Shown: positions 1 through 55,990 of the stretch, one piece after another
How the letters are laid out: every line of letters starts with the position of its first letter
Position numbering within the stretch: the stretch's first letter is position 1
Source: an uncultured Actinomycetes bacterium
Lineage (GTDB): Bacteria; Actinomycetota; Actinomycetes; Nanopelagicales; Nanopelagicaceae
Direction of reading: 5' to 3'
Assembly (NCBI GenBank): GCA_903834705.1
Contig: CAILKF010000042.1
Coordinates: 1-55,990, forward strand
DNA: 55,990 nucleotides
Made by a program: the position numbers and the translations under genes
The notes under the pieces: model-generated
Database searches by the model: none
The model's input: only the letters and a program-made list of their open reading frames with translations
What the model was told of the DNA's origin: nothing

Positions 1-135
1 AGGACAGTCACTGAAGATGAAGAAAGTGGAACTTCCTTCGATGGCCGTTTGAGAAAAAAGAGGTTTAAGCAAGTATTAAACAACAACAACGCTGGAAGCA
101 GAACGAGTGCAGTATTCACAGGGGCGCCGTATTAA
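1..135 (+). CDS. C-terminal end of an unidentified protein (truncated by window start)
   Basis: Frame +1 is open from base 1 to TAA at 133-135 (…RTVTEDEESGTSFDGRLRKKRFKQVLNNNNAGSRTSAVFTGAPY*). It overlaps the convergent cruF-like stop by 4 nt. Too short to identify. Confidence 0.3.
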   Translation, partial: RTVTEDEESGTSFDGRLRKKRFKQVLNNNNAGSRTSAVFTGAPY

Positions 136-935
136 GGTCGGCCTAACCAGCGGGAGAAAACATAAGGTGCCATTACAGCCCCAAAAACAATTCCGCCGAT
201 GAATGCAACGCCTGGGCGACTAAAAAAGAACAAGTTTCCAATAACTCCGGCAAATAGCGTCCAGAGTAAGAAGATATCAACAACTGCAAACCCGGCGCTA
301 GATTTTCGGCGATCTCGAGGTAGTAGCACGTGCAACAGCGCGGTAATCACAATTCCAGCAAAGAGCCATCCGAATGCGTTGGACAGTGGAATGTCTCTTT
401 GAAACGGCACGTGCGCGCCATCGAAAGTCCACGTCCATCGATTGGCTGAAACCATTTGTGGATCTAGGAATAAATCCCAGCCCATCAGCGCAATTCCGCC
501 AACGAGAAATACCCAGTTTTTGCTAATACGGCGAGCGAGAACTAAAACAGGATGAGCCATCATTACCCAAGCAAATGGAACGACTAAAGGAACTCCAAGA
601 ACTTGAAATCCTAAACTTGAATCGTAGGCATAACTGCCAAATGGCCAAGTTGTCCGCATGCCCAGCTGTTCGATTCCGAAACCAAAAAGTAAAGTGATGG
701 GAAAATATAGTCCGACATATTTAGAACCGAATGAATAGTAGGCGTGGAGAACCATTGCGAGTGCGCTGAAATAAACGGTTGCGATAGTGATTAAACGTAA
801 AGTTTCACCGTTGGTGAGTGGATAAGATATTTGAAGTGCAATCGAAATAACCAAGACTGTTTGCAAGAAAACTTGTGCGCGATGCGAAATACCAGATCTC
901 CGGTTGCGTCGTGAGTTGTACTGGCGGATTGACAT
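132..935 (-). CDS. Carotenoid biosynthesis membrane protein, CruF/DUF422-like
   Basis: Multi-TM protein with the family-like stretches TTWPFGSYAY…LGVPLVVPFAWVMMAHP…GGIALMGWDLFLDPQMV. Confidence 0.8.
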   Translation of the reverse strand: MSIRQYNSRRNRRSGISHRAQVFLQTVLVISIALQISYPLTNGETLRLITIATVYFSALAMVLHAYYSFGSKYVGLYFPITLLFGFGIEQLGMRTTWPFGSYAYDSSLGFQVLGVPLVVPFAWVMMAHPVLVLARRISKNWVFLVGGIALMGWDLFLDPQMVSANRWTWTFDGAHVPFQRDIPLSNAFGWLFAGIVITALLHVLLPRDRRKSSAGFAVVDIFLLWTLFAGVIGNLFFFSRPGVAFIGGIVFGAVMAPYVFSRWLGRP

Positions 936-955
936 GGGAGGTAGTCTGCCCTATT

Positions 956-1618
956 TCAGAGTGAGCCCCGTACTTCACGTACTGCAAAGCGGGCAAATAA
1001 TTCTTCTGAATACCATTTATAGGTAGCCGTGGCGGTAATTGCCCTTGTATGAGCCTCGCCTGTATATGCAAATTCTTTCAATGCGTTAGATGATTCCCAA
1101 AGCGAAAATGTTCCTTGCAATCCAATTGGGGCTTCTCCAATTCCGATTGCTGCAATGAGACCCTTGGATCCAGCAAGACTGATTGTTACAGGCGGTACGG
1201 CCTTCCAAAATCTAAAGTTCTGATTCCATTTGATTCGGGCTCTAGTAATTGCTGCGATCTGCCCATCAAAATTTTTGGTGACAGTTGGAGTAAATGGCTC
1301 ATTCCCAGACCATTTACCGTGAGAGGAAATCGGATCAAGCACTGCGCGAAATTCATTGACAGAACCGGCTCGCCACTTTTGAACAGTTGCAGATTCATCA
1401 AATTCAGATAAAAACTTTTCATCGATCGTGACAAGAAATCCCCAGCGGTGAATATCGGCATCGGCCGGAGTGAAAGTTTCGCCTTTGCCCGTGCCTAGAA
1501 CTTTCACAAAACTTACACCATTGAATCGCCGCAATGTAATTTTCTGTGTTGCCATAAAGTAAAAAGCCCGAGGGATTAATCGTGTAGGAATTTTCCATAA
1601 ATAAATAAGAGTAATCAT
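956..1618 (-). CDS. Spheroidene monooxygenase (CrtA)-like protein
   Basis: GKWSGNEPFTP, FSLWESSNALKEFAY and KWYSEELFARF match remembered CrtA motifs (GKWDGKEPF, FSIWPDARSMEEFA, NWFKEELYARF). ATGA overlap with the upstream hydrolase gene at 1615-1618; an internal Met (MATQKI) is an alternative start. Confidence 0.8.
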   Translation of the reverse strand: MITLIYLWKIPTRLIPRAFYFMATQKITLRRFNGVSFVKVLGTGKGETFTPADADIHRWGFLVTIDEKFLSEFDESATVQKWRAGSVNEFRAVLDPISSHGKWSGNEPFTPTVTKNFDGQIAAITRARIKWNQNFRFWKAVPPVTISLAGSKGLIAAIGIGEAPIGLQGTFSLWESSNALKEFAYTGEAHTRAITATATYKWYSEELFARFAVREVRGSL

Positions 1619-2427
1619 TGTGCAATGCCTGCAGTTGCCAAGATTTCACTGACAACTAACTGCGGGTGATCCCACATTGGTGCATGGCCACACTGTGCAA
1701 ATGTTAGCCATCTTGCGTGTGACGACACCAGCGATCGCTCTTGGCTCGTTGACGCGGGCAGAGTTTTGTCAGAGTCTCCAAAAATAATGGTGACGGGAAT
1801 TGTTGGGGAAATATGGTTCTCAAACCTCTTTTTCAAAAGCGCATCCCAAGCTGGGTAGTAACCAGCAGAAGTTGCCATCGCATTTGTTGCATCAAGGCAT
1901 GTTTCATAAGAGAACTCTTTCCAACGTGGACTTACATTCGCAAAACCCGCTTTGCGTGCCCATTCGAAATGGAGCAACATCGGTGAAACTATCCAGACAC
2001 TTGCTGAAAGCATCCGAGCGACGGCAGTTCCTGGATAGCGTGCATTAAATGGAGCAAGCCAAAGTCCAGCAGGTGCTAAGCCAGTGACTGACAAGATTTG
2101 TTGAGGCCGCATGCTTGCCATTTCAAGAGCAATCCAGCCACCAAGGGAATTTCCTACAACATGAAATTTCTCAAATCCTTGGTCTTTCATTGCGTCAAAG
2201 ACACTTTGAGCCAGAGATTGCGGATCCATCGGTTGAGTTTTATCCATAGGAGTTTGCCCATGACCAGGTAAGTCAATGGTCACTACAGTGAAGTGTCGAG
2301 CGAGCGGTTCGATAATCAGTTTCCATGCAGTTGAAGCAGAACCCATTCCATGAATGAGTAAAACTGTTTCTTTCGTAGAACTCTGTGAGTAAATTTTTGA
2401 TACGAGCTCCACGTCAATCACCAGCAA
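1615..2427 (-). CDS. Alpha/beta hydrolase
   Basis: LLIHGMGSASTAWK, GNSLGGWIALEMA nucleophile elbow, late FGDSDKTLP and GHAPMWDHP Asp/His motifs. Confidence 0.85.
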   Translation of the reverse strand: MLVIDVELVSKIYSQSSTKETVLLIHGMGSASTAWKLIIEPLARHFTVVTIDLPGHGQTPMDKTQPMDPQSLAQSVFDAMKDQGFEKFHVVGNSLGGWIALEMASMRPQQILSVTGLAPAGLWLAPFNARYPGTAVARMLSASVWIVSPMLLHFEWARKAGFANVSPRWKEFSYETCLDATNAMATSAGYYPAWDALLKKRFENHISPTIPVTIIFGDSDKTLPASTSQERSLVSSHARWLTFAQCGHAPMWDHPQLVVSEILATAGIAQ

Positions 2428-2707
2428 TCATTGGTTTAGGGTCGTTGGTTTCTGAAAAGTTTGTGGTGTACAAGAAAAATCCGACACGGCCTCCCGTAGA
2501 GTTTCCAATAGCAGCTGTTTGTTTCTCATTAGTAGCTTTAGCTAAAAGTATTTTCGCCCCATCTTTACTGGGAGAAACAACAACCCATCTTTTCTCTGGC
2601 GCTAATTCTTTATCCTCTATCAATGTAAAGCCCAAATCATTCACGTAATGTGAAATTGCCAGATCATATTCATCGACTACGATCGCGATCATCCCAAGGG
2701 TATTCAT
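2414..2707 (-). CDS. VOC (glyoxalase/dioxygenase superfamily) protein
   Basis: MNTLGMIAIVVDEYDLAISHYVNDLGFTLIED… is a typical VOC start. Confidence 0.75.
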   Translation of the reverse strand: MNTLGMIAIVVDEYDLAISHYVNDLGFTLIEDKELAPEKRWVVVSPSKDGAKILLAKATNEKQTAAIGNSTGGRVGFFLYTTNFSETNDPKPMIAGD

Positions 2708-2709
2708 GA

Positions 2710-3192
2710 TTAGTCACCTACAACCATAGGTGTAGCACCGGTAAATTTAATGAGCTCATTAAAAGTGGTAGGAAATACTGCATGAGGATGGCCTGCGGCT
2801 GCCCACACAACCTCGTAGTCATTGAGTGCTTCATCAATCAAAATTATTCCGGGTGGAGAAATCCACCCCAGTGGACTCACGCCACCAATTGCAAAGCCAG
2901 AACTTTCACGGACAAAATCTGCATCCGCTCTATGTAACTTTTCTACCTCTAATTTTGTTGCAACGAGTGACGTATCGACTCGATGCCTGCCACTTGTGAT
3001 GACTAGTAGCGCTTTCCCATTGGGTAATTTGAAAACAATTGATGAAGCAACTTGCCCAACTTCAATATTGAGTGCTTCTGCTGCCTCTAGCGCCGAACGT
3101 GCGCTATCTGAAAGAGTTCTTATTTCATCTGAGCCACCTTGAAGTAAAAGTTGCTGCCGAACTCTTTCTACGGCTGGGTGGTCAGATGGCAT
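2710..3192 (-). CDS. YbaK/EbsC family (aminoacyl-tRNA deacylase-like) protein
   Basis: EVGQVASSIVFKL…IGGVSPLGW…VVWAAAGHPHAVFPTTFNELIKFTGA. Confidence 0.85.
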   Translation of the reverse strand: MPSDHPAVERVRQQLLLQGGSDEIRTLSDSARSALEAAEALNIEVGQVASSIVFKLPNGKALLVITSGRHRVDTSLVATKLEVEKLHRADADFVRESSGFAIGGVSPLGWISPPGIILIDEALNDYEVVWAAAGHPHAVFPTTFNELIKFTGATPMVVGD

Positions 3193-3212
3193 GTACTAAT
3201 CCTGCCTTTGAA

Positions 3213-3968
3213 CTACGAATTATTCAAAAGAAATGTATGAATAAGTGTAAATGCGGCAATCGAAAAGAGCACGATGGAAAACGAGCGCCGCAAAACCAAG
3301 GGTGCAATTTTTGCGCTGAAGTGAGATGCCAGCGCAGAAATGGTTACTGCTGCAAGTGCTATGAAAATTGGCACATGCCATGAAATTCCACTCCAGGAAC
3401 TGGCATGGGCTAGGAAAGCCGTTAAGCAATTAAGAGAGATGATCAGAAGTGATGTGCCAGTGGCTTTAGCGAGAGGTGTTTTAAAGAATTTAACCAGTAT
3501 CGGAATAGCTAAGAATCCGCCTCCGACACCGAATAGTCCCGTCATAAGACCGATGGCGAGGGAGAATAAAATCAGCAGAAAGAGCGGGACTTTCTTTTCC
3601 TCTTCTTGCTGTGGAGGCCTGAGCCACATAGATGTTGCGGCGCCGATCAAGACGAGAGAAAATCCAAACAAGAGGGCGCTGTCGCTGATGAAGCGAGAGA
3701 TCCATGAACCACCAATGTTTGCAACCATGCCGAGGAGCCAAATAGTTAAGCCTTCGCGAATGAGTACTTCGCGTTTTTTAAATTTAGGTATGACGCCTGC
3801 AGTTGCAGAGGCGAAAACAATTGCTAACGCTGCGGTAGATGCATGGTGGGGCGTAAAACTAAAGAAATAGATAAGAATCGGAACCGAGAGCATTGCTCCG
3901 CCTGCTCCAACAAAACCCAAGACCGAACCGATGAAAGCACCTGCAAGCAGAGCCCCCAAGATTTCCAT
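3213..3968 (-). CDS. TauE/SafE family sulfite exporter-like permease
   Basis: GFVGAGGAMLSVPIL repeat and GLMTGLFGVGGGFLAIPILV repeat; multi-TM. Confidence 0.85.
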   Translation of the reverse strand: MEILGALLAGAFIGSVLGFVGAGGAMLSVPILIYFFSFTPHHASTAALAIVFASATAGVIPKFKKREVLIREGLTIWLLGMVANIGGSWISRFISDSALLFGFSLVLIGAATSMWLRPPQQEEEKKVPLFLLILFSLAIGLMTGLFGVGGGFLAIPILVKFFKTPLAKATGTSLLIISLNCLTAFLAHASSWSGISWHVPIFIALAAVTISALASHFSAKIAPLVLRRSFSIVLFSIAAFTLIHTFLLNNS

Positions 3969-3982
3969 TGCCCGATCATGAC

Positions 3983-4016
3983 AGAAGCCCGCAACGCTTT
4001 CGCGCTACGGGCTTCT
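3983..4016 (-). terminator. Hairpin downstream of the doxX-like gene
   Basis: 9-bp perfect arms AGAAGCCCG (3983-3991) / CGGGCTTCT (4008-4016) between two minus-strand genes; poor U tract. Confidence 0.4.
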
Positions 4017-4033
4017 TACCTTTGTCTTGGTGT

Positions 4034-4447
4034 CTAGAAGTTAAAGAATGCGGAGGTGATGTGCCATCCGAAGTCAGCGCCGCTTCCGATCATCGCGAAG
4101 AGAATGAGCGCTGCGCCTGCTAGTGCTAAATCTTTAAAGAAGGCGATGTTTTCGTTCATTTTGGCCGTTGGATCGGTTTCTTTCCAGAACGCATGCATCA
4201 AGAACGCTGTTGGGATAAGGAAGATTGCTAACAAGAGAGCGCCTAGATCTGCATAAATTCCAAGGGCAACGTAGATGCCACCAAGTAGGAGCATGACTCC
4301 ACTGAGTAATACTGAGAACTTTGCTGCTGGGACTTTCTTGTACTTTGCATAGCCAGTCATTGCTTCAAGCTTTACGAAGTGGTTGATTCCTGATGAGACG
4401 AATATGAGTGCGAAGAGAATTCGCCCGATTGCTAATACTGCGTTCAT
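4034..4447 (-). CDS. DoxX family membrane protein
   Basis: RILFALIFVSSGINHFVKLEAMTGYAKYKKVPAAKF… four-TM DoxX pattern. Confidence 0.8.
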   Translation of the reverse strand: MNAVLAIGRILFALIFVSSGINHFVKLEAMTGYAKYKKVPAAKFSVLLSGVMLLLGGIYVALGIYADLGALLLAIFLIPTAFLMHAFWKETDPTAKMNENIAFFKDLALAGAALILFAMIGSGADFGWHITSAFFNF

Positions 4448-4490
4448 GAAACTCCTTTAGTGATGGGTACCGACTGCGAAAGAGTAGTGC

Positions 4491-4514
4491 ATATAGTTGA
4501 AAGTTCAACTATAT
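4491..4514. promoter_or_regulatory. Perfect inverted repeat upstream of the doxX-like gene (candidate MarR-type operator)
   Basis: ATATAGTTGAA-AG-TTCAACTATAT: 11-bp perfect arms with a 2-bp spacer in the divergent intergenic region. Confidence 0.6.
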
Positions 4515-4555
4515 TAGGCTCGCGACACGCTTAACTCAGCCCCGGATAACCCCAC

Positions 4556-4584
4556 TTGCCCTTGTCAGTGGGAGGCGCTATTTT
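4556..4584 (+). promoter_or_regulatory. Candidate sigma70-type promoter for DUF6504-dnaE2-dinB
   Basis: TTGCCC (4556-4561) - 17 nt - TATTTT (4579-4584); predicted TSS about 4591-4593, coincident with the ATG. Confidence 0.5.
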
Positions 4585-4603
4585 TCGAACATATGTTCGA
4601 AAA
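4582..4603. promoter_or_regulatory. LexA/SOS box
   Basis: 22-bp perfect palindrome TTTTCGAACATATGTTCGAAAA containing the actinobacterial/Gram-positive LexA core GAAC-N4-GTTC. Confidence 0.88.
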
Positions 4604-4868
4604 CTCAGCCCCAGAGCCAGAGGTCCTGGCAGATGGCGCTACCCCAGTGGAGTTCACGTTCGCGGGTAAGCGCTTTCGCATCCATAGCGTTTTATCCAGA
4701 TGGTGCGAAGCCGGGGGTTGGTGGAACCGCATTAGCGATGGCATTTACAGACCCGATGATCGCGCTCGCGCACTCTGGAGAGTAGAAGCGGCGCCAATCG
4801 GCGCTCTCACAACTTTTGAACTCGAACGTGATGAAGTTACAGGTCACTGGCGTATTACCTCGATCTAA
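4593..4868 (+). CDS. DUF6504-like small protein of an error-prone polymerase operon
   Basis: PVEFTFAGKRFRIHSVLSRWCEAGGWW…YRPDDRARALWRVEAAP…TFELERDEVTGHWRITSI; TAATG junction to dnaE2. Confidence 0.75.
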   Translation: MFENSAPEPEVLADGATPVEFTFAGKRFRIHSVLSRWCEAGGWWNRISDGIYRPDDRARALWRVEAAPIGALTTFELERDEVTGHWRITSI

Positions 4869-7800
4869 TGCGCTCAACTTCCATGAACACTTTTATTCAT
4901 TTGCGCACCCATAGCGCGTACTCATTTAAATATGGAACCACACAACCGCGCGATCTAGTTGCTCGCGCAAGTGAATATCAGATGCCTGCGCTCGCTCTTA
5001 CTGATCGCGATGGTCTAGCCGGGGCAATTCGTTTTGCCCAAAGTTGTGTCGATTATGGAGTCGCACCGATTATCGGGATAAATATTGCTATCGATCTAGA
5101 AAGTACTCTCTTTACGAAAGAGGCGAAAAATTTACCACGCATTACTTTGTTGGCACACGGCGATGGGGGATGGAGCTCGCTCTGTCGTTTAGTGAGTTCG
5201 TTGCATACGTATCAACCTTCACGTCAAACATTTAATCAAAGTTCTCACCATGGCAATGGCGTATTGCAAAGAAGTACTACACCGATTCTTACTTTAGATT
5301 TCCTTGACCGGTTTAGTGAGTACAGCACCAATCTTTTAGCGATACATGGCCCAGAATCATCTGTTGGCATTGCGTTAGGGAGGCGACGCCCGGATATAGC
5401 TAGGCAAACATTTGCACAGTTGCGCGAGTACTTTGCGGCTAATGCAATTGAATGCGTTTCTCACTTAATTGCTGGCGATGGCCCACGTTCTAGTACTCAT
5501 GCTGGCCGGTCACTGGCTTTCGCTCGAGACAATGACATTGATGCAGTTATTACAAATGCTGTTCGCATGCGAGAACGTGAAGATGCACCGATTGCCGACA
5601 TATTAGATTCTGCACGTCAACTTACTCCTTTGCATGCCCGTCATATTGAACGCAAAAATGCAGAAGCTTTTCTTAAATCAACTCAAGAGATGTTTGCAGT
5701 GGCACAAGAGATTGCCCACGTTGCAGGCGAGCGCAATCCGAGTCAGTTACTTGCTACAACTCAGGAGTGGGCAGAGCGGGCAATTCTTTCTCCCACTCGC
5801 GACATCGGGCTAGGTGGAATCCATCTACCTGAGCCATCGGTAGTCGGAGCTAGCTCGCAGAAAGAAATGCAATCTTTATTGCGACAACGATCTCAAGCAG
5901 GCATGAATTGGCGTTATAGCGATAGTGCAACTATTGCAAAAGCACATGAACGTTTAGATGAAGAGTTAGCAACTGTTGCAACGTTGGGATACGAATCGTA
6001 TTTCCTTACAGTTGCAGATATTTCCGATATGGCTCGTAGCGCAGGTATCAGAGTTGCAGCAAGAGGAAGTGGTGCAGGATCACTCATTTGTCATCTCTTA
6101 GGAATTTCTGGTGTAGATCCCTTGCGTCATGGATTATTAATGGAGCGGTTTTGCTCCCCTCTACGTAGGGCACTTCCCGATATTGATATTGATGTCGAAT
6201 CTGCCAGACGACTTGAAATATATGACTTAGTTTTTAAACGCTATGGAGATCCTCAATGGAGCAATCCTGGCAATCTTTCACGTTGCGCCACAGTTGCAAT
6301 GGTTGATACATACCGTGCGCGTCATGCTATTCGCGATACGGGTGCGGCGCTTGGCATGTCTGGGATGGAAATTGATTTGATTGCAAAGTCGTTGCCTCAT
6401 GTTCGAGCCCGCCATATTTCGAAAGCGTTAGCAAATCTTCCTGAATTACAAGGGCTTAATCTTTCGTCCTCTCTTACCGCCATGGTTCTTGCTATGGCAG
6501 AGCGCCTAGATGGATTACCCCGCCATCTAGCTATGCATCCCTGTGCCATTGTTTTATCAGATTCAGGATTTCTCGACCGCGTACCACTTCAAGTCAACGC
6601 TAGTGGATATCCGATGGTTGAATTTGATAAAGATGATGTCGAAGCCGTTGGTTTACTTAAGCTCGATATTTTGGGCGTCCGAATGCAATCCACGATTGCT
6701 TATGCAGTTTCTGAAATAGAGCGTACTGAAAACAAAGTCATCGATATCGATGCAGTCGCCCTAGATGATGGGCCGACTTTTGACCTCATTAAATCAACGC
6801 GCACTCTGGGAATTTTTCAAGTCGAAAGTCCAGGACAACGCGAACTCGTTGGAAAATTAGCACCAGAAACTTTCGCAGATCTCATTGTTGATATTTCACT
6901 CTTTCGCCCAGGCCCAGTTAAGTCCGACATGATTAGCCCTTTTCTTTCCGCCAGACATGGATGGAGCCAAGCCCAAATCATTCATCCAGATCTCTATGAA
7001 ACTTTGCATGAAACCCAAGGTGTTGTTGTCTTTCATGAGCAGGTCATGAAAATTATTTCCATCATGACGGGTATATCGCTGGCAGAAGCTGATGAAAAAC
7101 GTAGGGCGTTAGGCGAGCCTGAAAATCAACAAGAGATTTGTGATTGGTTTTATCCATCTGCGCTAGCTCGTGGGTATGACCAAGCTGTAGTCAGCCAGAT
7201 TTGGGAGGTTCTGCGCGCTTTTGCATCCTTTGGGTTTTGCAAAGCACACGCTGCAGCTTTTGCACTACCTACCTATCAATCTGCTTGGCTTAAAGCACAC
7301 CACCCAGCAGCTTTTGTTGCTGGAGTTCTCACGCACGACCCAGGTATGTATCCCAAGCGTTTAATTCTTGATGATGCCAGGCAAATGGGAGTCACAATTT
7401 TAGGTCTCGATGTCAATGCATCATCTGCGTCATATCGAGTCGAGGAAGTGGATGCGCAGAGCGCGCGAACTCCTGTCGCACTTATCGATACAAGGAGTAC
7501 AGGGGTCTCACTTGTTTCACCTGATGCACGGGGGCAAGGAATTCGCATTTCATTTGCTGATGTGGCGGGAATCAGCGGGGGAGAAGTTGAATCAATTATT
7601 GCAGGGCAACCCTATGCTGATTTAGGAGATTTCTATTTACGTTCAGGTGCCTCTTTCCCAACTACAGAAAGACTCATCCTTATCGGCGCCTTTGATCTTC
7701 TGCATAAAATAGGAAGTTCAGAGAAGAAAACTAATCGCCGCGATTTGCTCCTACATTTAAACGATTTACACCGCTCTCCAGATCGCTCTCCAGGAGGAGC

Positions 7801-8290
7801 TCAGTTACATTTTGGTTTTGCTCCTCCATCTCTTATTCCTAGCGGACTTCCTGATTTGCATGATTACGAACGCGTTCGCCATGAAGTGAAGTATTTGGGT
7901 ATGGAAATTTCACATCATATGCTCGAGTTCTATGCCACTTTCCTCAACGAGATTGGTGCGGTCAAGTCATCTGATCTTCTTAGCCAGCGCTCTAACGCAT
8001 CGGTCTTGGTTGCTGGAGTCAAAGTGGCACTACAGACTCCGCCAGTGCGTTCTGGCAAACGCGTTCTTTTTCTCACTATCGACGACGGCTATGGCTGTAA
8101 TGATTTAACTTTCTTTACTGATGTGCAGAAAGAATATGCAGGAGTACTTTTCAACTCATCGCTATTTCTAGCTAGAGGGCACGTGCGCCGAACTGGACCA
8201 CGCGGGGTTTCTCTCCGTGCGACAGGGGCATGGGAATTACGCGCTGCTTACGAAAAATGGTTGGCAAGTAGAAGTACGCTCGTAACGTGA
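4868..8290 (+). CDS. dnaE2: Error-prone DNA polymerase III alpha subunit (DnaE2-type)
   Basis: PHP start HLRTHSAYSFKYG; catalytic LPDIDIDVES and GLLKLDILGVR; FQVESPGQRELVGKLAPETFADL; second, shorter DnaE in addition to dnaE1 at 32.4 kb. Confidence 0.9.
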   Translation: MRSTSMNTFIHLRTHSAYSFKYGTTQPRDLVARASEYQMPALALTDRDGLAGAIRFAQSCVDYGVAPIIGINIAIDLESTLFTKEAKNLPRITLLAHGDGGWSSLCRLVSSLHTYQPSRQTFNQSSHHGNGVLQRSTTPILTLDFLDRFSEYSTNLLAIHGPESSVGIALGRRRPDIARQTFAQLREYFAANAIECVSHLIAGDGPRSSTHAGRSLAFARDNDIDAVITNAVRMREREDAPIADILDSARQLTPLHARHIERKNAEAFLKSTQEMFAVAQEIAHVAGERNPSQLLATTQEWAERAILSPTRDIGLGGIHLPEPSVVGASSQKEMQSLLRQRSQAGMNWRYSDSATIAKAHERLDEELATVATLGYESYFLTVADISDMARSAGIRVAARGSGAGSLICHLLGISGVDPLRHGLLMERFCSPLRRALPDIDIDVESARRLEIYDLVFKRYGDPQWSNPGNLSRCATVAMVDTYRARHAIRDTGAALGMSGMEIDLIAKSLPHVRARHISKALANLPELQGLNLSSSLTAMVLAMAERLDGLPRHLAMHPCAIVLSDSGFLDRVPLQVNASGYPMVEFDKDDVEAVGLLKLDILGVRMQSTIAYAVSEIERTENKVIDIDAVALDDGPTFDLIKSTRTLGIFQVESPGQRELVGKLAPETFADLIVDISLFRPGPVKSDMISPFLSARHGWSQAQIIHPDLYETLHETQGVVVFHEQVMKIISIMTGISLAEADEKRRALGEPENQQEICDWFYPSALARGYDQAVVSQIWEVLRAFASFGFCKAHAAAFALPTYQSAWLKAHHPAAFVAGVLTHDPGMYPKRLILDDARQMGVTILGLDVNASSASYRVEEVDAQSARTPVALIDTRSTGVSLVSPDARGQGIRISFADVAGISGGEVESIIAGQPYADLGDFYLRSGASFPTTERLILIGAFDLLHKIGSSEKKTNRRDLLLHLNDLHRSPDRSPGGAQLHFGFAPPSLIPSGLPDLHDYERVRHEVKYLGMEISHHMLEFYATFLNEIGAVKSSDLLSQRSNASVLVAGVKVALQTPPVRSGKRVLFLTIDDGYGCNDLTFFTDVQKEYAGVLFNSSLFLARGHVRRTGPRGVSLRATGAWELRAAYEKWLASRSTLVT

Positions 8291-9450
8291 GCGCTTCAAC
8301 AATTCTCCATGTAGATATGGATGCTTTCTTTGCCTCCGTTGCAGAGCACGATGATCCAACTCTTAAAGGTAAAGCCGTAGTTATAGGCACAGGCGTTCGT
8401 TCAGTGGTGAGCTCTGCCAATTACCTAGCTCGTACTTTTGGTATTCATGCAGCGATGCCAGTAAGTAAAGCAAAACGTCTTGCACCCCATGCCGTATTCG
8501 TTGCACCAAATATGGCTCGCTATAGCGAGGTCTCACACAAGATCATGGAGATATTTCACCAGTACACGCCACTAGTTGAGCCACTTTCCCTAGACGAAGC
8601 ATTTCTTGATGTGACTGGCTCTCAGCGCCTACTTGGTTCTGGTCGCACAATTGCAGAAGCGATAAGAGCGCAAGTAGAAGCCCAAGAAGGAATTACATGT
8701 TCGGTCGGAATTGCTTCATCAAAATTTATTGCAAAACTTGCATCCGGCCGGTGTAAACCAAATGGAATTTTAGAAATTCCCGACGATCGCATTTTGGGTT
8801 TCTTACATCCATTGCCAGTATCTGCAATGTGGGGAGTCGGCCCTAGGACTCAAGAAGAGTTAGAGCGCCTTGGGCTCTTCACTGTGGCCGATATTGCTAA
8901 TACTCCACGCGCGACTTTGATACGAGCGCTCGGTGAAGCAGCAGGAAGTTCATTGCACGAACTGGCCTGGGCGCGCGACTACCGAGAAGTTGTTACAGAT
9001 GACCCCGATAAGAGCATCAGTTCAGCTGTCACATTTGATCGAGACATAGATGACCCCGAAGTGCTTTTGCAAGAGTTGTTGAGAATGACGGAGAAAGTTG
9101 CATCACGATTGCGCGAAAAAAATTACTTTGCTAAAACAATCAGCATAAAAATTCGTTACGCAGATTTCGCAACTATCAGCCGAAGTAAAACTGTGCCAAT
9201 GGCAATTGATAGCACCCACGATATTTATGAAGTTGTAAAGACTTTATTCATAGCGCTAAAACTCAACGGCGCACGTTTACGCTTAGTAAGTGTCAATGTG
9301 GAAAATTTCTCGGATGAAGCACCTATTCAATTGGAGCTGGGAGCACGTGAGAAAGGCTGGCGCGAGGCGGACAGCGCAGTAGATAAGGCTCAAGCCCGTT
9401 TTGGCTCGGGAAGCGTTCGCCCCGGGCGCCTTATTGAGCCTGAAGAGTGA
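8287..9450 (+). CDS. dinB: DNA polymerase IV (Y-family)
   Basis: ILHVDMDAFFASVAEHDDPTLKGK, SLDEAFLDVTGS with catalytic acidic residues intact, CSVGIASSKFIAKLAS; C-terminal QLELG clamp-like motif. Start overlaps the dnaE2 stop. Confidence 0.93.
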   Translation: MSASTILHVDMDAFFASVAEHDDPTLKGKAVVIGTGVRSVVSSANYLARTFGIHAAMPVSKAKRLAPHAVFVAPNMARYSEVSHKIMEIFHQYTPLVEPLSLDEAFLDVTGSQRLLGSGRTIAEAIRAQVEAQEGITCSVGIASSKFIAKLASGRCKPNGILEIPDDRILGFLHPLPVSAMWGVGPRTQEELERLGLFTVADIANTPRATLIRALGEAAGSSLHELAWARDYREVVTDDPDKSISSAVTFDRDIDDPEVLLQELLRMTEKVASRLREKNYFAKTISIKIRYADFATISRSKTVPMAIDSTHDIYEVVKTLFIALKLNGARLRLVSVNVENFSDEAPIQLELGAREKGWREADSAVDKAQARFGSGSVRPGRLIEPEE

Positions 9451-9551
9451 GAATTCTCGGCGTTTTCTAGGTATGCACGGGTGACAATTGTGTTCTATTG
9501 TGTGTTCTAGAGCGGTGAAAGTAGTATCCGCAGACGAAAGGGGGAGTACAC

Positions 9552-9905
9552 GTGCCACTATCTGATCACGAAAGAGCTCTCTTGTCCGAGATGGAGCAAG
9601 CGCTCTCGGCTGATGACCCCCGCCTAGTTTCGGCTCTGACTGGCACACGCCTTTACCCTGGTCGTCCTCGCATCCTGACTGGGTTAGCTCTTGTGGTGAG
9701 TGGCCTGGTTATCCTCTTTGCTGGCTTGATTATCAAGACGCCAGCACTTGGCATCGTCGGCTTCATGATTTCCCTCGTCGGCCTCATCTCAGTTATTAGC
9801 GGATTTTCAGGCATGAGCACCTTGCGTGCGCCTAAGAAAGCGCGCAAACCTAAATTTGGTTCCCGCCTTGAAGACCGCTGGGAGCGTCGCAACTTCGATC
9901 GCTAA
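9552..9905 (+). CDS. DUF3040 domain membrane protein
   Basis: MPLSDHERALLSEMEQALSADDPRL + two TM segments; SD AAAGGGGGAG upstream; located upstream of mraZ as in other actinobacteria. Confidence 0.85.
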   Translation: MPLSDHERALLSEMEQALSADDPRLVSALTGTRLYPGRPRILTGLALVVSGLVILFAGLIIKTPALGIVGFMISLVGLISVISGFSGMSTLRAPKKARKPKFGSRLEDRWERRNFDR

Positions 9906-9927
9906 CTCCTAAGCCCCACCCAAAGCC

Positions 9928-9949
9928 GACCCTGTGAGGGTCTTTTTTT
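9928..9949 (+). terminator. Intrinsic terminator after DUF3040 gene
   Basis: GACCCT-GTG-AGGGTC followed by a run of T residues. Confidence 0.85.
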
Positions 9950-9970
9950 ATGCCCAAAATCCGCCTCCAT

Positions 9971-10050
9971 CCATGGGGAAGTTAGGGGGCCAAAAGGGGG
10001 AAAAGGGGAGAAAGGTGGTTGAAAAGGGGGAGAAATGGAGTAAAGTGGGG
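9971..10050 (+). promoter_or_regulatory. 10-bp-phased G-rich direct repeat array, candidate MraZ operator
   Basis: Eight consecutive 10-bp units (ccatggGGaa gttaggGGgc caaaagGGgg aaaaggGGag aaaggtGGtt gaaaagGGgg agaaatGGag taaagtGGgg) with invariant GG in columns 7-8, immediately upstream of mraZ. Confidence 0.75.
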
Positions 10051-10088
10051 AATTATCACTCTGGAACCTGGGGAAGGGGGCCAGCTAC

Positions 10089-10520
10089 ATGTTTCTTGGC
10101 ACCCATGAACCTCGCCTTGATGAAAAAGGCCGACTCATACTTCCTGCGAAATTTCGCGATGAACTTTCACCAGGTTTAGTAATAACTAAAGGACAAGAAA
10201 GATGTCTTTATGTTTTTCCTGCAAGTGAATTTGCATCAATAACACAATCGCTAAAACAAGCGCCAGTCACTGCTAAAGGCGCTCGCGATTACATGCGCGT
10301 TATGTATGCCGGCGCACACGATGAAATTCCAGATCGTCAAGGTCGCATAACAATTCCGCAAAGTCTTCGTACATATGCAGCGTTAGAAAAAGATTGCGTA
10401 GTTATTGGCGCAAATACAAGCGTTGAAATTTGGGATGCAACTTCATGGAACGAATATCTCGCAGATCGCGAGAAGGGTTTCGCGGAAGTTTCAGAGGAGG
10501 TATTCCCAGGTCTGTTTTAA
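10089..10520 (+). CDS. mraZ: Transcriptional regulator MraZ
   Basis: [26 protein letters not shown] … [24 protein letters not shown] (two AbrB-like repeats). Confidence 0.97.
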
Positions 10521-10542
10521 AAATTAACACAACTGAATATGA

Positions 10543-10645
10543 GTGGCTATCTCTTGTGGCCACCGCCGACCTAACGAAGCGGCGCCCCTTCCCCGGCGCC
10601 GCTACACAAGTTCCGTCGGCCGGCGGTGACCAGAGGAGATAGGGA
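10543..10645 (+). ncRNA. Structured leader between mraZ and rsmH, consistent with the actinobacterial mraW RNA motif
   Basis: Nested helices: CTATCTC(10547-10553)/GAGATAG(10636-10642); CACCGCC(10561-10567)/GGCGGTG(10622-10628); AGCGGCGCC(10578-10586)/GGCGCCGCT(10595-10603) with loop CCTTCCCC; directly upstream of rsmH (mraW). Confidence 0.75.
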
Positions 10646-10693
10646 CGAACAGTTCTAGCAATACACGTAGTACCACGATGAAAGGGGGAGAAG

Positions 10694-11665
10694 ATGTCAG
10701 GAAGCACTCAAGAACGTATCGGCGATAAACATATTTCCGTAATGCTTGATCGTTGCGTTGCACTTCTCTCACCTGCAATTGAGTCAGTGGAAAATCCTGT
10801 AATTCTTGACGCAACACTTGGCCTTGGTGGTCATTCAGAAGCGATATTGAGAAAGCACTCAAATGTTGTTGTAATAGGGATTGATAGAGACCCCGAAGCG
10901 ATCTCCTTAGCTTCAAAGCGATTAGCGCCATTTGGCAATCGTTTCAAAGCAATTCATGCTGTTTACGACCAACTACTTTCGGTTATTGCAGAGTGTGGAT
11001 ATACCAAGGTCAACGGGATACTTTTTGATTTAGGAATTTCATCTATGCAGGTCGATGAAAATCAACGTGGTTTTTCTTATTCGCAAGATGCCCCTCTTGA
11101 TATGCGCATGGACCGTAGTGGCGGTTTATCGGCTTCAGACATTCTCAATACCTATAGTCGCGAAGAGCTCATCTCAATTCTTCGCAATTTTGGTGAAGAG
11201 CGTTTTGCTCCAAGAATTGTTGATGCAATTATCCGAGAGCGTGAAATCGCACCGCTTAACTCCACAACATTCTTGGCCGAGCTAGTTAAAGCAAATATTC
11301 CAGCTGCCACTCGCCGTACCGGAGGCAATCCAGCAAAGCGTACTTTCCAAGCACTGCGTATTGCAGTCAACGACGAACTAGGCGCTCTTAGTAGGGCAAT
11401 GCCAGATTCACTAGAGGCCTTGGCAGTCGGAGGACGAATTGTTGTCATGTCTTTCCAATCACTCGAAGATCGCATCGTCAAAGAGGTTTTTGTTAAGGCG
11501 TGCACCTCTTTAACGCCACGAGATTTGCCCGTCGAACTTCCACAGTTTGCTGCCAAGTTCTCATTCGTGATTAAGAACAGTGAAACTCCAACACAGTCAG
11601 AGATTGAACAGAATTCCAGAGCGCAATCGGTGCGTCTGCGCGCAATTGAAAGAGTGGCCGCATAA
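10694..11665 (+). CDS. rsmH: 16S rRNA m4C1402 methyltransferase RsmH (MraW)
   Basis: HISVMLDRCVALL, DATLGLGGHSEAIL, GILFDLGISSMQVDENQRGFSYSQDAPLDMRMD. Confidence 0.97.
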   Translation: MSGSTQERIGDKHISVMLDRCVALLSPAIESVENPVILDATLGLGGHSEAILRKHSNVVVIGIDRDPEAISLASKRLAPFGNRFKAIHAVYDQLLSVIAECGYTKVNGILFDLGISSMQVDENQRGFSYSQDAPLDMRMDRSGGLSASDILNTYSREELISILRNFGEERFAPRIVDAIIREREIAPLNSTTFLAELVKANIPAATRRTGGNPAKRTFQALRIAVNDELGALSRAMPDSLEALAVGGRIVVMSFQSLEDRIVKEVFVKACTSLTPRDLPVELPQFAAKFSFVIKNSETPTQSEIEQNSRAQSVRLRAIERVAA

Positions 11666-12057
11666 TGGCAATAACTTCCTTCATACCAACAATTTCTCAT
11701 ACAAGAAATAAGGTTGCTCAAAAAGCTGCAAGGGCCGCTCTTTCTATAGCACCTGACGTTGCTCCAGGGCAAAAAGTTGGACAAGGTTATTTTGTTGCAT
11801 TTGTTTCAGGAATCGGTGTTCTAGGTTTACTCACACTTCTCATCATCAATACCCTTTCAGGCCAAGATGCGTTTCAACTACGGCACCTTCAATCATTAGC
11901 GACTGCACAAAGTGATCAACGCGAGGCCACCAATCGTGCTATTGCTCGCGTTTCATCTCCCGAGAGATTGGCATCTGTTGCGCACTCACTTGGAATGATC
12001 CCTTCGGTGAACCCAAACTTTTTAACAATCACTGATTCCGCGGAAAAGAAGGGCTAA
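11665..12057 (+). CDS. FtsL-like single-pass division protein
   Basis: Cytoplasmic N-terminus, one TM (YFVAFVSGIGVLGLLTLLIINTL), short coiled/extracytoplasmic part; located between rsmH and ftsI. Confidence 0.65.
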   Translation: MAITSFIPTISHTRNKVAQKAARAALSIAPDVAPGQKVGQGYFVAFVSGIGVLGLLTLLIINTLSGQDAFQLRHLQSLATAQSDQREATNRAIARVSSPERLASVAHSLGMIPSVNPNFLTITDSAEKKG

Positions 12058-12059
12058 TA

Positions 12060-13856
12060 ATGGGAAACTTCTCGCTAGCCCATCAAAGATTAAGAGTGCT
12101 CACAGCAATCTCCCTCGTTGTACTTATGTTATTTGCTTTGCGCCTAATTGATATTCAAGCAGTTCAAGCTCAGTCATATGCGCTACGTGCGTCCAATGAA
12201 ATGTCTCGAACGACAATTGCTCCGGCTTCGCGAGGAAGCATTACCGATGTCAATGGGACAGAATTTGCTCGCAGCGTTGCAGCTATCGATGTTGTAGTCG
12301 ATCAAAGTCTCATTAAAGATCCTCTCCAGGCTGCGAAAATTGCTGCCCCAATCTTGGGGATGACGGTGTCGGATGTGCAGAAACAAATCACGGGTAAGCG
12401 ACTATGGTGGCGGGTAGCTAGAAATGTAAAACCAGCAACATGGATGTCACTCAATAACGCTTTCACTCGCTATAACGCATCCCTTGATAAGGACCATCAA
12501 GACAAGCGAATTTTCGGATTTTTTGGTGAGCGGGTGTACACACGTGAATATCCTTCTGGATCTCTGATTGCGTCATTGGTGGGATTCGTAAATCAAGAAG
12601 GCGTGGGCGCTACAGGACTTGAATCAAGTATGAATTCGCAAATCTCGGGCACTGCCGGCAAATATATGTATGCCTATGGTTATGGAGCTCAAATTCCTGG
12701 GTCTCAGCAAGAACTTATTACCGCCAAATCTGGAACTACAGTCCGGTTGACTATTGATCGAGATGTGCAATGGGTTGCATCGCAAGCTATTTTACAAGCA
12801 GTAAAATCTGCGCATGCAATAAGTGGAACTGTCATTGTCATGGACCCTAAAACGGGACAGATATTGGCCCACGCAACTGCGCCAACATTTGATCCAAATA
12901 ATACAAAGAACGTTTCACTCGTTGCCATGAGGAATCCTTCGGTGCAAGACGTGTATGAGCCAGGTTCGACCGGAAAAGTTATGACAATGGCAGCAGCCAT
13001 TGAAGAAGGAAAAATCACCCCAACGAGTGTGTTCACAGTTCCATGGGCCTATAAAGTTTCTGACGTAGTTTTTCATGACCACGAGAAGCATGCGACAGAG
13101 AGATTGACTACTACGGGCATCTTGGCAGTTTCAAGCAATACCGGAACAATTCAAATTGGTGAACAAATGTCTCACAGCACTTTGTATAACTACTTAAGGT
13201 CATTTGGCATCGGAAGTAGCACGGGTTCTGGATTACCAGGCGAGTCTGCAGGTTTACTACCAGCACTTAAGGATTGGTCCGGAACAACTGCTCCTACTGT
13301 TGCATTTGGTCAGGGCTATTCACTCACTGCGATGCAAGCGACGAGTGTCTTTGCAACGATTGCCAATAATGGGGTTCGTGTTTCGCCAACCGTGGTGGCT
13401 GGAACAAGTGATGCGAGCGGACATTTTACGCCGTCCCCCACTCGTGAGAGCGTGAAAGTTGTTAGTCCAGAAACAGCAAAGATTATGCGAGCCATCATGG
13501 AAAGTGTTGTATCAGCAAATGGAACTGCTCCAGAAGCTGCTATTGAGGGATATCGCATTGCAGGTAAGACTGGTACTGCGATGCGCCATAACGATGCATG
13601 TAATTGTTACAGCGGTTACACCGCTTCCTTTATTGGTTTTGCTCCAGCGGATGCTCCTAGATTTGTTGTAAGTGTGACCATTCAAGGTCCGCAGGGAATC
13701 CATTGGGGCGGAACGCTCGGTGGCCCCGTATTCAAAAAGGTGATGTCTTTTGTACTTGCTACTAAACATATTTCTCCCACTACGACAACTTTGACTCCTT
13801 ATCCGCTTAATGAAAAGCAAGTTGCACGTGCAACAGTTAAAAAGGCCAAGGCTTAA
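12060..13856 (+). CDS. ftsI: Penicillin-binding protein 2/3 (FtsI), division transpeptidase
   Basis: SxxK STGK in YEPGSTGKVMTMAAA, SSN motif AVSSNTGTIQIG, KTGTA motif; dimerisation domain. Confidence 0.95.
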   Translation: MGNFSLAHQRLRVLTAISLVVLMLFALRLIDIQAVQAQSYALRASNEMSRTTIAPASRGSITDVNGTEFARSVAAIDVVVDQSLIKDPLQAAKIAAPILGMTVSDVQKQITGKRLWWRVARNVKPATWMSLNNAFTRYNASLDKDHQDKRIFGFFGERVYTREYPSGSLIASLVGFVNQEGVGATGLESSMNSQISGTAGKYMYAYGYGAQIPGSQQELITAKSGTTVRLTIDRDVQWVASQAILQAVKSAHAISGTVIVMDPKTGQILAHATAPTFDPNNTKNVSLVAMRNPSVQDVYEPGSTGKVMTMAAAIEEGKITPTSVFTVPWAYKVSDVVFHDHEKHATERLTTTGILAVSSNTGTIQIGEQMSHSTLYNYLRSFGIGSSTGSGLPGESAGLLPALKDWSGTTAPTVAFGQGYSLTAMQATSVFATIANNGVRVSPTVVAGTSDASGHFTPSPTRESVKVVSPETAKIMRAIMESVVSANGTAPEAAIEGYRIAGKTGTAMRHNDACNCYSGYTASFIGFAPADAPRFVVSVTIQGPQGIHWGGTLGGPVFKKVMSFVLATKHISPTTTTLTPYPLNEKQVARATVKKAKA

Positions 13857-15337
13857 TGGAGCGGCCACTACTGACGACTACGCAGTCGTTGTCAGATATT
13901 GCTTCACTGGTGGGAAGTTCACTTTCTAGCCATGATTGCAAAATTACGGGCCTTACTAACAACAGCTCTGCAGTTGAACCTGGTGACATCTTTCTCGCAC
14001 TTCCAGGCGAAAAAGTACACGGTGCAAGTTTTGTTAAGGATGCGAAGAGTCGAGGCGCTGTTGCAGTTCTCACCGATAAAAAAGGTGCAGAATTAAGTCA
14101 AGATTTGCCCACAGTTGTTGTAGCAAATCCCCGTAAGTCTGCAGGGGATGTCAGCGCTTGGTTCTATTCAGAACCAATGCGTGATCTATTTAGCGTGGGA
14201 ATAACTGGAACAAACGGGAAAACTACAACAACAACACTTCTGCACCAGATTTGGATGGGGGCACATCGGGAAAGCGGACTCATCGGTACTGTTGAAACAC
14301 GAATAGGAACTGAAGTTTTGGCTAGCGCGAGAACAACTCCCGAGAGCTGCGATCTCCAGTCATTGATTGCGGTGATGAGAGAACGTCATCTGAGAAATGT
14401 TGCTGTAGAAGTTTCCAGTCACTCATTAACGTTGCATAGAATCCAAGGATCGCATTTCAATATTGTTGGCTTTACAAATCTGACGCAAGATCATTTGGAT
14501 TTCCATGTGGACATGGAAGATTACTATTTAGCGAAAAAGCAACTATTCACCTTTGAATTTGCAGATTTAGCCGTGATAAACATTGATACCGAAATCGGAT
14601 TGAGGCTTTCTAGAGAAATCGAATTGCCATTCCTTAGCTTGTCACGAACTTCGACATCTGCTGATTGGAGTTACCAGTCGGCCACTCCGACAAATCACGG
14701 TACGGAGATTTCTATTAGAGGAACTGGTGGAGTGTTAATCGAGGGAATTCTTCCGTTGCATGGTGAATTCAATTTGGACAATGCACTCATGGCGATTGCA
14801 ATCGCTGTACAAAGCGGTGTTGACCCTATTGAAATCGCAAGTTTGCTTCCGCAATTGAGAGGCGCGCAAGGACGATTTGAATCGGTCAATGTTGGGCAGC
14901 AGTTTCACTGTTTTGTAGATTATGCCCATACTCCCGACGCCGTAACTCAAGTACTAGATGCAGTTCGCTCCATGACGGCAGGGAAAGTTATCGGAGTTCT
15001 TGGTTGTGGGGGAGATCGCGATAAGAGCAAGCGTCACTTGATGGGTTTGGCGTTACTTCAAGGTTGTGATGTTGCAATTTTTACCAGCGACAATCCGCGC
15101 TCTGAAGATCCATCGGCGATCTTGAAAGAAATGGTCGGAGACAGACAAATTGTGGCTCCACATCATGTAATTGTTGATCGAAAACAAGCCATCGTCCAAG
15201 CGGTTAAATCTGCGTCAAGTCAAGATGTAATTATTGTCTTGGGCAAAGGACACGAGAACGGTCAAGAAATTTCTGGAGTTCAGTACCCCTTTGATGATCG
15301 CCTAGAGCTTGCCTCCGCGATTGAGAGCAATTCATGA
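13856..15337 (+). CDS. murE: UDP-N-acetylmuramyl-tripeptide synthetase
   Basis: GITGTNGKTTTTTLLHQIW, EVSSHSLTLHRI, FVDYAHTPDA, TSDNPRSEDP. Confidence 0.97.
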   Translation: MERPLLTTTQSLSDIASLVGSSLSSHDCKITGLTNNSSAVEPGDIFLALPGEKVHGASFVKDAKSRGAVAVLTDKKGAELSQDLPTVVVANPRKSAGDVSAWFYSEPMRDLFSVGITGTNGKTTTTTLLHQIWMGAHRESGLIGTVETRIGTEVLASARTTPESCDLQSLIAVMRERHLRNVAVEVSSHSLTLHRIQGSHFNIVGFTNLTQDHLDFHVDMEDYYLAKKQLFTFEFADLAVINIDTEIGLRLSREIELPFLSLSRTSTSADWSYQSATPTNHGTEISIRGTGGVLIEGILPLHGEFNLDNALMAIAIAVQSGVDPIEIASLLPQLRGAQGRFESVNVGQQFHCFVDYAHTPDAVTQVLDAVRSMTAGKVIGVLGCGGDRDKSKRHLMGLALLQGCDVAIFTSDNPRSEDPSAILKEMVGDRQIVAPHHVIVDRKQAIVQAVKSASSQDVIIVLGKGHENGQEISGVQYPFDDRLELASAIESNS

Positions 15338-16719
15338 TCGCACTTAACGCTGCTGAAATCTCAAAAATTGTAGGCGGAGTTCTCCATGGTGACGCTTCCA
15401 TTATTGTTTCTCAACCACCGGTACTGGATTCTCGTCACGCAACGGTCGGTTCACTTTTCTTGGCTCTTAAAGGGAGTTCCAACGATGGACATGATTTTGC
15501 GAAACAAGCAATTGCTAATGGTTCGGTATTAGTTTTATCTTCTCTTAAAGTTGATGCCCCTTGCATAGTTGTCGCTGATGTTCGAGAAGCACTTGGAAAA
15601 CTAGCTCATTATGTTCGTGAACATTTACCGAAACTCATTGTTATCGGCATAACGGGGTCGCAAGGTAAGACAACAACGAAGGATTTGCTTTCCTGGGTAT
15701 TAAACATGAGAGCCGAGACAGTTTGGGCGGAAGGTTCCTTTAATAATGAACTTGGCGTCCCACTCACGCTTTTGAGGTGCACAGATTCAACTCGCTACTG
15801 TGTTTTAGAAATGGGTGCACGTCATAAAGGCGATATCTCCCTTCTTTGTGAAATCGCTTCACCAAATATCGGAGTCGTTTTGAAAGTCGGAAGTGCACAC
15901 CTCGGTGAATTCGGATCCCAAGAAGTCATAGCCCAGACAAAGGCTGAATTAATTGACGCACTCCCTGATTCAGGAACCGCTATTTTGGGACTTTACGATC
16001 AATTCACTCCTAACATGGCAAAAGGTCGCAAGATTCGCACAATAACTTTTGGCGAAAATCATGATGCAGAGATCCGTGCAACGGATGTTGATATTCGGGA
16101 AGGCCGTGCACATTTTGATTTGGTAACTCCGCAAGGACGAGAAGCGGTGGGATTGCGACTTGTTGGTACGCATCAAATTCCAAATGCACTCGCAGCGGCA
16201 TCCGTTGCAACGGCGTTAGAAATTCCAATAGATGTGATTGCTGTTGGCCTCTCTACTGCCGAAGTTGCAAGCAAATGGAGGATGGAACTTCATGAGCTCG
16301 ATGGGCTACTTCTAATAAATGACACATACAACGCAAATCCTGATTCCACTTCTGCAGCACTTCGAACTTTGGCCTTATTTGCGCAGGAACGCGGTGGGCA
16401 GTCGTGGGCGTTCTTAGGGAAAATGCATGAACTCGGCGAGTCATCCCATCAAGACCATGCAAACCTTGGCACCCTTGCTCAATCATTAGGAATCGACCAC
16501 TTAGTGGCTGTTGGGGCAAGCGAATATGGTGCTGACATAACAAATCAATCATCAATGCATGTCCACTTATGTTCCGACCAAGATCAGGCCCAAGAATTTG
16601 TGCAACATTTCCAACAAGGAGATGTAGTTCTATTTAAAGGGTCAAGAGCTGAGAAATTAGAAGAACTTGCAAAGAGCGTTGAGCAATTGTGGAATGAAAA
16701 GATAGGGGAAGAGGAATGA
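15334..16719 (+). CDS. murF: UDP-MurNAc-tripeptide-D-Ala-D-Ala ligase
   Basis: [41 protein letters not shown] overlap with murE. Confidence 0.97.
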
Positions 16720-17774
16720 GAGAAATTCTCGTAGCTGGCGGGTTTGCACTATTTGTCAGCCTCTTTGGAACTCCAATCCTTATTCGCTTCCTAGCAAAAC
16801 GCGGTTATGGGCAAATAATTCGAGATGACGGACCACAAAGTCATCACACAAAAAGAGGAACCCCAACTATGGGTGGACTCGTCATTATCTTTGCAGTGCT
16901 CTGTGGTTACTTTTTGTCTCACGCCCTGACGCGTGTGTCACTGAGTGCGTCTGCGTTGTTAGTCCTTGGTTTGGTGTGCTCCCTAGGATTTGTTGGATTT
17001 TTGGATGATTGGTTAAAGGTTTCACGTCAACGTTCTTTGGGTCTTACAGGAAAACAAAAGATATTTGGACAAAGTATTCTTGCCGCCTCTTTTGCTGGTC
17101 TAGGAATTCATTTTGCTGATCAAGATGGTTTCACACCAGTTTCTCTTTATCTTTCTACTGTACGTGATACTTCAATCAAACTTGGAGCCGTGGTAGTTGT
17201 GATTTGGATTCTCTTTATGGTGATAGGAACCAGTAACGCCGTGAATCTCACAGACGGACTTGATGGCTTAGCAACTGGTGCTTCAGTAATGACTTTTTTG
17301 GCATTCATTTTGATTGGTGTTTGGGAATTTGGCCAAGGATGCGCAGTTGCCCCGGGACTTAATTGTTATGAAGTAAGAGATCCTCTTGATCTGGCTGTGT
17401 TAGCTGCAGCTTTTGCGGGATCTTGCACAGGATTTCTGTGGTGGAATGCATCTCCCGCCAAAATCTTTATGGGCGATACCGGATCACTTGCATTAGGTGG
17501 AGCATTAGCAGGCCTTGCTGCAACTTTGCGAACTCAAGTTTTACTTGTTCCGCTAGGTGGGCTTTTCGTCATCATCACATTCTCAGTCATTATTCAACGC
17601 CTGTATTTCAAGATTTCCGGGGGTAAAAGAGTTTTCAAGATGGCGCCATTGCAACATCATTTTGAATTACTTGGATGGGGCGAAGTAACAATTGTTTTAC
17701 GTTTCTGGATAATTGCTGGACTCTCGGTAGCAATTGGCCTCGGTCTTTTTTACGCTCAATGGGTGGCAAAATAA
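16716..17774 (+). CDS. mraY: Phospho-MurNAc-pentapeptide transferase
   Basis: [58 protein letters not shown]. Confidence 0.97.
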
Positions 17775-17776
17775 TT

Positions 17777-19147
17777 GTGAAAATTAGCGAACTTCTAGAA
17801 GCAAAAGTACTTGTAGTCGGTGCTGGGATAACGGGTAAATCTGTTGCCCGTGAGTTAACAAAATTCGGAGCCACAGTAACTCTCACTGATGAAAAGCGCA
17901 GCGTAGATTCTGAAGAATCAATTTCAATTGATGAAGCGATCCAAGGAAAATGGGATTTAGCTGTTGTTTCTCCTGGTTGGCGAATCGATCATCCCTTTAT
18001 TGCAAAATTGAGGGCACGCGAAATTGAAATCATCAGCGAAGTGGATTTAGCGTGGGAGTTACGAAACGAGATATGTCCTTCGCAGAAATGGATTGGCATC
18101 ACAGGAACAAACGGTAAAACAACTACTGTCGAATTAACTGCAGCAATGTTGAAAGCTGGAGATCTTAAAGTTACCGCTTGTGGCAATCTGGGAGATACGG
18201 TTATTGAAGCTGTTTGTGGGGGACTATCTTTTGATTGGCTCGTGGTGGAACTTTCATCGTTCCAGTTGGAGTGGAGTCAAAAACCTAAATTCCATTCGGT
18301 CGCAATTTTGAATATTGCCGACGATCATGTCGATTGGCACAAGGATTTTAAGAATTATGTCTCGGCCAAATTGAAAATATTGGATCGGGCAGAGCAAGCC
18401 ATACTTAATGCTGATGACGGTGAATTAGTTCTTGCAACTCAATCCTGGAAGGGCAAGAAGACCTATTTCACTTTAGACTCTCCAAGACCAGGGGAGGTAG
18501 GGTTGGTCGAAAATTTACTCATTGATAGAAGTTTTGTCGCTGATTCACAAGAGGCGAGTGTGATTGCTGAGTTGGTTGAAGTTTCTCCTAGCGCTCCACA
18601 TAGCGTTTCTAACACTTTGGCCGCGGCTGGCTTAGCCAGGAGTGCTGGAATATCACATCAAGATATCCGAGGTGCGATAAAGAGTTTCTCACCGGGAAGT
18701 CATCGCATCGAGACTGTTTTAGAGGCGGACGGAATTCTTTGGATCAATGATTCAAAGGCTACGAATCCCCATGCTGCACAGGCATCTCTCATGTCACAAC
18801 TTTCAGTTGTGTGGATCGCCGGCGGCTTGGCTAAGGGCGCAAATATGTCCGAACTCATTTCAAAGACTAAGAATCGCATTAAAGTGGCAATTCTCATCGG
18901 AACAGATCGAGAACTCATTGCAAAAGAAATAATGGAGCAAGCTCCTGAAATCAAAATCATCCGCGTCGACGATACGCAATCTGATTCTTTGATGGAGCGA
19001 GTGGTAAAAATAGCTAAAGTTGAAGCTCAATCAGGTGACAGTGTGCTCCTTGCCCCCGCTTGTGCATCGATGGACCAATTCATCTCTTACGCAGACCGTG
19101 GGGATCAATTCTCCAAAGCCGTTCAAGAGCTAGTGGCGCAAAAATGA
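17777..19147 (+). CDS. murD: UDP-MurNAc-L-Ala-D-Glu ligase
   Basis: VGAGITGKSVAREL, GITGTNGKTTTVEL, INDSKATNPHAA. GTG start at 17777 preferred over the long ORF start at 17675, which would overlap mraY by 100 nt. Confidence 0.95.
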   Translation: MKISELLEAKVLVVGAGITGKSVARELTKFGATVTLTDEKRSVDSEESISIDEAIQGKWDLAVVSPGWRIDHPFIAKLRAREIEIISEVDLAWELRNEICPSQKWIGITGTNGKTTTVELTAAMLKAGDLKVTACGNLGDTVIEAVCGGLSFDWLVVELSSFQLEWSQKPKFHSVAILNIADDHVDWHKDFKNYVSAKLKILDRAEQAILNADDGELVLATQSWKGKKTYFTLDSPRPGEVGLVENLLIDRSFVADSQEASVIAELVEVSPSAPHSVSNTLAAAGLARSAGISHQDIRGAIKSFSPGSHRIETVLEADGILWINDSKATNPHAAQASLMSQLSVVWIAGGLAKGANMSELISKTKNRIKVAILIGTDRELIAKEIMEQAPEIKIIRVDDTQSDSLMERVVKIAKVEAQSGDSVLLAPACASMDQFISYADRGDQFSKAVQELVAQK

Positions 19148-20295
19148 GAACTCAAAACTTCCTTTCCAAGCCGATTAGTTCTTATTATCTGCTCTTAGTC
19201 AGCGCTGCATCGTTAACAAGTTTGGGCTTGGTGATGGTTCTGTCAGCTTCATCAATTCGTTCTTTGGAAACCAACGGTTCATCCTTTTCGATTGTTGGAA
19301 GACAGATTGTTTTTTTGATTCTGGCATTACCTGTCGGGTACATCGCATCTAAATTGCCCTTCGATCGCTGGGTATCCATTGCGAGATTTTCATTAGTTGG
19401 CTCAGCACTCATACTTTTCATCGTTCAAATTCCTGGAGTTGGACACTCTGTGGGTGGTAATAGAAACTGGATTGGGTACGGACCAGTTGTCATTCAGCCC
19501 AGTGAATTCGTGAAGTTTTTTCTCATTTTGTGGGCTGGATATATGTTGTCCCGTCGAGAATCTCGAGGTTCTGGATCAGAAAACGTTATAAAACTTCTAG
19601 TTCCGGCCTTTTTGGTAATTATGGCTTTAATTTTGCGAGGAAGAGATCTAGGCACTGCAGCAGTATTTGCTGCAATTCTCGTTGGATTACTTTTTGTTTC
19701 TGGAATTCAACTTCGCTTACTAGGAATAACGTCAATTCTTGGCTTTTCTGCAATTGTTGGCATGATCATCACCGTTCCTCAAAGGATGAGTCGACTCCTT
19801 GCAGTACTGAAACCCTTTTCTCCAGAGTATTACAAATTAGCTGGATGGCAACCAGCGCATAGCATCATGGGGTTAGCAAGTGGTGGCCTATTTGGCGTAG
19901 GACTTGGCGCTAGCCGCCAAAAGTGGGGCAATCTTGCAGAAGCACATACTGATTTCATTTTCTCTGTCATTGGCGAAGAGCTAGGACTTCTTGGAACTCT
20001 CGCTGTTTTATTCTTGCTCTCGGCTCTCATATATTCGATATTTAAGATTGCAATAAGAGCTCATGACGCGATGACACGTTATACATGTGCTGGCATTGGT
20101 TGTTGGATACTTATTCAGACAGTTATGAATATTGGATCAGCTACGAGCGTGCTTCCAGTTGTCGGGGTAACCCTTCCTCTAGTTTCTTATGGTGGGTCAT
20201 CTCTTTTCGCAACAATCATCGCACTTGGTTTCGTATTGGGTGCTGCCAGACGAGATCCTGCAATTTCAGCGGTCTTAAAGCGTGAACAGCCATGA
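19144..20295 (+). CDS. ftsW: Peptidoglycan polymerase FtsW (SEDS family)
   Basis: GRDLGTAAVFAAI, PSEFVKFFLILW, HTDFIFSVIGEELGLLG, LPLVSYGGSSL. ATG at 19144 overlaps the murD stop (ATGA). Confidence 0.95.
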   Translation: MRTQNFLSKPISSYYLLLVSAASLTSLGLVMVLSASSIRSLETNGSSFSIVGRQIVFLILALPVGYIASKLPFDRWVSIARFSLVGSALILFIVQIPGVGHSVGGNRNWIGYGPVVIQPSEFVKFFLILWAGYMLSRRESRGSGSENVIKLLVPAFLVIMALILRGRDLGTAAVFAAILVGLLFVSGIQLRLLGITSILGFSAIVGMIITVPQRMSRLLAVLKPFSPEYYKLAGWQPAHSIMGLASGGLFGVGLGASRQKWGNLAEAHTDFIFSVIGEELGLLGTLAVLFLLSALIYSIFKIAIRAHDAMTRYTCAGIGCWILIQTVMNIGSATSVLPVVGVTLPLVSYGGSSLFATIIALGFVLGAARRDPAISAVLKREQP

Positions 20296-21383
20296 GCCCT
20301 AGGACAATAGTTTTTGCTGCAGGCGGCACTGCTGGCCACATCGAACCAGCCTTGGCAGTGGCAAAAGAGTGGAGAAGGCGCTTCCCATCCGATGAATGTA
20401 TCTTCATCGGAACCCAAGAAGGTTTAGAAAATACTTTGATCCCCCAATCAGGGTTTGCCTTGAAGAATATTACTAAAGTCGTGATGCCTCGTCGACTAGA
20501 TTTAGATTTGATTACCTTCCCACTACACATCTGGAAATCTGTGCGTCAAGCAAGAAGAATTAGTAGAGGCGCATCGTTGATTATTGGCTTTGGCGGTTAT
20601 GTGAGTGCGTCAGCATATTTAGCCGGTAGGCAGGAAAAAATCCCATTGGTCATTCATGATTCGAATGCAAAAATCGGGTGGGCAAATCGTCTCGGATCGT
20701 ATTTGACTAAGAATTTGGCAGTTTCGCGAGAGGTGCGCGATTCACGATTTTCAAACGCGACCGTTACAGGTCTGCCACTACGAGCAGATGTCCAAGAGGC
20801 AATTACGCAATCCGAATCTGATTGGGCCGGTGCCCGGCTTAGTGCAAAGAAAACAATGGGCTGGGAAACTGCACCGCACACACTGTTAATTCTGGGCGGA
20901 TCTCAGGGTTCGTTCTGGTTAAATAATGAAATTGCTTCAGTCTTACCTCAATTACAAGAGATGAACATTTCAATTTTGCATGCAGTAGGAGCTAAGAATT
21001 CGCTACCGGCCTCGACTGGAAATTATCGGGCAGTTTCATATATTCAAGACATGGCAAGCGCGTATCTGGCTGCAGACCTAGTTATTTCCCGTAGCGGAGC
21101 CGCAACATGTTCTGAAATCGAAGCACTTGGCCGCTTTGCATTATTTATTCCACTCTCGATTGGAAATGGCGAGCAAGCACTCAATGCCAAGAATCTTGTA
21201 GATTCAAGTCGTGCAACAATTGTTTCTCAGAAGTCATTCTCTGGTCAATGGTTGCTTTCGAATTTACCAGCGTTACTTGCAAAAGTGCACAGCGTGCCAA
21301 TGAATGGTCTTTCTGATGACCGAGATGCGGCAAGGAAAATTGCAAACATGATGGAGAGTGCCATGAAAAAGGAGGGAATGTGA
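20292..21383 (+). CDS. murG: UDP-GlcNAc--lipid I GlcNAc transferase
   Basis: FAAGGTAGHIEPALAVA, GFGGYVSASAYLAG, GGSQGSFWLN, RSGAATCSEIEALG. Confidence 0.96.
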   Translation: MSPRTIVFAAGGTAGHIEPALAVAKEWRRRFPSDECIFIGTQEGLENTLIPQSGFALKNITKVVMPRRLDLDLITFPLHIWKSVRQARRISRGASLIIGFGGYVSASAYLAGRQEKIPLVIHDSNAKIGWANRLGSYLTKNLAVSREVRDSRFSNATVTGLPLRADVQEAITQSESDWAGARLSAKKTMGWETAPHTLLILGGSQGSFWLNNEIASVLPQLQEMNISILHAVGAKNSLPASTGNYRAVSYIQDMASAYLAADLVISRSGAATCSEIEALGRFALFIPLSIGNGEQALNAKNLVDSSRATIVSQKSFSGQWLLSNLPALLAKVHSVPMNGLSDDRDAARKIANMMESAMKKEGM

Positions 21384-22768
21384 CAGTTTCCCTTCGAGAT
21401 TTTGCAGGCAAACGAGTTCATTTTGTGGGCATCGGCGGTACAGGCATGAGTGGGCTCGCGCGAATCATGTCAACGTATCCGATTGAAGTCACGGGATCAG
21501 ATATGAAAGAGTCTTCAGTTCTCACCGGATTGCGAGTTCTAGGGGCAACAATCTCGAGCCAACATCAAGCTGAGAATGTGAATGGTGCTGACTTCCTTGT
21601 CTATTCAAGTGCAATTTCGAAAACAAACCCGGAGATGATGAGAGGCAAAGAGCTGGGCATTCCGATTCTTTCACGGGCGCAGGCACTGAGCGCTTTGATG
21701 TCAGAATCGATTTCGATTGCAATTGCTGGCACGCACGGGAAAACGACAACAACGTCAATGTTGACGGTTGCCGCGCAAAGTTGCGGAGAAGATCCATCTT
21801 TCGCAATTGGCGGAACACTTAGCGCATCAGGTTCAAATGCACATAAGGGGACCGGAGAATTCTTTATCGTTGAAGCCGATGAGTCTGACGGATCTTTCAT
21901 TGAGTACCGCCCATATGGCGCGGTGATAACAAATATCGAACATGACCACGTTGACTTCTTTAAGACACCGGAATCGGTAATGGATGCATTCGCCTCTTTC
22001 GTCGACACAATTGCAACAGATGGATTCTTGGTTTATTGCGCAGATGATTCGGGTTCAAGCACTCTCGGAAACGCGTCAACGATTTCGCGCAAGATTTCCT
22101 ATGGGGTGAGTCCATCTGCTGATTTACGTATTGATTCCATCGAATTATTCCCACAAGGTTCAAAGGCTCGCGCATTGTGGAAAGGTAAATTGCTAGGCAC
22201 TATGGAGCTGCAAGTACCAGGCCATCACAATGTACTCAACGCATCTGCAGCGCTGGCTGGGGGATTGGCACTTGGATTACCTGGCGCTCAACTCATTGCC
22301 GGACTTGCAACTTTTCGGGGTACCGGACGACGCTTTGAATTAAAGGGGCAAGTTCAAGGAATTCGGGTCATCGATGATTACGGTCACCATCCCACTGAAA
22401 TTGAAGTAACCCTCACTACAGCAAAGCGTTACGCAACAGATGGACGAGTACTCGTTATTTTCCAGCCCCACAGATATTCCAGGACTCAAGCGTTCATTCC
22501 GGGGTTTGCGCGAGCATTAGATATAGCAGATCAAGCGTGGGTGCTAGAGGTGTACGGCGCTAGTGAACAACCAATCGCTGGAGTGAGCGCTGAATCTATA
22601 ACTCAATTAATGAAACATGGCGTATTCGAACCGAATTTTTTAACAGCTACCGATGCAGTAGTTGCAAAGGCGCGTCCCGGCGATGTCATCGTAACGTTAG
22701 GTGCCGGTGACGTCAGTTCCCTGGCCCCAATCATCGTAGAAGCGTTGGCCAAAAAATTTCAACCCTAA
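21380..22768 (+). CDS. murC: UDP-MurNAc--L-Ala ligase
   Basis: FVGIGGTGMSGLARIM, AIAGTHGKTTTTSML, VEADESDGSF, DDYGHHPTEIEVTL. Confidence 0.97.
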   Translation: MTVSLRDFAGKRVHFVGIGGTGMSGLARIMSTYPIEVTGSDMKESSVLTGLRVLGATISSQHQAENVNGADFLVYSSAISKTNPEMMRGKELGIPILSRAQALSALMSESISIAIAGTHGKTTTTSMLTVAAQSCGEDPSFAIGGTLSASGSNAHKGTGEFFIVEADESDGSFIEYRPYGAVITNIEHDHVDFFKTPESVMDAFASFVDTIATDGFLVYCADDSGSSTLGNASTISRKISYGVSPSADLRIDSIELFPQGSKARALWKGKLLGTMELQVPGHHNVLNASAALAGGLALGLPGAQLIAGLATFRGTGRRFELKGQVQGIRVIDDYGHHPTEIEVTLTTAKRYATDGRVLVIFQPHRYSRTQAFIPGFARALDIADQAWVLEVYGASEQPIAGVSAESITQLMKHGVFEPNFLTATDAVVAKARPGDVIVTLGAGDVSSLAPIIVEALAKKFQP

Positions 22769-23466
22769 CTGCTGCGAAGAGAAAACGAAAATCTCCACGA
22801 ACATTTTTTCGAATCGTCATCGCCAGTCTTGTACTGGCATCAATGGCGTATATCTTGGGATGGTCGCCATTGTTAACAGTTCAAGATGTGCAGGTATTTG
22901 GAGCACCAGATTCCCAGAGCGCGTCAGAAATTAAAAATCAATCCAACATTGTTGAGGGCGAAAAATTAGCGCGTCTAGAACCGCGAGTGACGCAACAACT
23001 GTTAGAAAAGAATAGTTGGATTAAAAGTGTGAAAGTAAGCAGAAATTGGTTAAACCGGAAAGTTGACATTCGAATTACCGCACGCTCTCCAATAGCAAAA
23101 CTCGGAGATCGCTATGTTGACCTCGAACGAAGAGTTTTCACAGCACAAGAGAGCTCGAAATTAACTTTGCCCACATTAAAAGCACCCACACTGAGCGCCC
23201 AGGAGTTCGCCATTGGGCTTCTCGTTTCTTTGCCCCCTGAAATTCGAAGAGAACTTCGTGTCTTAGAGGCAGAGAATCGAAACTCCGCAACTTTAACTCT
23301 GCACAATTCAAGAACGGGTTCTCCGCGTACCTTTACTGTGATTTGGGGAGATGAAAGCGCACTTGATTTCAAGGTAAAGGTGTACAAGGCACTACTGGAA
23401 CTTCCAGAAAATAAGAAAGTTTCGCTTCTGGATCTTTCGGCTCCTCATGCTCCGATAGTTAAATAA
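22756..23466 (+). CDS. ftsQ: Cell division protein FtsQ (POTRA domain); N-terminus extends upstream of the ORF-track ATG (22843)
   Basis: In-frame upstream translation ISTLTAAKRKRKSPRTFFRIVIASLVLASMAYILGWSPLLTVQDVQVFGA restores the basic tail + TM + POTRA layout; no ATG/GTG/TTG in frame between the upstream stop at 22708-22710 and 22843. First in-frame ATT is 22756. Confidence 0.85.
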   Translation: MSTLTAAKRKRKSPRTFFRIVIASLVLASMAYILGWSPLLTVQDVQVFGAPDSQSASEIKNQSNIVEGEKLARLEPRVTQQLLEKNSWIKSVKVSRNWLNRKVDIRITARSPIAKLGDRYVDLERRVFTAQESSKLTLPTLKAPTLSAQEFAIGLLVSLPPEIRRELRVLEAENRNSATLTLHNSRTGSPRTFTVIWGDESALDFKVKVYKALLELPENKKVSLLDLSAPHAPIVK

Positions 23467-23488
23467 TCCTTTAATTTCGTTACAAAAG

Positions 23489-23508
23489 CTTGCTATTGCA
23501 AGGTTTTT
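23489..23508 (+). terminator. Weak hairpin + T-run after ftsQ
   Basis: CTTGC-TATT-GCAAG then GTTTTT. Confidence 0.3.
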
Positions 23509-23660
23509 AGAGATTCAGAATTTGCAATAACTGCGCATTCAAAAAGTTTTTTTCAGGTGAAAATCTTTAAAGAACAAGTTGAGGTATCTCTTCGTGTCGG
23601 TGTTTGATTCGCTTTCTCACCCCCTCTACGGTCGCCACACGCAGAGAGTTAACGCTAAAT

Positions 23661-23671
23661 CTCAACTTGAG
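23661..23671 (+). promoter_or_regulatory. Palindromic element CTCAA-C-TTGAG in the ftsZ leader
   Basis: TAAATCTCAACTTGAGGGTT in the 233-bp ftsQ-ftsZ intergenic region, flanked by TCGCCA(23632-23637)/TGGCGA(23675-23680). Confidence 0.4.
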
Positions 23672-23699
23672 GGTTGGCGATTCTTGAGGAGGATACACA

Positions 23700-24833
23700 G
23701 TGGCTTCACCGCAAAATTATTTGGCAGTCATCAAAGTTGTTGGAGTTGGTGGCGGTGGAGTTAACGCTGTTAATCGCATGATTGATGTCGGCCTCAAAGG
23801 CGTCGAATTCATCGCAGTCAATACAGATGCACAACATTTGTTGATGAGTGATGCAGATGTGAAATTAGATATTGGTCGTAAATCCACCCGTGGATTAGGG
23901 GCCGGTGCATCACCTGCACGCGGACGCGAAGCCGTACTCGATCACGTGGATGAGATTGAAGAAATTTTACGTGGCGCTGACATGGTATTTGTCACCGCTG
24001 GTGAAGGCGGAGGCACAGGTACTGGAGCTGCACCAATCATCGCAAAAATTGCTCGCGAATTAGGCGCACTCACAATCGGTGTTGTTACTCGTCCATTTTC
24101 TCATGAAGGAAAAATTCGCACAAAACAAGCAGAAGAAGGAATTAACGAACTTCGGGGACACGTAGATACCCTGATTGTTATTCCTAATGACAGACTCTTA
24201 GCAATTTCCGATCATTCAATAACTTTAGTTGAAGCTTTTAAGAGCGCAGATCAGGTTTTGCTTTCTGGCGTACAAGGCATCACTGAAATTATTACTCAGC
24301 CTGGTTTGATTAATCTAGATTTCGCAGATGTAAAAAGTGTCATGACTGATGCTGGTTCGGCATTGATGGGCATCGGTTCTGCTCGTGGAGAAAATCGTGC
24401 ATTGCGTGCAGCTGAGTTAGCAATCTCATCTCCTTTGCTTGAAGCATCAATAGATGGAGCGATGGGTGTACTTCTTTCCATTGCAGGCGGATCAGACTTA
24501 GGATTGTTTGAAATCAATGAAGCTTGTGAACTTGTGCAAGCTGCTGCACATCCAGATGCAAACTTGATTTTTGGAACAACCATTGACGACGCCCTCGGTG
24601 ACGAAGTCCGAATAACCGTTATCGCTGCAGGATTCGAAGGTGGGTCTCCTAAGAAAGTTTCGATGCCTGTCATTGACATGGCAACACTTGGCGGACAAGC
24701 CGACCCAATTGCAGCAAATGATCCATTGGCTGTTGCTCTTGAATTGCCCGATGAATCATCATCCCGTAAACGAGTGACTTTCGAAGAACTCCTTTCCGAA
24801 GATGAAATCGATGTCCCTGACTTTATGAAGTAA
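23700..24833 (+). CDS. ftsZ: Cell division protein FtsZ
   Basis: [39 protein letters not shown]-terminal DVPDFMK; SD GAGGAGG. Confidence 0.98.
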
Positions 24834-24838
24834 CCGTT

Positions 24839-25534
24839 TTGGTTTCGACCCTATTCACGACCAGATCTTCAGATGGGTCTGGATTAACCGAACTAGGGGC
24901 TAGTTCTCCTCCTTATGATTGGTTCAACTTAGCTTTGCATGTTGGTGATTCTAAAGATGACGTCTGTGCAAACCGGGCTTTGCTTTCGCAAGAAGCGGCC
25001 ACACCTATATTCATGAATCAAATACACGGCGATGGAATTGTTGTTATAGATGGAATTTCTCAGATCGAACCAACAGCAGATGCGCTCATCACCCAAGAAT
25101 CAGGCATCGCTCTCTGCGTTTTAGTTGCAGATTGCATACCGTTACTTCTCTGGGATTCAAAAATTGATCTCGTAGCTGCGGTACATGTAGGCCGTCGGGG
25201 TTTAATGAACAACATAACGGGCAAAGTAGTCGAACGCATGGAGGCCATGGGCGCAAGAAGTATTATTGCCAGCCTTGGCCCCTCAATTTGTGGAACTTGC
25301 TATGAAGTGGGTGAAGATGTCTTCACCGAAGTTGTGAATCAGTTTCCACTAGCGAAATCTCAAACCCGCGATGGCAAGTATGCTCTTGATCTACCTGCTG
25401 GCTTGGTGGGAGTTCTTTCTGAATGTGGAATTGCAAGTGAAGTTAGCCAGCAATGCACAGCCGAAAGCTCGGATTTGTTTTCCTATAGACGCGATGGAGT
25501 GTGTGGAAGACAGGCAGGTGTAATTTGGATCTAG
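24839..25534 (+). CDS. pgeF: Peptidoglycan editing factor / laccase-domain protein PgeF (YfiH/YlmD)
   Basis: FTTRSSDGSG, VLVADCIPLLLWD, AAVHVGRRGLMNNI, LGPSICGTCYEVGEDV. Confidence 0.9.
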   Translation: MVSTLFTTRSSDGSGLTELGASSPPYDWFNLALHVGDSKDDVCANRALLSQEAATPIFMNQIHGDGIVVIDGISQIEPTADALITQESGIALCVLVADCIPLLLWDSKIDLVAAVHVGRRGLMNNITGKVVERMEAMGARSIIASLGPSICGTCYEVGEDVFTEVVNQFPLAKSQTRDGKYALDLPAGLVGVLSECGIASEVSQQCTAESSDLFSYRRDGVCGRQAGVIWI

Positions 25535-26214
25535 ATTCTCGGTACATAGAAATTGAGAAGAATGTAAAGGCTGTTCGAGCACGAATCGAAAGTGCCAGCC
25601 AAAAAGTAAATCGCTCTTCGGCCGACGTGACACTCATTGCGGTGACGAAAACATATCCTGTCAGTGATGCAATGATCCTTTCTCAGCTAGGCATCTCGAA
25701 TTTTGGTGAAAATCGTAGTTCTGAAGGTGCAGCCAAAGCGGCTGAAATACAAGGTACTTGGCACTTCCAGGGACAAATACAGAGCAACAAAATTAAGCAA
25801 GTTCTCACGTGGGCAAATTCGATTCATTCGGTGGATGATTTACGGCATATTTCACTGATTAAGAAAGCTCTGCCGGATGATAAAAATATTTCAATATTTC
25901 TGCAGGTAGCCCTTGATGGTCAATTGCATCGTGGGGGAGTTTCTGAAGAAATATTGCCTTTACTGGCCGAAGAAGTGCTTTCCAGTGATGGTTTGATGCT
26001 CGAAGGTCTCATGGCCGTGGCTCCACTAGACCATGACCCTCACCGAGCATTTTCGGAGTTAGCTCGAATTCATAGTGTATTTAGCCAACAATTCCCGATG
26101 GCTACAAATCTCTCTGCTGGCATGAGTAATGATTTCGAAGTAGCCATTGAATATGGCGCGACACATCTGCGCATTGGCAGCTCAATCCTCGGAGTTCGGA
26201 CTAGCCCCCTGTAA
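25525..26214 (+). CDS. YggS family PLP homeostasis protein
   Basis: VTLIAVTKTYPVSDAMIL, NFGENR, WHFQGQIQSNKIKQVL, LSAGMSNDFEVAIEYGATHLRIGSSILG. Start uncertain (TTG 25525 or GTG 25501). Confidence 0.92.
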   Translation: MDLDSRYIEIEKNVKAVRARIESASQKVNRSSADVTLIAVTKTYPVSDAMILSQLGISNFGENRSSEGAAKAAEIQGTWHFQGQIQSNKIKQVLTWANSIHSVDDLRHISLIKKALPDDKNISIFLQVALDGQLHRGGVSEEILPLLAEEVLSSDGLMLEGLMAVAPLDHDPHRAFSELARIHSVFSQQFPMATNLSAGMSNDFEVAIEYGATHLRIGSSILGVRTSPL

Positions 26215-26223
26215 AATTTCGGC

Positions 26224-26688
26224 ATGGCTAATGCAATGCGAAAAGTAGCGAACTATCTCGGACTCATGGAAGATCTTGAATTAGATTCTTCACAAGAAGT
26301 CCAACAACGTCCAACTGCTGTAAGAGTTCCTGATGTCAAGATTCGAACACGCGAACCACGTTCATCGACGTTAGCGCCAGCTCCTGCAATGGAATTAGAT
26401 TTGCCAGTGCTCGATCGCATCGTCACATTGCACCCACGTTTTTATAATGAGGCACGCAGCATCGGTGAGCATTACAGAATGGGCAACCCTGTAATCATGA
26501 ATCTCACCGACATGGAAGAAACGGAACGTAAACGGTTAGTAGATTTTGCAAGTGGTTTGGTTTTTGGTCATAACGGAACGATCGAGCGAGTAACCTCGAA
26601 AGTATTTTTGCTTTCACCAGCAAATATAAGAGTAAGCAACGAAGACAAAGCTAAAGCTGCTGAAGCAAGTTTCTTTAACCAAAGTTAA
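26224..26688 (+). CDS. sepF: Cell division protein SepF
   Basis: MRKVANYLGLMEDLE…ILHP-like VTLHPRFYNEARSIGEHYRMGNPVIMNLTDMEETERKRLVDFASGLVFGHNGTIERVTSKVFLLSPANI. Confidence 0.95.
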   Translation: MANAMRKVANYLGLMEDLELDSSQEVQQRPTAVRVPDVKIRTREPRSSTLAPAPAMELDLPVLDRIVTLHPRFYNEARSIGEHYRMGNPVIMNLTDMEETERKRLVDFASGLVFGHNGTIERVTSKVFLLSPANIRVSNEDKAKAAEASFFNQS

Positions 26689-26691
26689 GTT

Positions 26692-26976
26692 ATGCCGGGC
26701 ATTGGTGAGTTGCTTGTAACAGTTATGCGAATGTTTTTATTCGCACTTTTTGGAAGATTGATACTGGATTACATCCGAATGTTTGCGCGATCATGGCAAC
26801 CAAGAGGCGTCTTTCTATTTCTGGCAGAAGCGATTTATTCCATTACGGATAAACCCACTGCACTTGTTCGAAAATTTGTACCACCACTTCGATTGGGCTC
26901 TGTGAGCTTAGATCTTTCTTTCTTGGTGTTGTTTTTTGGTGTTCAATTGCTTATTCCACTTGCAGGTCGACTCTAA
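26692..26976 (+). CDS. YggT family membrane protein (YlmG)
   Basis: Two-TM protein; LILDYIRMF, AEAIYSITDKPTALVRKFVPPLRLGSVSLDLS. Confidence 0.9.
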   Translation: MPGIGELLVTVMRMFLFALFGRLILDYIRMFARSWQPRGVFLFLAEAIYSITDKPTALVRKFVPPLRLGSVSLDLSFLVLFFGVQLLIPLAGRL

Positions 26977-26981
26977 CAAAC

Positions 26982-27012
26982 GCTAGTTGGCCAGATTGCT
27001 ACTAGTTTTTTA
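26982..27012 (+). terminator. Possible terminator at the yggT/ileS convergent junction
   Basis: CTAGT … ACTAG followed by TTTTTT; overlaps the ileS stop. Confidence 0.35.
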
Positions 27013-30000
27013 CAATGTGAGCGTTAAAGCCCAATTCGTTATCTCCGTGGGGAATATTCTCATCCCGCTTCATGGAAGTTGCGAGTACTTCGGCAGAAAT
27101 CTCGCTAGTCCCTGATTCAATAGCCTGAGCCACTTCGTTCGTTGAATTCCAGGTGACGGAGATGCGGTCACTAATCTCGAACCCATCTGTCTTCCTTTTT
27201 TCTTGCAAGAATCTAATCGCTTCTCGGACATTACCTTGGGCAATAAGGGCTGGGGATAGTTCGAGATCAATTGCAACGCTTTCTGCTTCATGACTTGCCA
27301 CAGTCCAGCCACTTTTAGGGACTTCAGTGACAATCAAATCTTCGATGCTGATATCCCATGCTTGATCTCCTGATGAGATGCTGGTGGCGGCATTTGCCCG
27401 AAGTGTTTGGACTAGTTGTGCCGCTGGTGCAAGAGCTATTGCTTTGGCAATGACTTGTACTTGTGCGCCGAATTTTGCGCCAAGGGTTTTGAAATTGGCT
27501 TTAATACTCACATCAACCAAATCTCCATGCGCACCTGCGATGTCTTCGAGTTCGATGACATTGAGTTCTTCTGCAATTTGCTCTTTCATTTCATTAGGAA
27601 GTTCTGCCCACCCAGCTGCTGAGATAAGAGCGCGTTGGAGTGGTTGGCGAACTTTCACTCCAGACTCTGCACGGGCTGCGCGACCTAACTCAACGATTCG
27701 CCGAGTTTGTGAAACTTGACTAGAGAGACGAATATCAATCGCAGGATCTTGTGCAATGGGAAAATCTGCCAAGTGCACTGATGCGGATGCGTTTACTTCA
27801 ACTGGGCGGATTAATTCTTGCCATACATGTTCAGATATAAATGGAACCATGGGTGCTAAGAGCAGAGTTAACGTGCGTAGCGACTCATGCAAAGTAGCAA
27901 GTGCACTTGGCTCTCCATCCCAGAAACGACGGCGTGAGCGACGGACGTACCAGTTCGATAAATCGTCAATGAATATCGCCAGCGCCTTGCCAGCGCGTTG
28001 AGTATCAAATTCGCTAAGGGCGGCATCAACTTCTTTGATCAAGACATTCAGATCGGAATTAATCCAGCGATCCATAAGTGGTCGTTGCGAGATTGGGGGA
28101 GCAGTTGTTAGGTCAAAATCTGCAGCCTTTGCATAAAGGGCTAAGAAAGAAACCGTGTTCCAGTACGTGAGGAGTGTTTTCCTTACAACATCGTTGATGA
28201 CTTCGTGACCAACGCGACGAGCGGCCCAGGGAGAGCCAGCAGCCAACATAAACCAACGAACTGCATCAGCACCGTGTTGATCCATAAGGGCTATCGGTTC
28301 AAGAGTATTTCCTAGATGCTTACTCATCTTGCGACCATCCTTATCAAGGATGTGTCCATGGCAGAGTACATTTTTATAAGAACTTTCATCAAAGACTAAA
28401 GTTCCAATTGTCATCAAGGTATAAAACCACCCACGAGTTTGATCGATGGCTTCACAAATAAAATCAGCAGGATATGCGGCCTTGAATTTTTCAACCGAAC
28501 CCTCTTGATGCGGATAACCCCACTGGGCAAATGGCATTGCACCTGAGTCGTACCAGCAATCGATTACCTCATTCACTCGAACCATCGCCGAACCACATTC
28601 TGCACATGGCCACGAAATATCATCGACAAAGGGTCTGTGAGGGTCGAGGTTGGAAAGTTCGGCACCCGCTAATTTCCCTAATTCATCAAGTGAACCAATA
28701 CAAATATCGTGTTTATTTTCGCATCGCCAAATTGGTAATGGAGTTCCCCAGTAGCGATTTCGCGATAAAGCCCAGTCAATGTTGTTTTTAAGCCAATCCC
28801 CATAACGTCCAGTCTTAATCGTTTCAGGATGCCAGTTAGTTTTTTCATTTTCGCGAATGAGGTCTGACTTAATTGCAGTTGTCCGGATGTACCACGAAGG
28901 TTGCGCGTAATACATTAAAGGCGTGTGGCAACGCCAACAGTGTGGATATTGATGCTCGTACGGCACGTGCTTGTAGAGCACTCCGTTAGAACGCAGTTGC
29001 TTAACTAGAACCTTGTCAGCATCCTTGAAGAACATTCCACCGATTAAATCTAATTCGGGTGAGAAAGTTCCGTCGGCAAGAACGGGATTAATTACTGGCA
29101 ATCCGTAAGCCCTACACACCTGTAGGTCGTCTGCTCCAAAAGCCGGGGATTGATGGACCAGCCCTGTTCCATCCTCCGTTGTTACATAATCTGCAAGGAC
29201 TGCAAAATGTGCATCTGGAATCTCAACAAGGTTAAGAGGAGCTTTATAAGTGGTGCGCTCAAATTCTGAACCTTGCATTTTCTTTACTATTTTCACATCG
29301 CCCTTGAGGAATCCCACGAGTGGTTCTGCCAAGACCAGTACTTCGGTTCCATCAGCGGTTGTTTCTTCGACCACGACGTAAGTAACTGTTGGATTGAGTG
29401 CGATCGCAGTATTGGAAACGAGAGTCCATGGGGTGGTCGTCCAAACAAGAAAACTCGCTCCAAGTTCGGCAAGGGGGCCGGAGGTTATTGGGAACCGAAC
29501 ATAGACAGATGGGTCAGTAACGCTTTCGTAGCCTTGTGCTAATTCATGATCGGATAATCCCGTTCCACAACGCGGGCAGTAAGGCGCAACGCGATGATCT
29601 TGGACAAGTAGGCCCTTGTTCCAAATTTGTTTTAAACTCCACCAAACACTTTCAACATATTCAGGCGACATCGTCCAGTAAGCCTGATCAAAATCCACCC
29701 AGAAACCCATGCGGTCGGTCATGGTGGTAAATGCGCCTACATGTCTTTGTACAGACTCTTTACATTTTTCATTAAATTGAGCAATGCCGAATTTTTCAAT
29801 GTCACCTTTTCCCGCGAATCCAAGTTCTTTTTCGACTGCAATTTCTACCGGTAAACCATGGCAATCCCAGCCGGCTTTTCGGGAAACGTATTTGCCTTTC
29901 ATAGTATGAAATCTCGGGAAAACATCTTTGAAAACGCGAGCTTCAATATGGTGCGTTCCGGGAGCGCCATTTGCGGTTGGAGGGCCTTCGTAAAAAGTCC

Positions 30001-30127
30001 ATGGTGTCGCCCCAGCGCGAGCTTCGAGAGATTTTTCAAAAATAGAGTGAGATCGCCAGAAATCTAGAATCGAGCGCTCCATGACTGGTAAGTCCACTTG
30101 GGCTGGTAGCGCGCGATAGTTGCTCAC
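27002..30127 (-). CDS. ileS: Isoleucyl-tRNA synthetase
   Basis: YEGPPTANGAPGTHHIEARVFKD (HIGH-type), GWDCHGLPVE, KMSKHLGNTLEP (KMSKS-type), C-terminal tRNA-binding domain; GTG start. Confidence 0.97.
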   Translation of the reverse strand: MSNYRALPAQVDLPVMERSILDFWRSHSIFEKSLEARAGATPWTFYEGPPTANGAPGTHHIEARVFKDVFPRFHTMKGKYVSRKAGWDCHGLPVEIAVEKELGFAGKGDIEKFGIAQFNEKCKESVQRHVGAFTTMTDRMGFWVDFDQAYWTMSPEYVESVWWSLKQIWNKGLLVQDHRVAPYCPRCGTGLSDHELAQGYESVTDPSVYVRFPITSGPLAELGASFLVWTTTPWTLVSNTAIALNPTVTYVVVEETTADGTEVLVLAEPLVGFLKGDVKIVKKMQGSEFERTTYKAPLNLVEIPDAHFAVLADYVTTEDGTGLVHQSPAFGADDLQVCRAYGLPVINPVLADGTFSPELDLIGGMFFKDADKVLVKQLRSNGVLYKHVPYEHQYPHCWRCHTPLMYYAQPSWYIRTTAIKSDLIRENEKTNWHPETIKTGRYGDWLKNNIDWALSRNRYWGTPLPIWRCENKHDICIGSLDELGKLAGAELSNLDPHRPFVDDISWPCAECGSAMVRVNEVIDCWYDSGAMPFAQWGYPHQEGSVEKFKAAYPADFICEAIDQTRGWFYTLMTIGTLVFDESSYKNVLCHGHILDKDGRKMSKHLGNTLEPIALMDQHGADAVRWFMLAAGSPWAARRVGHEVINDVVRKTLLTYWNTVSFLALYAKAADFDLTTAPPISQRPLMDRWINSDLNVLIKEVDAALSEFDTQRAGKALAIFIDDLSNWYVRRSRRRFWDGEPSALATLHESLRTLTLLLAPMVPFISEHVWQELIRPVEVNASASVHLADFPIAQDPAIDIRLSSQVSQTRRIVELGRAARAESGVKVRQPLQRALISAAGWAELPNEMKEQIAEELNVIELEDIAGAHGDLVDVSIKANFKTLGAKFGAQVQVIAKAIALAPAAQLVQTLRANAATSISSGDQAWDISIEDLIVTEVPKSGWTVASHEAESVAIDLELSPALIAQGNVREAIRFLQEKRKTDGFEISDRISVTWNSTNEVAQAIESGTSEISAEVLATSMKRDENIPHGDNELGFNAHIVKN

Positions 30128-30192
30128 TGGTGAACTCTATTCCATCGTGGCGGGAGTGGCATTTCAGTCAATATCGGCATAGGGTGCGCGCC

Positions 30193-30957
30193 GTGGCCAC
30201 CAAAATCAAGAAGAAGCCAGCCTCGAAGAGCGCTGGAAAAAAAGTGAAGGCAAAAAAGGCAGAAAAGAAAAAACCTGCAAAGCCTGCGAAAAAAACCGCC
30301 AAGAAGGCAGTGAAGAAAGTTGCAAAAAAAGCGGTGAAGAAGGTTGTTAAAAAAGTAGCGAAGAAAGTTGCCCAGAAACCTGTAAAGAAAGTTGCCGAAA
30401 AGAAGCCTGCAGGTCGTCCTTTTCCTTCGAAAGCGGCGGTAGCGCCAGTTGCGACACCTACTCCTGCCGTTGTTGAAGAACGTCGTTTAGTGATGCCACC
30501 ACCACCGCGCCCATCCAAAGGTTTGAAAAAAGGTGTCCCTCTCAAACCAATTAAAGTTGCCCCAACGCCGGTTGTTGTATCTGAAAACGAAGCCCCATGG
30601 ACTGCGGCTGAGCTAAAAAGTATTCGCAGTGATATTTCGCAAGATCTACAACGCCTCAGAGCAGAGCTGGTTTCCGTAGAGCGTGAAATGGATGAACTAA
30701 TTCACGAATCCGGTGAAGGTGCTGGTGATGATCAAGCCGATGCAGGAACCAAAACTTTTGAGCGCGAACATGAAATGTCTCTCGTTATTAATGCTCGCGA
30801 TATGGTGCTACAGACTGAGCGCGCACTCGAGAGAATCGACCAGAAACGTTACGGTCAGTGTGAAGAATGTGGAAACTCCATAGGAAAAGCGCGCTTGCAA
30901 GTATTCCCTCGCGCAACCCTGTGCATGATCTGCAAACAGAAGGAAGAACGGCGTTAA
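30193..30957 (+). CDS. TraR/DksA-family C4 zinc-finger protein with lysine/alanine-rich histone-H1-like N-terminus
   Basis: VATKIKKKPASKSAGKKVKAKKAEKKKPAKPAKKTAKKAVKKVAKKAVKKVVKKVAKK… then CEECGNSIGKARLQVFPRATLCMICKQKEE. GTG at 30193 preferred over 30130. Confidence 0.85.
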   Translation: MATKIKKKPASKSAGKKVKAKKAEKKKPAKPAKKTAKKAVKKVAKKAVKKVVKKVAKKVAQKPVKKVAEKKPAGRPFPSKAAVAPVATPTPAVVEERRLVMPPPPRPSKGLKKGVPLKPIKVAPTPVVVSENEAPWTAAELKSIRSDISQDLQRLRAELVSVEREMDELIHESGEGAGDDQADAGTKTFEREHEMSLVINARDMVLQTERALERIDQKRYGQCEECGNSIGKARLQVFPRATLCMICKQKEERR

Positions 30958-30959
30958 TT

Positions 30960-31481
30960 TTGGGTGCCTCTTGGCCCATAGTGCGCAGAGTTGCAATTAC
31001 AGCCTGGGTAGTGTGGCTTTGTGATCTGCTCAGCAAGACTGTGGTTTTACATTTTCTCGAAGGCAAGAGTTCACAGCATCTCTTAGGTTCATTCTTGCAA
31101 CTCAATCTCACCCGAAATTCTGGAGCCGCATTTAGTTTTGCTCCTGGAGGAACGGTTTTCCTGACCAGTTTTGCACTCATTGTTGTGGCAGTAATTATCT
31201 TTGTGATGGGTAAAGTGAAATCGAACTGGTGGGCTATCACATTGGGTTTGGTTTTAGGGGGAACGCTAGGAAATCTCACCGATCGGATTTTCCGTGGAAA
31301 CCCTTTAAAGGGTGAGGTAATTGACTGGATTCAGTTACCCATGTGGCCGGTTTTCAACCTGGCGGACTCGGCTATTGTTATTGCTGCGGTGTTTGCGGTG
31401 GTTCTGTCATTTAAGAATATTTCCCCTACTTCACCGCCAACCATGAATGACGACGATAAAGAGAGCCATGATGGCGCGTGA
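30960..31481 (+). CDS. lspA: Lipoprotein signal peptidase
   Basis: NLTRNSGAAFSFAPGG, GNLTDRIFRG, PVFNLADSAIV. Start uncertain (TTG 30960 or GTG 30981). Confidence 0.93.
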   Translation: MGASWPIVRRVAITAWVVWLCDLLSKTVVLHFLEGKSSQHLLGSFLQLNLTRNSGAAFSFAPGGTVFLTSFALIVVAVIIFVMGKVKSNWWAITLGLVLGGTLGNLTDRIFRGNPLKGEVIDWIQLPMWPVFNLADSAIVIAAVFAVVLSFKNISPTSPPTMNDDDKESHDGA

Positions 31482-32409
31482 GTTAAGAACATTAGTAGTG
31501 CCAGAAGGTGTCGAAGGCGAGCGAGTTGATAGCGCTCTCACACGAGTATTAGGCCTTTCGAGAACAGCAGTAGTTCGCCTACTTGAAAATGATGAAATTA
31601 GGAGTCAAGGGTCACCCATGACAAAGTCTGATCGAGTTCTGGGTGGTCAAGTCATTGAAATATTGATGCCTGATACAACAATTCAGGAAGCAGTTCCAGC
31701 CACACCCTTGCAAGGACTTTCTATTATTTACGATGACGATGCAATTGTTGTTATTGATAAGCCTGTTGGTTGCGCAGCGCATCCAAGTCCTGGATGGACC
31801 GGGCCAACTGTTATCGGCGCACTCGCTGCTGCAGGTTACTCAATTTCAACAAGTGGAGCGCCAGAGCGTGCAGGAATTGTTCATCGTCTAGATGTTGGTA
31901 CTACTGGTCTCATGATTGTCGCAAAGACCGACCGTGCGTACACGGTACTGAAAGATGCTTTTAGAAATAGAGAAGTTGAAAAGGTTTATCACGCTCTTGT
32001 GCAGGGACATATGGATCCGTCGACGGGAACAATTGATGCACCGATTGATCGCCACCCTAAAGAAGATTACAGATTTGCCGTTGTTGCCGATGGCAAAATG
32101 AGTATTACTCACTATGAAGTCATCGAGTATTACCGCGGTGTTTCTCTAGTGAAGGTCGAGTTAGAAACTGGACGCACTCATCAGATTCGAGTTCATTTCT
32201 CAGCTCTTCGCCATCCACTTGTTGGGGATATGACCTACGGAGCCGATCCAACTCTGGCAGCAAGATTAGAGATTTCACGTCCATGGTTGCATGCACTCGA
32301 ATTGCGATTTAAACATCCCATCACTGGCGACCTGTTGGACCTGCGAACCCCTTACCCAGCTGACTTGGTTCGGGCCTTGGCGTTGCTTGACTCCGCAGTA
32401 CTGCCCTAG
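31468..32409 (+). CDS. 23S rRNA pseudouridine synthase RluD-like
   Basis: S4-like N-terminus; VIDKPVGCAAHPSPG, GIVHRLDVGTTGLMIVAKT, ETGRTHQIRVH. Confidence 0.93.
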   Translation: MMARELRTLVVPEGVEGERVDSALTRVLGLSRTAVVRLLENDEIRSQGSPMTKSDRVLGGQVIEILMPDTTIQEAVPATPLQGLSIIYDDDAIVVIDKPVGCAAHPSPGWTGPTVIGALAAAGYSISTSGAPERAGIVHRLDVGTTGLMIVAKTDRAYTVLKDAFRNREVEKVYHALVQGHMDPSTGTIDAPIDRHPKEDYRFAVVADGKMSITHYEVIEYYRGVSLVKVELETGRTHQIRVHFSALRHPLVGDMTYGADPTLAARLEISRPWLHALELRFKHPITGDLLDLRTPYPADLVRALALLDSAVLP

Positions 32410-32427
32410 GGACTAGTCTCACCAGCC

Positions 32428-35400
32428 GTGGACTCATTTGCGCACCTTCATGTACACACCGAGTATTCAATGCTCGACGGTGCCGCGCGCGTAGGTGATT
32501 TAGTAGCCGAAGTAGCTAGACAAGAAATGCCGGCAATTGCCATGACAGACCATGGAAATGTATTTGGCGCATTTGATTTCTACAAGCAAGCCAAAAAAGT
32601 TGGCGTAAAGCCAATCATTGGAATTGAAGCATACGTTGCCCCGGAATCTCGATTTGATAAGCGACGAGTTAAGTGGGCCGAAGGCGGAGACGATGATGTT
32701 TCCGGAGGTGGCGCATATACGCATATGACTTTGCTTGCAGAAAACAATGAAGGTTTAGCCAACTTATTCAGACTTTCATCGCTGGCGTCACTCGAAGGTT
32801 ATTACTACAAACCTCGAATGGATCGCGAACTATTGGCTAAGTACGGCAAAGGAATTATTGCAACTACTGGTTGCCCAGGTGGGGAAGTACAAACTCGTCT
32901 GCGCATGGGTGCGTACAAAGAGGCGGTCCGCGCGGCGAGTGAGTTGCGCGATATTTTCGGCGCCGAAAACTTCTACTTAGAAATTATGGATCATGGGATT
33001 GAGATAGAAAGTCGCGTAAAAGCTGATTTACTTAAATTGGGCAAAGAGTTGAACCTTCCGCTTTTGGCCACAAATGATTTGCACTATACATATTTAGAGG
33101 ATGCGGCGGCCCATGAAGTTCTCCTGTGTGTGCAGTCGGGGTCCATTTTGGCAGATCCTAAGCGATTCAAATTCGATAATAATCAGTTCTATCTTAAGTC
33201 TGCAACAGAGATGCGCGAACTTTTCAAAGAGATACCTGAAAGTTGCGACAACACACTATTGATAGCCGAACGTTGCAATGTGACTCTGCGAGAAGGCGAA
33301 AATCTGCTTCCGAAATTTTCCGTGCCAGAATCTGAAACCGAAGACAGTTGGTTAAGAAAAGAATCACAAAGAGGATTAGCGGAGAAAATTTCCGGAGCCA
33401 TTCCAAACCAATACCAAGAGCGCTTGTCATATGAACTCGATGTCATGATAAAAATGGGATTCCCCGGCTATTTCCTTGTTGTTGCCGACTTAGTAAGCCA
33501 CGCTAAACGACAAGGTATTCGTGTTGGCCCGGGTCGAGGTTCGGCTGCAGGCTCTCTTGTTTCCTATGCACTTGGAATAACTGCATTGGATCCAATTGAA
33601 CACGGTTTACTTTTTGAGCGATTCCTCAATCCAGAACGTATCTCTATGCCCGATATTGATCTCGATTTTGATGAGCGTCGGCGCTCGGAAATGATTCGAT
33701 ACGCCACAGAAAAATATGGCGAAGACCGTGTGGCTCAAATTATTACGTACGGAACCATTAAATCAAAACAATCTATTAAGGATTCAACTCGAGTACTCGG
33801 CTATCCATACGCTATAGGTGAGAAGTTAACCAAGGCGCTCCCACCAGCAATTATGGGTAAAGACATTTCCCTTTCAGGAATTTTTGATGTTAAGAATGAG
33901 CGCTATGACGAGGCTAGTGAATTCAGAACTCTTTACGAAACAGATCCTGATTCAAAAAAGGTTGTAGATACTGCTCGCGGTCTTGAAGGCTTAAAGCGTC
34001 AATGGGGTGTACATGCTGCGGGAGTTATTCTCTCCAAAGAACCTTTACTTGACGTAATCCCAATTCATCGGCGAGAAGCAGATGGAGCGATCATCACCCA
34101 GTTCGATATGGGTGCATGCGAGGCCACTGGTTTGTTAAAGATGGATTTTCTTGGGCTCCGAAATCTTTCGGTGCTTGATGACTGTCTGCTCAACATTAAA
34201 TCAAATTGCAATCAAGAAGTAGTCTTGGAAACTCTGACGCTAGATGATCAAAAGACTTTTGCTTTGCTGGGGCGTGGAGATACGTTGGGAGTATTTCAGC
34301 TAGACGGTGGGCCGATGCGTGCACTTTTGCGTTCAATGGCACCCGATTCTTTCGCCGACATTTCGGCAGTTATCGCTCTTTATCGACCAGGCCCAATGGG
34401 TGAGAACGCGCACAATAACTACGCTGATCGTAAAAATAATCGCAAACCGGTTGTTTCGATTCATCCTGAGCTTTCGGTTCCACTCGAAGAAATTCTGGGT
34501 GATACCTATGGACTAATTGTGTATCAGGAACAAGTAATGGCGATTGCCCAAAAAGTTGCTGGTTTTTCACTTGGCCGTGCAGATTTATTAAGAAAAGCGA
34601 TGGGTAAGAAAGATCGTGAAATTCTGGATAAAGAGTACGTTCATTTCGAAGCAGGGATGAAGAGCAATGGGTTTAGCGTGGGTGCGATCGCCGAGTTATG
34701 GAAAACGCTGATTCCGTTTTCTGATTATGCGTTCAATAGAGCTCACAGTGCAGGCTACGGAGTTGTTTCTTATTGGACCGCCTACCTCAAAGCAAATTAT
34801 CCAACTGAATATATGGCGGCCCTGCTAACTAGCGTCCGTGACGATAAAGATAAGTCTGCTCTTTATCTCAGCGAATGTAGGCGAATGGGAATACGCGTTC
34901 TGCCTCCAGATGTTAATGAGTCCGATGCGGAGTACACGCCTCGCGGTAAAGATATTCGATTCGGTTTGGCTGCCATTCGCAACGTGGGTGAAGGTGTTGT
35001 GGCGTCAATTAAGAAATCTCGCTTGGAAAAGGGTAACTTCACTTCCTTTGGTGACTTTTTAGCAAAAGTTGATGTGCAGGTTTGCAACAAGAAGACTATT
35101 GAATCGCTTATAAAAGCTGGAGCCTTTGATTCGTTCTCGGTTTCACGTAAGGGTTTAATGGCCGTTCACTTAGAAGCAATTGATTCAATCATAGAAACAA
35201 AGAGGGCAGAAGCGGTTGGACAGTTCGATCTCTTCGGGGGAGAAACGTCAACTTCGGTTTCAGGATTAGATATAGAGATTCCTCCCGGAGAATGGGATAA
35301 AGCGCTATTACTCAGTTATGAAAGAGAAATGCTCGGGCTTTATGTTTCAGATCACCCACTTTTAGGTGTCGAACATGTTCTACGTTCTTCCACGGATATG

Positions 35401-35919
35401 ACGATAAGCCAGCTTGTTGACGATGAATCGTCAAGTGAAAAGATTGTCACAATTGGCGGGTTAATTACTTCGATTCAAAGAAAAGTTACTAGGCAAGGTG
35501 CTTCGTGGGCGATCGTTACTGTCGAAGATCTCGAGGGTTCACTTGAAGTTTTATTCTTTTCTAACACCTACGTACAGCATGCACTTTCACTGACTGAAGA
35601 TCGAGTCGTGGTCATCCGCGGACGAGCTGACAGGCGCGAAGATAAATTACGATTCACAGCACTTGAGATGACTTTTCCAGATATTTCTAAAGGGCCCACT
35701 GGCCCACTCGTGGTGACAATTCCAATTTCGCAGTGCACTCCTCCCATAGTTGACCGATTGAAAGAAATTTTGAGAACTCATCCTGGGCAACGCGAAGTTC
35801 ATCTGGCAATCGATGACATGGGCAAAATCACTCTCATGAAACTAGAGCCTCGCGTAACGGCTTCTCCGAGTTTGAGCGCAGATCTCAAATCCATCTTGGG
35901 GGCGGGTTGTCTCGCGTAG
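32428..35919 (+). CDS. dnaE: DNA polymerase III alpha subunit (replicative)
   Basis: FAHLHVHTEYSMLDGAARV, GRGSAAGSLVSYALGIT, MPDIDLDFDERRR, FNRAHSAGYGVVSYWTAYLKANYP. Confidence 0.97.
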   Translation: MDSFAHLHVHTEYSMLDGAARVGDLVAEVARQEMPAIAMTDHGNVFGAFDFYKQAKKVGVKPIIGIEAYVAPESRFDKRRVKWAEGGDDDVSGGGAYTHMTLLAENNEGLANLFRLSSLASLEGYYYKPRMDRELLAKYGKGIIATTGCPGGEVQTRLRMGAYKEAVRAASELRDIFGAENFYLEIMDHGIEIESRVKADLLKLGKELNLPLLATNDLHYTYLEDAAAHEVLLCVQSGSILADPKRFKFDNNQFYLKSATEMRELFKEIPESCDNTLLIAERCNVTLREGENLLPKFSVPESETEDSWLRKESQRGLAEKISGAIPNQYQERLSYELDVMIKMGFPGYFLVVADLVSHAKRQGIRVGPGRGSAAGSLVSYALGITALDPIEHGLLFERFLNPERISMPDIDLDFDERRRSEMIRYATEKYGEDRVAQIITYGTIKSKQSIKDSTRVLGYPYAIGEKLTKALPPAIMGKDISLSGIFDVKNERYDEASEFRTLYETDPDSKKVVDTARGLEGLKRQWGVHAAGVILSKEPLLDVIPIHRREADGAIITQFDMGACEATGLLKMDFLGLRNLSVLDDCLLNIKSNCNQEVVLETLTLDDQKTFALLGRGDTLGVFQLDGGPMRALLRSMAPDSFADISAVIALYRPGPMGENAHNNYADRKNNRKPVVSIHPELSVPLEEILGDTYGLIVYQEQVMAIAQKVAGFSLGRADLLRKAMGKKDREILDKEYVHFEAGMKSNGFSVGAIAELWKTLIPFSDYAFNRAHSAGYGVVSYWTAYLKANYPTEYMAALLTSVRDDKDKSALYLSECRRMGIRVLPPDVNESDAEYTPRGKDIRFGLAAIRNVGEGVVASIKKSRLEKGNFTSFGDFLAKVDVQVCNKKTIESLIKAGAFDSFSVSRKGLMAVHLEAIDSIIETKRAEAVGQFDLFGGETSTSVSGLDIEIPPGEWDKALLLSYEREMLGLYVSDHPLLGVEHVLRSSTDMTISQLVDDESSSEKIVTIGGLITSIQRKVTRQGASWAIVTVEDLEGSLEVLFFSNTYVQHALSLTEDRVVVIRGRADRREDKLRFTALEMTFPDISKGPTGPLVVTIPISQCTPPIVDRLKEILRTHPGQREVHLAIDDMGKITLMKLEPRVTASPSLSADLKSILGAGCLA

Positions 35920-36013
35920 GACATGAGTTCGACGAGAGAAGAAAATTCCAACCCTTAGACACCTGGCTAGCCTCTAGACTTTGAACTCCTGAACCTGCGA
36001 CAGATATGGATAA

Positions 36014-37327
36014 GTGACAATGATTCGCACCGTTGATTTTCGCGGACGGGCACTTACAAAATCTCAATATCGCAGTGAACTTCCGCGGGCACACATGGAT
36101 ATTGCAAGCGCGATGGTGCAGATTGAACCAATAATTGAACGGGTAAAGAATGGAACGCAAGAAGATTTGTTCAATTTGGCAGAAAAATTCGACGGTGTGA
36201 GGCCTACCAGCATCAAGGTATTGCAAAAGGATATTGATTCTGCGCTTGCAGATTTGAATCCTGAGATTCGAAAGGCGCTCGAACGTTCGATAGAGCGAAT
36301 TACTTTTGTCCATAAAGAGCAGACTCGAAGCACCAAAACAACAACAGTTGTTGATGGAGCGACAGTGACTGAGAAATGGATTCCGGTAGATCGTGTGGGC
36401 CTCTACGTTCCTGGAGGGAGAGCTGTTTATCCAAGTAGCGTGATGATGAATGTAATTCCCGCTCACATTGCAGGTGTGAAAAGTTTGGCAGTTGCTTCGC
36501 CTCCGCAAGCGGAGTTTGGCGGACTTCCACATCCCACAATTTTGGCTGCATGTGCACTACTTGGCGTTTCTGAGGTTTACGCAATTGGTGGCGCACAAGC
36601 AATTGCTCTCTTTGCTTACGGTATGGAAGATGTATGTGAAAAAGTAGATATGGTCACCGGCCCAGGAAACATTTATGTGGCCGCTGCCAAGCGCGCGTTG
36701 CGAGGAATTATTGGAATTGATTCAGAGGCAGGACCTACTGAAATTGCAATATTGGCTGACGATTCCGCTCATGCACATGAAGTCGCTGCAGATCTAATCA
36801 GTCAAGCAGAGCATGACGTTATCGCTGCAGCCGTGCTCGTGACTGATAGTCCTGACCTAGCCAATGCAGTGCGGGAGCAATTGGCAACGCGCGTTGCACT
36901 GACAAAGCACAGTGAAAGAATTTTGACGGCACTTTCTGGGATCCAGTCTGCAATTGTTTTAGTTGATTCGATTGCACAAGGTATTGACGTTGTTAATGCC
37001 TACGCTGCAGAACACCTGGAAATTCAGACTAAAGCCAGCCTTGAAGATGCAGAAAAGATTAGAAATGCCGGCGCTATTTTCGTCGGCCGTTTTTCGCCAG
37101 TTTCATTGGGGGACTATTCCGCAGGCTCTAATCACGTATTACCAACTGGCGGCTGTGCGTGCCATTCAAGTGGGCTAAGTGTTCAGACATTTTTGCGAGG
37201 AGTTCATCAGATTCAGTATGACGAGAAATCCTTCAATGATATTTCATATACAGTAATTACTTTGGCCAACGCCGAAGATTTGCCTGCACACGGAGAAGCG
37301 ATAACTGCGCGAGGTGAAATTCTATGA
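36014..37327 (+). CDS. hisD: Histidinol dehydrogenase
   Basis: [65 protein letters not shown]. Confidence 0.96.
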
Positions 37328-38424
37328 CCTCTCCACAATGGCCAACATGGTTGCCACTGCGTAAAGACTTGCAAACACTTACGCCTTACGGTGCTCCCCA
37401 AGTGAGAAGCATTGCTCAACTCAACACCAATGAAAATCCTTACCCGCCTTCGCAAGCGCTTGTCGACGCAATTGCAGAACGAGCTAGTGAAGTGGCAAAG
37501 AACCTTAATCGCTACCCCGATCGCGAAGCTATTAACCTAAGGGAATTACTTGCGCAATTTATAAACCAAAGAGAAGCCACCAATTTAACTGCTGACAATG
37601 TTTGGGCTGCGAATGGAAGCAACGAAGTAATTCAATCCCTATTCTTGGCATTTGGTGGCAGGACTGCACTTGGTTTTGTGCCTTCCTACTCGATGCATCC
37701 AATAATCGCGCAAAGTACTTCCACCGAGTGGGTTCAAGCCGATCGCGAAAATGATTTTACAATCGATGTGTCGAAGGCCTGTAAGCAGATTCGTTCTACG
37801 AAACCTGCGATGGTTTTTGTTACTACACCGAATAACCCCACGGGAACTTGTATCCCCATCGCCGATATCAAGGCAATTGCAGACGCCGCCAAAGAGATCG
37901 GCGCCTTATTAATAGTGGACGAAGCCTATGCAGAGTTCTCGGATGAAACTTCTGCAGCAACGCTCATCAACGAGCATCCGCACATTGTCGTAGTCCGAAC
38001 CATGAGCAAAGCCTTCGCATTTGCAGGGGCGCGAGTGGGATATTTACTTGCGAACTCTGTGATTGTTGATGCAATGAAAATTGTGAGATTGCCCTATCAC
38101 CTGAGTGCCATGACACAGGCGATAGCAATCGTTGCGCTAGATCACCGTGCCGAATTACTACATAGCGTTGACGAACTCATTTCCTCTCGCAAACGAGTAG
38201 CCCAAGAACTTGTTCAGATGGGTTTAACAGTGATGCCTAGTAGCGCGAATTTCTTGCTATTTGCCGTGGAATCCCCAACAAAAGTTTGGCAGTCACTCTT
38301 AGATCAAGGAGTATTGATTCGAGATGTGGGATTATCGGGTTATCTGAGAGTGACTATCGGCAATGAGGCCGAAAATCTAGAGTTCCTTTCTGCGTTAAAG
38401 AAAACACTAGGAGGCCAGGCATGA
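37324..38424 (+). CDS. hisC: Histidinol-phosphate aminotransferase
   Basis: [55 protein letters not shown]. Confidence 0.95.
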
Positions 38425-39005
38425 GAACAGCTCGCGTCGAACGAAAGACTAAAGAATCCCACGTCATCGTCGAACTTAATCTCGACGGAGATGGAACTAT
38501 CGATGTCTCTACTGGAGTTCCCTTTTTCGATCACATGCTGGGTCAACTCGGCAAGCATTCAGGATTCAATCTCACCGTAAAAACCACAGGTGATGTTGAA
38601 GTTGATTCTCACCACAGCGTTGAAGATACGTCTCTAGCCTTTGGGCAAGCGCTAAAAGAGGCGCTCGGAGATAAAGTTGGCATTCGCAGATTTGGCGATG
38701 CGATGGTGCCACTGGATGAAGTTCTGGTTCAAGCAGCGGTCGATTTATCTGGGCGTCCATATCTCGTACATCGACAACCCGAAATAGTTGAGTTGATTGG
38801 AACTTTTGATACGACGATGGGTAAACACATTTGGGAATCCATTGTTGCTGAAGCCCACATCGCTTTACACGTGAGAGTTCTCGAAGGTCGCAATGCGCAT
38901 CACGTGCTTGAAGCACAGTTTAAAGCGGTAGCGCGCGCTCTTCGCGATGCAGTTTCGCTCGATGGCAGAGTTGCAGGAATTCCTTCAACAAAAGGCGCTC
39001 TTTGA
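38421..39005 (+). CDS. hisB: Imidazoleglycerol-phosphate dehydratase
   Basis: STGVPFFDHMLGQLGKHSGF, DSHHSVEDTSLAFGQAL, DLSGRPYLV, HHVLEAQFKAVARALR. Confidence 0.96.
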   Translation: MRTARVERKTKESHVIVELNLDGDGTIDVSTGVPFFDHMLGQLGKHSGFNLTVKTTGDVEVDSHHSVEDTSLAFGQALKEALGDKVGIRRFGDAMVPLDEVLVQAAVDLSGRPYLVHRQPEIVELIGTFDTTMGKHIWESIVAEAHIALHVRVLEGRNAHHVLEAQFKAVARALRDAVSLDGRVAGIPSTKGAL

Positions 39006-39610
39006 TAGCGATTCTTGATTATGGTTCTGGCAACCTGCGTTCTGCCCAAAGAGCATTTGCACATACAGGGCTTGACGTTCAAGTTACATCAGATCCTCGT
39101 ACCTGCATTGAGTCGGATGGACTCGTTGTACCCGGCGTCGGTGCTTTTCAAAGTTGCATGATTGGGCTGGAAGTTGCCCATGGGGATGAAATAATTAAGG
39201 AAAGAATTTCAAAGTCTCGCCCAGTTCTTGGAATTTGTGTAGGGATGCAAATTCTTTTTTCACACGGATTAGAACCTTCGAGATCTCACACTCAGAGCGC
39301 ACGCGGACTTGGATATTGGGATGCAGAAGTAAGCAAGATCGAAGCGCCAGTGTTACCTCACATGGGATGGAATAACGTTGAGGCAGATCCAAATTCCGAA
39401 CTTTTCCGTGGGCTTTCGGGCGAAACTTTCTATTTTGTGCATTCCTACGCTGCTAAGAAAAGTGTCGGGTCAAAACAGGCTTGGACTAATTATGGAGAAA
39501 CTTTTCTTTCGGCGGTAGAGGATGGTCCGCTCAGTGCAACGCAATTCCACCCCGAGAAATCAGGTAAAGCTGGACTTGCTTTCATTAGGAATTGGCTAGG
39601 CACCTTATGA
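39002..39610 (+). CDS. hisH: Imidazole glycerol phosphate synthase glutaminase subunit
   Basis: [42 protein letters not shown]-like [16 protein letters not shown]. Confidence 0.95.
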
Positions 39611-40332
39611 GAGAGAAAAGATTCGAGTTACTACCGGCCGTTGATGTTAAAGATGGCAAGGCGGTGCGGTTAGTGCAAGGAGAACTTGCGCGCGAAACCA
39701 TCTATGGAAATCCGTTAGAAGTTGCCCTTGAATTCCAAAGCGCCGGCGCAGAGTGGCTTCACTTGGTTGATTTGGATGCAGCATTTGGAAGAGGCGATAA
39801 CTCACAATTACTGGCCGAAGTTGTTGGAGCGCTAGACATAAAAGTTGAACTCTCAGGTGGAATTAGAGATAGTCAAACTCTGGATAGAGCACTTGCCTCA
39901 GGTTGTCATCGTATTAATTTGGGAACTGCGGCGCTAGAAAACCCAGAATGGACCTCGTCGGTAATTAATAAATATGGCGACCGCATTGCAGTGGGATTAG
40001 ACGTCAGGGGGCGGACGTTAGCCGCTCGTGGATGGACATCCGAAGGTGGCGATCTATACGAAACAATTGAACGCTTAGATCGCGATGGATGCGCACGATA
40101 TGTATTAACGGATGTTGCAAAAGACGGAACGCTCACCGGGCCCAACATTGAACTTCTTAAAGCGGTCTGCCTTGCAACCAGTAAACCCGTAGTCGCAAGT
40201 GGTGGAATATCTTCTCTTGCAGATCTCGAATCACTTCTTGCAATAGAGGGTATAGAAGGCGCAATTGTTGGCAAAGCGCTTTACGCGGGAGCATTTTCAC
40301 TTGAACAAGCGCTAGCGGTCACCTCTCAATGA
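39607..40332 (+). CDS. priA: Phosphoribosyl isomerase A (bifunctional HisA/TrpF, PriA-type)
   Basis: [64 protein letters not shown]; closer to remembered actinobacterial PriA than to enterobacterial HisA. ATG 39607 (ATGA). Confidence 0.88.
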
Positions 40333-41102
40333 CACTAAGGGTTCGAATAATTCCTTGTCTAGATGTAACTGATGGGCGAGTGGTCAAGGGGATAAATTTT
40401 AAAAATCTCATTGATGCCGGCGATCCAGTCGAGATGGCCGCACTTTATGATTTGGAGGGTGCAGATGAGATCACGTTTCTGGATATTTCTGCAAGCAGTT
40501 CGGGCAGAGAGACCACGTTAGAAGTAGTTCGAAAAACTGCAGAACAGGTTTTCATCCCATTAACTGTTGGAGGCGGAATTCGCACCGTCAGCGATGTCGA
40601 CCAACTTTTGCGTGCAGGTGCTGACAAAGTTTCGATTAATACTGCTGCAATTGCTCGACCGGAATTAATTGCAGAGATTGCAGATAAATTTGGATCACAA
40701 GTTTTGGTGCTTTCAGTTGATGCCCGAAGAGCACAAACAAAATCGGGGTTCGAAGTTACAACTCATGGCGGGCGCGAGAGCGCACATATTGATGCACTTG
40801 AATGGGTAGAGAAAGCTTGCAACTTAGGCGTTGGTGAAATATTGCTTAACTCAATGGATGCAGATGGAACCCGTGCTGGGTATGACATCGGGATGATTAG
40901 TTCAATACGAGCAATCACCGATGTGCCCCTGATTGCTAGTGGTGGGGCGGGAGCACTTTCTGATTTTGCCGGGGCCCTGGATGCTGGAGCAGATGCGCTC
41001 TTGGCTGCGAGCGTTTTCCATTTTGGAGTTCATAGAATTGGTGATGTTAAGCGTTATTTGCTGAAAGAGGGATATTCCATTCGCGAGGAGAGTAATCAAT
41101 AG
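40329..41102 (+). CDS. hisF: Imidazole glycerol phosphate synthase cyclase subunit
   Basis: [57 protein letters not shown]. Confidence 0.96.
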
Positions 41103-41110
41103 GGCAGAAT

Positions 41111-41467
41111 ATGCCTATGAATCAGCACGGACTTTCTGAAGCTGTTCGTAAACTTTTAAAGGATTCACACACACTTATCCCTGCAATCGCTCAGGACCAT
41201 GTGAGTGGAAAAATTCTGATGCTGGCGTGGATGAATGAAGAATCATTAGCAATCACCCTTGCGACCAAGAAGGCTACGTATTGGAGCCGAAGTCGTAACG
41301 AGCTTTGGGTTAAAGGTTCCACTTCTGGCCACTTTCAATTTATTAAAGACGTTTGGCTTGATTGTGATGGAGATGCTCTTGTTCTCAGTGTTGAACAAAT
41401 CGGATCGGCATGCCACACGGGCGAGCTTTCTTGCTTTCATCAAAACCTGCTGGAGATTTCCGAATGA
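41111..41467 (+). CDS. hisI: Phosphoribosyl-AMP cyclohydrolase
   Basis: [56 protein letters not shown]. Confidence 0.95.
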
Positions 41468-42948
41468 AATTAGAATCTTTTCGCGAATTCGCAAAAGAAT
41501 TCAATGTGATTCCCGTTTCCCGCACGCTTTTAGCGGATAGCGAAACACCACTGGGCGTCTATCGGAAATTAGCAAAAAACCAACCAGGTACCTTTCTATT
41601 GGAATCGGCAGAACATGGGGGAGTTTGGTCTCGCTATTCCTTCGTTGGTGTTCATTGCGAAGCCACACTCACTGAGAAGAATGGATTGGCGGAGTGGGAA
41701 GGAATTATGCCCGCCGGCGCTCCAAACAATATTCCTGTATTGGATGCACTTCGCGTTTGCGCAGAGCACCTTAAATCTCCACGAATTCCAGGTTTACCTC
41801 CTCTTACCGGAGGGCTCGTGGGTTACATGGGTTATGACTGCGTGCGTTCACTGGAGAAACTTCCAAAATTAACCAAGAAAGATCTCCAGATTCCTGATCT
41901 TGCATTTATGTTAACCACGGATTTGGCAGTGCTTGATCACTCCAATGGCACGATCACTTTGATAGCTAATGCAATCAATTGGGATGGCAGTAATGAACGT
42001 GTTGATCTAGCTTGGGAGTCAGCCCAAGAAAGATTGAATCAGATGGAATCAGATCTGCTACATGCGGATAAAGGGGAATTGGCACAGATTGCGCCGAAAT
42101 CCGAACCTATATTTAGTCGCAATATCGAATCCGTTGATTATTGTGAAAATGTGATGAAAGCAAAATCAGAGATAACTGCTGGTGAAGCATTTCAAGTCGT
42201 TCTTTCACAACGCTTCACTATGGATTGCAGTGCTGATGCTCTTGAGGTTTACAGAATGTTGCGGGTTCAAAATCCCAGCCCCTACATGTATTTACTTCGT
42301 TTACGCGAAGGCCTTGATATTGTCGGCTCAAGCCCTGAAGCTCTCGTCAAGGTAACCGATCGTGAAGTTCTGATTCACCCCATTGCCGGAACTCGGAAAC
42401 GATCTGATTCACCCGAGGAAGATATTGCCCTCGGAGAAGAACTCCTCGCCGATCCGAAAGAGCGAGCAGAGCATTTGATGTTGGTTGACTTAGGTAGAAA
42501 TGACATTGGACGCGTGTGCGCTCCCGGCACCGTTGAAGTTGTTGAATTCATGCATGTCGAACGATATTCGCATGTGATGCATATTGTTTCTACAGTAACT
42601 GGAACTCTCAATACTCAAACATCGCCCGTTGACGCGCTCTTTAGCGTGTTTCCAGCAGGCACATTATCTGGCGCACCTAAACCGCGAGCCATGGAAATCA
42701 TTGAAACCCTTGAAACTACTCGTCGCGGAATTTATGGCGGCGCTATCGGGTACATAGATTTCACAGGCAATATTGACACGTGCATCGCAATCAGAACCGC
42801 AGTCATCCAGAATGGTAAAGCACATGTTCAAGCCGGTGCCGGGATTGTTGCCGACTCAAATCCAGAGTCCGAAAATCAAGAGTGCATCAACAAAGCTGCA
42901 GCAGTCCTAAGTGCAATATCGGCAGCAAATGCTTTAAGGAAATTGTGA
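41464..42948 (+). CDS. trpE: Anthranilate synthase component I
   Basis: [79 protein letters not shown] 41464 (ATGA with hisI). Confidence 0.96.
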
Positions 42949-43112
42949 TGCAAAAATTTCTCGTCATACTCGTTGCACTATCGGCAGCCACAGCGCTAAT
43001 TATTCGAATAATTACGAAATTGCCTTCAAAGTATGAAAGAAAGCCAAGGCAGTTAAGTACGTGGAATGCATTGGATCACGGAATCGACCCAACTGATGGA
43101 GAAGTTTTGTGA
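42948..43112 (+). CDS. Small (54 aa) single-TM protein encoded between trpE and trpC
   Basis: [54 protein letters not shown]; end-to-end overlaps with trpE and trpC. Confidence 0.75.
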   Translation: MQKFLVILVALSAATALIIRIITKLPSKYERKPRQLSTWNALDHGIDPTDGEVL

Positions 43113-43882
43113 GCGTACTCGACGAGATCATTGCTGGAGTAAGAGAGGATCTTGCAACTCGCAGAGGTTCCATGGATCAAATTCTTGAAGCAGTTGAAAA
43201 GGCAAATCCAGTCAAAGATGCAGTCGTTGCTCTTAAGGGCGACAAGATTCGGGTGATTGCCGAAGTTAAGAGATCATCACCGAGCAAAGGTCAATTGGCG
43301 CAAATTTTAGATCCGGCAGAATTGGCAAAATCTTATGAGGCTGCGGGAGCCAGCGCCGTGAGTGTTCTTACAGAGTCACGTCGATTCGGCGGATCCTTAA
43401 AGGATTTAGATGTAGTCAGATCGGCTGTCAATGTACCGGTTCTTCGCAAGGATTTTATGGTTGATGAATATCAATTTTACGAAGCACGCGCTCATGGTGC
43501 GGACATCATTCTTCTTATTGTTGCTGCACTTTCAAAAAATCAACTGCATGACTTTGCGGATTTAACTAAATCACTGGGTATGCATGCATTAATCGAGGTG
43601 CACACCGAGGACGAGCTCATTCGAGCTCTTGAGATTTCGCCTTCAATAGTTGGAGTGAACTCACGAAACTTAAAAACTTTAGAAGTTGATCCGCAAGTGT
43701 TTAGCTCGCTTATTCCCCAAATCCCAGAAAACATTATTCGTGTGGCCGAATCTGGTATCAGCAGCGCTGATGATGTTGGATTCGCAAAAAAATGTGGTGC
43801 GAACGCAGTATTGGTAGGCGAGACCCTGGTTAAAGGCAGTGACGTAGCCCTCACAATGCGCACATTGTTGGCGCAAGGGTAG
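43109..43882 (+). CDS. trpC: Indole-3-glycerol phosphate synthase
   Basis: [71 protein letters not shown]. Confidence 0.96.
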
Positions 43883-43893
43883 AGTGCACCATT

Positions 43894-45084
43894 ATGCCAA
43901 ACGGAGAAATTATTGGTCATTTCGGGCCTTACGGGGGACGTTTTGTTCCTGAAGCCCTGATCGGTGCATTGGATGAATTAGAGAGCGCACACAAGAGTGC
44001 GATTAATGATCCAGAATTTCAAGCAGAACTTACCCACTTACATGCAACGTACACGGGACGACCAAGCATTATCACCGAAGCAAAAAGATTTGCAGAATTT
44101 GCGGGAGGAGCGCGGATACTTCTCAAGCGAGAAGATCTCAATCACACCGGAAGTCACAAAATCAATAACGTTTTAGGGCAAGCGCTTTTAACTAAGCGCA
44201 TGGGAAAGAAAAGAATTATTGCTGAAACAGGAGCAGGTCAACATGGCGTTGCTTCAGCAACCGCCGCTGCGTTATTTGGTCTTGAATGTGTTGTTTACAT
44301 GGGAGAAGAGGACACGCAACGTCAAGCACTCAATGTGGCTCGCATGAAATTGCTTGGTGCTGAAGTCATTCCAGTAACGGCTGGTTCTCGAACCCTCAAG
44401 GACGCAATTAACGAAGCCATGCGTGATTGGGTGACGAATGTTGAAACAACTCATTATTTACTTGGCACAGTAGCCGGGCCTCACCCATTCCCAACTATGG
44501 TGCGCGACTTTCAAAAAATTATTGGGGAAGAAGCGCGGGAGCAAGTTCTTGCCTTGACGGGACGATTGCCTGACGCAGTACTTGCGTGTGTAGGCGGAGG
44601 CTCTAATGCAATCGGAATTTTCCATGCATTTATTCCTGATGCGAATGTGCAACTGATTGGATTTGAAGCCGGAGGAGACGGAATCGAAACTGGTCGACAT
44701 GCGGCAACAATTACGGGTGGATCTCCGGGAGTTTTGCACGGTACCCGTTCCTATGTTTTACAAGATGCAAACGGTCAAACAGTTGAGTCTCATTCCATTT
44801 CGGCAGGTCTTGATTACCCAGGCGTTGGCCCAGAGCACGCATTCCTTAATGACATTGGTCGCGCACAATATCGAGCTATTACAGATGCGCAGGCAATGGA
44901 AGCTTTTGCCATCATGTGTAAATGTGAAGGAATAATTCCCGCCATTGAAACCGCACATGCATTAGCGGGAGCCATTCAAATTGGAAAAGAACTCGGACCT
45001 GATGCGATTTTGTTAATTAATTTCTCAGGACGCGGAGACAAAGATGTTCACACCGCTGCCGGGTATTTCGGAATTCCCCTCTAA
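43894..45084 (+). CDS. trpB: Tryptophan synthase beta chain
   Basis: [55 protein letters not shown]. Confidence 0.97.
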
Positions 45085-45887
45085 TGAGAACTCATTTAGA
45101 TCAAGCACTCGAGAAGGCGAAGAACGAAAATCGAGCAGCACTGATCGCCTACATTCCTGCAGGGTTTCCTTCATATGAAGGTTGCAAAAAAGTCATTTCT
45201 GTTTTCCAGCAAGCTGGGGTAGACGCTGTTGAGATCGGGTTTCCTTACAGCGACCCAGTGATGGACGGTCCGACAATTCAAGAAGCAGCAAGCATTGCAT
45301 TGCGCGGACGAACTGGCGCAGCGCAAGTTTTTTCAACTGTTAAACATGCGCACGAGTCAGGACTAGCAACGTTAGTCATGACATATTGGAATCCCATCGA
45401 AAAATTTGGCGTCGAAGCTTTCGCTCAGGAGATTTCAAATAATGGAGGTTCTGGCGTTATAACACCTGACTTGCCTATTGAAGAATCGACACAATGGCAA
45501 GGCGCAGTGCAAGCGTCTGGGATCAATTCAATTTATGTTGTTGCGCCAAGCACCACCCAGGAAAGGTTGGCGCGAGTTACATCACATTGTTCTGGTTTTG
45601 TTTATGCAGCTTCTCTCATGGGAGTCACAGGTACACGCACATCTGTTGCATCCGGAGCACAAGATTTGGTTTCGCGAATTCGAAAGGAAACAACAATCCC
45701 AGTATGTGTTGGCCTAGGCGTTTCCACTCGCGAACAAGCTAAAAGTGTTGCCTCTTATGCCGATGGAGTTATTGTTGGTTCTGCATTTATTAAGATTTTG
45801 CTTGAGGCCAAGAGCGAAGCGCAAGGCTTGGAAAGAGTTGAGGCTCTTGCAAGAGAACTTGTGTTGGGAGTCAGGGAGGCACGATGA
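45084..45887 (+). CDS. trpA: Tryptophan synthase alpha chain
   Basis: LIAYIPAGFPSYEGC, EIGFPYSDPVMDGPTIQEA, GVITPDLPIEES, VGLGVSTREQA. Confidence 0.96.
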   Translation: MRTHLDQALEKAKNENRAALIAYIPAGFPSYEGCKKVISVFQQAGVDAVEIGFPYSDPVMDGPTIQEAASIALRGRTGAAQVFSTVKHAHESGLATLVMTYWNPIEKFGVEAFAQEISNNGGSGVITPDLPIEESTQWQGAVQASGINSIYVVAPSTTQERLARVTSHCSGFVYAASLMGVTGTRTSVASGAQDLVSRIRKETTIPVCVGLGVSTREQAKSVASYADGVIVGSAFIKILLEAKSEAQGLERVEALARELVLGVREAR

Positions 45888-46348
45888 AAAAATATCAGCC
45901 ATGGGTTGGCTTAGTTTTTCGATTAATTGTTGGTGGAGTTCTAGTTTTTGCCGGATATCTCAAAGCATTTAATCCAAGTAAAGCGAAAATGGCGGTACGT
46001 GCTTACGAAGCGCTTCCAATTCCAGTTGCAAATATTTTGGGAGTTGCCCTTCCCTGGATCGAAATCGGTGCTGGCTTGCTCTTGATACTCGGAGTAGCCG
46101 TTCGTTACACTTCAATTTTCTCAGGAGCGCTTATGCTGCTTTTCATAGTAGCAATTGGTCAAGCTTGGGCACGCGGTTTATCTATTGATTGCGGATGCTT
46201 TGGTGGAGGAGGCCAGGTAGAAGCAAAAGACACCAAATACGTTCAAGAAATTGTTCGGGATTTCGGTTTAGGCCTCATGAGTTTGTATCTATTTCGGTAC
46301 CCTACGAGTCGGTTCGCACTTGAAAGAGAGAAGGTAGCCCATGAGTAA
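45884..46348 (+). CDS. MauE/DoxX-like membrane protein
   Basis: Four-TM; FAGYLKAFNPSKAKMAVRAYEALP, LPWIEIGAGLLLILG, SIDCGCFGGGGQVE. Confidence 0.8.
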   Translation: MKKYQPWVGLVFRLIVGGVLVFAGYLKAFNPSKAKMAVRAYEALPIPVANILGVALPWIEIGAGLLLILGVAVRYTSIFSGALMLLFIVAIGQAWARGLSIDCGCFGGGGQVEAKDTKYVQEIVRDFGLGLMSLYLFRYPTSRFALEREKVAHE

Positions 46349-47006
46349 GAAACAAGGTGGAGATAAAGTCACACGCTACATTGTGATCGGAATGGTCATT
46401 TTCATTGTGGCGGTCGGTGTCATATTTTCTTTTGTGAGCAGTGCTAGTAAGGCCGCTCCCTATCCTTCTATCGTTTCAAAAAGTGATGGCTACGGTGTTG
46501 TCTTTAATGGCGATCTTAAGGGAGTTCCTACAGTTGATCTATGGGAAGACTTCCAGTGCCCAATTTGTGCCCGATTTGAAGAAACAAATGGCGCATATAT
46601 GCAGAAACTCATCACTGAAAAGAAAGCAAAAATAGTTTTCCACCTTTTATCTTTCATTGGCCCTGAATCAATTCTTGCTGCAAATGCTGCAGCGTGTGCC
46701 GCAGATGAAGGAAAGTTCTTGCAGTTCCACTCTTATCTTTACGCGAATCAATCTCCAGCAGAAAACACGGGTAAGTGGTCTACTGAAGGCTTGGTTAGCG
46801 CAGGATCACAAGTTGGTCTTACATCCGACAATTTTAAGAAGTGTGTTACTGATGGCACCTATGGGCAGTGGGTCAAGAATGTAGCCGATGATGGCGCTTC
46901 GAAGAACATCAATTCAACTCCAACAGTATTTCGAGATGGTAAAGCGCTGAATCGTGATACCGAATATTTCGATCCTGCTGCGTTCGCTAAAGCAGTAGAA
47001 GGGTAG
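46341..47006 (+). CDS. Membrane-anchored DsbA-family thiol-disulfide protein
   Basis: N-terminal TM; VDLWEDFQCPICARFEE (CPIC active site); NSTPTVFRDGKAL cis-Pro region. Confidence 0.88.
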   Translation: MSKKQGGDKVTRYIVIGMVIFIVAVGVIFSFVSSASKAAPYPSIVSKSDGYGVVFNGDLKGVPTVDLWEDFQCPICARFEETNGAYMQKLITEKKAKIVFHLLSFIGPESILAANAAACAADEGKFLQFHSYLYANQSPAENTGKWSTEGLVSAGSQVGLTSDNFKKCVTDGTYGQWVKNVADDGASKNINSTPTVFRDGKALNRDTEYFDPAAFAKAVEG

Positions 47007-47014
47007 TAATTGCG

Positions 47015-47854
47015 ATGTTGCGATTCATTCCAACTCCAAACTCTAGTTCCATCAGTATTGGTCCTCTACAAATTCACTGGTATGCACTATGCCTAATTGC
47101 GGGAATTGCTGTGGCTATTTGGTTGGGGGATAAGCGCTATCGCGCGATGGGTGGCGGTAAGAGTGTTGTCGCCGATGTCGCAATAGTTGCTGTTCCCGCA
47201 GGAATTATCGGAGGACGTATTTATCATGTCCTCACTTCGCCTACAGATTATTTTGGCAAGGACGCAGATTTTTCAAGAGTATTCAAAATCTGGGAAGGTG
47301 GACTAGGAATTTGGGGAGCGATCTCCTTGGGAACCTTGGCAGCCTGGATTTACTATCGCAATGTACAAAAAGGCGATCGTGAAGGAGTTCTCTCTTTTGC
47401 AAAGTTTGCAGATGCGTTAGCCCCCGGCATTCTCTTCGCTGAAGCGATTGGTCGTCTCGGCAATTGGTTCAATGGCGAGCTTTTTGGAAAACCAACAACA
47501 TTGCCGTGGGCTCTAGAAATTCCGCCCTATAACCGCCCGTATCTATATGGAAATTTTGAAACTTTTCATCCAACTTTTCTATATGAAGCGCTGTGGTGCG
47601 TTCTCATCGCGGTCTTCATTTTGAAGAAAGAGCGCATTTTCAGATCAGGACAAGTTTTTACTGTATATGTGGCCGGATATTGTTTCGGTAGATTCTTCAT
47701 TGAGATGTTACGTATTGACTATGCGAACCACATTTTTGGTTTAAGAGTAAATGTCTGGGTCAGTGCAGTAGTTTTGCTTTCATCCCTTTGGATTTTCATA
47801 AAGTTGGGAAAGCGAACTGAAGATCAAGTGACTCATGAATCCGACACTCTTTAA
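47015..47854 (+). CDS. lgt: Prolipoprotein diacylglyceryl transferase
   Basis: PLQIHWYALCLIAGIAVA, GGRIYHVLTSP, IWEGGLGIWGAI, EAIGRLGNWFNGELFGKPT, FHPTFLYEALW. Confidence 0.96.
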   Translation: MLRFIPTPNSSSISIGPLQIHWYALCLIAGIAVAIWLGDKRYRAMGGGKSVVADVAIVAVPAGIIGGRIYHVLTSPTDYFGKDADFSRVFKIWEGGLGIWGAISLGTLAAWIYYRNVQKGDREGVLSFAKFADALAPGILFAEAIGRLGNWFNGELFGKPTTLPWALEIPPYNRPYLYGNFETFHPTFLYEALWCVLIAVFILKKERIFRSGQVFTVYVAGYCFGRFFIEMLRIDYANHIFGLRVNVWVSAVVLLSSLWIFIKLGKRTEDQVTHESDTL

Positions 47855-47856
47855 CT

Positions 47857-48564
47857 ATGTCACTTGAAGAGGTCTACCAGCGCAATCTCCATCACCGGAC
47901 TCACAGGGCAGGTTGGCTTCGAGCGGCAGTTTTAGGTGCAAATGATGGCTTAGTTTCTACGGCATCACTTATGATTGGTGTTTCAGCGGCGAACGCCGAT
48001 AGTTTTCTCATTACTGCAGGAATCGCAGGAATAGTTGCAGGTGCGATGTCGATGGCCGTTGGCGAATATGTTTCAGTGCGCTCTCAAAATGATGTTGAAG
48101 ATTCGGATCGTATTTTGGAAATGGAGCATTTGGCTCTTGATCCAGAAGGTGAACTATTAGAACTTGAGCACATTTATATTAATCGTGGACTTTCGCAGGA
48201 ATTGGCACATCAAGTGGCAGTTGCAATGCATGAGAAAGATCCACTCGCTGCACACTTGCGAGATGAACTTGGCCAGCACCCACATACCAAAGCTCGGCCA
48301 GTTCAAGCCGCGCTTGCATCGGCCGCAAGTTTTACACTGGGTGGACTCATTCCTTTCGTTGGAGCGTTTGCACCCACACCTGGTGCAAAAGCGTGGAGCA
48401 TCGTGGTCTTCACTGTTATTGGCTTGCTCGGAACGGGAATTGTTAGTGCTCGTACGGCAAGTTCTCGAGTAGTGCCAACAACTGTGCGCGTATTAATTGG
48501 AGGCAGTTTAGGTATGGCTATTACTGCGGGCATTGGTAGTTTGGTTCATTTAAGCGGAATCTAG
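47857..48564 (+). CDS. VIT1/CCC1 family transporter
   Basis: AAVLGANDGLVSTASLMIGVSAA, AGAMSMAVGEYVSVRSQNDVEDSD, GGLIPFVGAF. Confidence 0.88.
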   Translation: MSLEEVYQRNLHHRTHRAGWLRAAVLGANDGLVSTASLMIGVSAANADSFLITAGIAGIVAGAMSMAVGEYVSVRSQNDVEDSDRILEMEHLALDPEGELLELEHIYINRGLSQELAHQVAVAMHEKDPLAAHLRDELGQHPHTKARPVQAALASAASFTLGGLIPFVGAFAPTPGAKAWSIVVFTVIGLLGTGIVSARTASSRVVPTTVRVLIGGSLGMAITAGIGSLVHLSGI

Positions 48565-48632
48565 GCTCCATCGCGTATATCTACCGTTGGAAAATCTTTG
48601 GTACTCTTATCACAGCAGATTTTTAGGGCCAA

Positions 48633-48663
48633 AGTTGTCCCTCCTTAATTAGGACAACTGGAG
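48633..48663 (+). promoter_or_regulatory. Leader hairpin adjacent to gltB ribosome-binding site
   Basis: AGTTGTCC (48633-48640) / GGACAACT (48652-48659), loop CTCCTTAATTA, followed directly by GGAG (48660-48663) upstream of the GTG at 48671. Confidence 0.45.
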
Positions 48664-48670
48664 CAAATTC

Positions 48671-51600
48671 GTGACACTGCAATCGAACTATCCTCAGAAG
48701 CAAGGTCTTTACGATCCTGCTTTCGAGCACGATGCTTGCGGCGTCGCGATGGTTGCCACTCTAAATAAAGTTCCAACTCATGAGATTGTTTCCACTGCAC
48801 TCACCGCACTTCGTAATCTAGAACATAGAGGAGCATCAGGAGCCGAGCCCGATAGTGGGGACGGCGCAGGAATTCTTATTCGCATTCCTGATGAATTCTT
48901 TCGAGCAGTTGTTGATTTCACGCTCCCGCCGGCAGGGCAGTACGCCTCAGGTATCGCATTTGTTGAACAAGGCGTTGATGCGAAATCTGCAATCGAGAAA
49001 TTGGCAGAAGAAGAAGGCCTACTCATTCTGGGCTGGCGCGATCTTCCCATTAATACGACCTCGCTGGGTAAAACTGCTCTTTCTGTTATGCCCAAGTTTG
49101 AGCAACTATTCGTTTCCGGTAAGAAAAATGAATCAGGGATACATCTTGACCGCCTGACATTTTGTTTGCGCAAACGAGCCGAGCATGCGCTGGCAGTGTA
49201 TTTCCCTTCACTTTCCTCGCAGACAATTGTTTACAAAGGAATGTTAACAACGGGGCAGTTAGAAGAATTCTTCCCAGATTTGTCAGACGCGAGAATTGTT
49301 TCACCGTTAGCGGTAGTTCATTCTAGATTTTCAACGAACACTTTTCCATCGTGGCCGCTGGCGCATCCATATAGATTCATTGCGCATAACGGTGAAATTA
49401 ATACAGTTAAAGGAAACCGAAACTGGATGCGGGCGCGAGAAGCGCTTTTAGAAAGTGATCTGATACCTGGAGACCTTTCTAGAATATTTCCCATTGTCGA
49501 TGCGCACGGAAGCGATTCGGCATCTTTTGATGAAGTATTAGAACTTCTTTATCTTGGTGGAAGATCGTTGGCCCATTCAGTCCTCATGATGATTCCTGAA
49601 GCTTGGGAAAATCATGCATCCATGACCCAATCACGTCGTGATTTCTATGCTTTCCATTCCTCACTTATGGAACCTTGGGATGGTCCGGCTTGCGTAACTT
49701 TCACCGATGGACATCAAGTTGGTGCCGTTCTCGATCGCAACGGCTTGCGCCCATCACGATTTTGGGTGACAAAAGGCGGTTTAGTTGTACTCGCAAGTGA
49801 AGTGGGAGTATTAGATATTCCCGCAGATCAAGTTGCACGTAAAGGTCGCTTGCAACCAGGCAAGATGTTCTTAGTTGATATCGAAGCTGGTCGCATCATT
49901 GAAGATGAAGAGATTAAGAATGAACTCGCAACTTCTGCCCCATATGGTGAGTGGCTTCACGCAGGTAAGGTGAAGTTAGTTGATTTGCCTGCCCGAGAGC
50001 ATATTGTTTATCCGCATTCATCTGTCATTCGTCGACAGAGAGCATTCGGATACACGGAAGAGGATTTGCGAATCCTCATTACACCCATGGCGCGCAATGG
50101 CGTAGAGCCACTGGGCTCAATGGGAAGCGATTCACCAATTGCCGCTCTATCAAATCGCCCAAGACTCTTGTTTGATTATTTCACTCAGCTCTTTGCCCAA
50201 GTAACAAATCCACCACTTGATGCAATTCGCGAAGAACTTGTTACCTCCCTTGGGGGGTCAATAGGACCAGAGCACAATCTTTTGGATCCAGGGCCCCGTT
50301 CGTGCCGTCAAATAGATTTGGACTATCCGGTTATTGATAATGATGAACTTGCAAAAATTATTCACGTCAATGCCGACGGCGATCATCCCGGATTTATCAC
50401 ACATGTTGTGCGCGGGCTCTTCCCAGTTGCAGGTGAAGGAAGCGGACTAAAAACCCGATTAGACGAAATCCGTAGTGAAGTTTCCTTAGCTATCGCACAA
50501 GGCGCCAGACTCATTGTTTTATCTGATCGCGATGGCGATGCCGATCATGCACCAGTTCCTTCGCTGCTACTGACCGCTGCAGTGCATCACCATTTAATCC
50601 GTGAGAAAACGCGTACAAAAGTTGGTCTCGTTATAGAAGCCGGGGATGTGAGAGAAGTTCACCATGTTGCACTCCTCATTGGGTATGGAGCAGCAGCTGT
50701 AAATCCTTATCTGGCTATGGAGAGCGCTGAAGATTTGGTTATACAGGGAGTAATAACAGGAATAACTCCAGAGAAGGCTGTTCGAAATCTAATAAAGTCA
50801 CTTGATAAGGGTGTGCTTAAAGTGATGTCGAAGATGGGCATATCCACGATTGCGTCATACACGGGCGCTCAAGTTTTCGAAGCGATTGGACTTTCGCACG
50901 AAGTAATTGATGAGTATTTCGTTGGCACTACATCTCGACTTGGCGGAATAGGACTTGATGTCATTGCCAAAGAGACCATTGCCCGTCACCACATTGCTTA
51001 TCCACCAGGTGGCGAAGTGCCAGGAACCAAGCGTCTCCCAATCGGTGGCGAATATCAATGGCGTAGAGATGGCGAGCCGCACCTCTTTGACCCAGAAACT
51101 GTTTTCACCCTTCAGCACTCAACTCGTAACAAACGCTTCGATATCTTCAAGAGATACACAGAGAAAATAAATAATCAGAGTAAGAACGCAATGACTCTGC
51201 GCGGGTTATTTACCTTTAAGACGGACGCGAAGAAGTCCATAGATATCAATGAAGTTGAACCAGTAGAAGCGATTTTTAAGAGATTTTCAACAGGTGCGAT
51301 GTCTTACGGTTCAATCTCTCAAGAAGCCCACGAAACAATGGCCATGGCCATGAATCGCTTGGGTGGTAAATCCAACACTGGAGAAGGCGGCGAAGATCCA
51401 GATCGTTATCAATTAATGCCCAACGGTGATTCGAAACGCTCTGCAATCAAGCAAGTAGCGAGTGGCCGCTTCGGTGTAACAAGTGATTACTTGGTGAATT
51501 CAGATGATATTCAAATCAAGATTGCTCAAGGTGCAAAACCGGGAGAAGGCGGACAACTTCCTGGAAATAAGGTTTATCCGTGGATTGCGAAAGTTCGATA

Positions 51601-53185
51601 TTCAACTCCTGGAGTTGGCTTGATTTCGCCACCACCTCATCACGACATTTACTCCATCGAAGATTTAGCACAGTTGATTCACGATCTTAAGAACGCTAAT
51701 AAGAATGCGCGCATTCACGTCAAACTTGTTGCCGAGGTCGGAGTTGGAACCGTTGCAGCAGGTGTAAGTAAGGCACATGCCGATGTTGTACTTATTTCTG
51801 GGCATGATGGCGGAACCGGCGCTTCACCTCTGACTTCACTCAAACATGCAGGTGCACCATGGGAGCTAGGACTTGCTGAAACCCAGCAGACTCTTTTGCT
51901 TAATGGCTTGCGGGATCGAATAGTTGTGCAAGCAGATGGACAATTGAAAACTGGTCGCGACGTTGTAATCGCAGCGCTACTTGGAGCAGAGGAATTTGGT
52001 TTCGCTACCGCACCATTAGTAGTTTCCGGCTGTGTCATGATGCGCGTCTGCCATTTGGATACTTGTCCAGTTGGAGTTGCAACTCAGAATCCAGAGCTTC
52101 GTAAGAAGTTCTCTGGAAAGCCTGAGTTTGTTGAAACTTTCTTTGAATATATAGCCGAAGAAGTTCGCGAATATTTGGCCCTTCTAGGGCTTCGCACAAT
52201 CGAAGAAGCAGTGGGAAGAGTTGATTTGCTAGATACCGCACAAGCAATAACCCATTGGAAAACAAGTGGCTTAGATTTGGCACCATTACTCGTCCGGCCA
52301 GATGTTCAAAGTTCATTGCACAGAACAACATTTCAAGATCATGGCCTTGAAAACGCTCTAGATAACGAACTGATTGTGAAGGCTCAACCTGCGCTAGAAC
52401 GAGGAGAGAGCGTAAAATTTTCAGTCGATGTGAGAAATGTGAATCGAACCATCGGAACAATGTTGGGTGCTGAGATAACTCGCAAGTATGGCGGTGCCGG
52501 TTTACCAGCGAACACAGTAGACATTACTTTGCATGGTTCCGCAGGTCAGTCACTTGGGGCGTTCATTCCTAGTGGTCTGACTCTGCGACTCTTTGGCGAC
52601 TCAAATGATTACGTTGCGAAGGGCATCTCTGGTGGACGTGTGATAGTACGACCTGATGAAAAATCAACCTTTGAATCCAATGAAAATGTCGTTGCGGGTA
52701 ACGTGATTGGTTACGGCGCAACCTCTGGCCAAATTTTTATCCGAGGAGTAGTCGGCGAAAGATTCTGTGTTCGAAATTCTGGAGCCATTGCAGTAGCTGA
52801 AGGAATTGGTGACCACGGATGCGAATACATGACCGGAGGAACCGTTCTAATCCTTGGCAAAACGGGCAGGAATTTTGCGGCGGGAATGTCGGGTGGTCGC
52901 GCCTTCGTGCTTGACATAGATTCAAGCAATGTTAATCCAGAGATGGTTGACATCATGTCAGTTCCTGCAGAGGAGAGAGAAAATCTAAAATCTCTTATCG
53001 AATCTTTTGCTTTCGATACGAATTCTCATGTTGCACAAAACTTACTTGCCGACTGGGAACAATCCATAAATCGTATTTCTCTTGTGATGCCACGTGATTA
53101 TGCACGCGTTTTGCGTGCGATGGAGAAAGCCTTACGTGAAGGATTGCCTGCAGATAAGTATGTGATGGAGGTGGCTCATGGGTGA
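48671..53185 (+). CDS. gltB: Glutamate synthase large subunit
   Basis: [14 protein letters not shown] (N-terminal Cys nucleophile), [70 protein letters not shown]. Confidence 0.97.
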
Positions 53186-54632
53186 TCCAAAAGGATTTCT
53201 AACAACGCAGCGCGAGGTCCCGAAGAGGCGTCCCGTTGATGTGCGCATTCGTGACTGGAAAGAAGTATATGAACCACAAGATTTCCAAGACCTCCAAAAG
53301 CAGGCAGGCCGCTGCATGGATTGTGGAATCCCTTTCTGTCATCAAGGGTGCCCTTTGGGAAACCTCATCCCGGAATGGAACGATTTAATCTTTAGAGGTG
53401 ACAAACAAGAGGCAATTGACCGCTTGCATGCAACAAATAATTTTCCTGAATTCACCGGGCGCCTATGTCCTGCACCTTGTGAAACCGCATGCGTCGTAGC
53501 AATTAATGCAGATGCAGTGACAATCAAGCAAGTAGAGCTTCGAACAATTGAAGAAGCCTTTGAAAATTCAAAAGTTATTCCACTGCCTCCAGATCGATTG
53601 ACCGGGAAAACTGTTGCTGTCATCGGATCAGGACCTGCAGGTTTAGCAGTTGCGCAACAACTCACGCGCGCTGGTCACACCGTCGCGGTTTATGAGAGAG
53701 CGGCAAAAATTGGTGGTCTACTGCGATACGGAATTCCTGAATTTAAAATGGAGAAATCTATTCTTGATCGAAGACTGACTCAGATGAGCGCTGAGGGAAC
53801 ACGATTTAGACCAGGAGTAGATGTCGGTGTCGAAGTTACGGGTCATCAGTTGCGGTCACGCTATGACGCAGTGGTGCTGGCCGTCGGAGCAACACAATGG
53901 CGCGATCTTCCAATTCCAGGTCGTGACTTGCATGGAGTATTTCAGGCAATGGAATATTTGCCGTGGGGTAATAAACAAGCACTAGGAGAAGTTGAAACTC
54001 CAGCGATAAACGTAACTGGAAAGCACGTTGTCATTCTCGGTGGGGGAGACACGGGTGCTGATTGTTTGGGTACTGCAACTCGACAAGGCGCGCTAAGCGT
54101 TACACAACTGGAGATTTTGCCACGCCCTACCAGCGAGCGCCCGTCAGCTCAACCTTGGCCTATGTACCCAATGATTTTTAGAGTTTCAAGCGCTCATGAA
54201 GAGAATGACAATCGCATCTTTTCTGTGTCAACAGAAAGATTTGTTGGCGATGAAAACGGTAACGTGAGAGCGTTAGTTATTGTTGAAACTCAACTCCTTG
54301 ATGGAAAATTTACTCCCGTCGCTGGAACCGAAAAAGAAATCCCAGCAGATTTCGTATTCCTAGCAATGGGATTCACGGGACCTGAAAAAAGTCCTTTATT
54401 GACTCAATTAGAAGTTGAATTAGATGAGCGGGGCAATATAAAGCGGGACGCTCACTATCAAACTAATTCCGAAGGAGTTTTTGTTTGCGGTGATGCAGGA
54501 CGAGGGCAGTCACTCATTGTTTGGGCGATTGCTGAAGGACGCAGTGCCGCTTCTGCTGTTGACCAATTCTTAACCGGAAGTTCACAGCTTCCTTCACCGA
54601 TTGAGCCAACTGCGCGACAACTCATGGTTTAA
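53178..54632 (+). CDS. gltD: Glutamate synthase small subunit
   Basis: [66 protein letters not shown]. Confidence 0.96.
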
Positions 54633-54641
54633 GGTTTAAGT

Positions 54642-55990
54642 ATGCGTAGAGCCAAGATAGTTTGCACTCTTGGGCCCGCGGTTTCATCCCAAGAGCAAGT
54701 CAATGCACTTATTGGTGCGGGTATGAATATGGCTCGACTTAATCTTTCGCATGGTTCCCACGCAGATCATGATTCTCATATCGCTTTCATACGCAAAGGT
54801 GCCAAGGATTTCAATCGCGCAATAGCAATCTTGGTAGATCTCCAAGGGCCAAAAATCAGACTTATGCGCTTCGCCAATGGTCCCCATCAATTAAATGCGG
54901 GTGATATTTTTACTATAACAACACAAGATGTCGAAGGCACAAAAGATCGGGTCGGTACGACCTATAAGGGATTGCCAGGTGATTGCAAAGCAGGCGATCG
55001 CATATTGATTGACGACGGCAAGGTAAGCGTTCGCGTTCTTGATGTCACTGCAACTGATGTGAAAACTGAAGTCATCGAGGGTGGCTCGGTAAGCGATAAC
55101 AAAGGAATTAACTTGCCTGGAGTTGCTGTTTCAGTTCCTGCACTGTCAGCAAAAGATATTGATGATCTCAAGTGGGGATTGCGCGCCGGAGCAGATTTTA
55201 TTGCACTCTCATTTGTTCGCAGCGCTGATGACATCAAAGACGTGCATCGCGTGATGGATGAAATTGGAATCCGAGTTCCTGTTATTGCTAAAATTGAAAA
55301 GCCTCAAGCCGTCGCAAACATTGAAAGTATTGTTGCTGCATTTGATGGAATCATGGTGGCGCGTGGGGATCTCGGAGTTGAATTGCCGATTGAAGAGGTT
55401 CCCCTAGTACAAAAACTATGTGTAGAGAAAGCTCGCGAATCGGCCAAACCGGCAATTGTTGCTACTCAAATGCTTGAATCAATGATGACAAATTCTCGCC
55501 CGACTCGTGCTGAGGCTACGGATTGCGCAAATGCGGTGCTCGATGGAGCAGATGCATTGATGCTTTCAGGTGAAACAAGTGTAGGAAAGTACCCGATTGA
55601 AGCCGTTGCAACCATGGCGCGCATCATTGAAAAAACGGAAGAAGGCGGTCTTCATAGAATTCAACCGCTTCAACATTCTCCAAAGACAACAGGCGGAGCA
55701 ATCACGAGGGCGGCAGTTGATGTTGGTCAAACGGTCGGTGCTAAATATTTAGTGGCCTTTACTCAAAGTGGAGATTCTGCACGAAGGATGTCGCGATTGC
55801 GTTCTGTAATTCCCATCTTGGCCCTTACCCCCGAATCAGGAACCTTTAATCGACTCGCGTTAAGTTGGGGCGTCGAATCTATTTTGGCTCCAACTGTTAA
55901 TCACACTGATGAAATGGTGAAGCAAGTTGATTCCATACTTATATCTTCCGGGCGAGCCAACACTGGTGAGTTGATCATGATTGTTGCTGG
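54642..55990 (+). CDS. pyk: Pyruvate kinase (3' end beyond window)
   Basis: MRRAKIVCTLGPAVSSQEQVNALIGAGMNMARLNLSHG, LVDLQGPKIRLMRF, IAKIEKPQAVANI, MVARGDLGVELPIEEVP; open frame to window end, so absent from the ORF track. Confidence 0.97.
   Translation, partial: MRRAKIVCTLGPAVSSQEQVNALIGAGMNMARLNLSHGSHADHDSHIAFIRKGAKDFNRAIAILVDLQGPKIRLMRFANGPHQLNAGDIFTITTQDVEGTKDRVGTTYKGLPGDCKAGDRILIDDGKVSVRVLDVTATDVKTEVIEGGSVSDNKGINLPGVAVSVPALSAKDIDDLKWGLRAGADFIALSFVRSADDIKDVHRVMDEIGIRVPVIAKIEKPQAVANIESIVAAFDGIMVARGDLGVELPIEEVPLVQKLCVEKARESAKPAIVATQMLESMMTNSRPTRAEATDCANAVLDGADALMLSGETSVGKYPIEAVATMARIIEKTEEGGLHRIQPLQHSPKTTGGAITRAAVDVGQTVGAKYLVAFTQSGDSARRMSRLRSVIPILALTPESGTFNRLALSWGVESILAPTVNHTDEMVKQVDSILISSGRANTGELIMIVA

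Follow-up and report, generated by a model that had tools for sequence, protein, structure and literature searches.

The window, a stretch of 55,990 nucleotides from an uncultured actinomycete of the Nanopelagicaceae, carries genes in the order murG-murC-ftsQ-ftsZ. An in-frame TGA at 22708-22710 precedes the ftsQ frame, which then stays open from 22711 to a stop codon ending at 23466. Past this TGA, the first ATG, GTG or TTG in the frame is the ATG at 22843, which lies in the middle of the transmembrane (TM) segment; read 5' of 22843, the same frame encodes KRKRKSPRTFFRIVIASLVLASMAYILGW, a basic tail together with the remainder of the TM segment. An ATT at 22756-22758 overlaps the 3' end of murC by 13 nt. 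The ftsQ frame is -1 relative to murC, and the motif GCC AAA AAA TTT C at the junction reads in the murC frame. An earlier note on this DNA had pointed to the lack of any ATG, GTG or TTG between the TGA and 22843, to the candidate ATT within the end of murC, and to the -1 phase with an A6 run in the overlap; the sequence agrees with that description. The features of the junction are listed below, where G008 and G001 are the two closest species of the genus, with FtsQ proteins 64% and 63% identical to the query, respectively, and "the three species" are these two and our own.

21380..22768, + strand: murC (UDP-N-acetylmuramate-L-alanine ligase), an open reading frame with a GTG start and a TAA at 22766-22768; Pfam matches to Mur_ligase, Mur_ligase_M and Mur_ligase_C; syntenic in G008 and G001
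22739..22759, + strand: murC block GAA GCG TTG GCn AAA AAA TTT, lying just 5' of the ATT and spanning it; almost unchanged among the three species
22751..22756, + strand: A6 run, candidate slip site of a rival reading; A6 in G008, A7 in G001
22756..22758, + strand: ATT, proposed ftsQ start inside the last murC codons; no in-frame ATG, GTG or TTG upstream; same place in G008 and G001
22756..23466, + strand: ftsQ, 236 aa from the ATT, with basic tail, TM segment, POTRA and FtsQ C-terminal domain (Pfam, hydropathy)
22769..22842, + strand: basic tail plus the N-terminal half of the TM segment, coding sequence free of overlap (codon-position bias, BLOSUM score)

The protein started at the ATT matches the Pfam families POTRA_1 (1.7e-9) and FtsQ_DivIB_C (5.4e-6). 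Its N-terminal TM segment, POTRA domain, FtsQ C-terminal domain and position in the dcw cluster are those expected of FtsQ/DivIB, and the genome holds a single copy of ftsQ. The best 19-residue hydropathy is 2.02 from ATT 22756 versus 0.99 from ATG 22843; a start at 22843 would thus cut the TM segment, which bears out the view that this ATG halves the membrane anchor. In the intergenic region between ftsQ and ftsZ, we also observed a box, TCGTGTCGGTnnTTG (23592-23606), that recurs in 27 of the 30 family loci compared (the window and L001-L029). This box is a candidate regulatory site for ftsZ; the GACAC on its opposite strand is reminiscent of WhiA sites.

The DNA upstream of 22843 codes in the ftsQ frame, as had been proposed. 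From codon 6 to ATG 22843, substitutions among the three species were distributed 36:19:50 over codon positions 1:2:3. Over the same stretch, the ftsQ frame gave an amino-acid similarity (BLOSUM) score of 144, compared with 8 and 1 for the other frames. None of 5000 column permutations matched the ftsQ-frame score; when the basic tail was taken by itself, 10 of 5000 permutations scored as high. Selection acts at the protein level on the tail and TM segment encoded between the ATT and 22843. In a table of the window's genes against G008 and G001, ftsQ is, in our reading, the sole clear gene in which conserved coding sequence that overlaps no other gene extends far upstream of the first canonical start.

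Aligning the murC/ftsQ junction across close relatives had been suggested as a check, and the arrangement recurred. The genus sample comprised 21 species, with a readable junction in our species, G008, G001 and 17 others. Both G008 and G001 have an ATT at the identical position and the same 13-nt overlap with a TAA-ended murC. Neither has an ATG, GTG or TTG ahead of the basic tail, nor any such start that would preserve both basic tail and TM segment; a TTG at +51 in G001 falls downstream of the conserved tail. Between the stop codon upstream and the TM segment, the three species have no ATN or NTG codon in common other than the ATT. Two marks of AUU-class genes are therefore seen here: no in-frame ATG, GTG or TTG stands upstream of the essential N-terminal sequence, and the same codon occupies the same place in relatives, although the latter is partly forced by murC coding, since the ATT arises from the Lys-Phe codons AAA TTT.

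The three ATT species form one clade in the murC tree (support 100/100), so that a single origin followed by long maintenance is the simplest reading. A canonical ftsQ start is present in all 17 other readable species of the genus and in 69 further family loci. Thus, among 90 family loci inspected, 86 have a canonical start, three have the ATT and one (G181) has a probable 1-nt indel, and no ATT-type ftsQ start was seen in these loci beyond the three. In G181 an ATG stands just upstream, out of frame: the ftsQ frame of this locus (L112) is broken by one base just past the ATG, as judged against L111, probably through an assembly indel. Two other irregularities were observed in the sample. The ftsQ match at L026/L032 (G013:C90) is split over two frames, probably by an indel, and a second, divergent ftsQ in G009 (L031, G009:C84; 33% identity to the query) possibly reflects bin contamination. 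A contig scan of genomes for close relatives returned only G001. In another species, G004, MurC likewise carries a KKFQ motif close to its end, and the ftsQ frame reads ATT-TCA-ACT; the canonical ftsQ ATG of G004 lies 15 nt downstream of this ATT and overlaps the murC stop as ATGA. We infer that a simple route to the present state would be the loss, in the ATT clade, of an ATG like that of G004, with initiation falling back on the latent ATT.

We consider it likely that ftsQ starts at AUU 22756 (with fMet), most likely by way of ribosomes terminating on murC, and that FtsQ is expected to be scarce and sensitive to IF3. Since the AUU lies 13 nt ahead of the murC end, initiation most likely falls to ribosomes finishing murC: after terminating at the UAA at 22766-22768, they would move back by a few nucleotides and initiate again at the AUU. 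A conserved start within about 10-20 nt of the upstream stop is a mark of coupled gene pairs, and here the ftsQ start lies -13 to +13 nt from the end of the murC stop in 20/20 genus loci. Pairing with the Shine-Dalgarno (SD) region is mostly weak at ftsQ starts of the genus (-1.6 to -7.6 kcal/mol); at the three ATTs it is -4.0, -4.4 and -5.4 kcal/mol, values that assume the general actinobacterial sequence of the 16S tail. This strength does not rise above the murC background, 42% of murC positions being as strong, which makes a free-standing start less likely. Many AUU-class genes, though not all, offset the weak codon with a strong or extended SD; no such SD is present at the ftsQ ATT. Translational coupling, rather than recruitment of ribosomes by a strong SD, would then be the route, and FtsQ output would be tied to the translation of murC. 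An AUU with a weak SD would be expected to give low FtsQ output and sensitivity to IF3, as for infC. The expected IF3 sensitivity follows from work in E. coli, where excess IF3 inhibits both reinitiation without an SD and initiation at non-canonical codons (PMC2268962). For other non-canonical starts in E. coli, a 3-15-fold rise is reported in infC fidelity mutants (PMC5472188). A bolder version would have FtsQ come solely from ribosomes that terminate on murC and reinitiate at the AUU, such that the IF3 level and murC translation jointly cap division; in our opinion this is possible rather than likely.

The infC gene, which encodes IF3, has an apparent ATC start in 10/10 genomes checked (L044-L053), including the genome of the window (G000:C115). 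In the genus genomes checked, this ATC is preceded by AAGGAG, with an SD of about -9 kcal/mol, and infC of the three ATT species is without a canonical start near the N-terminus. The lineage thus appears to use near-cognate ATN starts, the putative infC ATC being a second case, and gene callers will mis-start infC in this lineage. The IF3 protein is an ordinary one; on comparison, a single residue, V85I, was specific to the ATT clade, with no sign of loosened discrimination.

We also looked at synonymous sites where the two genes meet. In the EALAKKF sequence at the MurC end, 6/7 codons are identical in the three species (P = 0.005 against a per-residue background), and the block ranks 43 of 3801 windows for codon identity. 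The background was the codon identity at conserved residues in orthologues of the three species, around 20% for Ala and Leu and 40-50% for Lys, Phe and Glu. This identity hints at a modest constraint at the nucleotide level, which would be compatible with a translation start as well as with a slip site.

The latter possibility would be a programmed -1 frameshift: ribosomes slipping on AAA AAA close to the murC end would yield a MurC-FtsQ fusion and leave FtsQ without a start of its own. The frame relation is the required one, ftsQ being -1 to murC and open through the junction; the three species agree in AAA AAA TTT, and a fusion would be topologically possible, joining cytosolic MurC to the cytosolic tail of FtsQ. 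All three species contain an A_AAA tetramer. However, a conserved slippery heptamer of the form X_XXZ_ZZN is not found, A_AAA_AAA being present only in G001: the one position of the block that varies, directly ahead of the paired Lys codons, holds C, G and A in the three species. In E. coli, A_AA.A is the weakest active tetramer and depends on a strong stimulator; tetramers without one are barely or not shifty (PMC4066793). Downstream structure is inconsistent (z = 0.6, -0.05 and -1.98), with no common fold among the nearby structures searched. Furthermore, a KK(F/Y) end of MurC is frequent across the genus even where no shift is called for, and its Lys-Lys codons account for the A-run. We consider such a frameshift unlikely. 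The earlier note had left an ATT start and a -1 slip as alternatives; initiation at the ATT, found in three species, is the better supported, and a slip is disfavored by the lack of a common heptamer or structure and by a run of only 6-7 As.

Alternatively, FtsQ could start elsewhere: truncated from ATG 22843, at some other, non-ATN codon of the tail, or, in G001, at the TTG at +51. The ATG has in its favor that it is a canonical codon, but a start there destroys the TM segment and the codon is absent from G008 and G001. A start at the G001 TTG would retain a TM segment, yet the tail 5' of it is itself coding by the permutations of the tail given above, and no second near-cognate codon is common to the three species. 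We judge these alternative starts improbable.

An RNA polymerase that slipped on the A-run, adding one A in some transcripts, would also fuse murC to ftsQ. An A6 or A7 run is indeed present at the junction in all three species. Productive polymerase slippage usually needs about 8-9 As, so that 6-7 are short for it, and the Lys-Lys codons already explain the run; this reading is very improbable.

Finally, that a sequencing or assembly error conceals a canonical start is hardly credible and was rejected: the window comes from a 124-contig assembly and errors do occur near homopolymers, a point suggested by the G181 ftsQ with its probable loss of 1 nt, but the identical arrangement, with the ATT in the same place, is found in two separate genomes of other species (G008 and G001), and all three species have an intact, colinear murC end, which excludes the indel, or the canonical start in relatives, that the earlier note had named as refuting its case.

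Genuine AUU starts are very rare: one reconstruction found a switch to AUU at 1/61,358 ancestral AUG and 1/5,080 GUG starts (PMC5622118). If true, initiation of ftsQ at AUU 22756 would be an example of an AUU fixed in an essential division gene, outside the regulators of translation and stress, and it would suggest that coupled reinitiation lets a non-canonical start be tolerated without a strong SD. In practice, gene callers limited to ATG, GTG and TTG would truncate FtsQ inside its membrane anchor. Our literature search for a non-canonical ftsQ start or a murC-ftsQ fusion found nothing relevant.

Judged on the comparative sequence data, the lack of a canonical start in this essential division gene is real and conserved; its best reading is initiation at AUU coupled to murC, which would place ftsQ with infC, pcnB and sigR among the known non-canonical starts. 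The pcnB gene of E. coli has an AUU start, as proposed here for ftsQ, and, to go by the title of Binns and Masters 2002 (cited in PMC13009471), this AUU reportedly limits its expression. The infC gene starts at ATT in E. coli and at ATC in Streptomyces (PMC5472188). Like the ftsQ ATT, it is a case of a non-canonical ATN start conserved across a lineage, but infC has a strong SD and encodes its own repressor, whereas ftsQ has a weak SD and overlaps the upstream gene. An AUU start is also known at cvfC1 in S. aureus, where non-canonical starts carry extended SDs (PMC13009471), unlike the ftsQ ATT. Within the actinobacteria, Streptomyces sigR, repressed by IF3 (PMC5472188), has a non-canonical start, a product that is kept low and a history of mis-annotation, as proposed for ftsQ; sigR, however, uses GTC, encodes a stress sigma factor and is experimentally proven, while ftsQ would use ATT and belongs to the divisome. 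A parallel in mechanism would be the reinitiation coupling described in E. coli (PMC2268962), which shares with ftsQ a start beside the upstream stop, a weak SD and an expected sensitivity to IF3; the reporter in that study reinitiates at AUG, whereas at ftsQ reinitiation would take place at AUU.
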